In this document: piece after piece, positions 1 to 64,000 of the stretch
How positions within the stretch are numbered: the first letter of the stretch is position 1
Layout: every line of letters starts with the position of its first letter
From: Gigantopelta aegis
Taxonomy: Eukaryota; Mollusca; Gastropoda; Neomphalida; Peltospiridae
DNA length: 64,000 bases
Direction: 5' to 3'
Assembly (NCBI RefSeq): GCF_016097555.1
Contig: NC_054703.1
Coordinates: forward strand, 12,619,554 to 12,683,553
Notes under the pieces: generated by a model
Seen by the model: the letters and a program-made list of their open reading frames with translations, nothing else
What the model was told of the DNA's origin: nothing
Databases searched by the model: none
Made by a program: the position numbers and the translations under genes

Positions 1-1060
1 GAACAGAAGGCACAATATTGACAACAAATTTAATTATGTGTTTGGTGAAGTTATTCATTAAATTTATTTTAAATTTTGCATAAAACTACAAACTTGTCTA
101 AAATATAACTTAGCACCCTATAAATATGTCAAAATGACAATAAAAATCAAGTTCTTTACAAATTTGAGTTTTCAGAATTTCATACATGAAAAATTAACTA
201 TGTTAATGGAAACTAAAGACATTAACCCACTATTGACACATGTTATTTTTAATATAAAAATAAATTGCTATTAAAATCTTAATTCAGGTTGCCTATATAT
301 ATAACACCATATTTAAGAGCAGTTCTATATGGCAAGTCAAATACCATATAAAAAGAAATTATTGAAATATTTACAGTATGAATTATAGGCCAAAACCAAC
401 TTTTCCTCAGTGCTAACTTTGATTCAAACTCCATTCAGAGCCATGTACAGTGATTAGTGTCAAGGTCAAGGTCATTGTGAACTTGCGTGGTCCAGTGACA
501 GCTAATTAATCAACCAGTATAGTTTAATTAAATAAAATCACAAAATCATAATATTTTTTATTATGCACTGAATATGTGCTATTGGGTGTATACTACCAAA
601 TCAAATCCCATAGACGACAATAGTAACATATATGGCTAAAACTCCTACCTGCAACGTATCAGTCGACATAAACGCCACGGATATAAATACTACCACCCCT
701 CACCCTTAAAGTGAATCACAAAAAAGTGGATGTCAAGCTGCTCATTTCTGAGATAACAGGTAGCATCTATGACTACCCTAGTTCCGCACAAAATATGAGT
801 ACTTTTTTTTACAGGTACCCCATACATGTTCCAAGCACAAGGCTACTTGACACAGTGGTACTAGATGAAATAAAATTGCATACATTTTTAGCCCAGATGA
901 AACTAATTTTTTTTTACAACCAACACACTCACATTTATAACCAATCACAGGACTTGTGGTGTTCACTTCTCTATCAAAGGTTCGGTGCACCTCGAACTTT
1001 GACCCAGCCGGAAGTTATTTGGTTTAGTACTACCTACAGATAACTGTTCCAAGCTATCAG
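1..1060. other. A+T-rich stretch without a recognised gene
   Basis: No domain or gene structure is recognised here. The sequence is A+T-rich with a GTCAAGGTCAAGGTCA run near 461. A 110-codon open frame at 711-1043 shows no known motif and contains homopolymer runs typical of untranslated DNA. The more G+C-balanced part at 560-1040 could be a dispersed repeat, but no second copy lies in this window. Confidence 0.4.
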
Positions 1061-1077
1061 TACAGATCTACAAATTA

Positions 1078-1533
1078 TTGTTTCATGACTATATACAATG
1101 TGGAACAAACCATAAATGGATTATTAGTGTTAGAGATATATTTTATAAGCTTGGCCTAATTAATATCTGGGACAAGCAAATGTTTAGTTCAATAGCATGG
1201 CTAAAGACATTAGTCAAACAAAGACTCTCAGACCAGTTTTTACAGAATTTGCTAAGTGACATTTCAAAATCCAATAAAGGTTTAACTTACAGACTATTTA
1301 AAGAGAACTTAGTATTTGAAACACATCTCAATATACTTGATAAAACTATGTGTAATACATTTCTAAGATTTCGTATAGCTAACCACTGTTTACCTATTGA
1401 AACAGAAAGATGGACAAATATTTTATATGAAAACAGGAAATGCATCTATTGTACTATTGATGTTGGTGATGAATTTGACTACTTATTTATATGTACAAAA
1501 TTTACAAATATTATTTTACAAGACCAAATGTAA
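1078..1533 (+). mobile_element. LINE fragment, C-terminal end of the reverse transcriptase ORF
   Basis: This 151-codon frame matches the C-terminal end of a non-LTR retrotransposon ORF2. It has the characteristic sequence RFRIANHCLPIETERW followed by a cysteine knuckle (CIYC, then GDEFDYLFIC), which in these elements follows the reverse-transcriptase thumb and is thought to help bind RNA or DNA. No reverse-transcriptase core is present, so this is a 5'-truncated insertion. The end of the frame is degraded: the run after the last cysteine stops early. The 44480-44700 fragment on the other strand belongs to a related LINE. Clade is uncertain (CR1/RTE-like). Confidence 0.7.
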
Positions 1534-1648
1534 ACAAATTTAAGCAGCTTTTTAATTGTAAAAATATAGGCACCCTCAGAAACTTGTGTAGATTTATAAC
1601 TATTATCAACAAACATTTCTGTTCCTCCTAAGACTTTCATTATTTACA

Positions 1649-3390
1649 GTTTATGAATGAATGAATGAATGAAAGAATGTTTAACGACACCACAGCACAG
1701 CACAAAAAATACATCGGCTATTGGGTGTCAAACTATGGTAAATGCAAAACATTAAATGATGAACCACATCAATATAAAAATTCAACAGTTAAATTAAAAC
1801 ACAATGTAAAGAACTGTGCAAAAATACAAATATCACAGATAGATCAAATTAAAATTTAGAGTAAAAGTCAGTATCACGTAAATATTATAAAACAAATTCT
1901 GGATGGAATCGAATCCATCACATTTCTCTGACCAAATATACCTTTTCGAGTTTCTTTAAGATGCTTACACTCCACCAAAATGTGGCGCACCGTCAGAATG
2001 AATGAATGAATATTTAACGACACCCCATCACGAAAAATACATCGGCTATTGGGTGTCAAACTATGGTAATGCAAATAAATAAAATGATGATCAACATCAA
2101 TATAAAAAACAAGACTTAAACAAAAACAGTGTAAAGAACTGTGCAAAAACACAAATATCACAGAATTTTACGGATACTGAATTTTACTCAAAACTTCAAT
2201 TTTGTGCTGTATTGGCCATTCTCAAAGAGAATGTCACACCCCTGCACCACGGTGAGGTTACAGCACACGCATGGGCGCACCGTCAGATTACACTGACAGT
2301 GCACACACTGAAGTGGAGGATGTTTCTTCAAGATAAATGAATGTGTCAAGTAAGTATGACCGATGCAAGAATGACACAAGACTATTTCATCCTTCCTGCA
2401 CTGTCTATAGGACTGCCACTCTCCCAAGACTGGCTTGATAACATGAAGCTTGTTTGCAACCACACCATTCCGATCATGTTGCCATGTCAAAAAGATAAAT
2501 TGGTTGATACCATGTTTAAAATTAGTATATGGTACACCAGACCTGGCATGAGGCAAATCCAAAGCAGACTTGGCAGCAGAATCTGCCTTTTCATTACCCC
2601 TGATGCCAACATGGCTGGCCACGCAACAAAATACAATATCTTTATTGGCAATGGATAAAAAGACACACTTTCGTAGATGGTCCAGCTTCATATTGCGTAA
2701 AGCTTGGAGACACGAAAGTGAATCGGTAAATATAATAAATTTGGATACAATCGAATCTTTGATTTCTTCTAAGGCTTTAACGACTGCCCAAACTTCAGCA
2801 CTAAAGATTGATGCAGAGTCAGGCAGTGTCATGAAAAGTATTGTGTCTGATGGAAAAACTGTAGCACAAGCCACAGAATTTCCACCCCGTGATCTGTTTG
2901 TATACACAGGAATGTAATCACGGTACCTATCTTGAATTTCCACGAACGATTGTTTATATACCACAGCATCTGTACGATCTTTCTTCAGATGCGCAAGATC
3001 AAACACAATTTTAGGTGGTGTAATACACCAATGTGGTAAAACAAAATATGAATGAGTTTCCAAAGTGTCAGTTAAATCAAAGTTGGAAAGTGACAAAAAC
3101 TGGTGAATGTGAAGACCAAATGTACGAATAGTATATGGCCTTGCATCAAACAACTTCATATATTTGTTGTCAAACACCCGCATCATGTGTAGTATGTTTT
3201 AGTAATGATCTAATCTTGGTAGCATACTGCAGAGAAAGCTTTGCACATCTAGCACCCAAACAATGTTCGTGTGCATTAACTTACAAGCTCTCTACAGAAG
3301 ATGTTCTAAATGCACCAAGACAAAGCCTAAGTCCCTGATTGTGTATAGGATTTAGCATCTACAAGTAAGACTTGTGTGCCGACCCATATT
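1649..3390 (-). mobile_element. LINE 3' half with RNase H domain (I/Jockey-like), interrupted
   Basis: Read on the minus strand, this is the 3' half of a LINE. Around 3366-3190 the end of the reverse-transcriptase region reads NPIHNQGLRLCLGAFRTSS, typical of I/Jockey-type elements. The open frame 3186-2188 holds an RNase H domain: YTNRSRGG, SASIFSAEVWAVVKALE, FTDSLSCLQAL and HVGIRGNEKADSAAK carry the acidic and histidine active-site positions. A cysteine/histidine knuckle follows (CHSCIGHTYLTH, CVHC), and its partner sequence VRHILVECKHLKETRKG is displaced to 1995-1880 by a short nested element at 1998-2273. The 3' tail (1860-1650) ends in ATTCATTCATTC and contains GACACCCAATAGCCGATG. The 5' part is missing. 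A frame change lies near 3190. Confidence 0.8.
1998..2273 (-). mobile_element. Short (276-bp) element nested in the LINE, 14-bp target duplication
   Basis: Both edges carry the same 14 bases, GGCGCACCGTCAGA, at 1984-1997 and 2274-2287, and removing one copy plus the insert makes the LINE zinc-knuckle coding sequence continuous. On the minus strand the insert starts with TGCTGTAACCTCACCGTGG, a segment repeated at about 3815-3890, and ends with the same 3' tail as the host LINE (CCAATAGCCGATG and an ATTC repeat). It is therefore either a severely 5'-truncated LINE or a SINE-like derivative that borrows the LINE 3' end. No pol III A or B box is obvious in its first 100 bases. Confidence 0.75.
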
Positions 3391-3399
3391 AAAAGCTAA

Positions 3400-3960
3400 A
3401 CTAATCCATCAACCATGCCCCCACCCACCACGTAGTCCGAGGACATTGTGCTGCAGATAACCAGCAGGCAGCCATGCCAGGGATACATGGTTGATATACT
3501 CAGGCAAGAATATTATTATCACCCGATTGATCCTAGCCACCACCCCAAGAGCAACAAATACAAATGATATATAAACAATATTTGTTCTTGACAAAAGTAT
3601 CAAAACAAAAGTTGTTTTCTCTAGACCTTGGCATGACCAGCTGATTAATCAGGTTGGGCCTCCCTGACCACCCGTCTGGCTGAACTCCAGGCCAAAGTGG
3701 TACGTTGCCAGAAAACATACCCGCAGACATGTTCCCAACTTAACCACCAGGATCCTATCATCCAGCATTACTGGATGCACCTCACGGCCAACAAGGTGCC
3801 CCAAACGGGGAATTGTGATGTATTGGCCATTCTCAAAGATAATGTTACACCCCTGCACCACAGTGAGATTACAGCACGTGCAGAGGTTACAGTTTATATG
3901 AATAGTTTTTTCAAACCATGTCATCTTGATGCTGTTATATTATATATGTATATTTGTATT
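3400..3960 (-). repeat. Dispersed repeat sharing its head with the nested element at 1998-2273
   Basis: The segment 3815-3900 repeats, with about 10-15% differences by eye, the first part of the short element at 1998-2273 (both contain TGGTGCAGGGGTGTRACATT on the minus strand). Here the repeat runs much further, through CTGGCAACGTACCACTTTGG and a stretch ending around 3400. Short open frames occur in both strands but none shows a known domain. It may be the 5' or internal portion of an unassigned LINE. Confidence 0.45.
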
Positions 3961-4139
3961 CCTCAAATGCCATCGATATGATAACAAGTTGCATTAAGTT
4001 ATGGTATGCATGTACAATGGCCTGGTCACAGAGCCATGACAAGAAACCGATTGTTTTAAGTTGTACCAATGTATTTATAATAAATGATACATGGCAAAAA
4101 TTGTAACAAATTTAAGCCTACTGGAACACATTAACTACT

Positions 4140-4437
4140 AATTAGCGGTTATTGGATGGCAAATGCATAGTTATATCGATAATTGGTCACAGATGAAATC
4201 TGCTGTCGCCACATGGCTACTCTTTCCAAATAACAGCAAGGAATATTTATGTGCACTTCTCACATCCCACAAACAGGATAGCACACACGACGTCATTTGA
4301 TGGACAATATATGGATCTCACTGGCTGGGACGGGAAATAATCACAGGGGCCCACTGCAGCATGAGGAGGATCGAACCTTCAGCAAATGGAACCTCAAGAC
4401 AGATGTTCATGCTACGTTCCGCTCCCTAACTTGCATA
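4140..4437 (-). mobile_element. Old tRNA-headed SINE, head type B
   Basis: A diverged copy of the abundant SINE in minus orientation. Recognisable parts, from 3' body to head, are the CTGCTGTCGCCACATGGCTA segment, CAGGATAGCACA, the GGCTGGGACGGGAAATA segment and a B-type tRNA-like head at about 4360-4437 (GAGGATCGAACC is the relic B box). The tail is only partly present. Heavy divergence suggests this is one of the older copies in the window. Confidence 0.65.
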
Positions 4438-4489
4438 CAATCATATTATTTCATTGTATAAATACAAGTTGCTATATCTTCGTCATAAT

Positions 4490-4837
4490 GAATCATTAGG
4501 AGTGCACAAATTAGAAAGGCACCCCTATCCCAAAGAAGCACGCATGTATGTATGTAGGTAGTTACCGTATGGTACTAAAGCTTCACTCACACTTGCACGA
4601 AGTAACCGGTAATGTGTACGCGATTTTTAGCAGAACAAAGATATTTGGAAACATTGTTGTATCACAAACTTTTAGGGCCTGTGCAAGGGAGCTCAGCTTG
4701 TCTATGGCCGTCCTAAATTTATGCTGCCATCGATCCAATTCTGTAGTCCAGTTCCTACGAGTAGCAAACTCGGCTGTTATCCTATTCATTTGGGGACAAG
4801 GACTTTTATATGTAAAATCCGATTTTTTTTCTTTCAT
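4490..4837 (-). pseudogene. hAT transposase C-terminal scrap
   Basis: On the minus strand a short frame reads WTTELDRWQHKF, then FPNIFVLLKIAYTLPVTSC followed by a cysteine-glutamate pair. This is the C-terminal dimerisation region of hAT transposases (ZMYM1-like type), where the usual order is LPVTSCECERSFS and then a short basic helix. Directly after the CE pair there is a stop, and the next residues (SFSTIR) continue in frame, so the coding sequence is dead. The rest of the transposase is absent. No terminal inverted repeats were found around it. Confidence 0.65.
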
Positions 4838-4947
4838 TTGAGCGGAACTCTCAATCCTGCAGTGTGTGTGTGTATCCGATTCCCCCGATCTCCCCCCTGG
4901 CTACGGGCCTGGAGTTATAGGATAAATAGAATTCGCTATTCAGTTGG

Positions 4948-5060
4948 TTTTTTTAATATGTAAAATATCAACCTCCTCTAGTTAATCGATATTTGTCTCA
5001 ACAGAGCCTCGACAAATACTGATTAACATAGACTCAGTTGATATTTTCCACATTAAAAAA
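4948..5060. repeat. Foldback with about 50-bp arms
   Basis: Arms at about 4948-4997 and 5011-5060 are imperfect reverse complements, sharing TTTTTTAAT, AAAATATCAAC, GTTAATC and ATATTTGTC/GACAAATA blocks around a short loop at 4998-5010. The structure resembles a small foldback or MITE core. No target duplication was identified at the edges. Confidence 0.6.
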
Positions 5061-5320
5061 CACTCGTGAAGAATCCTCTATACATGTATATCAGACAGGT
5101 ACAGATACATACCCTTCGATAGGGACTGGCCCGACATTCTGCGTTTAACAACATTCTCCTTTGACACCTATCGCGTTCATCCATGTAATTTCAGACTGTT
5201 TTTATCTATATACAATTACAGTTCAAGCACGATGTCCAGGTTACACACCTCAACTATGTGGGTTATCTGTCCAGGACAGTCGGTTATTGGTTAGGTGTTA
5301 GTGGCTAGTGAAAGAACCAG
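5061..5320. other. No recognised feature
   Basis: About 260 bases of mixed sequence between the foldback and the minisatellite. No open frame, repeat copy or motif is recognised. Confidence 0.4.
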
Positions 5321-8300
5321 TGTTGTAACTTGGTGCCGAAAATATATACAATGACTCATTATTAAAACTCGCTCAGCCTAACATAATCTTCACCAAACAC
5401 TAACTAGGACAGTTTGTATAATAACGTGGTGCATAATATATACACAATGACCCATTAAAACTTGCTATCTTAACCCTCACCAAACCCAACTGGTAACACA
5501 AACTCTAGGACAGTGTATAATACCTTGGTGCCTATTATATACACAATGACTCATTAAACTTGCTAACCTTATCTTAACCCATCACCAAACCCTAACTGGT
5601 AAAACTAACTCTAGGACAGGGTATAATAACTTGGTACCTATTATATACTCAATGACTCATTAAAACTAGCTAACCTTATCTTAACCATCACTAAGCGCTA
5701 ACTTTTAACACTAACTCTAGGACAGTGTATAATAACTTGGTGCCTATTACATGTATATACACAATGACTGATTAAAACTAGCTAACCTTATCTTAACTAT
5801 CACCAAACCCTAACTGGTAACACTACATGTAACTCTAGGATAGTGTATAATAACTTGGTGCCTATTATATACCCAATGACTCATTAAAACTAGCTAACCT
5901 TATCTTAACCCTCACCAAACCCTAACTGGTAACACTAACTCTAGGACAGTGTATAATAACTTGGTGCCTATTATATACCCAATGACTCATTATTAAAACT
6001 TGCTCAGCCTAACATAATCTTCACCAAACCCTAACTGGTAACACTAACTCTAGAACAGTGTATAATAACTTGATGCCTATTATATACCCAATGACTCATT
6101 AAAACTAGCTAACCTTATCTTAAGCCTCATCAAACCCTAACTGGTAACACTAACTCTATGAGAGTGTATAATAACTTGATGCCTATTATATGCCCAATAT
6201 GACTCATTAAGACTAGCTATCCTTATCTTAACCCTAACCAACTTGTAACACTAACTCTAGGACAGTGTATAATAACTTGGTGCCTATTATATACACAATG
6301 ACTCATTACAACTAGCTAAACTTATCTTAACCCTCACCAAACCCTAACTGGTAACACTAACTCTAGAATAGTGTATATAATTTGATGCCTATTATATGCC
6401 CAATATGACTCATTAAGACTAGCTATCCTTATCTTAACCGTAACCAACTTGTAACACTTAACTCTAGAACAGTGTATTATAACTTGGTGCCTATTATATA
6501 CACAATGACTAATTAAAACTAAATAACCTTATCTTAACCCTCACCAAACCCTAACTGGTAACACTAACTCTAGGACAGCTAGAGTATAATAATTTGGTGC
6601 CTATTATATACCCAACGATTCATTAAAACTAGCTAACCTTATCTTAACCATCACTAAGCGCTAACTGGTAACACTAACTCTAGGACAGTGTATAATAACT
6701 TGGTGCCTATTATATACACAATGACTGATTAAAACTAGCTAACCTTATCTTAACTATCACCAAACCCTAACTGGTAACACTACATGTAACTCTAGGACAG
6801 TGTATAATAACTTGGTGCCTATTATATACCCAATGACTCATTATTAAAACTTGCTCAGCCTAACATAATCTTCACCAAACCGTAACTGTTAACACTAACT
6901 CTAGGACAGTGTATTATAACTTCGTGCCTATTATATGCCCAATGACTCATTAAAACTAGCTAACCGTATCTTAACACTCACCAAACCTGAACTGGTAACA
7001 CTAACTAGAACAGCTAGTGTATAATAACTTGGTGTCAATTATATACACAATATGACTCATTAAAACTATAGCTAAGCTTATCTTAACCCTCATCAAACCT
7101 GAATTGGTAACACTAACTCTTGGACAGCTATTGTATAATAACTTAGTGCATGATATATACTCAATGACTCATTAAAACTAGCTAACCGTATCTTAACCTC
7201 ACCAAAACTGAACTGGTAACACTAACTCTAGAACAGCTAGTGTATAATAACTTGGTGCCTAGTATATACTCAATGACTCATTAAAACTAGCTAACCGTAT
7301 CTTGACCCTCACCAAACCTGAACTGGTAACACTAACTCTAGGACAGCTAGTGTATAACAACTTGGTGCCTAGTATATACTCAATGACTCATTAAAACTAG
7401 CTAACCGTATCTTGACCCTCACCAAACCTGAACTGGTAACACTAACTCTAGGACAGCTAGTGTATAATAACTTGGGGCCTAGTATATACTCAATGACTCA
7501 TTAAAACTAGCTAACCGTATCTTGACACTCACCAAACCTGAATTGGTAACACTAACTCTAGGACAGCTAGTGTATAATAACTTGGTGCCTAGTATATACT
7601 CAATGACTCATGAAAACTAGCTAACCGTATCTTGACCCTCACCAAACCTGAACTGGTAACACTAACTCTAGGACAGTGTATAATAACTTGGTGCCTAGTA
7701 TATACTCAATGACTCATTAAAACTAGCTAACCTTATCTTAACCCTCATCAAACCCTAACTGGTAACACTAACTCTAGGACAGTGTATAATAACTTGGGGC
7801 CTAGTATATACTCAATGACTCATTAAAACTAGCTAACCGTATCTTGACCCTCACCAAACCTGAATTGGTAACACTAACTCTAGGACAGCTAGTGTATAAT
7901 AACTTGGTGCCTAGTATATACTCAATGACTCATTAAAACTAGCTAACCGTATCTTGACCCTCACCAAACCTGAACTGGTAACACTAACTCTAGGACAGTG
8001 TATAATAACTTGGTGCCTAGTATATACTCAATGACTCATTAAAACTAGCTAACCTTATCTTAACCCTCATCAAACCCTAACTGGTAACACTAACTCTAGG
8101 ACAGTGTATAATAACTTGGTGCCTATTATATATCCAATGATTCATTAAAACTAGCTAACCTTATCTTAACCCTAACCAACTTGTAACACTAACTCTAGAA
8201 CAGTGTATTATAACTTGGTGCCTATTATATACACAATGACTAATTAAAACTAGATAACCTTATCTTAACCCTCATCAAACCCTAACTGGTAACACTAACT

Positions 8301-8374
8301 CTAGGACAGCTAGTGTATAATAACTTGGTGTCTATTATATACCCAATGATTCATTAAAACTAGCTAAGCTTATC
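5321..8374 (+). repeat. Minisatellite array, about 106-110-bp unit, about 28 copies
   Basis: The unit reads roughly AACTTGGTGCCTATTATATA, CCCAATGACTCATTAAAACT, AGCTAACCTTATCTTAACCC, TCACCAAACCCTAACTGGTA, ACACTAACTCTAGGACAGTG, then TATAAT: 106 bp. A longer 110-bp form has a CTAG insertion before the last block (GGACAGCTAGTGTATAAT) and predominates at 7000-7950. Early units (5321-5700) are more diverged than the middle ones, as expected for an array homogenised from the inside. Each unit holds two telomere-like words (TTAACCC, ACCCTAAC). Units have no coding frame. The array stops exactly at the TTAA that opens the next element. Confidence 0.95.
7471..8114 (+). repeat. 322-bp higher-order unit, two copies inside the minisatellite
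   Basis: The variant CTTGGGGCCTAG occurs at 7471 and again at 7793, exactly 322 bp later. Both blocks have the same order of three monomer variants: a GACCCTCACC/CTGAATTGG form of 110 bp, a GTATCTTGACCC form of 106 bp and an AACCCTCATC form of 106 bp. The two trimers differ at only a few positions, so they arose by a recent duplication of three units together. Confidence 0.85.
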
Positions 8375-9278
8375 TTAAAGGAGAGGACAATTAAGGCATT
8401 TGGCCTGGTATGCATATTCAACGATATACAATGCACATTATTGCTTAATATCAATACGTATAATTGTATAGTTAATTAATAAAACGGTTAAATGTGATGG
8501 CTATTATATATAACGGGCGCAGCCATTCTGTACCATCTCAGTGAGTACACCCTCTGGCGAGCTGGTGGTTACATAATATTTAACGCGTAACATCAGGAAT
8601 GAGCCTTAGAACTAGAGAAACACAATCTACCTGGTTTTTGCGGGATGATAAATAGTCATACATTGCAATGTTCTGTAATAATACACATCCCAGTAAGCCA
8701 GCAATAAGTATATCCAGCACTATATATATTATTTTTCAATACAAAATAAAATACCATTGTCAAAGTGGCTACACAACAAGTCGAAACAATTAACAATGTT
8801 TTGCCCATGCATTAACCTACATACTGAAATGATACACGCAGTGTTTTCTTAGTTGATTGGTCTATGCTGTTAGTTGCTTCTACCTGTGATTCCTGATTGG
8901 CAGGTGTGTATTTGAATGGTAATCAGACGAGCCAATTAATTGATGCTGTCTAGACACAAAAATACATACCGGTATTGTGGAATATTACCTGTCGCCCCTA
9001 AAATTGTAATGGACATGGTTTATTACTGTAAATAGTTCTGTAAAACTATTGATTAAGTAGACTTTTCCATCTAAAACCACAGAACTGACCAACAGAGGTA
9101 TTTCGCATTCCTATTGCGCATGCGCGCGAAGAGTAACGTCCCTTGATAAAATAGACTGAAACTAGTCTATTTACAAATTGGGGGGCGTGACAGACGGTTG
9201 TTATGGGCGACTTGAGTAGCTTCGTAGGAGACTTTTAAACTTTAGCAACTTTGTACATATTTCGAACTAGATGGTGTA

Positions 9279-9490
9279 ATGGCCGTAGAAAACGGTCCGC
9301 TGAAATTTACAGCGGAATGGTTCAAATTAAAAAGCAGTGCAACAACTTGGACAAAGTCTCTGCGACTCGTACCCGAAGGTTTTTATAACGCCAGATTAAA
9401 AGACTATCTCGTAAAAAGTATAAACAAAACATTTGACAGATTCCATAGGTTATGGCATCGACAGGTTATGGCATCGATCGATATATATAT
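9279..9490 (+). other. Unidentified open frame, possibly an exon of the TTAA element
   Basis: An open frame begins MAVENGPLKFTAEWFKLK and continues through about 65 codons of ordinary composition before it is cut by the TA-rich edge of the Tc1 insertion at 9493. The upstream 150 bases are G+C-richer than the surroundings (GCGCATGCGCGCG at 9116-9128), as in a promoter or 5' untranslated region. I do not recognise the protein. It could be the first exon of a gene carried by the TTAA-bounded region, or chance. Confidence 0.3.
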
Positions 9491-9492
9491 AT

Positions 9493-10992
9493 ACTCTTCA
9501 AAAAAAGTAACGCAAAAGGGTACAGATGGGTTATAACTCCGATTTTATGTTTCCTACCGGTTCATGCTTTGTGAATATAAGGTCATTGCATGTCCCAAAC
9601 ACATTCCCACGGTTACATTCGATAAAACGCAGCTACTGTACAATAAAGTTCCAAAATGTGAATATTCGCAAAAACGCAGCCACGTGCAAACCATGTCACC
9701 ACTGCACGTGCGTTGTCTGCACGTGCAACATGAACACCGACAGTATAAAAGTGCAGGGTGTTCGCTTGCCTGGCCTCTGTATCTGGCCGACAGTTGACAA
9801 TCCAGGACATGCCACGTCTCAGTGAACCGCAGAGAAACAATGCCATCGGCCGACTAGACGCAGGCGAATCCAGAACGGCCGGTGCCAGGGCATTCCATGT
9901 GTCCCCAAGCACCATCTCCAGACTGTGGGACCGTTACCAGCAACATGGATCAACACGTGACCTCCCTAGATCGGTCGAACCAGGGCACTACCCCCGGGCA
10001 GGACCGCTACATCCGGGTACGCCACCTTCGGGAACGATTGACTACTGCCACCTCCACAGCCGCAGCAATACCAGGTTTGCGCAGGATATCCGACCAGACC
10101 GTACGGAAAACCGCCTACGTGAGGTAGGAATTCGTGCCAGACGTCCAGTTTTGAGGTGTCATCTTAACACCACAGCACCGTCGACTCCGACTGCAGTGGT
10201 GCCAGAATTCATCGACAATGGCCTCAACTGCGATGGAGACAGGTGTGGTTCAGTGACGAGTCCGATTTCTGCTCCGACGTCATGATGGAAGATGTCGCGT
10301 GTATAGGCGTCGTGGTGAACGTTATGCGGCAAACTGCGTGCAGGAAGTGGACAGATTCGGCGGGGGTAGTGTCATGGTGTGGGCAGCCATCTCACACACT
10401 GGCAGAACTGACCTGGTCCACGTGCAGGGCAACCTGAATGCACAGGGCTACATTGACCAGATCCTCCGGCCACCACATCGTTCCAGTTATGGCCAACGCC
10501 CACACAGTTTCCAACATGACAACGCCAGGCCTCACACAGCACGTCTCACACCGGCTTTCCTACAGAACAACAACATTAATGTCCTTCCTTGGCCATCGAT
10601 ATCACCGGAGTATTGACCCAATTGAGCATCTATGGGACGAGTGTGGACCGACGCCTCCGACAGCGACAACCACAGCCCCAGACCCTGCCCGAGGCTGGCA
10701 GCAGCCTTGCAGGCCGAGTGGGCCACCATCCCCCGGGACGTCATCCGTAACCTGGTTGCTTAAATGGGCAGGCGGTGCCAGGCAGTTGTCAACACACGCG
10801 GAGACCACACCCGGTATTGACTCCAGATGACCTTGACCTTGGTGGTGTGTCCTATCACTTACTCACAATGGACTAGAGTGAATTGTGAACAATCCTGCAA
10901 CATATGGTAATTATCGGACTCACCATTCAATAATTAAATCAATTCTCCAAATGTTACGACAATGTGGTTTTGCGTTTCTTCTTTTGAAGAGT
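9493..10992 (+). mobile_element. Tc1/mariner transposon, about 1.5 kb, full length
   Basis: The element is bounded by inverted ends ACTCTTCAAAAAAAGTAACG and, on the other strand at its right end, ACTCTTCAAAAGAAGAAACG, inside TATATA tracts, consistent with TA target duplication. The two ends differ by a few bases. A second copy lies at 57108-58110 and is nearly identical where both are known. The transposase gene inside is broken (next entry), so this copy needs a helper to move. Confidence 0.9.
9809..10816 (+). pseudogene. Tc1-type transposase, frameshifted
   Basis: The start is the ATG at 9809 (MPRLSEPQRNNAIGRLDAGE). An N-terminal helix-turn-helix follows: SRTAGARAFHVSPSTISRLW. The catalytic core is visible in pieces: WFSDESDF (first Asp) near 10243, FGGGSVMVWAAISHTGRTD near 10360, FQHDNARPHTAR (second Asp) near 10510 and PIEHLWDE (Glu) near 10620. 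Counting from the second Asp to the Glu gives DD34E, as in Tc1. The C-terminal end is readable to about 10816. The pieces fall in at least three frames, with a stop directly before PIEHLWDE, so the gene encodes no active enzyme. Normal length is about 340 residues. Confidence 0.85.
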
Positions 10993-11000
10993 ATATATAT

Positions 11001-11004
<4 letters not shown>

Positions 11005-11071
<67 letters not shown>

Positions 11072-11085
11072 CACACACACATATA
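11005..11085 (+). repeat. (GA)n and (CA)n microsatellite
   Basis: About 64 bases of GA repeats followed by a short run of CA repeats, then ATATATATAT. It abuts the right end of the Tc1 element. Confidence 0.95.
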
Positions 11086-11097
11086 ATGATATATATA

Positions 11098-11195
11098 TAT
11101 AGTCAAACCTGTCTTAAACGGCCACACAAGGGAGTACATAAACGTGGCCGATTAAGACAGGTGGCCGCTGAGTACAGGTTGCCACATATATAGTC
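11098..11195 (+). mobile_element. pogo/Tigger-like terminal segment
   Basis: The stretch begins TATAGTCAAACCTGTCTTAA and contains two related blocks, ACGGCCACACAAGG and GGTGGCCGCTGAGTACAGG, with GTCTTAAACGG and GATTAAGACAGGTGGCC in inverse relation. This is the layout of pogo/Tigger ends, which start CAGT(C/T)(A/G)AACC and sit in TA. A matching 3' end lies at 14080-14142. No transposase is attached here. Confidence 0.5.
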
Positions 11196-11489
11196 TTTAA
11201 AACATTTGTTGTTGTTTCTTGTTTTACCGTCTGTACTGCTAATTAACGGATTTGTGCTTCATAGTTGATTATAAATCAACTTTTGACATGTTCTCCACAT
11301 GTTTGTTTTCTTTTTCCATTTAATTATTTAATTCCGACTTCATGCGATGTATTGTTATAGTCAGTGAATCTACAAATGTCAAGCATAGCCTGCCCAGAGG
11401 CAATTAGATGCATGTCAGATTCATACTTCATAATTGATACACAGTGGAGATGTCGGGACTGAAATGGGTACGAGTATTCGAGGTCGTGT
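11196..11489. other. No recognised feature before the gap
   Basis: About 290 bases of A+T-rich DNA with no open frame or repeat copy recognised. They probably belong to the core of the surrounding TTAA-bounded region. Confidence 0.35.
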
Positions 11490-11689
11490 NNNNNNNNNNN
11501 NNNNNNNNNNNNNNNNNNNNNNNNNNNNNNNNNNNNNNNNNNNNNNNNNNNNNNNNNNNNNNNNNNNNNNNNNNNNNNNNNNNNNNNNNNNNNNNNNNNN
11601 NNNNNNNNNNNNNNNNNNNNNNNNNNNNNNNNNNNNNNNNNNNNNNNNNNNNNNNNNNNNNNNNNNNNNNNNNNNNNNNNNNNNNNNNN
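11490..11689. other. Assembly gap, exactly 200 N
   Basis: A run of 200 N, a round number that usually marks a scaffold gap of unknown true size. Any reading frame crossing it is meaningless. Confidence 0.98.
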
Positions 11690-11860
11690 TTAATATCCGA
11701 TACGCGAAATAGATCACGGACTCGAACTCTCATTGTTGTGACACCCCGGTTCGTTTGGTGAAATTAGGTCAGTTGCGGCCATTTCAGCTTGCCATTTTTA
11801 TAGCCCGAGAACTCCTTTTACGAATCAGATCAGGTCAGGTCAGGTCAGAGGGTTTTACTA

Positions 11861-11976
11861 GTCCGAGTACTCTGACTGTAAGAGAGGTAGACGAACATTT
11901 GGACATAAATACGCTCTCATTAGCGTATTTATGTCCAAATGTCCGTCTAGCTCTCTTACAGTCAGAGTACTCGGGC
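11861..11976. repeat. Near-perfect 55-bp palindrome with a 6-base loop
   Basis: The left arm (11861-11915) starts GTCCGAGTACTCTGACTGTA and ends AAATACGCT. The loop is CTCATT. The right arm (11922-11976) is the reverse complement with three mismatches in 55. Just before it, CAGGTCAGGTCAGGTCAG is a short direct repeat. The hairpin is strong enough to extrude as a cruciform. It is longer and more perfect than a typical microRNA precursor. Confidence 0.9.
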
Positions 11977-12257
11977 TAAGGGTTTTACGTGCACAAGCTC
12001 TTGTAGTGCACGTCTGTCATGGGCACAGGTGCCCGCCTTGCTAGAGAACACCAGCATGTACTGGGCGGGATGGGGGGGGGGGGGGGGGGGGGGATGGAGT
12101 AGTTTTGATGTTATGAAAGTCCCGTAGGATTAAGCCCCCAAAAAAGAAGGAAAAAAAGGGAGAACGATTGCAGTTTTAATAAATGGATTTGGGCGCTTTT
12201 TTGAACGGTTTGCCGACAAACAAAGGGGAGCTACGTAAAATTTAAAACTTAGAATAG

Positions 12258-12424
12258 CGGTGGCGGATCCAGAAAATCCATTGGGGGGGGGGGGGGGGGG
12301 GGGAAGGGCAATGACATGAGGCGGAATGCCAATGGAAGTTTGGAGGAGGTTTGGAGGGAATCGTAAAAAAAGAAAGAAAATTAATATATAATAAAATTAT
12401 AACTGTCGCAAAATTCACCGGGGG

Positions 12425-12455
<31 letters not shown>

Positions 12456-12471
12456 CCTAGATCTGCCTCTG
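12258..12471. mobile_element. hAT-type MITE with poly-G/poly-C tracts
   Basis: The ends are CGGTGGCGGATCCAG and, reversed from the right, CAGAGGCAGATCTAGG, the usual form of molluscan hAT MITEs (CAGTGGCGGATCCAGG). A run of G follows the left end and a run of C precedes the right end. The short direct repeat GAATAG at the edges is consistent with a decayed 8-bp target duplication. It has no coding capacity. Confidence 0.6.
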
Positions 12472-12722
12472 AATAGTATGCCGAAAATAGCTCGGGATAC
12501 CATTTTTATCGCTTTCTGCTGGGTACATTTTAGTAAAATATAAATGTTTTACATTACTAACAATCATCATTTTAACTAAATCTAATTTAAATATGCAAAT
12601 TTTTTATAATATATACCCACATGTATTACACCAATTTTTTTAAATAATAGATGTCTTGATGAGATATAAGACGTTGTTAAAAGGAATATTGGCATTTTAT
12701 TTCTGTTTACAATTATAATTCG

Positions 12723-12953
12723 TTAACACCTTAGGCGCGGATTCACGGGATACTCTTTTTCGATTAGCAGCAAGGGTTCTTTTATGTGCACCATCCCACA
12801 GACAAGGCAGTACATACCACGGCCTTTGATATACCAGTCGTGGTGCACTGTCTGAAACGAGAAATAGCCCAATGGGCCCACCGACGGGGATCGATCCCAG
12901 ACTGACTGTACATCGAGCGAGCGGTTTACCACTGGGCTACGTGCCGCCCCTTT
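12723..12953 (-). mobile_element. SINE, head type B, tail truncated
   Basis: On the minus strand this reads from the tRNA-like head (GGGGCGGCACGTAGCCCAGTG; A box TAGCCCAGTGGTAAACC, relic B box GGGATCGATCCC) through the body (GGTATGTACTGCCTTGTCTG, TAAAAGAACCCTTGCTGCTA). It stops near GAGTATCCCG, so the 3' tail is missing. It lies in the right part of the TTAA-bounded region and separates the right arm from the core. Confidence 0.85.
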
Positions 12954-13784
12954 GGGTACAGTAATGCTTGCACTAAGCTTACATACGAGTCTTCAAAATA
13001 TGCTTATTATTAGGTCTATTGGTAGGGTACGTTCGAGCAAAAACGACCACTCACGATACCCAAGTGATACTTTTCTTTTCTTTGGGACGACGTAATTGGT
13101 TAGTTTTGTGATTTTAGTTGGGAAAGTCTACTTAATCAAGGGTTTTACAGAATTACTTAAAGTATTAAAGCAGGATGGCTGATAATGTCCAATACGATTT
13201 GAGGGGTATCCGTGCGATTATCACACAATACCCTGTGATCTTAATAAAAGAGGCACGTCTTTTTAGTGTGTCTAGACACAGTGTCTGGGGATCGTCTACA
13301 TATACACCTGCCAATCAGGAACCACAGGTACAGGCCACGGAAAGAGAAGACCAATTAACCAAGAAAACACTGATTATTATTTCAGTACATGGGTTAATTT
13401 ATGTACAAAACATAATACAGTTATTTCAAAATTTTGACAATGGTGGTTTATTTTGTGTTGAAAAATAATATATAATTGTTGCTGGCTTACTGGGATGGCT
13501 ATTAGTACAGAACATTGCAATGCATCCACAAAAATCAGGTATGTTTTGTTTCTTCAGTTCGAAGACTAATTCCTGACGTGACACGTTAGGTATTACGTAA
13601 CCACCAGCTCGCCAGAGGGCGTATTCACTGGGATGGTACAAAATGGCTGCGCCTGTTATATATAATAGCCGTCACATTTAACCGTTTTATTAATTAACTA
13701 TACGATTATACTTGTTGATATTAAGCAATAATGTGCATTATATATCGTTGAATATGCATACCAGGCCTTAATTGTCCCCTCCTT

Positions 13785-14142
13785 TTAAGATAGCTGACCA
13801 CTTTGGTGTGGGCGACGCCGATAATGATGATGTTACCGATGATGATAATAATAACACTCAAAAGCCGAACGTGTGTACTATGGCAGAAGCTGAACGGTAT
13901 ATAAATTACATGATAGAGTTTGGACTGGCCGACAGCACGCGCAACATATTAGTACTTTCGGCGTCAATGAATATGGAAGAATATATGGCACCAATGTTGC
14001 AGAATGCAGTGGAAATCAATCAAAGATAAATGACCTTTTTCAGGCGTTTTTACTTACTGTATGTAACGGTCACCTGTTCCAAACGGCCACTTTTGCCAGG
14101 TCCCCAGAGAGACCGTTATATACATGTTCAACTGTATTAATA
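13785..14142 (+). mobile_element. pogo/Tigger-like 3' end with transposase C-terminus
   Basis: After the TTAA, an open frame runs to the stop at 14027 and includes an acidic stretch (DADNDDVTDDDNNN) and the ending TMAEAERYINYMIEFGLADS, similar in style to the C-terminal tail of pogo/Tigger transposases. The 3' end (14080-14142) has two half-repeats, TAACGGTCACCTGTTCC and GAGACCGTTATATACATG, and finishes TTCAACTGTA, a pogo-type terminus in TA. The 5' part was removed at the TTAA boundary of the neighbouring element. Confidence 0.5.
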
Positions 14143-14149
14143 TAAACAA

Positions 14150-14310
14150 TGTTGGAGCCAGTAGGATCGATACCCGTTGGTGAGACCATTGGACTATTAA
14201 ATGTAGCTGGTTTCCAGTCTAAGGCTATAAGTCAGAATTACGAAATGATTGACATTCAATAGCCGATGATTAATAAATCAATGTGCTCTACTCTAGTGGT
14301 GTCGTTAAAG
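14150..14310 (+). mobile_element. SINE relic, tail T1
   Basis: Only the 3' part is clear: GACATTCAATAGCCGATGAT, TAATAAATCAATGTGCTCTA, GTGGTGTCGTTAAAGAAAG. The preceding 100 bases may hold a decayed head (GGATCGATACCCG). It lies in the presumed intron just upstream of zinc-finger gene 1. Confidence 0.6.
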
Positions 14311-14381
14311 AAAGAAAAAAACAACAACTTTTAAAACTTTTGTTTATTCATTATTTACTGTACTATACTACTATTTGCTTA

Positions 14382-14405
14382 TACATCGGCAAATGTTTAT
14401 TCCAG
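14382..14405 (+). promoter_or_regulatory. Candidate 3' splice site of zinc-finger gene 1
   Basis: CGGCAAATGTTTATTCCAG ends at 14405 after a T-rich stretch. The identical 19 bases precede zinc-finger gene 2 on the other strand (55552-55570). Conservation between paralogues together with the ending CAG and the pyrimidine-rich context supports a shared intron acceptor, with the coding exon starting at 14406. Confidence 0.6.
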
Positions 14406-14483
14406 ACAGAATTAAAGAAAGAAGACATCGTGATACAAAATTTACAGTTCATAACATCGATGATCCTTTGTCTTAAAGGCAAT

Positions 14484-16202
14484 ATGTCTAGCAGTGATGA
14501 GAGTTGTGTCGAACGTGGGGTCTCGTCCACACTTTGCGGAAACAACCCGGATCTGGAAGGACAGACGTCAACAGATTCTTGTGAGAAACCTTTCCAATGT
14601 GGGATGTGCTTCGAGTGTTTCTCTTACAAGTGTCACATTATGCAGCATATGTTAATGCACACTGGAGTTAAGGCTTTTAAATGTGAAATGTGTTTGAAAT
14701 GCTTCTCAAAGATTTCGCATTTAAAAATACATATGATGTTGATTCACTCTGGAGATGGGCCTTACAAATGTGAGGTCTGTGCAAAGTGTTACTGTGACAC
14801 TTCCAGTTTGAAACAGCATATGCTGGTTCACACTGGAGTTAAGGATTTTAAATGTGAGGTGTGTGCAAAATGTTTCTCACTCAGTTCCAACTTCAAAAAA
14901 CATATGTTGATTCACACTGGTGTTAGCTCCTTTAAATGCGAGGTCTGTGCAAAATGTTTCTATGGCAGTAGCGACTTTAAGAAACATATGCTGGTTCACA
15001 CTTCAGTTAAGAATTTCAAATGTGAAGTGTGTGAAAAACAATTCACACGAAGATCCACCGTGAAACGACATATGATCATTCACACTGGAGTTGGACTGTA
15101 CAAATGTGAGGTCTGTGCAAAATGTTTCCATGACGCTTCCAGTTTGAAACAGCATGTGCCGATACACACCAGAGTTAAGGATTTTAAATGTGAGGTCTGT
15201 TCAAAATGTTTCCGTGACACTTCCAGTTTGAAACGGCATGTGCCGATACACACCAGAGTTAAGGATTTTAAATGTGAGGTCTGTGATAAATGTTTCTCAC
15301 ATAAGTCAGAGTTGAAACGACATATGTTCGTTCATGCTAGTGATTGCCCTTTCACATGTGAGGTGTGTGCAAAACGTTTCTGTGGTAATTCCAGATTGAA
15401 AACTCACATGTTAATACACACTGGCGTCAAGTCTTACAAATGCGACACGTGTGCAAAATCGTTTTCTCGACGCCCCACCTTGAAACAGCATATGTTGTGT
15501 CACACTCGAGTTAAGAATTTCACATGTAACGTCTGTGCAAATGGTTTCTTGCGCAAAAACGAGTTGAAGAGACATATGTTTATCCACACCGGTGTTAGTC
15601 CTTTCAAGTGTGACTTCTGTGCAAAATGTTTCTGTGATAGGTACAAAGTAGAACAACATATGAAGACCCACACAGGTGTTAAGTCTTTCGAATGTGATGT
15701 GTGTGCAAAACGTTTCTTGACGAGCTCCCATGTGAAACAACATATGAAGACCCACACAGGTGTTAAGTCTTTTGAATGTGATGTGTGTGAAAAATGTTTC
15801 ACACAAAGACCGAACTTGAAAAAACATATGCTAGTTCACACAGGCGTCAAGTCTTTCAAATGTGAGTTGTGCGAAAAATGTTTCTCACAAAATTCTCAAC
15901 TTAAAAAACACATGACCGTTCACACTGACGTTAGGTCTTTCCAATGTGAAGTATGTGAAATTTTTTTCTCATATGATACCACTTTGAAACAACATATGCT
16001 GATTCACACTGGAGTCAAGAATTTCAAATGTGAGGTGTGCAAAAAGTGTTTCGCACGCAATGTCATCTTGAAACAACATATGTCCATTCATACTGGTGAG
16101 AAACCTTTCAAATGTGACCAGTGCACAAAATGCTTTTCTCGGACCTCTCTGCTTAAAAGTCATCAGCTGATTCATACTAATGAGAAATCTTTGAAACGTT
16201 GA
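14484..16202 (+). CDS. C2H2 zinc-finger protein 1, 19 fingers
   Basis: A single open exon encodes about 572 residues from the ATG at 14484 (MSSSDESC). The frame stays open upstream to 14283, but that part crosses the candidate splice acceptor at 14405 and looks like intron, so the shorter start is preferred. Residues 1-36 form a leader shared with gene 2 (CGNNPDLEGQTS and CEKPF). Nineteen C2H2 fingers of about 28 residues follow from residue 37 to 565, each C-x2-C-x12-H-x3-H. Most linkers read HTGVKxF rather than HTGEKPF; only the last two use GEK or NEK. No KRAB, BTB, SCAN or ZAD domain is seen. Family knowledge: such proteins are nuclear DNA-binding regulators. The target is unknown. Fingers near 7-8 and 14-15 are locally duplicated. 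After the stop, more finger copies exist only as decayed repeats. Confidence 0.85.
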   Translation: MSSSDESCVERGVSSTLCGNNPDLEGQTSTDSCEKPFQCGMCFECFSYKCHIMQHMLMHTGVKAFKCEMCLKCFSKISHLKIHMMLIHSGDGPYKCEVCAKCYCDTSSLKQHMLVHTGVKDFKCEVCAKCFSLSSNFKKHMLIHTGVSSFKCEVCAKCFYGSSDFKKHMLVHTSVKNFKCEVCEKQFTRRSTVKRHMIIHTGVGLYKCEVCAKCFHDASSLKQHVPIHTRVKDFKCEVCSKCFRDTSSLKRHVPIHTRVKDFKCEVCDKCFSHKSELKRHMFVHASDCPFTCEVCAKRFCGNSRLKTHMLIHTGVKSYKCDTCAKSFSRRPTLKQHMLCHTRVKNFTCNVCANGFLRKNELKRHMFIHTGVSPFKCDFCAKCFCDRYKVEQHMKTHTGVKSFECDVCAKRFLTSSHVKQHMKTHTGVKSFECDVCEKCFTQRPNLKKHMLVHTGVKSFKCELCEKCFSQNSQLKKHMTVHTDVRSFQCEVCEIFFSYDTTLKQHMLIHTGVKNFKCEVCKKCFARNVILKQHMSIHTGEKPFKCDQCTKCFSRTSLLKSHQLIHTNEKSLKR

Positions 16203-16553
16203 AAATGCACAGAATGTGTTAAAAGACAGAGCAGTGTTTTTGTTAAACGTTATCAGTTGATTCGTGTCAATGGGAAATCTTTGAAATGTTGAAAATGCAC
16301 AGAATGTGTTACAGATAGAGCAGTGTTTCTGTTAAAAGTTATCAGTTGATTCGTGTCAATGGGAAACCTTTGAAATGGTGAAAATGCACAGAATGTGTTA
16401 CAGATAGAGCAGTGTTTATGTTATAAATTATCAGTTGATTCGTATCAATGGGAAACCTTTGAAATGTTGAAAATGCACAGAATGTTTTACAGATAGAGCA
16501 GTGTTTCTGTTATAAATTATCAGTTGATTTGTGTCAATGGGAAACCTTTGAAA
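16203..16553 (+). pseudogene. Decayed zinc-finger tail repeats of gene 1, about 89-bp unit
   Basis: About four repeats of roughly 89 bp follow the stop. Each is a worn copy of the last finger: TGCACAGAATGTG stands for the second cysteine pair, GTTATCAGTTGATTCGT for the histidine helix and GGGAAACCTTTGAAATG for the linker. An extra base or two per unit and a stop in the linker (TTGAAATGTTGA) prevent reading through. The array resumes after the SINE insertion at 24646. Confidence 0.8.
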
Positions 16554-17097
16554 GTAAAGTAAAGTTTGTTTTATTTAACGACGCCACTAGAGCACATTGG
16601 TTTTTTGTCTTATCATCGGCTATTGGACGTCAAACATGGTCATTCTGACACTGTTTTTTTTTAGAGGAAACCCGCTGTCGCCACATAGGCTACTCTTTTA
16701 TGACAGGCAGCAAGGGATCTTTTATTTGCGCTTCCCACAGGCAGGATAGCACAAACCATGGCCTTTGTTGAAACAGTTATGGATCACTGGTCTGTGCAAG
16801 TGGTTTGCATGCGCATGCGTGAGGACTTGCGGTCGTTTGAAAGTTGCTCTCGAATATATCAAGTTTGGACTAGTATACTGGTACGCTAGTACTTATAATT
16901 TTATATACATACTTTGTAACTGATGTGTGATCTTGTAGAAAAGTTTTGTGGATTTCTAATGAACATTTTCAGTATTATTGAAGGATTTTTAAAATGCACG
17001 GTTTACATTAATTAATTTTCAAATGTGAAGTGAGTTATAACTCACTGTTTCTACTGACAACTGGAGAACAATAGAAAAACTGCCCGGAAGCAGAACA

Positions 17098-18653
17098 ATG
17101 GAGTCTGATTGCAACTATTCTAATGACCAAGAGGCTGATCTGGACCATAACAATAGTATAATACACGACACTCAAGAACCAAGTCAAGTGGAAAGCGAAG
17201 TGTTTCAAAACATACACGATCAGCTTGGAAGCTTGGATATAAATGACTTTGAACGTAATCTTTTACACATATACGAAGGTAGAGATTGCGAATTAAACCA
17301 TGTGAGATGCAGTATGTATGATTATGCGAAGAGTAAATGTGAACACTTTCCTGAAGGCCGATGTTTGATTAAACGCGTGAAACGATCGCAAGGTGAGCGT
17401 TCTGTTTCTCAGAAATATGCTAACGACATATACATGTTATGTCACTATGTCATGGGCGAGTCACCGAAACAACACTATGCAGTGATGTGTTAAGCAAGAC
17501 AAGGACCCAGAGTGGCTTGTATGGAGATGACGATGCCGATGTCACCTTAAACAGCAATACGACAAACAAGACGGACTGTGGGTCACGAAATGGGTTCGAC
17601 CTGGCAAGTATTGTCACTTCCATTATTGAAATCAAAGAATTGATAAATGAAAAATTCCTTGTACTTTCAAATCGCCTAGATAAAATAGAAAAGGGCAAAG
17701 ATAAGGAAATTGAGTTTCTAAAATCTAAACTAACTGAAAAAGAAGAACGAAATAAGATGTTAACGGAGCAAATGAACATTCACTTTGTTAATGAACAAAA
17801 GCTGACATCTGAAAATAAACTATTGAAAAGCGACACAAAAGAAATGGAAATAAAACTTTCTTCAAGTCATTCGGAACAGAGGCGGATGTCCGATCAATTC
17901 CGAAAACACGATGTAATAGTAGGAAAGGTAGACACTATAATGCAGAGGACCAAGACATCTTATGCCTCTCTTCTTTCTGCCGATATTTCTTGTAACTCAA
18001 TGTCGCCTATGACACCGGAACGACGCACACAGCATGCTGAAAACACTACACCTTTGTCTGGAGTTAAGAGTAATGTGCTGATTGAGGAAAATTCTTCAAC
18101 GATGTCGCATAAAGTTCATACTTCTCAACAGCAGAACGGCAACGTGTCGCCGTCACCCGTAGATAAGGAGCCACACGAGACGCCACAAACAACAGACAGT
18201 TTTGATCTCAACAAACGCAATATTGATGACATTCATATTGAATTCGGCAGTGTTCATCCCTCCACAGCTGCTACTGTAGGAGAATCGATTCCCACTTTAG
18301 GGCCTAACATGGATTTATTCAGTGGTGATAGAAAGAAGAAAACAATCAGATTTGTGTTATCCAGAATTAAAGCAGACAAACCCTTTGCCCTTGTAAGTGA
18401 TGCAATCATAAAATATGCCACACAAAAACACGTTGTGGTAACCTATGTAAGATTAATGAAAACATGGACTAATAGGGCTGGTAAAAATATTAGTTACACC
18501 ATTCAAATAAACATTGATGCAATATGTGCACCTAAGATAGATGATTCATTTTGGCCTGACGATGTACCCTGTAGGCCGTACATCCCTAGGTCGCAAATGA
18601 ATCATCATCACGACCAGGACTGGTCAAATGAAGAAATAAATAATTACAATTAG
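17098..18653 (+). pseudogene. LINE ORF1 protein, one frameshift
   Basis: The ATG at 17098 opens MESDCNYSNDQEADL. Near 17485 the reading changes frame and continues to the stop at 18653. The first section has a cysteine/histidine cluster (CELNHVRCSMYDYAKSKCEH). The second has a long coiled coil (IKELINEKFLVLSNRLDKIE onward, about 80 residues) and a low-complexity Ser/Thr/Gln section. Its C-terminal basic domain contains KKKTIRFVLSRIKADKPF and ends with IPRSQMNHHHDQDW. ORF1 proteins of LINEs bind the element RNA and act as nucleic-acid chaperones; coiled coils drive their trimerisation. The zinc-cluster plus coiled-coil order resembles other molluscan LINE ORF1s. Confidence 0.75.
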
Positions 18654-20680
18654 CGGTACTCTAGAAGCCAATAATGAAAATAGTTACGTTTATAATACTA
18701 TTAATTATTTTCACTTTCACACTTCGTATTGTGACCTGGAACATGAGAGGAGTGATGTATGGCACTCCTCACTTAGTAACATTACTAAACAATGTAGACA
18801 TTGCTATTATTACGGAGCACTGGCTCCACGATCATTCAAAAATGTTTCTTTGTAATCTGAGATCAGACTTTAATGTAGTTGTAAAATGTGACAAAAACAC
18901 GAATAATTCCACCCGAGGGTTTGGGGGAGTAGCAATTATGTATCGGAAAACAGCTTATTTCCAAATTGAAAACATAGACTTACATTTTGACCACATTGTC
19001 ACAATAAAAATAATGAAGTCAGATTACGAACATGTTTACCTGATAGGTACACGCCTTCCCTCTACAAATTATACAAATCAACATTATTTAAATGCTCTTG
19101 AAAATGTGTGTGAGGTGTTTGATAAATATTCAAGTGACGGTGCATGTGTGATAGCAGGTGACTTAAATGTGGATATTCACAGATGTGATTTCCAGAAATC
19201 TTACAGAGTTAGAACTCTGAGAAACTATTCAAACAGAGACATTTGATTTCTACATCATGTATATCACCAGAACAACCAAAGTGTACATTTAGATCTAAAG
19301 ACAATGCCAACAGAAGCACAATTGACTATATTTGTGTACCTGAATATATGCGTGGATGTATTCTTGTATGTGAAGTTAACCAACTTATTCCCTATGATAT
19401 ATCTGATCACTATTCATTATATAGTACTATATCTATATTTAGGAGTAGAATAGATAATTTAGCTGCCAATGATGTTACGCTAAAATGGTCCAAAGCCAAC
19501 GAAGATGATTTAAGAATGTACAAAACAGAAGTAGATAAACTGTTAAACTTTACATATAACCAAACACACGAATGTTACGAACAAGATATAGAAACGTATA
19601 ACACAAGAATTGTGCATAGTCTTTTATATGCATCTCATATGTATATACCACGAGGAAGATATAGACGATACTTGAAACCGTTTTGGAAACGTGACGGCTT
19701 AGATAAAGATCACCACACAATGAGAGAAAAACGTCGAGAATGGAAAAAAGATATGAAACCTCGAAATCCACAATCCATTTCTTATCGTAATTATAAAGAT
19801 GCGAAACGTGTGTTCCGAAAAAACAACAGACGTTCGAAATTGAATTATAAAGATTATGTGTATAAGGAAATTGAAAATAGTTCAAATGTTGATGTGGGGT
19901 ATTTTTATAAAACTGTTAGGCATTTTAGACAATCGTCTTCAACAATAAACCTACTCAAATATAACGGGACTGAAGCAATAACTCCATATCAAATTACATG
20001 TTTATGGAAAGATTATTTCGCAGATCTTGCCACAGAAAATACTGAATGCCAGAATTCGGAAAAAATTAATATTGAACAACTTTTAGGCGATAGTTATTCA
20101 CAGGAAGAAACAATTTTAGCTGACCTCGTGACATTTGGTGAAGTAGCCTCTGTTATTAAACCCCTTAAAAATAACAAAGCACCAGGACCAGATGGCATCT
20201 CTAACGAACACTTAAGATATGCAGGAGATATATTTATGCAACATATTCAAATTCTTTTTAACCTGATTATTGAAAAAGAATATATTCCTAAAGCTTATAG
20301 AATTGGATGCACTATTCCATTATATAAACAAAACGGAAAAGACAAAAGTGACCCACGGAACTACAGAGGTATAACTTTGACATCTTCATTAGGCAAATTG
20401 CTAGAAAAAATCATCCTTAAAGGAAACATGACACGAGACCATATTATAGCTCATTTTAAAAGAAAAATGATATAAAAAAAATATACAAATAACTTTATAA
20501 CAATAAAATACGTGTAGTTAACTTAAAATGAAGAAATTACGCTAATCAGTATCAAAGTACGATTTATGCATATTTCTTCGTGAGCATTCGGAAAAAAGGG
20601 AAGTGACGTCAGAGCCGCTGTACTCTTCCATTGTTGTTAACTGTTTATATATGGAGTAAGGGGCTTACGATCTTTTCAGA

Positions 20681-20850
20681 CCAACAGTGCCGTACTGCGC
20701 GGCCTTTGGGTGTAAAAATAAACAGTTTAAACGATCGGGATTGTCTTTTTATGGTTTTCCAAAGGATTGTATCCGAAGAAAGACGCGTGTATTTTATCGC
20801 AAAAGAAAAGATTGGACACCAACACCGCATAGTACTTTGGTGTCAGCCTA
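20681..20850 (+). pseudogene. THAP domain, partial
   Basis: In one frame the sequence reads PTVPYCAAFGCKNKQFKRSG, then LSFYGFPKD, RRKTRVFYRKRKDW and TPTPHSTLVSA. This is the N-terminal two-thirds of a THAP zinc finger (C-x4-C, FP, W, then normally C-x2-H-F). The second metal pair is missing: the frame reaches a stop right after VSA. TCTTTTCAG just before the domain may be a splice acceptor. THAP domains bind DNA and are found in P-element and Kolobok transposases and in host regulators. Confidence 0.7.
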
Positions 20851-21476
20851 ATTACAGCCCGGAGCCCGAACGTTACCCGGAGACAAAAACAGTACTCAGT
20901 TGCGAATGCCGAGGTGTACATTGTACATATTTGGCACAAAGATACACCTCAGCATGATGTATTTATATATGTTAAAACAAAAATGTAGAATTATTTATTT
21001 ATTTATTTTTTTGGAAAAAAAAAAAAAAATTCATGTTAGGGCTGTAGGCCTACATAACAAAATCTGTATTCACCGTCCGAAGAAGGAAACGTCAATAAGT
21101 AATTAAATATGGCATATACAAACATGGGATTTGGCATGAGGATACATCTCAGTACGATGTATTTAAATATGTTTTTAAAAAACGTGTAGAAAACAATAAT
21201 AATTTTAAATAATGTTTTTAATCTTCGGGCGGAATACGTCACAAAAACGTTCCTCATCGCCCGAAGCCCCAAAGCAACACGAAGTTCAATACAAAATAAA
21301 CCACTACTGTCGGTGTCGAAATAACTATTATGTTTCATCCACGGGCTGACTTGAGAATCGGAGTGTTGTTTTAGTTAATTGGTCCTTTCTTTCCGTGGCC
21401 TGCACATGTGATTCCTGATTGGCAGGTGTATATTGCAGGGTATCGACCAGGTAAGTGATTACCACAGTCTAGACAT

Positions 21477-21675
21477 CAGGGCCGTACCCTGACCAAAATC
21501 CATGGGGGGGCACTAAATTTTATAAATAATTTTTAACATACTATAAAGATTAAACATTTCTATGCTATTACTGGAGATATATATTAAAAAAAAAAAAAAG
21601 GACAAGATTCTCGGGGGGGGGGGGGGGGCAGCAGCCCCCCGGCCCCCCCCCCCCCCCCCGGAGGGTACGGCCCTA
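21477..21675. mobile_element. hAT-like MITE, about 200 bp, inside THAP element 1
   Basis: The ends are CAGGGCCGTACCCT and its complement (GAGGGTACGGCCCTA), with an 8-base direct repeat CTAGACAT at 21469-21476 and 21673-21680. It carries G and C homopolymer tracts next to its ends, as the MITEs at 12258 and 38241 do. It has no coding capacity. This is the innermost layer of the nest. Confidence 0.75.
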
Positions 21676-22069
21676 GACATACATACAATACGTGCCAGTT
21701 TTTTTTTAAGATCACAGGGTATTGTGGCGTAACCTGTCGCGACTATAGTACAATGTTAATGGACATTATCAGCCGCCCTGCTTCATTACTGTAAATAATG
21801 CTGTAAAACTCTTGATTAAGTAGACTTTCCCATCTAAAATTACAAAACTGACCAATTACGTAGTACCAAAGAAAAGAAAATTATCACTTGGGTATCGTGA
21901 GTGGTCGTTTTTACTCTAACGCACCCTACCAATAGGCCTAATAATATGCTACTTTTTTTTTATGAGAGAAAAATACTATAACCCCATTTCGTTCTATTGA
22001 TGCAAATAGAATTATATATTTAGTTTAAAAGTTGATTATACTCTCAAGTCATTTATGTTGTTTTACAAG

Positions 22070-22339
22070 TCAGGTTAATGAAAGTGAAGCGCCTTGTCGT
22101 AAATTAGAGCGTTTGTTTACACTGTGCATACAGATTTCATTATGTACAGCCCGAACATAAAAAATGCGATATTTTCTAATATTGGTCGACCGGTCTGGTC
22201 TGGCACCATCAGTTTCTCCACCCTCCGACTCGCTATCCGTTTTTTCTTCAGTATCACTGTTGTAAGTAAATGTGTGTCTTTCTTCATTTACTAACAGCTC
22301 ATATTGATACGGCAAACCGTTTTGCGAACGAACACTCAT
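22070..22339 (-). other. Acidic leader frame, possibly start of a P2X7-tail-like protein
   Basis: On the minus strand the frame begins MSVRSQNGLPYQYELLVNEE and runs into an acidic patch (SDTEEKTDSESEGGETDG). The pattern PYQ(Y/F)E followed by Asp/Glu/Ser-rich sequence resembles, from memory, the start of P2X7-C-terminus-like proteins of invertebrates, but the diagnostic WCxCxxC section is absent. Convergent with the THAP domain. The same order occurs in the second THAP element. Confidence 0.35.
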
Positions 22340-24339
22340 TGTTTTGGTAAGCTGTGCAAGTCTTAGATTCTTTATGAGTGGTATGGACTAATGCTTTTAA
22401 GTGTAAGGCTTCAGATCAAGCGACGCGTCTCTGACGTCACGGACCTCGTGATTGCCCTGCTCATTAAAGATCGGCAATTTCCGCTAAGAGCTCGTATCTG
22501 GGGTTCTTTTATGGAGATATTTTAAGTAATTAATTTTTTATAAAAAATTTTTTTAGGTGATTCAATTTATAATTAATTGTACATGGTTGGTGCCAAATAT
22601 GGTTTACGTGACATGTTTCCTTTAACCGAATTCAACAGTGGTTCGAGAAATCAAATGTAAACTTCCCTGATCCACTTCAATTTGGATTTTGTAAAAACAG
22701 TGGTGCCCAATTAGCTGCCTGGACATTACAAGAATGTATAAGTCATTATGCCCAATCCCAGACTGGTCTCCGTGCTACATTTCTTGATAATGAAAAGGCC
22801 TTTGACCGCGTGTGGCAAGATGGCCTGCTTCACAAACTTTATAACTTAGGAATAAAATCTAAGAGCTGGCGTCTTATTAGACACTCTTATACGACAGCTT
22901 GTGCCTTTGTTGCTTTTCAGGGATGTGCTTCCGAACAATTCTGTATTACCCGTGGTGTTGGACAAGGCAGAGTTATGTCTGCTTGGTTATTTTTGGTTTT
23001 TATCAATGACTTGATGACCGAACTGAGAATGACTGGCTATGGTATACGTATGGCACATATAAAAATACCAGGACTATTGCTTGCAGATGATACCATTATT
23101 TTAAGTGCAAACACTGATTAATACGGTTTACTCGTATGCTACCAAATGGCGTTTAAAATATAATCCCAACAAAAGTTGTTCCATATTATTTAATAACAAA
23201 CGCAATTGTAACATTGGAACTACATTTCTTCTGAGGCAAAGTAAAATTAACCATGTTGAAGAAACGAAATATGCAGGTGTTTTATTTACCAGTAATAATT
23301 CCTGTCAGAAAAGAATCGAACGTGCATGTGAAAAAGCTACTAAAACAGTTAACTCACTGTACATGACTGGATTACAAATAAACGGTTTGAATCCTATTGC
23401 AAGCGCTAAAATCTGGAAACGAGTTATATTGCCATCATCATTTTATGCCTGTGAACTATATTTTGATATCTCTGATACTAATATTAATAAGATGGAATGG
23501 GTTCAAAGACAGTTTGCTAGAAGAGCCCAAGGTCTAGATGAGCGATCGCCTAGTATTACAACCACGGCCACTCTGGGGCTATGGTCAATGCAGACCTATA
23601 TTGACAAGTGCAAGCTATTGCTACTTGGACGTTTGTGCCGACAGGAAACTAAACATATATCGAAGAAACTCTTTCTTTGGAAACTTGGACAATATCTTAT
23701 TGGCATAAGAACACATGCCGACTTTATAAGCGATATATTTAATGTGATTAAGAAATATAATCTTACTGATGTGATATACAGATATGTGAAATACGGAGAA
23801 TTCATAGATAAACTCCATTGGCGTGCAATAGTAAACAGAAAACTAATGGAATTTGAGTCACCAAACTAAACTTCATAGAACGCCTGAACTTTCCCGCTTC
23901 TGTGACATTCACCCCGATATCGGTGTCCACATTCTTTGGAAAATAGCGTACGTTCATCCAAATTGTAAAATAATTTTATCATCAGTCGTAAAAATAGGTA
24001 GCATGAAAACCTTTCCAAGGAAATGTATTCTATGTGATAAACAAACGTTAGATTATACTAAACATATTTTATTACACTGTGAAAAACTAATAACAGAAAG
24101 AAATGCTGCTTTTGAATTACTAGCAAACATTATGTCTATTGACCAGTATGTTACAATATGTGACCAAAGTGACGAAAATCTCATGAACTGTATTTTGGGA
24201 GGAGAAAACAATGACCTGAATGGTCTTGATTTTCATCAGTGGATTGCGTTTATTTTAAGCATATCAAAATATATACATCTTTGTCGTCAGTACATCCGGT
24301 TGGATTTCTAAACTGTTATAAATAGTTATGAAGGGCATG

Positions 24340-24346
24340 TCCTCTT

Positions 24347-24397
<51 letters not shown>
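24340..24397 (+). repeat. (TC)n microsatellite in the LINE 3' region
   Basis: About 58 bases of CT repeats directly after the ORF2 stop region, followed by about 100 bases that end the LINE. Confidence 0.95.
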
Positions 24398-24398
<1 letters not shown>

Positions 24399-24645
24399 AT
24401 ATTAATGTATTACGGTACCTGTATTTTTGTGTTATTTATTTAATTTGAATGTGTGATTGTATGCAATCTTCATTTATGGAGGAAATAAAGAAAATCATCC
24501 TACCCATTGAGCCTTGCGGAGCACTCACTCAGGGTTCTCAGAGTCGGTGTCTGGATTAAAAATCCCATTCCTCGACTGGGATCCAAACCCAGTATCTACC
24601 AGCCTGTAGACCGATGGCCTAACCACAACGCCACCGAGTCCGGTA

Positions 24646-25080
24646 GGGAAACCTTTGAAATGCTGAAAATGCACTGAGAAACCTTTGAAATGTTGAGAAT
24701 GCACTGAGAAACCTTTGAAATGTTGAAAATGCACCGAGAAACCTTTGAAATGTTGAAAATGCACCGAGAAGCCTTTGAAATGTTGAAAATGCACTGAGAA
24801 ACCTTCGAAATATTGACAATGCACTGAGAAACCTTTGAAATGTTGAGAATGCACTGAGAAACCTTTTAAATGTTAAAAATGCACTGAGAAACCTTTGAAA
24901 TGCTGAAAATGCACTGAGAAACCTTTGAAATGCTGAAAACGCTTATAATGTGTGTTTTTTTCAGACAGAGCGGGTTTCTGTTAAAAGTTATCAGTTGATT
25001 CATACTAATGAGAAACGTTGAAAATGCACACAGTGTTTGACAGACAGCACGGTTTCTGCCAGAGGGTATGAAGGGTAATA
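24646..25080 (+). pseudogene. Continuation of the decayed finger tail, 30-bp repeats
   Basis: Right after the SINE the linker fragment of the zinc-finger array, GAAACCTTTGAAATGTTGAA, is repeated about ten times with a 30-base period (24646-24950). Two longer decayed finger units follow (TTATCAGTTGATTCATACTA near 24990). The short period means the array contracted to the linker part and then expanded. It is continuous with 16203-16553 if the SINE and its contents are removed. Confidence 0.8.
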
Positions 25081-25741
25081 TTACGTAAACTCTAAAATCT
25101 TGGAAATTAGTGGATAAGTGTTTAAAATGTCACAAACGTTATACTAACTGAACTGTTGTTTAAAATGTGTGGATTTACATGAATTTGAGTATCCGATTTC
25201 AATATAGTTCTAACCCATAACCACCTAATAAGGGCACCTATGATCTGTTTTATTTTTGTTACATACCTTCAGATTATTTTCTAACAGAAAACCAGCACAG
25301 ACACGTTTCCTTCCATAATAATAGTAGTGATACATAGCTCAGCAGAAGCCTGAGCGTTATTAACATTATTTCATTTGACAGTTTTGGACGTCGATGATAC
25401 ATTTCCTGCTGCTCCTTTTCCATTTCCCTCAAATTCAAAATAAGCTGAACTTTATGTTGTGTATAATCATGTACGATATAAAAATATGTGATACTTGCAT
25501 ATCATATCGACATATAGGACTTCACCTATTTTTATAAATGTGTATCAAAGTACAGATGGTATCGGAAACGATCTCGACCAATTGTCTCAGGTTTTTATTT
25601 GTAAACAAATAAAAACTAGTAATATTTTTTTTTTATTGTACATAAAGATGTATTGTTGCTTCAAACTGATCTTCATGTAAAGAAGAAGATGATATCTTAA
25701 TTAAATTCTTCAAAACAAACAGTGTAAACAGCATGTGAACT
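25081..25741. other. No recognised feature
   Basis: About 660 bases of A+T-rich DNA. No domain or repeat copy is recognised. It could be 3' flank of zinc-finger gene 1. Confidence 0.4.
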
Positions 25742-25754
25742 TTTACTTCCGCGT

Positions 25755-26155
25755 ACCGGCCTCGGTGGCGTCGTGGTTAGGCCATCGGTCTACAGGCTGG
25801 TAGGTACTGGGTTCGGATCCCAGTCGAGGCATGGGATTTTTAATCCAGATACCGACTCCAAACCCTGAGTGAATGCTCTGCAAGGCTCAATGGGTAGGTG
25901 TAAACCACTTGCAACGACCAGTGATCCATAACTGGTTAAAAAAAGGCCTAGGTTTGTGTTATCCTGCCTGTGGGAAGCGTAAATAAAAGATCCCTTGCTG
26001 CCTGTCGTAAAAGAGTAGCCTATGTAGCGACAACGGGTTTCCTCCAAAAAACCAGTGTCAGAATGACCATATGTTTGACGTCCAATAGCCGATGATAAAA
26101 TAAAAAATCAATGTGCTCTAGTGGCGTCGTTAAATAAAACAAACTTTACTTTTAC
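25755..26155 (+). mobile_element. Complete SINE, head A, tail T1
   Basis: The head starts CCGGCCTCGGTGGCGTCGTG and contains an A box (TGGCGTCGTGGTTAGGC) and a B box (GGGTTCGGATCCCAG). The body has GTTATCCTGCCTGTGGGAAG and AAAAGATCCCTTGCTGCCTG. The tail contains GACGTCCAATAGCCGATGAT and ends GTCGTTAAATAAAACAAACT plus an ACTTT repeat. The target duplication TTTACTTCCGCGT flanks it (25742-25754 and 26156-26168). This is the best reference copy in the window. tRNA-derived promoter boxes are expected to drive pol III transcription. Confidence 0.95.
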
Positions 26156-26263
26156 TTTACTTCCGCGTTTACATGTGATGTGAAATTTTGAGCCGCGTTT
26201 ACTCGGTTTGTGACGTCATGCTAAGTTGTAGGTTTTCGCGTGTAACGGCTTTTATATATATAA

Positions 26264-26308
<45 letters not shown>
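26264..26308 (+). repeat. (GT)n microsatellite
   Basis: About 45 bases of GT repeats, ending in the TATA that hosts the next transposon. Confidence 0.95.
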
Positions 26309-26312
<4 letters not shown>

Positions 26313-27047
26313 CTCGCGGAAAAAAGTTCCTGTGCACCAAATAATTGCATATAGAATATAACTGACTTGAAATCTGGTCATACACATTTCGGTAAATGAA
26401 TGTGTAACCACTCACTTCGATATTCGATAGGTGTCCTGTCAGTTGCACGAGCTATTCATTCTTTGTGATCACAAGTTGCATTACTAGCATTCTTGGTCAC
26501 ATGCTCCTGTTTGACGTCATTTTTCTTATCACTGGACTCTAAAACTTTTGTATGGATTCTCATCACTCAGAATTTTTTTTTGTTGGCATCTGCTCGTCGT
26601 CAGTGTGATGACACACCTCAAAGAAAATGATCTTCTTCGAACGATGGGTATTATTGAGGTTAGAATGGCACAAACGTTGTTGCTAATCATTTTGGTGTTC
26701 GTGAGAACACTATGCAGTGTCTGATATGTTCTCGACAGTTTAGGGATATTAGGGATCTTCTATATGTAAGGAGTCAACACCTAAAGTCACGTTAAAGTGC
26801 TGTTCCAGATGTATGATGTATTGAGCTATATCAATCAAGATATTAGTTAATATGATTAGAAAATTAAAAAAAAAAATGTAAAAAAATTATATAACGGTAT
26901 ATTTTCCATTTAAAAATATTCCCCTGAAAAACAGAACCAGCTGAATTCGTTTCGGGAATTTCCGTAAGATTTGATCCGTGACGTCACGAAGGGAACTCCT
27001 TTCGATAGTCAGCGCCATTATTCATTGCTTCTTTTGTGTTTATTGTG

Positions 27048-27535
27048 GTTAAACGGCGTGTTGTTGGCGGCTGTAGCAATACAAAAGCCGATAAATTTAG
27101 TCTTCACGCATTTCCTAGTAATGTTGCTGTGAATAATCTGTGTGTAAATTTGATTAAAACAACGTGAAAATATTGGACAGAAAGAAAATGCCGGAGACCG
27201 TTGACTGCAGGCACTTTAGTTTCGATTCGTCCGAACTGGCTTGTCGGCTTAAGCGAGATATGGGAATACCATGTGTTATGGCTTTTAAAAAAAGATGCCG
27301 TACCAACAATTTTTCTGCGACACAAAACAAATGACAACAGCCTATGCCATCCACACCGAAACGACCTTGGGGTGCATATCGTCAATGTCCCAAATTGCGT
27401 TATGCTTTCAACTCCGGTCAGTTTGTTTTTTCATGCACGGTTCGTGCAATCATCGAGATCCGATTTGTTGTCGTTTGCATCTCGTTCATTTGTGAGATTT
27501 TTCTTTACAGTTCGAAAACATTAAAACAATAAAGT
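27048..27535 (+). pseudogene. THAP-domain gene relic
   Basis: The frame reads VKRRVVGGCSNTKADKFSLH, AFPSN, then LIKTT, a stop, KYWTERK, and after a frame change MPETVDCRHFSFDSSELACR and MGIPCVMAFKK. This spans a whole THAP domain: C-x2-4-C (the first Cys now Arg), the FP pair, the Trp, and the C-x2-H-F end (CRHF), followed by the usual post-domain proline motif region. A further segment, MPSTPKRPWGAYRQCP, follows. One stop and at least one frameshift show it is dead. It probably was the DNA-binding start of the element protein. Confidence 0.75.
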
Positions 27536-27621
27536 ACAAACAAGTAAGTCCCATCCTACAAAAATGTAGGTTTTTTTTGTAAAAAAGAAAAAAAAAAGAG
27601 CTAATTTTGTATGCATCTTAG

Positions 27622-27798
27622 AAAACAATCGGCTCAGAAATAAATGACTTGTAAATTCCATAGTATGAAAAAAGGCGTTCCCTGTAAAACCGACTATAAA
27701 TACATTAAATTAATTTTACTATACCTTCCCACAAAGAAAACCTTTTTTCATACTATGGAATGTGATACAAGTTATTTATTTCTGAGCAGACTGTTTTC
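27622..27798. repeat. 55-bp inverted repeat between the convergent frames
   Basis: Arms 27622-27675 and 27741-27798 are reverse complements. The inner 20 bases are exact: TTCCATAGTATGAAAAAAGG at 27656-27675 and its complement at 27741-27760. The outer part (GAAAACAATCGGCTCAGAAA and its partner) has a few changes. It lies between the THAP relic and the minus-strand leader, where two convergent transcripts would end. Confidence 0.85.
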
Positions 27799-28141
27799 AC
27801 AACTGCACACAAAAAAATAGTATTGTTTTGTTATTTCCAAAACACTTTTACTTTTTTTTTTACGTCAAACTAAACTGAAATTATTCGCACAAAAAAATAT
27901 CTTCATGGATGGGACGGACTAAAAGTCGTTTTTGTTTATTTCTTAAAATTAAAATAAGTTATTTATTTCTGAGAAGACTGTTTTCACAACTACACACAAA
28001 AAATAGTATTGTTTTGTTATTTCCAAAACACTTTTACTTTTTTTTTAACGTCAAACTAAACTGAAATTGTTCATAAAAAACCCCATCTTCATAGAGGGAT
28101 GGGGACGGACTAAAAGTCGTTTTTGTTTATTTCTTAAAATT
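27768..28141 (+). repeat. 187-bp tandem duplication
   Basis: GTTATTTATTTCTGAG recurs at 27771 and 27958. The two 187-bp copies share CACTTTTACTTTTTTTTT, GTCAAACTAAACTGAAATT and GACGGACTAAAAGTCG, with about 10% differences and small indels. Confidence 0.85.
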
Positions 28142-28325
28142 ACCGATATCGGGTCCAGTTGACTCGTAGAATTCAAGAGTTATTTATCGTCTTCTCTACT
28201 ACATCACAAGTATTAGAACATACAGTGTAGCAAAATAATTCGCACCAAAAGCTAAAGAACAAAACAAGAATAAAAGTTGTAAATTAGTGGTAAGCTGTCT
28301 CCACGACCATTTTCATCGTCATCTG

Positions 28326-28376
28326 TCAGGCCGGTGGTTCATCGGAAGATGTTCCAGGTTCAAACTGATAAGGCAT
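28326..28376 (-). other. Short acidic leader, MPYQFEPG
   Basis: On the minus strand an ATG opens MPYQFEPGTSSDEPPA and then a stop. Acidic codons continue after it (DDDENGRGDS). It resembles the leader in THAP element 1 (PYQYE plus acidic residues) and sits at the same place, near the right end and facing the THAP domain. Too short for a family call on its own. Confidence 0.35.
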
Positions 28377-29104
28377 TATTTGTTGTGTTGCACAAATATT
28401 AGTCCAGTCGTCATTACTACATTATTCATCATCGAAAGAAGAATCGCATGATCAATGAGCTTGGCAGTCGCTGTCGGTCCCACTTTCGCTTGCGCTGAAA
28501 GTCGTCTCATGGTAGGTTTCTGTGAAGCGCGTTCCCTTCATGACGTCATGGCTATTTACAGGCAAATGTTTTTACCGAGAATTTTACTCGGTCGTTTCCG
28601 GCAGTGTTCTACGGGAGTGATGTTTTAATACTTTTATGGGGCATTTTCGTAATTATTGATTTACATATCGGTGTAAAATATTATTGCAATGAATTAAGAA
28701 AGCATTTAATTGTGTAATTTGAAATTTTAGTGTATTGTCTGGCACAGCACTTTAATAAATTGTCAATATCAAGCGGGTTTACATATGGAATCATTTGGAA
28801 ATGACAAGTTTAACATCCCAATACATCCCTGAGTTAAGGCCAATTTGTGGAAGAACTGTACTCAACCGATTAAGTGATCACAAAGTACGACCATGACCGT
28901 CCATCAGTACGTCGTTCTGTTACATCATCACCGACGGCTCACCAAGCATTGTGTAGACCGTACTTCAAGTTCAGAAGACAGGAGAGGATCACTGTACTTT
29001 TAACAGATAAATAATACATTTATGTAAAACGCAATATTTTTAAATTTTAAAAGATAAGTCTCACTGAAATTGTAATGATGCACAGGAACCTTTTCCCGTG
29101 AGTA

Positions 29105-29160
29105 TATATACATACATACATACATACATACATGCATATATATATATACATAAAATTTTG
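29105..29160 (+). repeat. (CATA)n and (TA)n microsatellite
   Basis: ATATATACATACATACATAC followed by TA repeats, at the TA target of the Tc1-like element. Confidence 0.9.
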
Positions 29161-29330
29161 GTATACTCTTCACACAAACGCATCTGTAATCAAGAGCAGT
29201 TTGTATTATAGATCTTTTATTTTCATACAGCTTAATAAATATATATTGAAAAAACCCAAACTATGTATTATTTCATCATAAATATTAATTTCTCAATTTT
29301 AAATGACCTTTCAATGATTAGGTCACAGAA

Positions 29331-29516
29331 ACAAGATAATATCATTTAGGTTTTAAACTCCCACGTCATCATAATATATTAAAACAAGATAATATTATTT
29401 AGGTTTTAAACTCCCCCGACATCATAATATATTAAAACAAGATAACATTATTTAGGTTTTAAACTCCCCCGTCGTCATAATATATTAAAACAAGATAACA
29501 TTATTTAGGTTTTAAA
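29331..29516 (+). repeat. 53-bp tandem repeat, about 3.5 copies
   Basis: The unit begins ACAAGATAATATTATTTAGG and continues TTTTAAACTCCCCCGTCATC, ATAATATATTAAA. Starts at 29331, 29384 and 29437 give a 53-bp period. Confidence 0.9.
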
Positions 29517-29710
29517 GAACCCTGTCAAGTATTTTGTAGGCAAATATATCCTCTCTACGGTTGTTGAACGGCTCTGAGAATAAAATTGTATTCTATAACA
29601 CCAGTGCAAATGTTTGCATGCCATGTTTTGCGCCTGACATGCCACCAAAGAAATCATGTAGTAGCTTGCTAGTGATTAAATTTAGAGGCACTCACGATCG
29701 TCTCTAGACT
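29517..29710. other. No recognised feature
   Basis: About 190 bases between two tandem arrays with no recognised motif. Confidence 0.4.
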
Positions 29711-30074
29711 TAACAAGCAACTTGGGAAGGCAATATCTTATTTAACGACAAGCAACTTGGGAAGGAAATATCTTATTTAACGACAAGCAACTTGGGAAGG
29801 CAATATCTTATTTAACGACAAGCAACTTGGGAAGGCAATATCTTATTTAACGACAAGCAACTTAGGAAGGCAATATCTTATTTAACGACAAGCAACTTAG
29901 GAAGGCAATATCTTATTTAACGACAAACAACTTAGGAAGGAAATATCTTATTTAACGACAAGCAACTTAGGAAGGCAATATCTTATTTAACGACAAGCAA
30001 CTTAGGAAGGCAATATCTTATTTAACGACAAGCAACTTAGGAAGGCAATATCTTATTTAACGACAAGCAACTTA
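29711..30074 (+). repeat. 35-bp tandem repeat, about 10 copies
   Basis: The unit is CAAGCAACTTGGGAAGGCAA followed by TATCTTATTTAACGA. Two forms differ at one base (CTTGGG or CTTAGG); the first form fills the left copies and the second the right copies, so the variant spread in one direction. Confidence 0.95.
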
Positions 30075-30168
30075 GGAGCTTGCTACAATTATAATGGTTT
30101 TATGACTGCGACTTGGCAAGGTTTTATAAATTGGGGCCCAGGTCTTTTGTACAGACGAAGCATTAGAC

Positions 30169-30305
30169 CGGCCTCGGTGGCGCAGTGGTTAAGCCATCGG
30201 ACTAAGGCTGGTAGGTACAGGGTTCGCAGCCCGGTACCGGCTCCAACCCAGAGCTAGTTCTTAAGAGCTCAATGGGTAGGTGTAATGTAATGTAACAAAA
30301 CATTT
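30169..30305 (+). mobile_element. SINE head A only
   Basis: The copy starts GACCGGCCTCGGTGGCGCAG (A box TGGCGCAGTGGTTAAGC; B box region GGGTTCGCAGCCC) and reads through GAGCTCAATGGGTAGGTGTA, then ends in an AATGTAATGTAAC repeat. The body and tail are missing, so it is a truncated form or a separate short subfamily. Confidence 0.75.
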
Positions 30306-30639
30306 ATTTGTAATTATTGTTAATTGGTTATTTTCATTGGACTTTTAACACGTTTTGTTTAGAAGTTAGAACCAAGTATAACCGACCTATCACTTCGTAT
30401 GCCAACAAGTAAGCCGACTACGCTTGACGTGATTGTTACATTTTCTGTCATCACCAATTAATAAAATGATGTGGTTTTTGTTTGTTTGTTTGTTTGTTTG
30501 CCTATTTCAAGTCAAATAAGATACAAGGAACAAAAATAGCGTATACAAATCGCGATACGCAAAACTGTACCGCGGTTTGTGTCGAGCTGATCAATTATCG
30601 CGGTATACCGGTATACCGGTTTATCGTTGCAGCACTACT
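30306..30639. other. No gene; (GTTT)n tract
   Basis: A+T-rich sequence with a short GTTT microsatellite at 30478-30500 and an alternating CGGTATACCGGTATACCGG stretch at 30600-30620. No coding sequence is recognised. Confidence 0.45.
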
Positions 30640-31550
30640 AATTAGAAGTTTAATTAGCATGGTTGAGTACATCAACGAAACTGATGCCAAAATATTCTTT
30701 AGGGTACCCTGACTAAGGATCAGTGATTCTTAAGTGTCAAAACCTGTACCGAATCCACTTAAGAACGGGTCAAAGGTAAAAATCCATCGAATTTCAGGTT
30801 TAATTAGCATGATCGAGTACATCAACGAAACTAAGGTTAAAATTTTCTATGTTGATGTACAAATTAAGATCCTCCACCATTCTTAAATGTCAACTGCTGT
30901 ACTTAATCCACTTAAGACTGCCACTAATTAGCGCTAATTAGAAGATTAATTAGCATGACTGAGTACATCAACGAAACTGATGCCAAAATATTCCTTAGCG
31001 TACCCCCACTAAGGATCAATGATTTTTAGATATCAACCCCTGTACTGAATTCACTTAAGTTAAAGGTAACAATTTTCCCAATATTAGGTTTATTAGCATT
31101 CACGAGTACATCAAAACATTAATATGTTCTCTGTTGGAATGATAAACAAGACCCACGATTCTTAATGTCAACTCCTGTAAAATGAAAATGTATGATTAAT
31201 ATAACTAAATTTCTATTTGATTGTAATATTATATGAATATGATGATATGACTATTTCCACATTTGAACAATGAAAGATTACATTTACTTGATCTACTCAT
31301 TGCCTTTAATTCTCAATGTGAGTGTTATAGCAGTGATACTTTTTGCATGAACGAGAGTAACTGTTATAATAGTTATACATACGTTGATCCATTGTTTTCA
31401 CCAGTGTCTGGTGAAATTCTGAATGTACTATTAGTTAACAATGAAAAGTCTGGTATACCAAACTTAAGATACAAGCTAGTTCACAGGGTCCATAGGTGAT
31501 GGGGTTTCTCCAAAACTACAGCATGAATAAATAATGTGAGTATGTGATTA

Positions 31551-32300
31551 CTATAAATGCAGTCGAACTCCAGGACTAAATCTGGATGAGGGTTTCTGGC
31601 AGTTGTGTTTCTTCATGGAATATTGGTTGATAATATCCACTGTAAAATCCCAACCATTTGATGCAGTTGGATGTTGCTGGATATCAGTGAGATCGGCATT
31701 CACCCACATTTGTGCAACAAAGGATGCATGTTTCATATGAATGTTTAGCTCTGCCTCACATGGTGGAATGGCACTAGCATTTATGCCCTTCAGCTTCTCC
31801 AACGGATTCTTTGTCGTTGACTTTGGTCCATAACCCTTTTCAAATATCTTGTATCGAAAGGTATTGAGTGTTGTCTTGCTTGTATCCTTTGCTTCATAGA
31901 TGCTAGCGGTAAATGTTTGCAGGGTATTTTGTGTGATATGACTGCTTCAATCGCCATATCTTCAAATGCTTTTTGTACCTTTGTATTATTTTTCAGATTA
32001 GCAGATGGTCTCAACTTTCCCATGCGAACAAATGATCCAGTGTAGTCACTACCGGTAAATGCATGGAATCCTGGTTGTGCTGCACATATCTGAGGGCCAA
32101 GTATCAAACTCAAACTTTCTGCAGTGATACAACATGATGATTGCTTTGTCAGTACTTGACGCATGGATGACTATGTCTCCTTTTACCCCAGTCTTATGAG
32201 TGTCATCAACTGCTTTTGCATGAAGGCATATCTTGGTATCCGCCTCCTCGTGGTTATTTCTAAGGTCATCGACCACACCACACTTGAGAACTCCATCTAC
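31551..32300 (-). pseudogene. Nuclease-like protein, left-arm copy, broken
   Basis: On the minus strand: MVDDLRNNHEEADTKICLHA near 32276, GPQICAAQPGFHAFTGSDYT near 32100, GSFVRMGKLRPSANL and then the C-terminal part TRYLKRVMDQSQRQRIRWRS near 31800. The pieces lie in different frames. The motifs are those discussed for the right-arm copy. Extra C-terminal sequence (PPCEAELNIHMKHASFVAQM) follows and is also present on the right. Confidence 0.6.
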
Positions 32301-32494
32301 AACTTTGAAATGATGGCATTCCCCTGGAATATCAAGGTAGAGATCACGGCTTCCAATTATCTGTGCATATTGCTGGTCCTGCCACTCCCTTGCCAGGAAC
32401 TGTGAAAGTTGGGTTTTGAATGATCAAAAACTCTCTGTTATCTGCTCCTCTTCTGCCTCACTCCATATCTTTCAAAGATGGCTGTGGGTAGTTG

Positions 32495-33088
32495 TCAAAG
32501 ACGAGGTGAATTTGAATGATAGACAATGCCATTGTTTGAATCAGAATGTTTCTTGCAAGTCCTCTGTAAGTTGACGGTAGACAGTGAGGTAATGTATGAA
32601 GGAGAAATTGGCCGTCTAAAATGCATACACGTGTGAATTCGTGGTGGCCTTTTCCGTCTTTCACCTCTGATTCCAATAAATGGAAGGGAGTGCTTTTTTT
32701 CGGTTTTTGCCATTTTTCCATCTCTGCTGCACATTGACAATGGTACAGGTGTGAGTGAATATTCAAATATGAATGGCAAGTCCAGATTCTGTTTGGTTGC
32801 TAGTAACACCAGGTGAACCATAATATATTTTGTACTCTTAAGTTCAGCTATTCTGTGGTCTTTAGCTCTTTGATTCTTCACACAATCATTTGTAAAGGAC
32901 TTTATTTTCTCTTCAAATCTGTCGAGATCACTAATGTAGGACTGTAGGAATTCTCGGTGGTGTGACTGTCCATTTTCTGGAACGCTGAGCAGACTTTCCC
33001 AAATCTTGTCACTGGCAGCTTTCCCTGTGCTTATGTTGAGCAGATAACAGGGAGTTTTTGATAACAGGACCTGAACAAAGGAGACCAC
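32495..33088 (-). other. Spacer frame, unidentified helical protein
   Basis: Between the arms an open frame on the minus strand includes SYISDLDRFEEKIKSFTNDC and a second part with SMCSRDGKMAKTEKKH. It is probably upstream coding sequence of the same gene as in the arms, since it lies on the same strand as the left-arm copy and directly before it. I do not recognise a domain. Frame changes within it suggest that it is also decayed. Confidence 0.35.
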
Positions 33089-33179
33089 AGGTCAATAGTG
33101 ATGCCTTGAAATCGAGATCATTCAAAACCCAACTACCACAGTTCCTGGCAAAGTTGTAGATGGAGTTCTCAAGTGGGAA

Positions 33180-33722
33180 GTGGTCGATGACCTTAGACAT
33201 AACCACAAGGAGGCGGATACCAAGATATGCCTTCATGCAAAAGCAGTTGATGACTCTCACAAGACTGGGGTAAAAGGAGATACTGACATAGCAGTCATCA
33301 TGCTGTATGACTGCAGAAAGTTTGAGTCGCCACTGTGGATTGATGTTGGTACAGCTGCCAAAAATAACCACAGATATACCAATATAATCACAATTTACCA
33401 AATACTTGGCCCTCAGATATGTGCAGCACTACCAGGATTCCATGCATTCACCGGTAGTGACTACACCGGATCATTTGTTCGCAAGGGAAAGTTGAGACCA
33501 TCTGCTAATCTGGAAAAAAATACTGAGGTACAAAAAGCATTTGAAGATATGGCGATTGATGCAGAACTCAGTCATATCATACAAAATACCCTGCAAACAT
33601 TTACCGCTAGCATGTATGGAACAAAGGATACAAGCAAGACAACACTCAATGCCTTCAATACAAGATATTTGAAAAGGGTTATGGACCGAAGTCAACGACA
33701 AAAAATCTGTTGGAGAAGCTGA
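33180..33722 (+). CDS. Nuclease-like protein fragment, right-arm copy (PIN/FEN-like pattern)
   Basis: A 180-codon open frame reads MVDDLRHNHKEADTKICLHA, then GDTDIAVIMLYDCRKFE, WIDVGTAA, GPQICAALPGFHAFTGSDYT, GSFVRKGKLRPSANLEKNTE and CWRS at the end. The order EADT, DTD, LPGFHAFTG(C/S)D, GK is common in large invertebrate families of unknown-function proteins. The spaced acidic motifs followed by a helical HAFTG stretch resemble PIN/FEN-type (XPG-like) nucleases, and such nucleases are known from Academ-type transposons; this link is inference from pattern only. The usual Cys in FTGCD is Ser here. The start of the protein is missing. The opposite arm has a broken copy. Confidence 0.45.
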   Translation: MVDDLRHNHKEADTKICLHAKAVDDSHKTGVKGDTDIAVIMLYDCRKFESPLWIDVGTAAKNNHRYTNIITIYQILGPQICAALPGFHAFTGSDYTGSFVRKGKLRPSANLEKNTEVQKAFEDMAIDAELSHIIQNTLQTFTASMYGTKDTSKTTLNAFNTRYLKRVMDRSQRQKICWRS

Positions 33723-34878
33723 AGGCCATAATTGCAAGTGCCATTCCACCATGTGAAGCAGAGCTAACCATGCATATCAAACATGGATCCTTTGTTGCAC
33801 AAATGTGGGTGAATGCCGATCTCACTGATACAACTGCCAGGCAATGAAATGGAACCAGACTGGAACTTAAGTTCTGTTTTGATCAATAATTTTCTTTCTG
33901 TCTGGTGACTAATAAAAAAAATGAACCTGGAGTTGAATTTTGATCACATCAATAACTTAGTTTAGATTTAGGGACACACTTTTCGTTTTGACCTAGTCGT
34001 GGAGTTCGACTGCATTTAGTATAATCATATACTCACATTCTTTATTCATGCTGTGGTTTTGGAGAAATCCCATTTTTATTTCATGTGTTTTGGCACAGAA
34101 TCGAAAGTATAACGTGTGGCTTGCAGCTAGGACAGAATTCACCAAAATTTATTATTCAAATGAGTGGCCATTACATCACCCAGAACCAACACCTATGGAC
34201 CCTGTGAACTAGCTTGCATCTTAAGTTTGGTATACCAGGCTTTTCGCTGTTCAACTAATAGTACACTCATAATTTCACTAGTCACTGGTAAAAACAATGG
34301 AACAAGTACGTATAACTATTACAACAGTTCATACAAAAAGTATCACTGCTATAACACTCACACAGAGAATCAAAGCCAATGAGAAGATCAAGTAAATGTA
34401 ATCTTTCATTGTTCAAATGTGGAAATAGTCATATCATCATATTCGTATAATATTACAATCAAATAGAAATTTAGTTATATTAATCATACATTTTCATTTC
34501 ACACTCATTGCATTTAAAGTGGACTAACTACAGGAGTTGACATTAAGAATCATGGGGCTTGTTTATCATACCAACAGAGAACATATTAATGTTTTGATGT
34601 ACTCGTGAATGCTAATAAACCTAATATTGGGCAAATTGTTACCTTTGACCTTAAGTGAATTCAGTACAGGGGTTGATATTTAAAAATCATTGATCCTTAG
34701 TGGGGGTACCCTAAGGAATATTTTGGCATCAGTTTCGTTGATGTACTCAGTCATGCTAATTAATCTTCTAATTAGCGCTAATTAGTGGCAGTCTTAAGTG
34801 GATTAAGTACAGGAGTTGACACTTAAGAATGGTGGAGGATCTTAATTTGTACATCAACAGAGAAAATCTTAACCTTAG

Positions 34879-36440
34879 GCGTAGTAAAAAAAAAAAATTG
34901 GTTCCGGTTACCAGACCGTCCCTAAATTTTTGGTGCCGACCCTAAACTTTTTTTAACCTTTTCCCCACCCTTTTTTTTTCCACCTGTTTTATTTAATAAT
35001 CCATTAATATCAATCCTAATTTTCGTCAACTCTAAAAACAACAACTGCAGAGAGATGCCACGAGATCTGTCAGTCCAAGATCTCGTTACCAGAAGACCCG
35101 GAACACTTCGCGCAATTTTACTTCCGAAGAGTTCCAAATGAATAGCTTCCGAGAGCCATTCGGAACTCCTCGTACATTTCCACGAAATATAAGCGTAGCG
35201 GAATGTGACGAGGTGTTCCGATTTCTTGAATGTCGTTTCATTTGAAATTGATTTAAATACATGTGTAATATTATTTGATTTGAATGAGCACATTTTTGAC
35301 ATTCTACTCTGTAAATGGAAGACGCCATTGACACCACATGCTCTCGGACGTGTTCTCGTACTCATTCGGAACTACTCGGAACTTGTGAATCCAATCTTCA
35401 AAATGTTACGCTAGTTTACTGTTAAAAAGCAGAATGATACAAATTTCCAGTCTATTTTGGTAGGGGAATTCCCTAAAACGTAATCGAACTTCTAGAAATA
35501 CCGAGTTACGATTCAATGTTAAACATAAAGAGTAAACATGAAAATAGCCGATTATGCTGAAAAGATTACTTAAATTAAATATTTAGACATCAACTCTATC
35601 AATATTTTGCATTTGTTTGACAAATAACCCCTGTATTTATTATTAAATATGATGATATCCATGGCATTTGAAATGAACTGGTAGTACCCAAAACCTTAAG
35701 AAATGACAACTCTTTTCACATTTAATAGCGTCTGCAGTGCTGTAGTAACCATGTAGTAACCATGTTGTGGATCAGACCTTTAAAAGCAAAAATACAAACC
35801 TGTTTTACCTCTTTGTCAACAGTGCAAAGATACTGTGCAGTGTCCTTATGGACGACCAAAAGGGAAACTGTTTTCCTGAAAATAGTTGTTTTCTTTTGAT
35901 ATCTCTGCTATGAGGATAGTTAGTATGGAGATCTTTTTGTTAACTTATTTTGTTAATGGTCATTGACATCTTCGTTGTGTTCATGATGTACATTTTGTTA
36001 CTGCAATACTGGCAATGAAATAGGCCGGGAAGATCAGTGTTGTTGCTGTAGTTGTGAGGGGGTGTAACCATGTTGTGGATCAGACCTTTGATATTAAAAC
36101 TTTTTTCCAATGAACAAATTATAGTGTTATTTTAGTGTTATCGTAGTTTATAACCTTACCGTGTAGTATTAGACTTGGGTGGTGTTTACATTAATACCGA
36201 TTGTGGTTTGACTAGGTTACGACATGGTGGGTTTTTTATAGAAAATAATTAATGATTCTCATTAGAGTATGTATTGTCAGTTGCACTGTAACACAAAGAA
36301 AGAGCTTTTAATATATTAATCTGCATTACTATTCAGGAAATATTAGCTCAAAAATGGGGGGGGGGAATAGTTTTCCCTACCTACCTACCCTATTTGTTTT
36401 TGGCATGTAACAGGAACCAAACAATTTTTTTTACTTGGCC
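34879..36440. mobile_element. PIF/Harbinger-like insertion in the right arm, 1.56 kb
   Basis: The insert interrupts a subterminal repeat between TTAACC and TTAGTTTCG. TTA is repeated at 34876-34878 and 36441-36443. Ends are GGCGTAGTAAAAAA and, reversed from the right, GGCCAAGTAAAAAA, followed on both sides by ATTGGTTCC-like sequence. A 3-bp TTA duplication and GGC ends fit PIF/Harbinger. No transposase is recognised; a frame on the minus strand at 34922-35365 has no known domain. GTAACCATGTTGTGGATCAG occurs twice (35757 and 36066). Confidence 0.5.
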
Positions 36441-37340
36441 TTAGTTTCGTTGATGTACTCGATCGTGCTAATTAAACCTGAAATTAGATGGATTTTGACC
36501 TTTGACCCGTTCTTAAGTGGATTCAGTACAGGTTTTGACACTTAAGAATCACTGATCCTTAGTCAGGGTACCCTAAAGAATATTTTGGCATCAGTTTCGT
36601 TGATGTACTCAACCATGCTAATTAAACTAAAAATTAGTGCTAATTAGGGGCGTCCTTAAGTGGACTAAGTACAGGAGCTGACACTTAAGAATGGTGGATC
36701 TTAATTGGTACATCAACAGAGAACATTTTGGTGTAGGTTTGATTGGTGTACTCAACCATGCTAATTAAACTTCTAATTAGTGCTAATTAGGGACGTTCTT
36801 AAGTGGACTAAGTACAGGAGATGACACTTAAGAATGGTAGATCTTAATTAGTACATCAACAGAGAACATTTTAACGTTAGTTTCGTTGATGTACTCGATC
36901 GTGCTAATTAACCTGAAATTGGGTGGATTGTGACCTTTGACCCGTTCTTAAGTGGATTCAGTACAGGTTTTGACACTTAAGAATCACTGATCCTTAGTCA
37001 GGGTACTCTAAAGAATATTTTGGCATCAGTTTCGTTGATGTACTCAACCATGCTAATTAAACTTCTAATTAGTGCTAATTAAGTTCTTAAGTGGACTAAG
37101 TACAGGAGCTGACACTTAAGAATGGTGGATCTTAATTGTTTCATCAACAGAGAACATTTTGGTGTAGGTTTGATTGGTGTACTCAACCATGTTAATTAAA
37201 CTTGAAATTTGGGGTATTTTGAGGGGTGACCCCTCGGATTGGTACAGGAGATGACACTTAAGAATGGCTGTTTGGGGGTCCCACAGCCCACACCTACATA
37301 TTCCAGGCCTCAGACCTTTTGTACTCGCAATGCTAATTAA
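36441..37340 (+). repeat. Subterminal repeat array, about 145-bp units
   Basis: About six units share GTTGATGTACTC, CATGCTAATTAAAC, TTAAGTGGACTAAGTACAGG, TGACACTTAAGAATGGTGGA and GTACATCAACAGAGAAC. A second unit type adds TTTGACCCGTTCTTAAGTGG and TCAGGGTACCCTAAAGAATA. The same units in opposite orientation form the outer left arm (30640-31150). Confidence 0.85.
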
Positions 37341-37799
37341 ACCTCTCTGGTCTCCCTGTTTATCAGTTTTAGTAGTAAACGTTAACATTATCGGCAATAG
37401 GAATTGATTTGGTCTATTAGAACCTATAGCAAATATTCACTATATTATCAGTATTTTTGTTATCTTGTGCCATTTACCGTGATTTGACGGTAATAATTGA
37501 TTAATTAGGTTACATTTGGGCATGGGAGTTCATAATGACCTTAATGGCCTCGGTGGACCTAGTGGTTAGGCCATTAATTTACTGTAGGCATTGCTAAGAA
37601 TCCCAGAGGTGGAAAAAAACAGATCTGTGTCCATGAATTGGAGATTTTGCTCCCAATATCTTTTAGGTGTAAAAAGATTTGAAAGCTTATTTATCCAAGG
37701 TGATGGACATGTCATATGAAACTAATCTTATTTAGGATAATAAATCTAGGCAAGATGAAATAAGCTATTAGTAATAATTTATTTTTATTTTAAAAATAA
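37341..37799. other. No gene; SINE head relic at 37545-37612
   Basis: A+T-rich sequence. GGCCTCGGTGGACCTAGTGG at 37545 is a worn head A of the SINE (A box with GTGGTTAGGCC), followed by GAATCCCAGAGG. Nothing else is recognised. Confidence 0.45.
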
Positions 37800-38970
37800 G
37801 TTTGGCTGATATGAGGTTAATCTCTTAGAAATTCCGCCCTGTGTCTGCTAGCCGTTACAAAGACTTTGATGGGGTGTGGTATATATGGGTATGTAGTAAG
37901 GATACCCATCTTAGTATAGAACATACAGGCTTTTACGACGCTACTTGTTCTTATTACAGAGCGGCCGAGAAATATGTGGATTTTGTATAGAAATTGCGAT
38001 ATTAGAAATTTCACCCTTTTTCTGCTAGCCGTCATAAAGACTTTGACGGGGTGTCACATATATGGTTATGTAGTAGGTATATCCATCTTAGTATAGAACA
38101 TACAGGTTTTAAAACGCTACTTGATTCTTATTACAGAGCGGCCGAGAAATGTGTGTATTTTGTATAGAAATTGGGATGCCAGAAATGTCACCCTTTGTCT
38201 GCTAGCTGTCATAAAGACTTTGACGGGGTGCGGCCTATATCAGGTCTGTAGGAGTCGGGGGTGGCTAGGGGGGCTCAGCCAGTTTTTATTTCGGGACTTT
38301 AAAATGTCTTATAATGCTAATACGGAAACCTGACGATAGAACAACCATAAAAATGAGCCCCCCCCCCCCCCCCCCCCTCACACACACACTTTGAAACTAC
38401 GGGCCTGTATATTGGTATGTAGTAGGTATACCCTTATTAGTAAAGAACATACAGACTTTTAACAAGCTACTTGATTTTTATTACAGACCGATCAACAAAT
38501 ACGAGTAATTTGTACATAAATTTGGATATTAGAAACTTCACCCTGTGTCTGCTGGCCGCCATAAATACTTTGACGGGGTGTGGCCTATGTGGGTATGTAG
38601 TAAGCATACCCATCTTAGTACAGAACATACAGGCTTTTACAACGATACTTGATTCTTATTAAAGAGTGGCAGAGAAATATGTGTATTTTGTATAGAAATT
38701 GCGATATTAGAAACTTCACCCTGTGTCTGCTGGCCGTTGTAAAGAGTTTGACGGGGTGTGACCTATATGGGTATGTAGTAGTCATACCCATCTTAGTAAA
38801 GGTCATACAGACTTCGAAAACGCTACTTAATTTTTTTTTTTTACAGACCGGTCAACAAATAAGAGTATTTTGTACGGAAATTGCGATATTAGAAACTTCA
38901 CCCTGTGTCTGCTGGCCGTTGTGAAGAGTTTGACGGAGTTTGTCCTATATGGGTATGTAGTTGGGATAGG
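37800..38970 (+). repeat. About 178-bp tandem repeat, six copies, one split
   Basis: The word CTGCTRGCCGYYRTAAAGAC, followed by TTTGACGGGGTG, recurs at about 37845, 38025, 38199, 38549, 38727 and 38908, giving a 175-181-bp period. Each unit also has GGTATGTAGTA, CATCTTAGTA, GAACATACAGGCTTTT and TTGTATAGAAATTGCGATAT. The 350-bp interval is one normal unit plus the MITE at 38241-38407. Short frames inside are by-products of the repeat. Confidence 0.9.
38241..38407. mobile_element. MITE with CAGG/CCTG ends inside the tandem array
   Basis: The ends are CAGGTCTGTAGGAGTCGGGG and, reversed from the right, CAGGCCCGTAG, with a G tract and a long C tract inside, and a 5-base direct repeat TATAT at the edges. 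Comparison with the other array units shows the unit sequence continuing on both sides (GGCCTATAT before, TGGTATGTAGTAGG after). Confidence 0.65.
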
Positions 38971-39035
38971 GCTACTTGATTTCCTTTGTCTTTTTACTAA
39001 AGAAAGGACACAAGTATGGTACATCGGGGCCCTGA

Positions 39036-39222
39036 TTTTACCGTAATCCATTATATATATATAATTATATATATTGTAATTAGATTCAATATAATTTTTC
39101 ATGAACACATTCATTTTTCGCTAATATGTTTAACAGTTTCATTTAAAGAAGTTTATTGACCCCAGACAAAAGTATGGTAGTGTCAGGGTTCGGGGCCCTG
39201 ATTTCACTACCGTACATCCATG

Positions 39223-39285
<63 letters not shown>
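39036..39285 (+). repeat. Duplicated segment with (TA)n tracts
   Basis: Two copies of a segment with AAGTATGGTA, GGGGCCCTGATTT and GTGTAATTAGA..CAATATAAT lie at about 38990-39110 and 39165-39340, each with a TATATA tract (the second about 66 bases). The segment resembles the 3' region of the L1-type LINE that follows on the minus strand. Confidence 0.65.
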
Positions 39286-39286
<1 letters not shown>

Positions 39287-42150
39287 TAATTAGAATCAAT
39301 ATAATAATATTAATAAGCATGAACACATGAAAACATGGAGTTCACTAATATGTGGGGTTAACAGTGAAGATAGAGATAGAGGAAACATTTAAAGGAAATG
39401 GCAAAGGGAGAAAAGAGAAGGCAAGGAAGGAAGAAGGAAAGAAAGAGTGAATTAAATGACTTAATTTCAAAAGAGAAAACATATTTGTATTGAAATACCT
39501 CTAGAACATTGTATTGTCGTGTTTTGTTTCTAGGTTCCACAATGATGAATGTCCCTGTGGTACAGATGCCCAAACACCTGAACACATTCTTCAGTCCTGT
39601 CCATCATATACCACCCTGAGACAAGAAACCTGGCCGTATCCGGTGGACCTAAAAGAGAAACTTTGGGGACCGACGTCGTCCCTTCGACGGACAGCGGACT
39701 TCCTGGTGAGAACAGGACTGGAAGTCTGAGCATGGCCTTGGGAACGCAGAAGAAGAAGTTTCTAGGTATTCCTCATATTCTTGAAATTGACAATTTTTTA
39801 GAAGTATATATTTTTCAATTTTTATTTTATCTTTTAAAATATTTAAAAAAGCATATATGTTAGGTCCATGTTTCTGCATTTTAGATCTATATATATAGTA
39901 TTTAACATTAATAATGAGCCAATTAATAAATACCATCTTGCTTTTTTTCCTCTTTATGATTTCAAACAGTTGAGTATGTTCACCTTTGTCCTGAATCCAT
40001 CGTTCAATTTCCTTCCATAAAAGGAAGACTTTAGAGCAGTCATAGAACAAATGCTCCAATATTTATGGTTGTCAATGACAAAAATCACAGATATTTGATT
40101 CTATTTATTTTATTTTATATAAAAACGTGTTTGTCGTGAATATTCGATGTAGAATTCTATATCGAAACCACTGTAAAGTTGTATCTTTTAAACATATAAA
40201 TGGTAAATTATACACCTTTTCCCACTCCTGTAACGATAGTATGAAACCTAAATTGTAATATTTTCTTTGGGAAGTTGGCACTATTGTCGATTTGTTTAAA
40301 ATATTATACACTTCTTTGCATTCATTAGTAGTTTTAAAAAATAACTCCAATTTAAAAGGAAATATAGGATTTAAAGTTGATTGTTGATACTTGACAATGC
40401 GCAATGCATAAAGGTTTTAACTGCTTTGATTAAAGATGTATGTTCTTAGAAGTTCGATTGTATGTGAAATTGTTATCTAAATGTTTCATAGGTTAAAAAT
40501 CTACCCTGTTCATCCAGTAAATCTTGAATAAATATAACTCCATTTTTAATATAGTTTTCATAATATATTGGTTTGTGGTCAATAGTTATTTTACTGTTAT
40601 ACCAAATATTAATTCTAATTATTTCACTTTTACATTTGGGAATTAGTTTTTGTTGAATTAACCACCAGCTATGTAAAATATTTTCCCAGAAAGAGTTACT
40701 TATTATTTTAATTTGTATTTTGATAAAATAATCTCCACATGTAATACGTTTTTGTACAGATAATTTTGTAGTAACTTCAAAAAATATTTTCCACTGCGTT
40801 AGTTGAATATAGTCTGCTAATCCAGATGGATTTTAAAGCTATCATAAAATTCAAAATATTTAGCATTTTAAGGCCACCATTTGAGTAACTTTGAGTTAAA
40901 ACTTAGCGTTTTATTCTGTCTGGTTTATTTTGCCAGATAAACTAAAAAAATTCCCATTTTATCTATTTGTTTTATCATTTTGTCTGGTGGGTTAGGCAGT
41001 GAAATTAGTAAGTGTGTTAATTTGGGAATAATTAAGGATTTTAAAATAACTATTCCACCAAACACAGTCAGTTTTCTTGTAGTCCAAGTTTTATTAAATT
41101 TGTTATTTCGTTAATTTTATTTCAAAATTAATTGCAGTAATTTGTTTCAAGTCAAGTGAAAATTTTATTCCTAACAATTCAAAATGTTCTGCACCCCATT
41201 CTAATTTCCATCTTACTTGATAATAAACCTATTTTGAGAACTTTTTACTGCCTATCCAAATGACTTTCGATTTCGAATAGTTTATCTTCAAAGCAGAAGC
41301 ATTAAGGATTTTTAAGGTATTCTCAAGGGATTTGGGAGATCCATCTAGAATAAAGGTTGTGTCGTCTGCATGTTGAGATAAGAGGAATTCCTCTCCACTA
41401 ATTTCTAAACCATTTATATTTTTAGAATTTCTGATTAATATTGCGAGGATTTCTGCACATATAATTAACAATATACGGTGAGAGAGGGTCACCATGTTTA
41501 CATCCACGTTCTAAGTTGAAGCTTTCTGATAAAAATCCATTTTGAAGTACTCTTGAAGTTGAATTGTTATAGCAGGTTTTTATCCAGTTTTTAAATAGAT
41601 ATTTTAAAATTAAACAATTCCAACGCTTTTTCGATACATTTCCAAGAAAGAGTCAAATGCCTTTTCGAAATCTATGAATAATAACATACCAGGGATATTT
41701 TATGTTCGATTTGCTATGCATCCAGATGCAATTATGTATGTACAATCCAATAGAATAATTCGTGTCCAATTCTTAAGAAATTGTTTTGGTTTATTTGGCT
41801 TTCGGATACAAGTGATCACGCCTAATTTTTGAGTATTTGACATTTCGCTTGTACTGTAACTATAATTAATTGACCGTATAATAAAATAATCAATATCATT
41901 CCAGAAAAATTTGAAAAACTCTGCTGTGAACCCATCTGAACCAAGGCTTTTGTAATTTTTCATATTTTCAAGAAAAGCCAATGCTTCAGAATAACTAATT
42001 TCACCTTTTGGTTCTTCTGCTTCATCATTACTGAGTTTGTTAAAATTGATATGTGTTATAGTTTCAATACGGTCATCGTCAATTTGCTTATTACTTTCGG
42101 AGTAGAGAGTTTGGTAAAATCGTTTTGTTTCTTCCAAGATCATTTGCGGT
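39150..42150 (-). mobile_element. L1/Tx1-type LINE, 5'-truncated and broken
   Basis: Read on the minus strand from 42143: MILEETKRFYQTLYSESNKQ, YKSLGSDGFTAEFFKFFW (reverse-transcriptase start), FLKNWTRIILLDCTYIIASG, then HADDTTFILDGSPKSL near 41370 (catalytic Asp pair in ADDT), KINYSKSKVIWIGSKKFS near 41240, DTTLQWFRYRILHRIFTTNT near 40160 and the knuckle relic MEHLFYDCSKVFLLWKEI near 40040. The end EYEEYLE is cut by a LINE stub at 39536. Several stops and frameshifts separate these parts. Same group as the 47931-50452 element. Regions 40420-41220 and 41510-41700 belong to it but are too decayed to read. Confidence 0.8.
39536..39758 (+). mobile_element. LINE stub with 9-bp target duplication
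   Basis: The insert reads FHNDECPCGTDAQTPEHILQ, SCPSYTTLRQETWPYPVDLK, then LWGPTSSLRRTADFLVRTGL and ends CGCAGAAGAAGAAG. This is the extreme 3' end of a LINE with the CPCG..HILQSC knuckle and a GAA-rich tail. TTTCTAGGT flanks it at 39527-39535 and 39759-39767. Only the last 223 bases were copied, a strong 5' truncation. Confidence 0.85.
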
Positions 42151-42342
42151 TATATGGCGTCGGAACTATATATAAAGAAGAAAAGGAGCAGATAATTCCT
42201 TCCAACCGCTCCAGTCCCCTCTACACCCTCAACAGTGCATTCATACACACTAAAATATTTCGCTATGATTTGCTTCAGGATATCATTTGGAACACAGGTT
42301 AGGAACGAAAATACTGTGTTTATCTTTTACGCGAAATATACA
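42151..42342. other. No recognised feature
   Basis: About 190 bases between the LINE and the SINE without motif. Confidence 0.4.
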
Positions 42343-42640
42343 GGGACGGGACATAGCCCAGTGGTAAAACTCTTGCTTGATGCGCGGTAGGTCTGGGATC
42401 GATCCCATTCGATGGGCCCAGCCAGTGCGTCACGACTGGTTTATCAAAGGTCGTGGTATGTGCTATCCTGCCTGTGAGATGGTGCATATAAAAGATCCCT
42501 TGTTACTAGTAGAAAAAAGTAGTGGGTTTCCTCTCTAAGACTACTAGTATATGTCTGATTTACCAAATGTTTGACATTCAATAGCCGATTATTAATATAT
42601 CACTGTTCTCGAATGGTATCGTCAAACAAAACAAACTTCA
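42343..42640 (+). mobile_element. SINE, head B, tail T1
   Basis: Head GGGACGGGACATAGCCCAGT with A box TAGCCCAGTGGTAAAAC and relic B box GGGATCGATCCC. Body GTGCTATCCTGCCTGTGAGA and AAAAGATCCCTTGTTACTAG. Tail GACATTCAATAGCCGATTAT and GTCAAACAAAACAAACTTCA. It abuts the TTAA of the next MITE. Confidence 0.9.
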
Positions 42641-42647
42641 ACTTTAA

Positions 42648-42945
42648 AGGGACATTCCTGAGTTTGCTGCAATGTTTCAGATGTTATCGACTAACAGAGA
42701 CTTTTTAACGACTGTAATTACATATCAAATATATTTTTCTGCATAGATTTTTTCGTACGTATGAAATTATTTGAAGACAAAATCCAGTTTCGGCTTCTTA
42801 CAAATATTAAGACAACCAGAAACACATTGAATATACAGACACTGATATTCTAAACCACCAACTATATTTAATATGTAAGATTAATCATAGAAATATTTTA
42901 TTAGTCGGAAACATCTTACAATGCAGCAAACTCGGGAATGTCCCT
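42648..42945. mobile_element. TTAA MITE family 1, copy 1 (298 bp)
   Basis: TTAA at 42644-42647 and 42946-42949. Ends AGGGACATTCCTGAGTTTGC and AGGGACATTCCCGAGTTTGC are inverted copies with one mismatch in the first 20 bases, continuing to TGCA. Shares its interior (GATGTTATCGACTA, GAAATTATTTGAAGACAAAA, CAGAAACACATTGAATATAC) with the copy at 51910-52286. No coding capacity. Confidence 0.92.
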
Positions 42946-43019
42946 TTAAACAAAATAATGCGCAAGTGAAACAGATTATTGTGTATATAACAAGGATACC
43001 CACAAACTGGAAATCGGGA

Positions 43020-43880
43020 AACATCAATGTCGTAATATCCAGCGATAGGTGAGGTTACTTTACCTACAAGTAATATACAGCAATGGGTGAGGTTACTTTA
43101 CCTACAAGTAATATGCAGCAATGGGTGAGGTTATTTTACCTACAAGTAATATCCAGCAATGGGTGAGGTTATTTTACCTACAAGTAATATCAAGCAATGG
43201 GTGAGGTTATTTTACCTACAAGTAATATGCAGCAATGGGTGAGGTTACTTTACCTACAAGTAATATCCAGCAATGGGTGAGGTTATTTTACCTACAAGTA
43301 ATATACAGCAATGGGTGAGGTTACTTTACCTACAAGTAATATACTGCAATGGATGAGGTTATTTTACCTACAAGTACTATCCAACAATGGGTGAGGTTAT
43401 TTTACCTACAAGTAATATCCAGCAATGGGTGAGGTTATTTTACCTACAAGTAATATACAGCAATGGGTGAGGTTATTTTACCTACACGTAATATCCAGCA
43501 ATGGGTGAGGTTATTTTACCTACACGTAATATACAGCACTGGGTGAGGTTACTTTACCTACACGTAATATCCAGCAATGGGTGAGGTTATTTTACCTACA
43601 CGTAATATACAGCACTGGGTGAGGTTATTTACCTGCAAATAATACACGTAATATCCAACACTGGGTGAGGTTAATTTACCTACACGTAATATACAGCACT
43701 GGGTGTGGTTATTTTACATACACGTAATATACAGCACTGGGTGAGGTTACTTTACCTACACGTAATATCCAGCAATCGGTGAGGTTAGGCCTACTTTACC
43801 TACAAATAATATCCAGCGATGGGTGAGGTTATTTTACCTACATGTAATATCAGTAATGGGTGAGGTTACTTTACCCCGAG
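43020..43880 (+). repeat. 38-bp tandem repeat, about 22 copies
   Basis: The unit is CAATGGGTGAGGTTATTTTA followed by CCTACAAGTAATATCCAG. Left copies have CTACAAG, right copies CTACACG, and ACT/ATT variants alternate. Irregular units occur near 43630 and 43790. Confidence 0.95.
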
Positions 43881-43925
43881 TCCAAATTAATCGCATTCCC
43901 GCAGGAAGCCATCCACATAAAATCA

Positions 43926-44283
43926 AAGGGACAGACCCTAGTTTTTAAACACTACATCATATGTTTTACTATTAGAGTCGTTTATGATCACTGAAATTAA
44001 ACATTACTTATATTTTATTGTTTAGATTATCCACTTCCATAGAACCGAAGTGTTTCTGGTCATCCAGTTGTTTCTAATATCACAAAATGCTTTTTTTCTT
44101 CATATTTTTAAAAATGCACGTGCGTCTGACAAGTAGTGGTTATTAATTCGAGTTCTAGTCTATTTCTTAAGGATATTTTCCGGTTTTAACGTCACAGACT
44201 CTTGTTTTACTCTGTTACAGGTTTGTAGATTAACTAAACTTAGTGTTTATTTTTACAAGTTGAAACTAGGATCTGCGCCTTTA
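43926..44283. mobile_element. TTAA MITE family 2, copy 1
   Basis: Left end AAGGGACAGACCCTAGTTTT after TCAA (a changed TTAA); right end, reversed, AGGCGCAGATCCTAGTTTCA before TTAA. The same family as 51735-52617. No coding sequence. Confidence 0.65.
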
Positions 44284-44479
44284 ACACATATACACAGTTG
44301 TTTCCATATAAGGGACATCGCCGATACCCTCCCCCTCCCCAAGCCCTTAGGAACGATATCTGAAGTTGGGGGATGGAGGAAAACCCTAGTGGTGGTGGAT
44401 ACAGTATCTAGTGGGAGGGGAGGGACACAAGCCAATGTTTATCTTTATTTATATAAAGTAGGATTGAAAAAACAATTGT

Positions 44480-44700
44480 ACATTTTCGTCCTTAAAAAAT
44501 AAGTTGTTCTTTGATAAGTTTATAGGTTTTGCCTCTTGGTGACATTAATATTTTATTGTTCCATATTTGTAAATATTGATCATATTGCCTAATTTTGATT
44601 TGTTGTGAGAGCCAAGTTAACGATAAGAAAAAGTATTTGATATCGAAACATCGCTCTGTAATTAATTTCGCACTCAAGTATGAAACGAAATGATGCCACT
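44480..44700 (-). mobile_element. LINE C-terminal fragment
   Basis: On the minus strand: WLSQQIKIRQYDQYLQIWNN, KILMSPRGKTYKLIKEQLIF. This pattern (QxWxxxI.. S.RG..Y...K...) precedes the RFRxxNHRLPIE motif in LINE C-terminal regions such as 1078-1533, so it is a small piece of a related element. Confidence 0.5.
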
Positions 44701-44735
44701 TGAAATTTTACCAGGGTCCCGCTACCCCTTTCAGT

Positions 44736-45637
44736 TGTAGACTTCAATGTAATTAACACTAAATAGGCGGCCTTGACATACCACGTCTAAATACTAGTAT
44801 CAGACAGACTACATAACAATAGAACAGATTATATATTTATTCAAGGGGGTCAACACAGAAAACAGTCCTCAACATTTCACAATACGAAGACAGTTGACAT
44901 ATAAATTTTAATAGTTATTTACAAATAAATCTGAGTCCCCTTTTAATTAACACCTCCCCATCGCAACAACGTTCACCAATACTAAATGAGATTGAGATAT
45001 CCGCTAGCTCTTCTCAAAACACGGAAAAACAACTCCCTATTATAGTATAACGGCACCCTTTTCGTTAGCTCCGTTTTGCTAATTCGGAAAGCAGATTCCT
45101 TGACACGCTGCCCTAGACGGATAAACTCCCAACCCACTCAAAATGTGCTAGCGTCATCGTTGGGGAAAGGAATTTCCTTTAGCCAAATACAACCATTTAA
45201 TTAATTAATCTCTTCCCCACCCATAATAATATTTAAATACGTTCTAATGATTTGGAAGCAAGCACAAATTCAATCAAAAACATCCTACAGAACAAAACAA
45301 GACTTACTTGTTTGAAACCCGAAAAACCAAGTAAAGGATAATGCCTAGGCCCGATCTGCACGGACTTTCATAACCCTTAAACCCGATTGGCCAGATAATA
45401 ACGAAGCCCGTAACCTACCGACAACCCCCGAGTAATTTTCCACCACAATGTAAATTAGACTGGTCTCATACCATACTTTATAACATGAACAACGTAACGT
45501 TCCTGACATTCCCTTATTAGTAAGGTTAATATTAGAGATTAATATAATTAGTAAGAAGAAGAATAACAAGAACCACCAAATAAAAATAACCAAGGAAATA
45601 TGAAATGATAGATCGACAGAAAACCAGGAACGCTACA
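44736..45637 (-). mobile_element. LTR of an old LTR retrotransposon (fossil)
   Basis: On the minus strand the segment begins TGTAGCGTTCC and ends GAAGTCTACA, the TG..CA form of an LTR, about 902 bp. A purine tract (GTAGAGGGGGAATA) lies immediately upstream, as expected for a 3' LTR, and AATAAA is present near the far end. A+T-rich sequence up to about 46400 would then be internal untranslated sequence. No second LTR was found. Family unknown (Gypsy-like by appearance). Old and incomplete. Confidence 0.45.
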
Positions 45638-46404
45638 TATTCCCCCTCTACATCCTAAGCTATGTCCTCATAGCTCAAAATTTACTCCATCAGAATTAAT
45701 GGCACCGTGAGCTTCATATTTCCTAACAAATGCTAGCTTCCAATAATTAGAACTTAACTATTAATTATATATAATAACCTTCCCTAAATCAAACCCCCTT
45801 AAAAATAATATAACCGTACATAGAAACATATAAAGACACATGTTCACAAAAACCAAGAATAACAATACATTGACTTGATTCTGGGCTCAAAAAATAAATA
45901 AATATACATTTTAAAATAATGAGAAACCGTTCCTTACATTATATAATTTATAATAACCTACCTTAATAAACATAAATTGACTGGTTCCAATTACCATTAA
46001 AAAATAACCTCTTCCAAAATTCCAATGTAATATCCATAATGACAATAGCTCAAGTTCCTTACTATATATTCACACGTACCTAATACCCCCTAAACTGTAC
46101 ATTAGAGTTCAGAATATCTAAATTGCGCAATGTGCTCCCCGAATAAATAATAAATATCAAAATAAATAAATTTCACAATAGAAATCCTACTCTACTGTTA
46201 AAACACAGTCTATCACACGCTGTATCCAACAATAGAGTAGCACCTCAATTTAACATTTACTTCGTGGATCAATATCAACACAGGCAGAAATTTATAAATT
46301 AATGAATCAAATTTTTTTTAAAAATCCAAATCTACTGTTAAAGTACCAACAGTCTATCACACGCGGCACCCAACAGCAGAGTAGCATTTCAACTTACAAC
46401 TTAC
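45638..46404. other. A+T-rich stretch, likely internal sequence of the LTR fossil
   Basis: No coding sequence. AGTCTATCACACGC occurs in a duplicated segment at about 46192-46260 and 46330-46400. Confidence 0.35.
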
Positions 46405-47930
46405 AAGGATGTTGTGATTCAGTGTGACGTGAGCAAAAATGCAGTAGGTGCAGTCCTAATGCAAGATGGTAAGCCAGTAGCTTATGCTTCTAGGAAGTTG
46501 CGTAAATCAGAGGCAAACTGGGCACCCATAGAGAGAGAGAGATGCTAGCAATTGTATTCAGCACGGAGAAGTTTCGGGAATACATCCTTGGAAAGGAAAC
46601 TGTAGTACAAACTGACCATAAGCCGTTAGAGACTACAATGTGCAAGCCTCTGATGTCTGCTCCTTTTCGTCTTCAGATAATGATCCTAAAAGTAAAAGGA
46701 TATGACCTAAAGGTGGAATATATTCCAGGAAAGACACAGTTTATTGCTGATACTCTCAGCAGAGCTAGTCTTGATGAAACGCCACCGGAAGATGACAGAG
46801 AGCTAAAGGTGAACATGCTACAACGGTTGTCGGTGTCACAGTCCAGAGATGTTGAATTCCAACAAAAAACTTCAAATGAACTTCATGAATTGTATGCAAT
46901 AATCCAGTCAGGATGGCCAGACACTAAACAACAGGTACCACATGCTGTTAGACAATTTTGGGATGCACGAGATGAATTAGCAGTGCTTGATGGTGTGATA
47001 TACAGAGTGATGAGAATAGTAGTGCCACCAACAATGCGAACAGCCATGTTAAACCTGATTCATGAAACATATATGGGGATTGTGAAAACAAAACAAAGAG
47101 CAAGAGAAATCTTATACTGGCCAAGCAGGACTGCTCAGATAGAGGAAAAAGTGTCAGATTGTGCAATTTGTCATGACTATGCTGCAGCACAGCAGAAAGA
47201 ACCATTAATTCCGAGCCAAGCGCCAGACTTACCTTGGGTTGAAGTTGCATCGGACATCTTTATGTTCAATGGAGACAATTACATTCTTTCCATTGACTAT
47301 TACTCCAAGTACATTGAAGTCACACTACTCAAAAGACATGTCCGTACATGAAACTATTGAATGCCTTAAAGAACATTTCAGTCATCTGGGAATTCCTGAG
47401 AAGCTGATCACAGATTGTGTTTCACAGTATACCAGTGCCGAATTCCAAACATTTGCCAAAATCTATGACTTTAAACATGTTTTGGCGAGTCCAAAACACC
47501 TTTGTGCAAATGGAGAAGCCGAAGCAGCAGTGAAAATTGTTAAGTCACTGTGGAGAAAGAATGAAGACAGGCATAAAGCTCTTCTTACCTACAGAACAAC
47601 TCCGCTTCCAACCATGAACTTATCGCCATCACAGATGTGTATGGCCCGTAGGCTAAGAACACACTTGCCAATGTCTCGTAACCTGTTACAACCAGAAGTA
47701 AACAATCCAAATGAAGTGAAAAGAACATTACAGTTTAACAAAAATAAGCAGAAGTGTAATTATGACAGGAAAGGTGTCAGAGAGTTACCTCCCCTAAAAG
47801 CAGGTGATCATGTAAGAGTGAGACCCGAACATGGATCTCGCGAGTGGAAAGCAGCAGTTGTAGTTAGACATCAGACAACTCCGTGATCATATGTTGTGGA
47901 CACAGGGACACAAAAACTCGGACGGAACAG

Positions 47931-50452
47931 ATTTTTTTTTTTTTTTTTATGAGTTTATTGCCCCCAGATCAGTTGACAGTGTCAAGGTTGGGGAGCCTTG
48001 AATCATTGCCTTACAAAAATACATGTATATATTCATACCTTCTAGTTACATACATTTGAATTTGTTAAAAACAATACATAAATATGAATAGAGTAATGGT
48101 TTTGATCTGAGGGGGACAGGGGATAGAGAATGGACAGATGAAATGAATGGGGGAAAAAACGAGGAAAGATAAACAAACTAAAAAAGAGGAAAGATAAACA
48201 AACTAAAAAAGAGAGAAAGAAGCATGTATTATTTACTCGTATTGTAGATTAAGATTGGTTTTCTGGTTCTAATGAATTTTTTGTATATCCAAGCAAGCCC
48301 AGATTTTTCTTTAGGTTAACAAAATGTGCAGTTATAAGATTGAAGAAAGTAGTATTAATTAATTCTCCGATTTTCAAGCAAAAAGATTCAACCATTTCTC
48401 CCAGTGTTCATTAAATTTGTCATACTGGCAATTTTTAAAATAAATACATCTTTCTATTTGGAATTTAGTTTTCAGGATATTTTCAATGGCTTTTTTGTGC
48501 AAACTTTGTTTAAGTATTTTCATGTTGTAAATGTAATATTTTATATTGACAGTTATCCAGTTTACTACGTATCTTAGATCACCATCTGTCATTCCAAACA
48601 TAACTACATTTTTGCTTAGTGGGATGCAAAGACCAGTTTTTTTCAAAAATCCATTTTTTAACTGCTTCCCAAAGGTTTCTTACTTCAATGCAGTCGTAAA
48701 AAAGGTGTTGCAATGTCTCCGGTTCATTATTACAAAAAGAGCATTTGTTTGAATCAACATAATGTATCATATGAAGAAAAGTATTAGTAGCCAGAATTCT
48801 ATGTAACAGTCTGTATTGAAACCACCTTAAAGTTGTATCTTTTAAACAATAGAAAGGTAGAGCATAGTATTTTTTCCCACGTACAACAGTCGTATGTCAA
48901 TCCTTTGTTTGCATATTTTATCTGTGACTTTGGAGTTATGGTTTTTTTGTTCAACATATTGTACAGATCTTTACATCCTGCATTTGTGTTCAGTAGAATT
49001 TTCATTTTGAAAGGTAAAATTGGAATTTTAACAGATGTGAATGTTTTGTCATTAATATTGTTTAATGAACGTAGGAAAGATTTTACAGCATTTACTAATG
49101 ATGCATAATTTAAAAAATTAGTTTTTATGTCATATTTTCTTCTAAACGTTTCAAATACCAAAATATTCCCTTCATTGTCGAGTATGTCGTTTATGAAAAT
49201 TATTCCTTTTTTTATATAATCATTATATAGAAACGGTTTGTAACTTTTTAAAATGTTGGTATTATACCAAATATTCAGTCCTTGTATATCTTCTGTCGTT
49301 TTTAGACTTTCTTTTTCTTGTAATAATACTCAACTGAATAATACATCTTTCCAGAAACTGTTTTTGATCTTTTCTTTTTTAAATATAATGTAATAGTCCC
49401 CATATATAATTAGGTCCCTTGTACTTAAACCAGTAGTAGATTGAAATAGGTTGACCCATTTATTATTATTTAGAAAAAGTCTTCTTATCCATGATATTTT
49501 TAAGGATGTCATTACATTTTGTATATCTTGTAACACAATAACAATAGGAACGACGATGGCCAGCGGAAGTCAGTCCAAAAATCTCCGAACTAATTCTCCT
49601 GACATTAAAGGAACAGCGATGGGCCAGCGGTTGTCACTCTATAATTCATATATGAACTTTGTGGACGGTGCGAGATGACCGCGTACGACTGTGTTGACGG
49701 ACAGATCCGGCCTCAACCGACCATTGTCGCTGCATAACCCGCATACCTTCCTCGTGCCAGTAGTGTTTAAAAGAAGAGCCAGCAAGCTCTATCAACAGTC
49801 TTTTCTCAACCACGAAAAGCTCCGGCCAACGGCAATCCAAGAATCAGCTACTTTGTTGACCCAGCCGATCGTTATACTTTCTGACGAAAGTAAAACTGAA
49901 ACATCCGATGATAACGTGAGGCAGATGCAGTTCCTGTGAACATTTTATCCCGAACCACGATCATCCTATCAGTTAACTCTGTGACGAAAACCCAGAGAAG
50001 AACTGAACTATACCTTGTGAAATGTGTAACTTATAACCTATTAAAATCTTCCTGAAACTTGATCGATCTTCCGAGTTTATCAACCGTTGTACGAGTGTTT
50101 CACAACGCGCGCTCGTACAGCAACGACTATAAAAAGAGTACTACCACTATACGAATCATCATAGTGTCACTAACCATACGACTGGTAGTGGCACAATGTC
50201 CTTTAAGTTTTTCTTTTCTTATCTATGTTAATTCATGTTTTCTTTCTTCTAATACTTTAAAGTTAGTGTTATCGTTGACTTCTAATTCTTTTATATCTTC
50301 ACAAAGTTTAGTTTCTAACTCATTATTTTTCTTCTTTTTAAACGCCAAAAAGGATATTGTTTTCCATCTTATTTCCATCAGTAGTGTTTCAAGAAAAAGT
50401 TGCTCATTTATTACAAACTTTATTTCGTCTTTTGGAATAAAGTTGCATTGTG
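47931..50452 (-). mobile_element. L1/Tx1-type LINE inserted in the Gypsy fossil
   Basis: A T tract at about 47933-47950 marks the poly(A) end on the minus strand. Coding pieces: NKCSFCNNEPETLQHLFYDC near 48700 (C-terminal knuckle), KYANKGLTYDCCTWEKIL near 48900, KISWIRRLFLNNNKWVNLFQ near 49450 and, at 50200-50450, LFLETLLMEIRWKTISFLAF followed by a Lys-rich coiled section, which is the segment between endonuclease and reverse transcriptase. The reverse transcriptase between these pieces is missing and replaced by 49540-50190. AGATT at both edges may be the target duplication. Frames are broken. Confidence 0.75.
49540..50190. other. About 650 bp of unidentified sequence inside the LINE
   Basis: This block is richer in G+C than the LINE around it and replaces about 1.5 kb of reverse transcriptase. 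On the plus strand it holds open stretches (MASGSQSKNLRTNSPDIKGT; VILSDESKTETSDDNVRQMQ) without a known domain. It could be a captured transcript piece, template switching product or another element. No clear target duplication. Confidence 0.35.
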
Positions 50453-51212
50453 TTTAGATTCAGAGGTATCCAACAAAACAAGTGTGTTACGCAAACAGTC
50501 CTACAGACCAGAGATCACATGCAAACCTATGTCTCCAGAACTCAACAGTAAACAACATTTTGATGGTAAGATGTCACCTGATAGAACTTCATCTATTCGT
50601 CGACAAGTAGTGTCGGCAACACCCTCCTCTGCAGATTGTGAACAGCCGTATATCACCAGAAGCGGCAGAACTGTTAAGATACCCCAGAAACTAAGTCTTT
50701 AGTGATTCTTCATATGGAATACAGTTGCGATAAAGAAGCTGATACAGACATTTCATATTTAGTTATTTTAGATTTCATATTTAGTTATTTTAGTTTTGTC
50801 TAGTTAAACCATTATCAGAAAGGTACCTGGACTTTAACTGTTAAGTAACTTAGTTAGAGTTTCATATAAGGTTGAGTACAAATATGTTCTAATTTCTTAA
50901 GTTTAAATAATAATTTCAGTCAAGTGGAGTGATTTAGAGACTTTTAATATTAGCTATACTTTAGACTATAAGGGACTTTAAATAACAGCTGTAACTCAGA
51001 CTGAAAGATTCTAATTACTAAATATTAAATTTAAAAAGCTGACTTTGGGAAATATGTTTTTTAAGGGTAAAAGAAAGGGGATGTTATGTATTGAACTATA
51101 TGTTAAATAGATAGTGGACCTTTAAGAGTGTTAATGACGTCACAACTACGTAATAGAATCTGGGCAGCCATTGTGACTGATAACTTCGTTTATCATCTTT
51201 ATTGAGATATCA

Positions 51213-51599
51213 AACAGTTTTATTTAACGATGCCACTAGAGCACATTGATTTTATCTTATCATCGGCTATTGGACGTCAAACATATGATCATTCTGACAC
51301 TGGTTTTTTTTAGCAAACCCGCTGTTGCCACAAAGACTACTCTTTTACGAAAGGCAGCAAGGGATATTTTATTTGCACTTCCCACAGGCAAGATAGCACA
51401 AACCATGGCCTTTGCTGAACCGGTTATGGATCACGGGTTGGTGCAAGTGGTTTACACCTACCCATTGAGCCTTGCGGAGCACTAACTCAGGGTTTGGAAT
51501 CAGTATCTGGATTAAAAATCCCATGCCTTGACTGGAATCTGAACCCAGTATCTACCAGCCTGTAGACCGATGGCCAAACCACTGCGCCACCGAGGCCGT
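51213..51599 (-). mobile_element. SINE, head A, tail T1, in the Gypsy LTR
   Basis: Minus orientation: tail GTTTTATTTAACGATGCCAC and CATCGGCTATTGGACGTCAA on the left, body GGCAGCAAGGGATATTTTAT, CAGGCAAGATAGCACAAACC, head ending CACTGCGCCACCGAGGCC on the right. B box relic near 51535-51545. Target duplication not seen. Confidence 0.9.
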
Positions 51600-51734
51600 G
51601 AAGGTAAGAGGCCGCTACCTCTCAGCTTCATTTCTATTCTATTTATGGTACTTTCCACCCATTGCCCTGAAAACGACTGTTAAACTTGATTCTACATGTC
51701 ATTATAAGTGCCTTTTAAAAAACACCGACATTAA

Positions 51735-52617
51735 AGCGACAGACCCTAGTTTCAACACTTTAAAATAGGCACTAATTCCATTAATCTGCAAACCTGTAAC
51801 ATATCTGGATAAAGTTATAGACTGTGATGTTTAAACGAGGAAATATCTAAAAATAGACAAGAGACAGTCTATGTAACCGTTACAGGTGCTGTAATATTGT
51901 CAACTTTAAAGGTACATTCCTGAGTTTGCTGCAACTTTTAAGATGTTATCGACTAATAGAGACTTTTTAACGATTGTAATTACATATCAAATACATTGCA
52001 AAAATATTAGTGGCTGTACGTAAAACGTGTTTCTGATAGTTCTAATATTTGTACTAGATTAAATTTCATTTCATTTCCTAAAACAAGCTGTTTTCGTACG
52101 TAAGAAATTATTTGAAGACAAAATCCGGTTTGGGCTTCTTACAAATATTAAGACGACCAGAAACACATTGAATATACAGACACTGATATTCTAAACAAGA
52201 AACTATATTTAATATGTAAGTTTAATCGTATAAATATTGTATTAATCGCAAACATCTTACAATGCAACAAAGTCAGGAATGTCTCTTTAATATGTTTCTA
52301 ATTCGAAGGAGATGTCCTAAGTTGGGTCATTTGTGTCGAATTATTTTGTATACATTATACGCAACAGGTTTTCAATCAAATAACAGTTATTTCTCAGCGG
52401 TAAGTGCGTTTTTAGAATTATGACCCCCCCCCCCCCCCCCCCCCCCCCCCAATTTTGTAATATCACAAACACCAGGATGACCAAAAACACTTCACATATT
52501 TGGAAATGGGTCATCTAACGAATGAAATGCAAGTGATGTATAATTCCAATTAACACAAAAATGGGCGTAATAGTGACAGATTCACGGTAGTGTTTAAAAA
52601 CTAGTCGATCTGTGGCT
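51735..52617. mobile_element. TTAA MITE family 2, copy 2, with a family 1 MITE inside
   Basis: TTAA at 51731-51734 and 52618-52621. Ends AGCGACAGACCCTAGTTTCA and, reversed from the right, AGCCACAGATCGACTAGTTT. The family 1 element lies at 51910-52286. A run of 25-odd C at 52424-52450 is inside. Copy 1 of this family is at 43926-44283. Confidence 0.75.
51910..52286. mobile_element. TTAA MITE family 1, copy 2 (377 bp), nested
   Basis: TTAA at 51906-51909 and 52287-52290. Ends AGGTACATTCCTGAGTTTGC and, reversed, AGAGACATTCCTGACTTTGT. Compared with copy 1 it keeps about 90 more internal bases (GTGGCTGTACGTAAAACGTG onward), so copy 1 is an internal deletion form. It sits inside family 2. Confidence 0.9.
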
Positions 52618-52689
52618 TTAATAAGAATGGAGAATATGGTACATCAAGCTGGTGTAATCTGTAAAACATTCCGTGCACCTTTAAGACTT

Positions 52690-53220
52690 CAAATGTTCCT
52701 CGCCAACACGAATCAACAGATGGCTTTTAAAACAAAAAACCGAGAAAAACACTTTGTGCACGCGTCACACCAGTTGCCGGTGTGAACTGACTGATGGCCT
52801 TTCAACATATCAGACCGAGAAAATCGTTTTGAGCAGGGATCACATTTCAACGGCCTTTCGCCATTGCGAATCAACATGTTTTTTGAGGTGGACATTACAT
52901 AAGAAACATTTTGCACATACCTCACATTTGAAAGATTTAACATCAGTTTGAACCAACATGTCTTTTTATGTCTGAATTGCATAAGAAACATTTTGCACAC
53001 ACATCACATTTGAAAGGTTGAATACCAGTGTGAACCAACATATGCTGTTTCAAATTGCGACTGTGTGAGATATATTTTACACAGACATTAAAAAAAAATA
53101 ACACCAGTTAAATTCTTTACTCCAGTGTCAATTAACATGTGCTTTTTCAAACCATAACTCAGATGAACACACTTTCTGCACACCTGATACTGAAAATTAA
53201 GAGTTGAGCAACAAGACACG
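52690..53220 (-). pseudogene. Decayed zinc-finger gene copy
   Basis: On the minus strand at least six C2H2 fingers can be followed, in changing frames: a worn finger near 53200-53100 with YGLKKHMLI, then FKCDVCAKCFLCNSDIKRH, a finger with SNVRYVQN, ERPLKCDPCSKRFSRSDML followed by KGHQSVHT, and CDACTKCFSRFFVLK. Several small indels break the frame. Its upstream flank (53199-53480) matches the flank of zinc-finger gene 2 (55646-56300), so it is a tandem duplicate of that gene with inner fingers lost or replaced. Confidence 0.8.
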
Positions 53221-53487
53221 AAGTGTCGTCTTTTGTTACAACACTAGACATGCGCTATTCTGCCAATGAGTTTTGCTTGTACTTTAAGAGTATTGTTTTG
53301 TTTTGTTTGGTGGGGGGGGGGGGTCTGAGTTTTAAAAAACCCCATTGTTCTTACCTATAATGAACTAATACGTCCGTAAAACAAACAAGATTAATGTCAT
53401 GGCATCCAAGGCATCAGTCAATTAATTTTAATATTTATAAACTAAAAGAAATATTTTTAAAAACCCAGTCAAAATGCAAATACTGCC
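53199..53487 (+). repeat. Duplicated flank (copy without the SINE)
   Basis: TAAGAGTTGAGCAACAAGA, TTGTACTTTAAGAGTATTG, TAATGTCATGGCATCCAA and GCATCAGTCAATTAATTTTA match 55646-55850 plus 56223-56300 at about 80-85% by eye. It preserves the empty site of the SINE at 55831-56221. Confidence 0.8.
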
Positions 53488-53499
53488 ATGAGTAGAGGA

Positions 53500-53775
53500 A
53501 GGAAGGAAATGTTTTATTTAATGACACACTCAACACAGTTTGTTTTGAGTTATATAGCATCAGACATATGGTTAATGACCACAGATATTGAGAGAGGACA
53601 CCCGCTATCGCCACTTCATGGGCTACCCTTTACGATTACAAGCAAGGGATTTTTTATATGCATCATCATACAGACGGGATAGTACTTGTCATGGCCTTTG
53701 TTACACAAGTTGTGGGGAACTGGCTGGAACGAGAAATAGCATAAATGGATCCACGGACAAGGATCAAGGGGCTGC
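53500..53775 (-). mobile_element. SINE, body B, tail T2, head truncated
   Basis: Left side: ATGTTTTATTTAATGACACA, GCATCAGACATATGGTTAAT, then GAGAGGACACCCGCTATCGC, CAAGCAAGGGATTTTTTATA and CTGGCTGGAACGAGAAATAG. It stops around GGACAAGGATCAAG, inside the B-type head. The T2 tail differs from T1 by the CAGACATATGG segment in place of CAATAGCCGATG. Confidence 0.85.
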
Positions 53776-53966
53776 TACACCCCCCACCCCCCGCTCTGAC
53801 TCGGGTGTGAAATTATCGAATTTTATACCAAACGAACTGGCGTGTCACACCAGTGAGAGTCCGAGCCCATGTTTTATTTCGAGTATCAGATATTAAAAAC
53901 TTAACATTCACCGAGAACGAAATGAATCTTTGTGGGCAAAAATAGACATGTACAAGTTATAAAGTA
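53776..53966. other. No recognised feature
   Basis: About 190 bases after the SINE with no recognised motif. Confidence 0.4.
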
Positions 53967-53974
53967 ATTCATGA

Positions 53975-54106
53975 CAGTGACGTAGCGTGGGTTGCCAGCG
54001 TCCGGGGCAAGGCAAGTATTGCGCCCCCTAACCAGTGGACTGTTAGCACTCCCTTAGTCCCTTCCACCAGTCCAGAATTTTGTGCCCCGCCCACGCTACG
54101 CCACTG
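53975..54106. mobile_element. hAT MITE, 132 bp, 8-bp target duplication
   Basis: Ends CAGTGACGTAGCGTGGG and, reversed, CAGTGGCGTAGCGTGGG (one mismatch). Flanks ATTCATGA (53967-53974) and ATTCGTGA (54107-54114) form an 8-bp duplication with one change. Typical hAT. Confidence 0.9.
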
Positions 54107-54214
54107 ATTCGTGAACCTCATGATATATCTGAGCACTGTTTCTAATTTGTAAATGAACAAACGGCTAGCCGTGCGGAAATAACCGCACTAATGGAAAGGC
54201 AGCTTTAAAAAGAT

Positions 54215-55477
54215 TTAACACCAGTGTGAATCAACATATGCCGTTTCAAGTTTGCCACTCTGTAAGAAACACTTCGTGCACACCTCACATTGAAAAGATT
54301 TAACACCAGTGTGAATTAACATATGTTGGTTCAAACCCTGACTGCGTGAGAAACATTTTGCACACACCTCACATTGAAAAGATTTAACACCAGTGTGAAT
54401 CAACATATGCTGTTTCAAAAAGCAACTGTGTGAGAAACATTTTGCACACACCTCACATTTGAAAGTTTTAACACCAGTGTGATTCAACATATGCTGTTTC
54501 AAGGCGTTACTGAGTGAGAAACATTTTGCACACACCTCACATTGAAAAGATTTAACACCAGTGTGAACCAACATATGTTTTTTCAAATCGCCACTGTGTG
54601 AGAAACGTTTTGCACAAACCTCACATTTCAAAGGTTTAACACCAGTGTGAATCAACATATGCCCTTTCAAATGGCCACTTTGTGAGAAACATTTTGCACA
54701 CACCTCACATTGAAAAGATTTAACACCAGTGTGAACCAACATATGTTTTTTCAAATTATAACTCTCTGAGAAACGTTTTGCACAAACCTCACATTTCAAA
54801 GGTTTAACACCAGTGTGAATCAACATATGCCCTTTCAAATCGCCACTGTGTGAGAAACATTTTGCACACACCTCACATTGAAAGGATTTAACACCAGTTT
54901 GACACAACATATCATTTTTCAAATCGCCACTGTGTGAGAAACATTTTGCACAGACCTCACATTTGAAAGGATTAACACCAGTGTGAATCAACATATGCCG
55001 TTTCAAGTTGTAACTGCGTGAGAAACAGGTTGCACACACCTCACATTGAAAAGATTTAACACCAGTGTGAACCAACATATGCGATTTCAAATCGCCACTG
55101 TGTGAGAAACATTTTGCACACACCTCACATTGAAAAGATTTAACACCAGTGTCAAACAACATATGACTGTTCAAGGTGGAACCATAAGAAAAATGTTTTT
55201 CACAAACTTTACATTTAAAATTCTTGACTTCATTGTGTACTAACATGTGAGTTTTCAAGCCGTAACTCAGACGAAAACACTTTCTGCACACTTCACACTG
55301 ATATGGTCGTTCACCAGTGTGGATTCTCATATGCTGCTTAATCTTACTCTTGCATGAGAAACACTTTAAACACATCCCACATCGAAAAGGTTTCTCACAA
55401 GCATGTGCTGATGTTTGTACTTCCAGATCATGGTTGGTTCCACAATGGTTGACACATCTCTGATCATTGGTAGACAT
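54215..55477 (-). CDS. C2H2 zinc-finger protein 2, 14 fingers
   Basis: One exon of 420 residues starts at the ATG at 55477 (MSTNDQRCVNHCGTNHDLEV). The leader up to residue 30 matches gene 1 (CGTNHDLEVQTS, CEKPF). Fourteen C2H2 fingers follow from residue 31. Only the first linker is canonical (HTGERPY); most of the others read HTGVKSF or HTGVKPL. Fingers repeat a few DNA-contact helices (SHSGDLK four times), so they expanded recently by unequal exchange. One finger (SHSGDLKNDMLCQT) has lost both zinc histidines and another ends LFDT, losing one. At the 3' end an extra A near 54250 shifts the frame, so the last finger ends KLETAYVDSHWC instead of the expected KRHMLIHTGV form. Family knowledge suggests nuclear DNA binding; no effector domain is seen. 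Likely functional apart from the end. Confidence 0.85.
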   Translation of the reverse strand: MSTNDQRCVNHCGTNHDLEVQTSAHACEKPFRCGMCLKCFSCKSKIKQHMRIHTGERPYQCEVCRKCFRLSYGLKTHMLVHNEVKNFKCKVCEKHFSYGSTLNSHMLFDTGVKSFQCEVCAKCFSHSGDLKSHMLVHTGVKSFQCEVCATCFSRSYNLKRHMLIHTGVNPFKCEVCAKCFSHSGDLKNDMLCQTGVKSFQCEVCAKCFSHSGDLKGHMLIHTGVKPLKCEVCAKRFSESYNLKKHMLVHTGVKSFQCEVCAKCFSQSGHLKGHMLIHTGVKPLKCEVCAKRFSHSGDLKKHMLVHTGVKSFQCEVCAKCFSLSNALKQHMLNHTGVKTFKCEVCAKCFSHSCFLKQHMLIHTGVKSFQCEVCAKCFSRSQGLNQHMLIHTGVKSFQCEVCTKCFLQSGKLETAYVDSHWC

Positions 55478-55551
55478 ACTTCATTTATGACAAAGGACCT
55501 TAAAAGTTAGAACTGTCTCATTTCTTATTTTGTTACTTGTCTAAAAGCTGC

Positions 55552-55575
55552 CTGGAATAAACATTTGCCGATGTC
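55552..55575 (-). promoter_or_regulatory. Candidate 3' splice site of zinc-finger gene 2
   Basis: On the minus strand CGGCAAATGTTTATTCCAG ends at 55552, identical to the site before gene 1 (14387-14405). The exon would start at 55551 with about 75 bases of 5' leader before the ATG at 55477. Confidence 0.6.
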
Positions 55576-55830
55576 GATGTGTCTCCAAAGTTGTAGTGTG
55601 AATGGAAGCACTGAAACACAAATAGTAAATGTATGAATGAAATATAAACTAAGAGTTGAGCAGCAAGAAGTGTCGTCGTTTGTTACAAAAATAGACGTTC
55701 TTTTCTGACATTGCTTTTTCTTGTACTTTAAGAGTATTGCATGGGTTTTCTTTCTTTTTCTTTTCTTTTTTTGAATTTTTTGTTTGTTTCGTATTTATAA
55801 TGAACTAATAGTGCATAAAACCAGCAAGGT

Positions 55831-56221
55831 AAAAAAAAAAAAAAAAAAAGAAGAAAGTTTTATTTAACGACGCACTCAATACATTTTATATGGCATCAGA
55901 CATATGGTTACGGATCACACAGATTTTGAGAGGAAACCCGCTGTTGCCAGTACATGGACTGCTCTTTCTGATTAGCAGCAAGAGATCTTTTATTTGTGCT
56001 TCCCACAGGCAGGATAGCACAAAGCATGGCCTTTGTTGAACCAGTTATGGATCACTAGTCGGTGCAAGTGGTTTACACCTACCCATTGAGCCTTGCAGAA
56101 CACTCACTCAGGGTTTGGAGTCGGTATCTGGATTAAAAATCCCATGTCTCGGCTGGGATCCGAACCCAATACCTACCAGCCTGTAGTCCGATGGCCTAAC
56201 CACTACGCCACCGAGGCCGGT
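55831..56221 (-). mobile_element. SINE, head A, tail T2, 9-bp target duplication
   Basis: CAGCAAGGT flanks it at 55822-55830 and 56222-56230. From the left: poly(A)-like tract, AAGTTTTATTTAACGACGCA, GGCATCAGACATATGGTTAC (T2), body GGCAGGATAGCACAAAGCAT, head ending ACTACGCCACCGAGGCCGGT. The duplicated flank at 53199-53487 shows the site without it, so the SINE inserted after the duplication. Confidence 0.93.
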
Positions 56222-56299
56222 CAGCAAGGTCAATGTCATGGCATCCAAAGCATCGGTGAATTAATGTTACTATTTATAAACAAAAAAGAAATATTAAAG

Positions 56300-56508
56300 A
56301 AAGAAAAGCAACAGAAGAAATGCAAATACGGCCTGAGCGTAACATTTTCAAATATTTATTTAAAACGTGACGTGAAACTAACTTGTGCTAATCGTAATTT
56401 CATGTAGGGGGAACTTATCAAACGCGAGCGCAGAAGTCACGGAGCTGTAGATGGTGTGTGTGTTCCCAGATTATACACATACACACACGCACACACACAT
56501 GTATATAT
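56300..56508. other. No gene; short (CA)n tract
   Basis: About 200 bases with an ACACACACGCACACACACAT tract near 56478. Nothing else is recognised. Confidence 0.45.
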
Positions 56509-57049
56509 ACTCTTCAAAAAAAGTAGGGGAACTCTAATAAGAATTTACAATTGCCAAAATTGTAAGGTATATTAGCTGTGGGGAATGGTTATATGAAAAT
56601 AGTGAATTAATTGGGAAAACATTACAACCTGTAGTTCAGTATTGCAGTAGATTTTATCACCAGCAAAGATCTTGAAGGACCATTGGGATCAGAAGTGAAA
56701 TTTGAAAATTGACGTTTTGTTTTTTGTTTTTAAATCAGTAAATCGCAAATTCAAACAATAAAAATGACTAAAAACAAATCAATAAAACTGTATGATCAAC
56801 TATATGATCAACAGAATGAAAAAGATTGACAGAAATGTTTCACAGTGATTAATGCACCTTTCTGGAAATTGTCAAAATCGAGAATGACACCCCACGCACG
56901 TGTACGGGGAAACTGCTTGATGCACGTGCGAACTATGGAATGTGTTTCGGTGTGTTGATAAACAGACCTGAATGTTCTTTACTAGGATGTCTGTGGTCAA
57001 AACGTATGTTCGGTCTAATAGTTGATATTAACATTAATACTTTTTTTGA

Positions 57050-57052
<3 letters not shown>
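56509..57052 (+). mobile_element. Non-autonomous Tc1-like element, about 540 bp
   Basis: Ends ACTCTTCAAAAAAAGTAGGG and, reversed from the right, ATCTTCAAAAAAAGTATT, in TATATA context. The first 17 bases are those of the Tc1 element at 57108, but the interior is unrelated to it. No transposase frame. The interior contains GTGTTGATAAACAGACCTGA and other Tc1-style subterminal sequence. Confidence 0.6.

Positions 57053-57107
<55 letters not shown>
57053..57107 (+). repeat. (TA)n microsatellite between two Tc1 elements
   Basis: About 55 bases of TA repeats that serve as target for both neighbouring transposons. Confidence 0.95.
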
Positions 57108-57109
<2 letters not shown>

Positions 57110-58110
57110 TCTTCAAAAAAAGAAACGCAAAAGGGTACAAATGGGTTATAACTCCGATTTTATGTTTCCTACCGGTTCATGCTTTGTGAATATAAGGTCA
57201 TTGCATGTCCCAAACACATTCCCACGGTTACATTCGATAAAACGCAGCTACTGTAAAATAAAGTTCCAAAATGTGNNNNNNNNNNNNNNNNNNNNNNNNN
57301 NNNNNNNNNNNNNNNNNNNNNNNNNNNNNNNNNNNNNNNNNNNNNNNNNNNNNNNNNNNNNNNNNNNNNNNNNNNNNNNNNNNNNNNNNNNNNNNNNNNN
57401 NNNNNNNNNNNNNNNNNNNNNNNNNNNNNNNNNNNNNNNNNNNNNNNNNNNNNNNNNNNNNNNNNNNNNNNNNNNGTCGCGGTATAGGCGTTGTGGTGAC
57501 CGTTATGCGGCAAACTGCGTGCAGGAAGTGGACAGATTCGGCGGGGGTAGTGTCATGGTGTGGGCAGCCATCTCACACACTGGCAGAACTGACCTGGTCC
57601 ACGTGCAGGGCAACCTGAATGCACAGGGCTACATTGACCAGATCCTCCGGCCACACATCGTTCCAGTTATGGCCCAACGCCAACGCAGTGTTCCAACATG
57701 ACAACGCCAGGCCTCACACAGCACGTCTCACAAACGGCTTTCCTAAACGAGTTGGACCGACGCCTCTATGGGACGAGTTGGACCGACGCCTCCGACAGCC
57801 CCAGACCCTGCCCGAGCTGGCAGCAGCCTTGCAGGCCGAGTGGGCCACCATCTCCCGGGACGTCATCCGTACTCTGGTTGCTTCAATGGGCAGGCGTTGC
57901 CAGGCAGTTGTCAACACACGCGGAGGCCACACCCGGTATTGACTCCAGATGACCTTGACCTTGGTGGTGTGTCCTATCACTTACAATGGACTAGAGTGAA
58001 CTGTGAACAATCCTGCAACATTTGGTAATTATCGGACTCACCATTCAATAATTAAATCAATTCTCCAAATGTTACGACAATGTGGTTTTGCGTTTCTTCT
58101 TTTGAAGAGT
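57108..58110 (+). mobile_element. Tc1/mariner transposon, second copy, with gap
   Basis: Ends ACTCTTCAAAAAAAGAAACG and, reversed from the right, ACTCTTCAAAAGAAGAAACG. It matches the copy at 9493-10992 along the sequenced parts with only a few percent difference. Visible coding pieces: DRFGGGSVMVWAAISHTGRT, QGYIDQILRPHIVPVMAQRQ, a later segment LPELAAALQAEWATISRDVI, RCQAVVNTRGGHTRY. Part of the region between the second Asp and the Glu motif is missing (the sequence jumps from RLTNGF to a duplicated LWDELDRR), so the transposase is dead. Confidence 0.88.
57276..57475. other. Assembly gap, exactly 200 N, in the Tc1 copy
   Basis: A 200-N scaffold gap. By comparison with the 9493 copy about 630 bp of Tc1 sequence should lie here, so the gap length is not real. 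Confidence 0.97.
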
Positions 58111-58169
58111 ATATATATATATACACACACACACCATACCATACATATATACCCCATTGCCAAGCAAAA

Positions 58170-60390
58170 AAGCGCAGACAGCCTACATGATTTAAAATCT
58201 TTGAGTTGACAATATAAAAATACAATAAGAAAATATAGCAGTGCTCATCAAAAGAAATTAGAGAATGATCTTTCTAAAACTATACAAACTGACCCCACAA
58301 GTATTTTTAAAATTATGAAACGCAAACAAAGGATACCCAGCAAGTCCTTCGTTAGAGGAATTGTTTTGTTATTTTAAAGAGATTAACTACGTGTATTATA
58401 ATGTCGACAATGATAACTTGTGTAATGTAAATGCGATTGCTGAATCAGGTGACGCAAACAACACTTTAAAGATGCCTATATCTGGTGATGAAATTCTCAA
58501 AGCTGTAAAACGTCTTAAAAATAATAAGACACCAGGCCACGATGAAATTATAAATGAATACATCAAAACTACAGTTGACAAGTGTTTGGTGGTTTATGTT
58601 TTTATTTAATTTAATTATGGACAGTAGAACTTTCCCAGAAGAATGGACGGTTGGAATTATTACAACAATATATAAAAAAAAAACACGGAGATACTAGCAG
58701 TGTTGAGAACTATAGACCCATAACCTTATTATCGTGTTTTAGTAAACTGTTCACGAACGTTCTGAACAATAGACTTGCTGAATGTCGAGAGCAATGACAT
58801 ATTATCAGAAGCAGTGTTCGAGATTAACGGTATCCCGATATCTCGGGGATACTAGAATTTAAGTTTGGATACCAGACTTCAAGAACCCAGTATCCCATCG
58901 GGATACCATATAATGTTGTTATTAGTTTTTTTAAACATGCGTTTTTATTTTTCGCTGAAACAATGAAAGTCGTAATTTACTGGTGAAGTAAAGTAACAGT
59001 ATTTCTCCTTACTCGTACCCAGTCTAATGCTACACTGGAGCAATAACGGCATAGCAATGGACTGGGAACCGATAAGTCGCTATTGTTTTTATTTGAGATA
59101 TTGATTCCATATGTGCAAAAAATTTATACAGGTAGGTTTATCATTAGTAATGTCAGAAATACTTATAGATTACTGCTAAATATTAATTTATGTCAGTATT
59201 ACGTAAAAATAGATGCAGCAAATCTTTTTGCCGATTCCGTTTGATTGCGAATTTCACGAATTTCGCGATTTTGATTGCGGTGTAGCATTAGACTGGGAAC
59301 GAGAACAGTGTCGTCCAAGTTTGTTACGATGTTATTTATGATTTTCATTTAAATGGGATACTAAATTATCAGGTGGGATACCAGATTTTGAAATTTTAGT
59401 ATCCAACTGGGATACTGCCAACAATGTTTGATCTCGAACACTGAGAAGGACAAGCTGGTTTTGAAAAAAGTTTATTCCACTAATGATCACCTATTTTTTT
59501 ACTCTTTGTAATAACTGAATTGTTAAAAAGAAAAATTATACTGTGCTTTTATCGATCTCAAAAAAGCTTCTGATACCATTTGGAGAATAGAACTGTGGTC
59601 TAAACTATTAAAATATAAAATTGATGGGAAATGTTTCCGAGTGATTTATAGTATGTACAGTGGAATTAAATCATGTATCAGAAAGGATGGTGAACTATCA
59701 AAATATTTTATGTGCGACATAGGCATGAGACAAGGAGAAAATGTATCCCCTATTTTAGTTTTGTTGTTTTTAAATGATTTGGAGGAGTATTTCAAGTCGC
59801 AACAGTGCAAAGGTATTACAATTAATGCCATTGATTTTGATATATATCTTGACTTAGGACTAACTATTTTTATTATGTTATATGCTGATTACACTGCTCT
59901 CCTGCCTAGAAACGAAGATGACCGTCAACATATGTTAAATGCTTACTGTCTATATTGTAAGGCATGGAAATTAACAGAAAACGTGTCAAAAACAAAGATT
60001 GTCATATTCGGAGGTTCGAAAAACGACTACAAGAACGTTTTCTATTTAGATAATTTTGAATTTGTTTATGTAATTGAATACAAATACTTGGGAACATGTT
60101 TCGAAAACCCCCCACAATAAATTAAATTTATTGCAAAAAACACTTGGCACAACAGACTCACAAAGTCATGTTTTATGTCTTAAAGAAATCAAATGAATAT
60201 TGTTTGTCAATTGAATATCGTTTAAAATTATTTGATGCAATTGTTGTTCCTATATTACTCTATGGTTGTGAAATCTGGGGATTTGAAAATATTAATATAT
60301 TAGAAAGTGTACATATCCAGCTTTTACGATATTTATCAAATGCAAGAAAGAAAAAAAAAACCTGTATATATGTTATATTGAGAGTTTAGA
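58170..60390 (+). mobile_element. LINE reverse-transcriptase part (CR1-like), broken, with a hAT-like insertion
   Basis: Reading begins within ORF2: ISGDEILKAVKRLKNNKTPG, HDEIINEYIKT, then FPEEWTVGIITTIYKK and, after the insertion at 58812-59443, LWSKLLKYKIDGKCFRVIYS, MRQGENVSPILVLLFLNDLE and FIMLYADYTALLPRNEDD. The catalytic motif is YADYT; normally YADDT, so one active-site Asp is lost. The C-terminal part reads LKLFDAIVVPILLYGCEIWG. Several stops break the frame and the 3' end is missing (cut near 60390, beside the DIRS fossil). Confidence 0.82.
58812..59443. mobile_element. hAT-like non-autonomous element, 632 bp, 5-bp duplication
   Basis: Ends CAGTGTTCGAGATTAACG and, reversed from the right, CAGTGTTCGAGATCAAAC. 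AGAAG flanks it at 58807-58811 and 59444-59448; removing the insert restores LSEGQAGF in the LINE frame. Blocks with GGGATACC and GTATCCC form inner inverted repeats near both ends. No transposase. CAGTG ends suggest hAT, but the duplication is 5, not 8 bp. Confidence 0.8.
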
Positions 60391-60414
60391 AGAAAACCAC
60401 TACTGCTTATAATT

Positions 60415-63330
60415 AGAAATTTGTTTCTAATTTTCATTATTATTCACACTTACCTAGTGCTAGCACAACACATATGATATTCAACCCGAGTCATACCTAC
60501 ACACTGCAGAATTATCTCCCTTGCTGGATATGCGCAATGCTATCCTTGCACGGGCTAATATAACTTCATTCTCGGTTCAAAGTCCACCCAAACCCACCGA
60601 GGGAAAGCCTCATAGGGGTGGGTGAGAGGTATAGTTTGTTGTGCTAGCACTAGGTAAGTATGAATAATACTGAAAATTAGAAAAACAAATTCTAATAGTC
60701 TTATTCAACTTATTGTGCTAGCACAACAAATATGCTATAACGGACGTGCAATGACACCGTTAGAGCACGTGAATTCAACATTAATGGGAGGAGGTAAGAA
60801 AATAGAGGACTTACCCTTACCCAAAAAGATCCTTTGAAGTAATGACATGGAGATAGGACGAACCACGACATACGGTAACAAGGAGTCAAAAAACTTTGGT
60901 AATAAAACGGGGCTTCCCCTAAGAAAAACTCATTCCTATGAAAGGGAGGAAAAACATCTCCCCAGGGAGAGGAACGGTAGACAACACTACAAAAACCCCA
61001 TCCCTCAGAAAAGGGTGGAGTGTTAAACATGTCCGAAGCGTGAATCGATGGCAGTCGGACGGAAAAGAGGTCGACCCCTTTCCGCTGCCCTGCGCACAGA
61101 CACGACGTGTTGAACCGCAATGACTGTCTGGATCCGACGCGTACCATCAGGACCAACCACTATATCCTGGAAATAGAAACGGTCAAAGTGTGCCGTCCTT
61201 TCCAGACCCCTGCATTCATGACCTTTATAATATCTAAAGAGTCATGAAAATTCAGGGAAGCAGAAATGGCCCGGATTTCATGTGGTTTAACAGAAATTCC
61301 GTAACACATGATCACCCGCCATCTCATATGCTAGCTTGATGGTAGCTGCTATCCATCGAGACAAAGCATCACCAGGCCTAATGGTATAAGAAATAAACAA
61401 TCTCTTTTTACCCTGTCGCCGGTTTTTCATAGGCTCCAAATAATACTTCAATGCACTCACAGGGCCAAGAAGTCTATCCGAGTTGTCAGATGACAGAGTA
61501 CGAGATAAACTGTGAATGACAGTAGGTGGAAACTCTTCCCCCGGAGACTGGTTTTTAGCAAGAAAGATAGGGTCGGTACGTAAAGTGACAGACCCGTCCG
61601 AATTGTAATCAACCAAGTCATGCAGGAAAGCATGTATCTCACTGATCCGCCGACAAGCCGCCAGTGAAACCAGATACAGTCTTCCACGTCAAGGCACGAA
61701 GACTAGCAAACCTCACCGGCTCATAAGGCGCACCCGTAAGAGCATGTAATACAAGAAAGACATTCCATTTCGGAATAATGGAAGGTCGTTCAACCGTGGA
61801 TTGCAATGATTTAAGTAAAACATGAAACACCAAGTTTGTAGAAAAGTCACAACATCCACACTGTTTAAGAGTAGTGAAAATAGCAGCTCTGACTTTTCAC
61901 TGTCGTGACTTGAAGTTTCCTTTCTTGGACCAACGCCAGAAAGTACTCCGCTAAATCGTTGACAGTAGGCGATAAGGGATCAAAATCCCGTGCATTCGCC
62001 CAACGAACCCTCATACGACAATGACATTGATAAACCGACTCGGTAAATTTGCGCTTTGCTGAAGAGACGAGATGTGCAATTCTTGTCGAAAAACCTCTGC
62101 TTCACAAGGAAGCCCTGATAACTTCCACGCGTGAAGCCGGAAGACCTCCAGCTTCGGATGCCACACCGTCTGACTCAGTCGCTGGCTGAGTAGATCGGGC
62201 AACACTGGTAACTGGAACGGGACTGCCACTAACAGTGACAGGAGCTGTGGAAACCAGGGCTGCGCCACCCACAGAGGAGCTATCAACGTCACGTGACAAG
62301 GTTCCTGGACCACTTTGGTCAACACCTTGCCGAGTAAGACAGGAGGAGGGAAGGCATAAAAATCCAGTCCCGCCAATCCATACTCAACGCGTCGTACTCC
62401 AATGCCAATGTGTCCGGTACTGGGGACACGATCACCGGCAATTGGTTGTTCAACCGTGTGGCAAACATGTCCACCTGTGGACTGGCCCAAACACGGAGAA
62501 CCACTGCGACCACCCCTTTGTTCAACATCCACTCCGTCTGAACAGGGGTATGTCGACTGAGGGCATCGGATAACACATTCACCGAAGGAGGAATGTGTTT
62601 CGCCCACAGAGTCGTCCCTAGTTGGTCGCAGAATTCCAAAATCGCAAGAGCTTTGCAACCCAAAGTCTCCGATTTGGTTCCACCCCAACAGTTGAGATAT
62701 GCCACTACCGACGTATTGTCGCATCTCAACAGAACACACCGGAAATGAAGACAGGCACGATGCACTGCCTCCATCTCCAAACAGTTGATATGAAGATTCC
62801 TCTGAGAGAGATTCCATACCCCTGAAATGCGTTTATCCAACAGATGCGCCCCGTACCCGTGCAGCGATGCATCCGTGAAAAGGATCAGATCCGGAACCCG
62901 TCCAAAATCAACGGAACCGATAGGGACATGCACTTGTCCGACAGACACTCCTGTATCGGATGAGTGAACCATGGGCCCAGAGGCACTATCATGTCCCAAA
63001 TGTGACCGTCCCACCGTGTGGACAAATGCCACTGGAGTGGTCGTTTGAATCGTCTGAACTGCACGATCAATGCAGCCAGAGATTCGAGGTGGCCCAACAC
63101 CACATGGAGAGATCGTACCATAGTACTTTGCTCCCCCATCAAACGTCACGCGGACGTTTAAAAATTGTCGATACGTGCATCGGTGGGATGAACCGACGCT
63201 ACCACAAGATCGAAGACCACTCCGAGATATGTGAAAATGTGAGCCGGCGTTAACTCCGATTTGACCTGTTACGGGGATCCTATAATACCCGTAACTGAAT
63301 AAAACACGATTATCCAAATCTCTCTCCTAA
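60415..63330 (-). mobile_element. DIRS-like tyrosine-recombinase retrotransposon (fossil)
   Basis: On the minus strand, from 63317: reverse-transcriptase end and RNase H region (FTDASLHGYGAHLLDKRISG; RCDNTSVVAYLNCWGG; DALSRHTP), a C-terminal section near 62320-62560, then a tyrosine-recombinase domain (about 61060-61830; VSALKYYLEPMKNRRQGKKR, LFISYTIRPGDALSRWIA, ending near 61080). Past it, inverted repeats flank about 150 bases: 60415-60475 and 60629-60700 share TGTTGTGCTAGCACTAGGTA, as in DIRS elements, which have inverted terminal and internal complementary repeats. The 5' part is missing and the element is broken, with several breaks. Fossil. Confidence 0.75.
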
Positions 63331-63416
63331 CTGTATATCTATTAGATCTCTCTGTATCGGGCAGTCTCGGCTCTAGGTATAATCAGAGATAAGATCTGAT
63401 ATCATTATATATATAT

Positions 63417-64000
63417 ACTTAACTCCAAAAGAAACGCGAATACGTAGATTGGAGGTTTTGAGTGCACTCATTGAAATACGTCCCAAAGTTCTTAAAATAA
63501 TCGTTTCTATGAAAAACTTAAACAATTCGTAAAGATGAGATTTCATGTTATTGACATGTTAAAAATCGAGGTCGCATTGTCATTTGAAATGTCAAGGCCA
63601 TGGCGCTTCTTCAATGGCGTCACATCCACTCAAACAGGATGTGTCCGCCATTGATCCGGCACACCTCCTACCCATGGAGAGGAAGAGGTTCCTGATGAAG
63701 GCCCTGGGCACGTTGTTGTAGGTGTCCACGACGGCCTGGCGGAGCTGCTGCTGTGTCACCACGGGAGCAGGGCGTTGGTTCATCATGCGCTGAACCTCGT
63801 CCCACAAGTGCTCGATGGGGTTCAGATCGGGGCTTAAAGCTGGCCAGTCCATTGTGATGATGTTGTGCTGTGCCAGGAATGCCTGGGTGGCATGTGGCCT
63901 GGCGTTGTCGTGCTGTAAACCATCTGACGGTGACCCGCGAAAAAAGGCCACCGTGAGCACTTCGTCGATGTAAATGTGCACTGCCGCGTCCTCGAGTGTT
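63417..64000 (-). mobile_element. Tc1-type transposon, 3' part, runs off the window
   Basis: The 3' end at 63417 (TATATATACTTAACTCCAAA) sits in a TA tract. The transposase reads on the minus strand from the window edge: a second-Asp motif LQHDNARPHATQAFL, WPALSPDLNPIEHLWDEVQR (Glu motif), PVVTQQQLRQAVVDTYNNVP and the end CAGSMADTSC. D-to-E spacing is DD34E-like. A small break precedes the second Asp (FFRGSPSDGLQHD in place of the usual order). A different family from the other Tc1 copies. The 5' part is beyond 64000. Confidence 0.85.

Follow-up and report, generated by a model that had tools for sequence, protein, structure and literature searches.

Four nested transposable elements behind a zinc-finger gene of Gigantopelta aegis, and the probable order of their insertion

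Does the sequence behind a zinc-finger gene of the gastropod Gigantopelta aegis, where one repeat is cut by another, record a genuine succession of insertions, and what can such a succession date? The window, that is the whole stretch of 64,000 nucleotides analysed (contig NC_054703.1, positions 12,619,554 to 12,683,553), exhibits a C2H2 zinc-finger reading frame of 641 aa from stop to stop (14277..16202, plus strand; zf-C2H2 PF00096, E-value = 7.9e-73) with 19 C2H2 motifs recognised by pattern. In the decayed tail of this gene, four different transposable elements lie one inside the next. The existence of these layers is confirmed and far beyond chance; several junction details of their earlier description are corrected below. 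We regard the nest as a pile of independent insertions in neutral-looking DNA behind the gene (probability about 0.95), which as a unit would have no function. A search of Rfam returned no match at gathering scores.

The outermost layer is the finger tail itself. Its left part (16203..16553, plus strand) is a tandem array of 89-bp units, for which one paralogous array of 91% identity was found elsewhere on the same chromosome. The tail continues on the far side of the nest (24661..25080, plus strand) as 30-bp units followed by remnants. Used as a query, the 30-bp array region matched itself, 89-bp relatives on C5 and short segments of 31-41 bp. The earlier note had placed array decay before all insertions. 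This stands for the decay into the 89-bp array; the right-hand 30-bp array, of which no further copy was found, may have grown earlier or later than the SINE insertion.

Next comes a SINE, the 3' part of which (16554..16806, minus strand) is separated from the 5', tRNA-like part (24499..24645, minus strand) by all of the inner layers. An intact copy downstream (25755..26155, plus strand) served for comparison: its tRNA-like head is recognised by ARAGORN at 25759-25831, and the two halves align to it in contiguous matches at 25899-26152 and 25754-25898. The element carries a TTTAC-type tail and has thousands of first-look candidates in the genome; flanking duplications are visible by eye in several of 12 printed copies, uncounted. 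With its tRNA-like head and target duplication, the SINE is tRNA-derived. Against the majority of 16 copies, taken as best matches to window queries or from loci fetched otherwise and so biased to young, similar copies, the halves differ by 5.8% (8/144 sites) and 2.8% (7/252). This unequal divergence counts against a single-SINE history; the subfamily check revealed nothing against one SINE, and the break is contiguous.

The 15-bp target duplication claimed for the SINE was located exactly at its two ends, as GGGAAACCTTTGAAA on the left (16539..16553, plus strand) and its copy on the right (24646..24660, plus strand). It sits, however, within a repeat that itself holds the same 15-mer (at 16361 and 16450), which counts against the junction, part of the match thus coming with the array. 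At the right copy the sequence reads GGG, as it does in the left array, whereas the 10 other right-hand units listed have GAG, which fits a true target duplication. A finger tail free of the SINE was found at no locus, and a distant paralogous tail of about 85-bp units (L080), when read, did not offer an uninterrupted SINE site either; it is therefore the duplication that carries this junction.

A paralogous gene copy about 140 kb away (L079) carries this SINE in an identical position, with no LINE in it. This suggests that the gene duplication fell between the SINE and LINE insertions, an event that the earlier note had missed and that links the activity of the elements to the history of the zinc-finger cluster. 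In the paralogue the left flank is preserved, as are about 12 bp past the LINE site; the SINE head there is rearranged, so that the right side of that SINE is not comparable. The two genes are closely related and share a chromosome, and the SINE may have been inserted independently in both, or been gene-converted between them, in which case the duplication need not separate SINE and LINE; a difference of 5.8% in the SINE region vs 3.3% in the finger coding region points the same way. We consider this improbable, because the two SINEs occupy the same base in the same orientation and share three substitutions found in none of 16 other copies (0/16), and gene conversion would in any case leave the SINE-before-LINE order intact. 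On the other side, the pair has six non-majority states in common in all and ranks fourth (tied) among 153 pairs; those ahead of it are pairs of diverged copies, and three of the six states are gap columns also present in other copies. A duplication between the two insertions is the reading we retain.

The element inside the SINE is a LINE (non-LTR retrotransposon), both endonuclease and reverse transcriptase being detected. Its 5' part (16812..20420, plus strand), broken by frameshifts, comprises ORF1 (coiled-coil-like, by eye), the endonuclease (Exo_endo_phos PF03372, E-value = 3.1e-07) and, by eye, the start of the RT. The 3' part (22626..24498, plus strand) holds the RT (RVT_1 PF00078, E-value = 4.9e-15), a (CT)n stretch and an (ATC)n tail ending at 24498, with a 3' end common to other copies; a zinc-knuckle-like C-terminal stretch was seen by eye, with a zf-RVT E-value of only 0.11. 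The earlier note had the LINE cutting the SINE at 16807-24498. The cut itself is borne out. At the 5' edge, the left SINE half stops at about 16806, and the 5' end common with another full-length LINE copy (L070) begins at 16809-16812, so that in GCATG (16807..16811) 3-5 bases are assigned to neither element. The insertion shows no target duplication; judged from the uninterrupted paralogue, about 4 bp were lost, namely ACAC of the SINE.

The LINE is in turn interrupted by an element (20421..22621, plus strand) between two copies of TTAA (20417..20420 and 22622..22625). Its boundaries are exact, TTAA flanking both sides in 28 of the 29 complete copies, window included. Its 10-bp inverted ends AGGAAACATG are perfectly repeated, with AGGAA at either end, and a deletion near 22177, about 150-160 bp long, is private to the window copy. 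The insertion in the LINE stands as described, but the name "THAP element" does not: the family is non-autonomous and Kolobok-like, with only a THAP remnant of 53 aa and a stop (20690..20851, plus strand; PF05485, E-value = 3e-4) covering profile positions 1-47 of 87 at 21.9 bits, just below the curated cut-off of 23.9. An autonomous THAP element was considered and rejected. No DDE and H2CH transposase frame was found, the longest stop-free frame in 29 copies (30 loci less the incomplete L039, a sample biased to young, similar copies because chosen as best matches or incidentally) being 148 aa; nor did any frame exceed 148 aa at those 150 of the 871 candidate THAP matches that were listed. Hence the element is classed only as a non-autonomous, Kolobok-like derivative.

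As the earlier note had stated, removal of this element restores the LINE frame, with 567 codons to the stop; with the element in place, the frame meets a stop about 18 codons into it. Alternatively, the source LINE would already have held the element (and the MITE within it) and have entered the SINE as a whole, making the inner layers the older ones. The copy in the window is indeed slightly more diverged than the LINE around it, and one LINE copy (L050) is altered by 4 bp right at the TTAA, which could be an excision trace. Yet the element breaks the RT frame, and none of the 10 other close LINE copies in which this site is covered contains it (nine empty sites with no more than 4 mismatches over 40 bp, and L050 with a small indel; two further close copies start 3' of the site). 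By this count the order survives the main refuting test named in the earlier note. We therefore hold prior loading of the LINE to be very improbable, and take the Kolobok-like element as having entered the LINE in place.

The innermost layer is a MITE (21477..21675) with ends CAGGGCCGTACCCT...AGGGTACGGCCCTA. Target duplications of hAT elements are usually 8 bp, and 8 bp had been read here. The duplication is actually 5 bp, GACAT (21472..21476 and 21676..21680), a length shared by all seven other copies read (7/7); the longer match is apparent, because the final base of the window MITE is A (GGCCCTA, also in L073) where 6 of 7 other copies end in GGCCCTG. The 5-bp duplication argues for a hAT5-like MITE. 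The MITE is missing from 29/29 other loci read of the Kolobok-like element.

Uninterrupted sites thus exist for three layers (MITE, Kolobok-like element, LINE), all within the same genome, and they support the order given in the earlier note: array decay, SINE, LINE, TTAA element, MITE. This order is genuine, if ordinary in kind, and other copies in the genome corroborate it. Within-genome comparison shows that the last fingers decayed into the 89-bp tandem array, in which the SINE sits; that gene, array and SINE were duplicated locally; that the LINE sits in the SINE of one gene copy without target duplication; and that the Kolobok-like element (at TTAA) and the hAT5-like MITE each sit in the preceding layer. 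SINE and LINE probably arrived via target-primed reverse transcription. The enzymes moving the two DNA elements were presumably supplied from elsewhere, since neither has an intact transposase. That the nest "dates families relative to each other" is too strong, for it orders four single insertions. Divergences are 0.8-0.9% for the LINE, 1.26% for the TTAA copy inside it and 0.77% for the MITE outside homopolymer runs; they neither reproduce the insertion order nor resolve family ages, and fail to give the order by themselves because the LINE is less diverged than the element it contains. As an instance of relative dating the nest is clean and easy to read; its general lesson is modest.

Unusually long direct repeats often border other copies of the LINE. 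Direct repeats of at least 30 bp bound 10 of the 16 copies with both flanks read vs 1/46 control insertions, and edges lie within tandem arrays in 7/17 copies vs 2/47 controls (19 SINE/MITE controls in the array count include the window's own MITE; L053 and L093, with unreadable 3' junctions, are excluded from the 16 and counted among the 17 by 5' flank only). Several long repeats were missed with 120-bp flanks and found with longer ones. Clean two-copy repeats of 41, 161, 312 and 323 bp flank four copies, and one repeat, 488 bp long, extends out of unique sequence into an array. We lean somewhat towards a low-copy family of unusual integration, one that duplicates tens to hundreds of bp of its target, at times duplicates nothing or loses a few bp, as in the window, and is met at tandem arrays far more often than the control insertions read in this genome. 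On this reading, the cut in the second strand would be loosely positioned, or would take advantage of breaks in tandem repeats. The repeats may instead be pre-existing tandem duplications, an explanation we find rather doubtful. The edges of seven copies lie in arrays, where the flanks of an insertion match even if nothing is duplicated; the repeats around L054 differ by 6.4% (20/312) while its LINE parts differ by 0.9% and 0.3% from the family majority, and those around L092 are merely 84% alike. Against this, L048, L051, L052 and L054 each have a single flanking match, with edges 0-9 bp from both LINE ends, and the flanks read contain no additional unit, where an array of at least three units would usually give more matches. 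If the repeats are true target duplications, of widely variable length, the family matters more than the nest and would be a natural test case for LINE integration, the second half of which, in the words of PMC6895275, "remains very poorly understood".

With its tRNA-like head and TTTAC-type tail, the SINE resembles tRNA-derived molluscan SINEs; it was matched to no named family of them, and a literature text search with a 14-base piece found no paper. Beside the LINE family may be set the rotifer retrotransposon R9, with a target duplication of a reported 126 bp; R9 is rDNA-specific, whereas the LINE family is dispersed, with clean flanking repeats from 41 to 323 bp. For intact Hebe copies, the corresponding figure in an excerpt of PMC2861651 is 7-12 bp. 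The TTAA target and AGGRR-type ends of the 2.2-kb element recall the Kolobok superfamily and the T2-MITE of Xenopus, described in part of PMC6004289 with a TTAA target, terminal AGGRR and a THAP domain in the transposase; the window element differs in having only a THAP remnant and, across the aligned copies, such short frames. The 199-bp MITE is likened to hAT5 by its duplication: hAT5 transposons are defined by a 5-bp target duplication (PMC12730594, in part), and a known hAT MITE has the same CAG(G/A)GG ends (PMC3517528, in part). Ordering by nested insertions is itself an established method. In TinT and interruption analysis, as outlined in excerpts of PMC3014933 and PMC2517846, insertions of element into element order activity by the same logic as in our nest; those analyses use many nestings, whereas here there is one nest, in which a gene duplication serves as a further marker.

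The five-level nest described in the earlier note is real and well ordered, and it is ordinary in kind. It lies downstream of a C2H2 frame of 641 aa stop to stop with 19 motifs, followed by a decayed tail of finger-derived 89-bp units (16148-16553); beyond the SINE (16554-24645) lie 30-bp units (24648-24939). A search of the genome (1,149,253,464 bases, 5,216 contigs) with the 89-bp tail gave one close relative, at C5:12775259-12775567 on the minus strand (91%). Read as loci L079 and L081, about 140 kb away, it proved to be a second copy of the zinc-finger gene, 3.3% distant (K2P, 1,826 aligned sites). This paralogue has the tail as in the window and the same SINE, whose first base is at the identical position; here, however, it continues through GTGGTTTACACTTACCC, and the LINE is absent. 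Three substitutions are common to the window and paralogue SINEs and occur in 0/16 other copies. Because of the same-base SINE without a LINE and of these shared substitutions, we infer that the SINE was inserted before the gene was duplicated, and that the LINE came later, in one gene copy only.

The head of the paralogue SINE (L079, C5:12774600-12775700) is rearranged; fragments of it stand in both orientations, a pattern like that left by template switching. The paralogous gene is missing one 84-bp finger unit and differs by 1 bp in its frame; as a result, no stop-free stretch in it is longer than 494 aa. In the window, the 30-bp minisatellite arose from part of a decayed zinc finger, and the genome search found no other copy of this minisatellite. 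A second finger region, with a period of 82-84 bp, occupies 52657-55171 on the minus strand; within it, the segment 52657-52738 resembles the decayed tail (a match of about 75%).

The 15-mer GGGAAACCTTTGAAA sits exactly at both ends of the SINE. It is part of the 89-bp unit and has four occurrences in the window, so its presence on either side is partly given by the array. However, the right-hand flank carries the G typical of left-type units, the 10 other right-hand units listed reading GAG. This G and the exact placement at both ends support a real duplication, as had been proposed. SINEs of this family are numerous, with 5,355 first-look candidates, of which 40 were scored. Aligned to the neighbouring intact copy (25755-26155), the SINE halves are contiguous, the break fitting without gap or overlap.

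The LINE (16812-24498) shares its full-length 5' end, from 16809-16812, with the full-length copy L070. Most copies printed end in ...GGAAATAAAGAATATC(ATC)n; the copy L054 stops earlier. A query with the RT piece gave 24 matches (the window, 12 close copies at 91-96%, four at 71-73% and seven short ones), and a 3' query gave 39, adding five close copies. Comparison of both edges of the window LINE revealed no flanking repeat; relative to the paralogue, ACAC is gone, and 3-5 bp are assigned to neither SINE nor LINE.

Measured in substitutions, the two gene copies are 3.3% apart in the coding region, against 5.8% in the SINE. Relative to the family majorities, the nested SINE differs by about 3.9% (16 copies), the LINE by 0.8-0.9% in the parts compared and the TTAA element (20421-22621) by 1.26%, with a private deletion; the MITE (21477-21675) stands at 0.77% outside runs (1/131 sites). 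For cut-and-paste elements, such values also count changes already present in the source copy. Since the three inner values are all low, the LINE, TTAA element and MITE insertions are all recent; they are ordered by nesting only, divergence giving no resolution.

Across the LINE family, longer flanks showed that 10 of 16 copies, the window being counted as a miss, have direct repeats of 30 bp or longer close to their two ends (within 20-24 bp), against 1/28 TTAA-element sites and 0/18 SINE/MITE sites. The single, non-array repeats abutting L048 (C8, 41 bp), L052 (C1164, 161 bp), L054 (C12, 312 bp) and L051 (C6, 323 bp), and the repeat abutting L044 (C3, 488 bp, running from unique sequence into an array), are far above the usual target-duplication length. 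For L045, L055, L089 and L091, which are located in arrays or microsatellites, the repeats are ambiguous; that of L092 is at 84%, with several matches. The repeats of L054 are 6.4% apart, above what its LINE divergence suggests, which counts against target duplication. The other misses were L046, L047, L049, L050 and L090; in L046 a repeat some 200 bp long was seen, its 5' edge 31 bp off the LINE end. Of 17 copies, not counting the window LINE, 7 (L044, L045, L049, L055, L089, L090 and L093) have insertion edges inside a tandem array with a period of at least 10, the unit lengths differing from 19 to 92 bp; among controls the count is 2/47 (Fisher p = 0.0008). These tests were devised after the first cases had been seen, and involve small numbers and flank lengths unequal between copies and controls. 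The family merits separate study.

The MITE yielded 644 first-look candidates; 40 were scored, 39 besides the window at 91-94%, and a large share of the differences falls in G/C runs. It is inside none of the 29 other TTAA-element loci. The 8-bp duplication previously assigned to it should be shortened to 5 bp, GACAT, judging from the other copies read: all seven show 5-bp duplications, and the final G/A belongs to the element (CCCTG in 6/7; A in the window and in the copy L073). The name hAT5 is used for hAT families with 5-bp duplications (PMC12730594).

The TTAA element yielded 2,037 first-look candidates (40 scored, identity 96-100%, window included), and 30 loci, the window and 29 others, were taken. 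TTAA stands on each side in 28 of the 29 complete copies, window included; the exception is L023, and L039 was left out as incomplete. With the element removed and one TTAA kept, the LINE frame runs 567 codons to a stop, as against a stop about 18 codons inside the element when it is in place, in agreement with the earlier note. Among 12 other close LINE copies, the 10 spanning the insertion site all lack the element. At exactly this site the LINE copy L050 has a 4-bp change (TTTAATAA for TTAA), possibly an excision trace. What the earlier note called a "THAP element" carries a short THAP remnant that scores just under the curated cut-off. In a 53-residue THAP search, the best 150 of 871 candidates, window included, were all 100% identical, and among them neither a frame over 148 aa at the matches nor an autonomous partner was found. 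This identity and these short frames point to a young, non-autonomous family. In its ends and target, the element agrees with Kolobok/T2 as described in PMC6004289.
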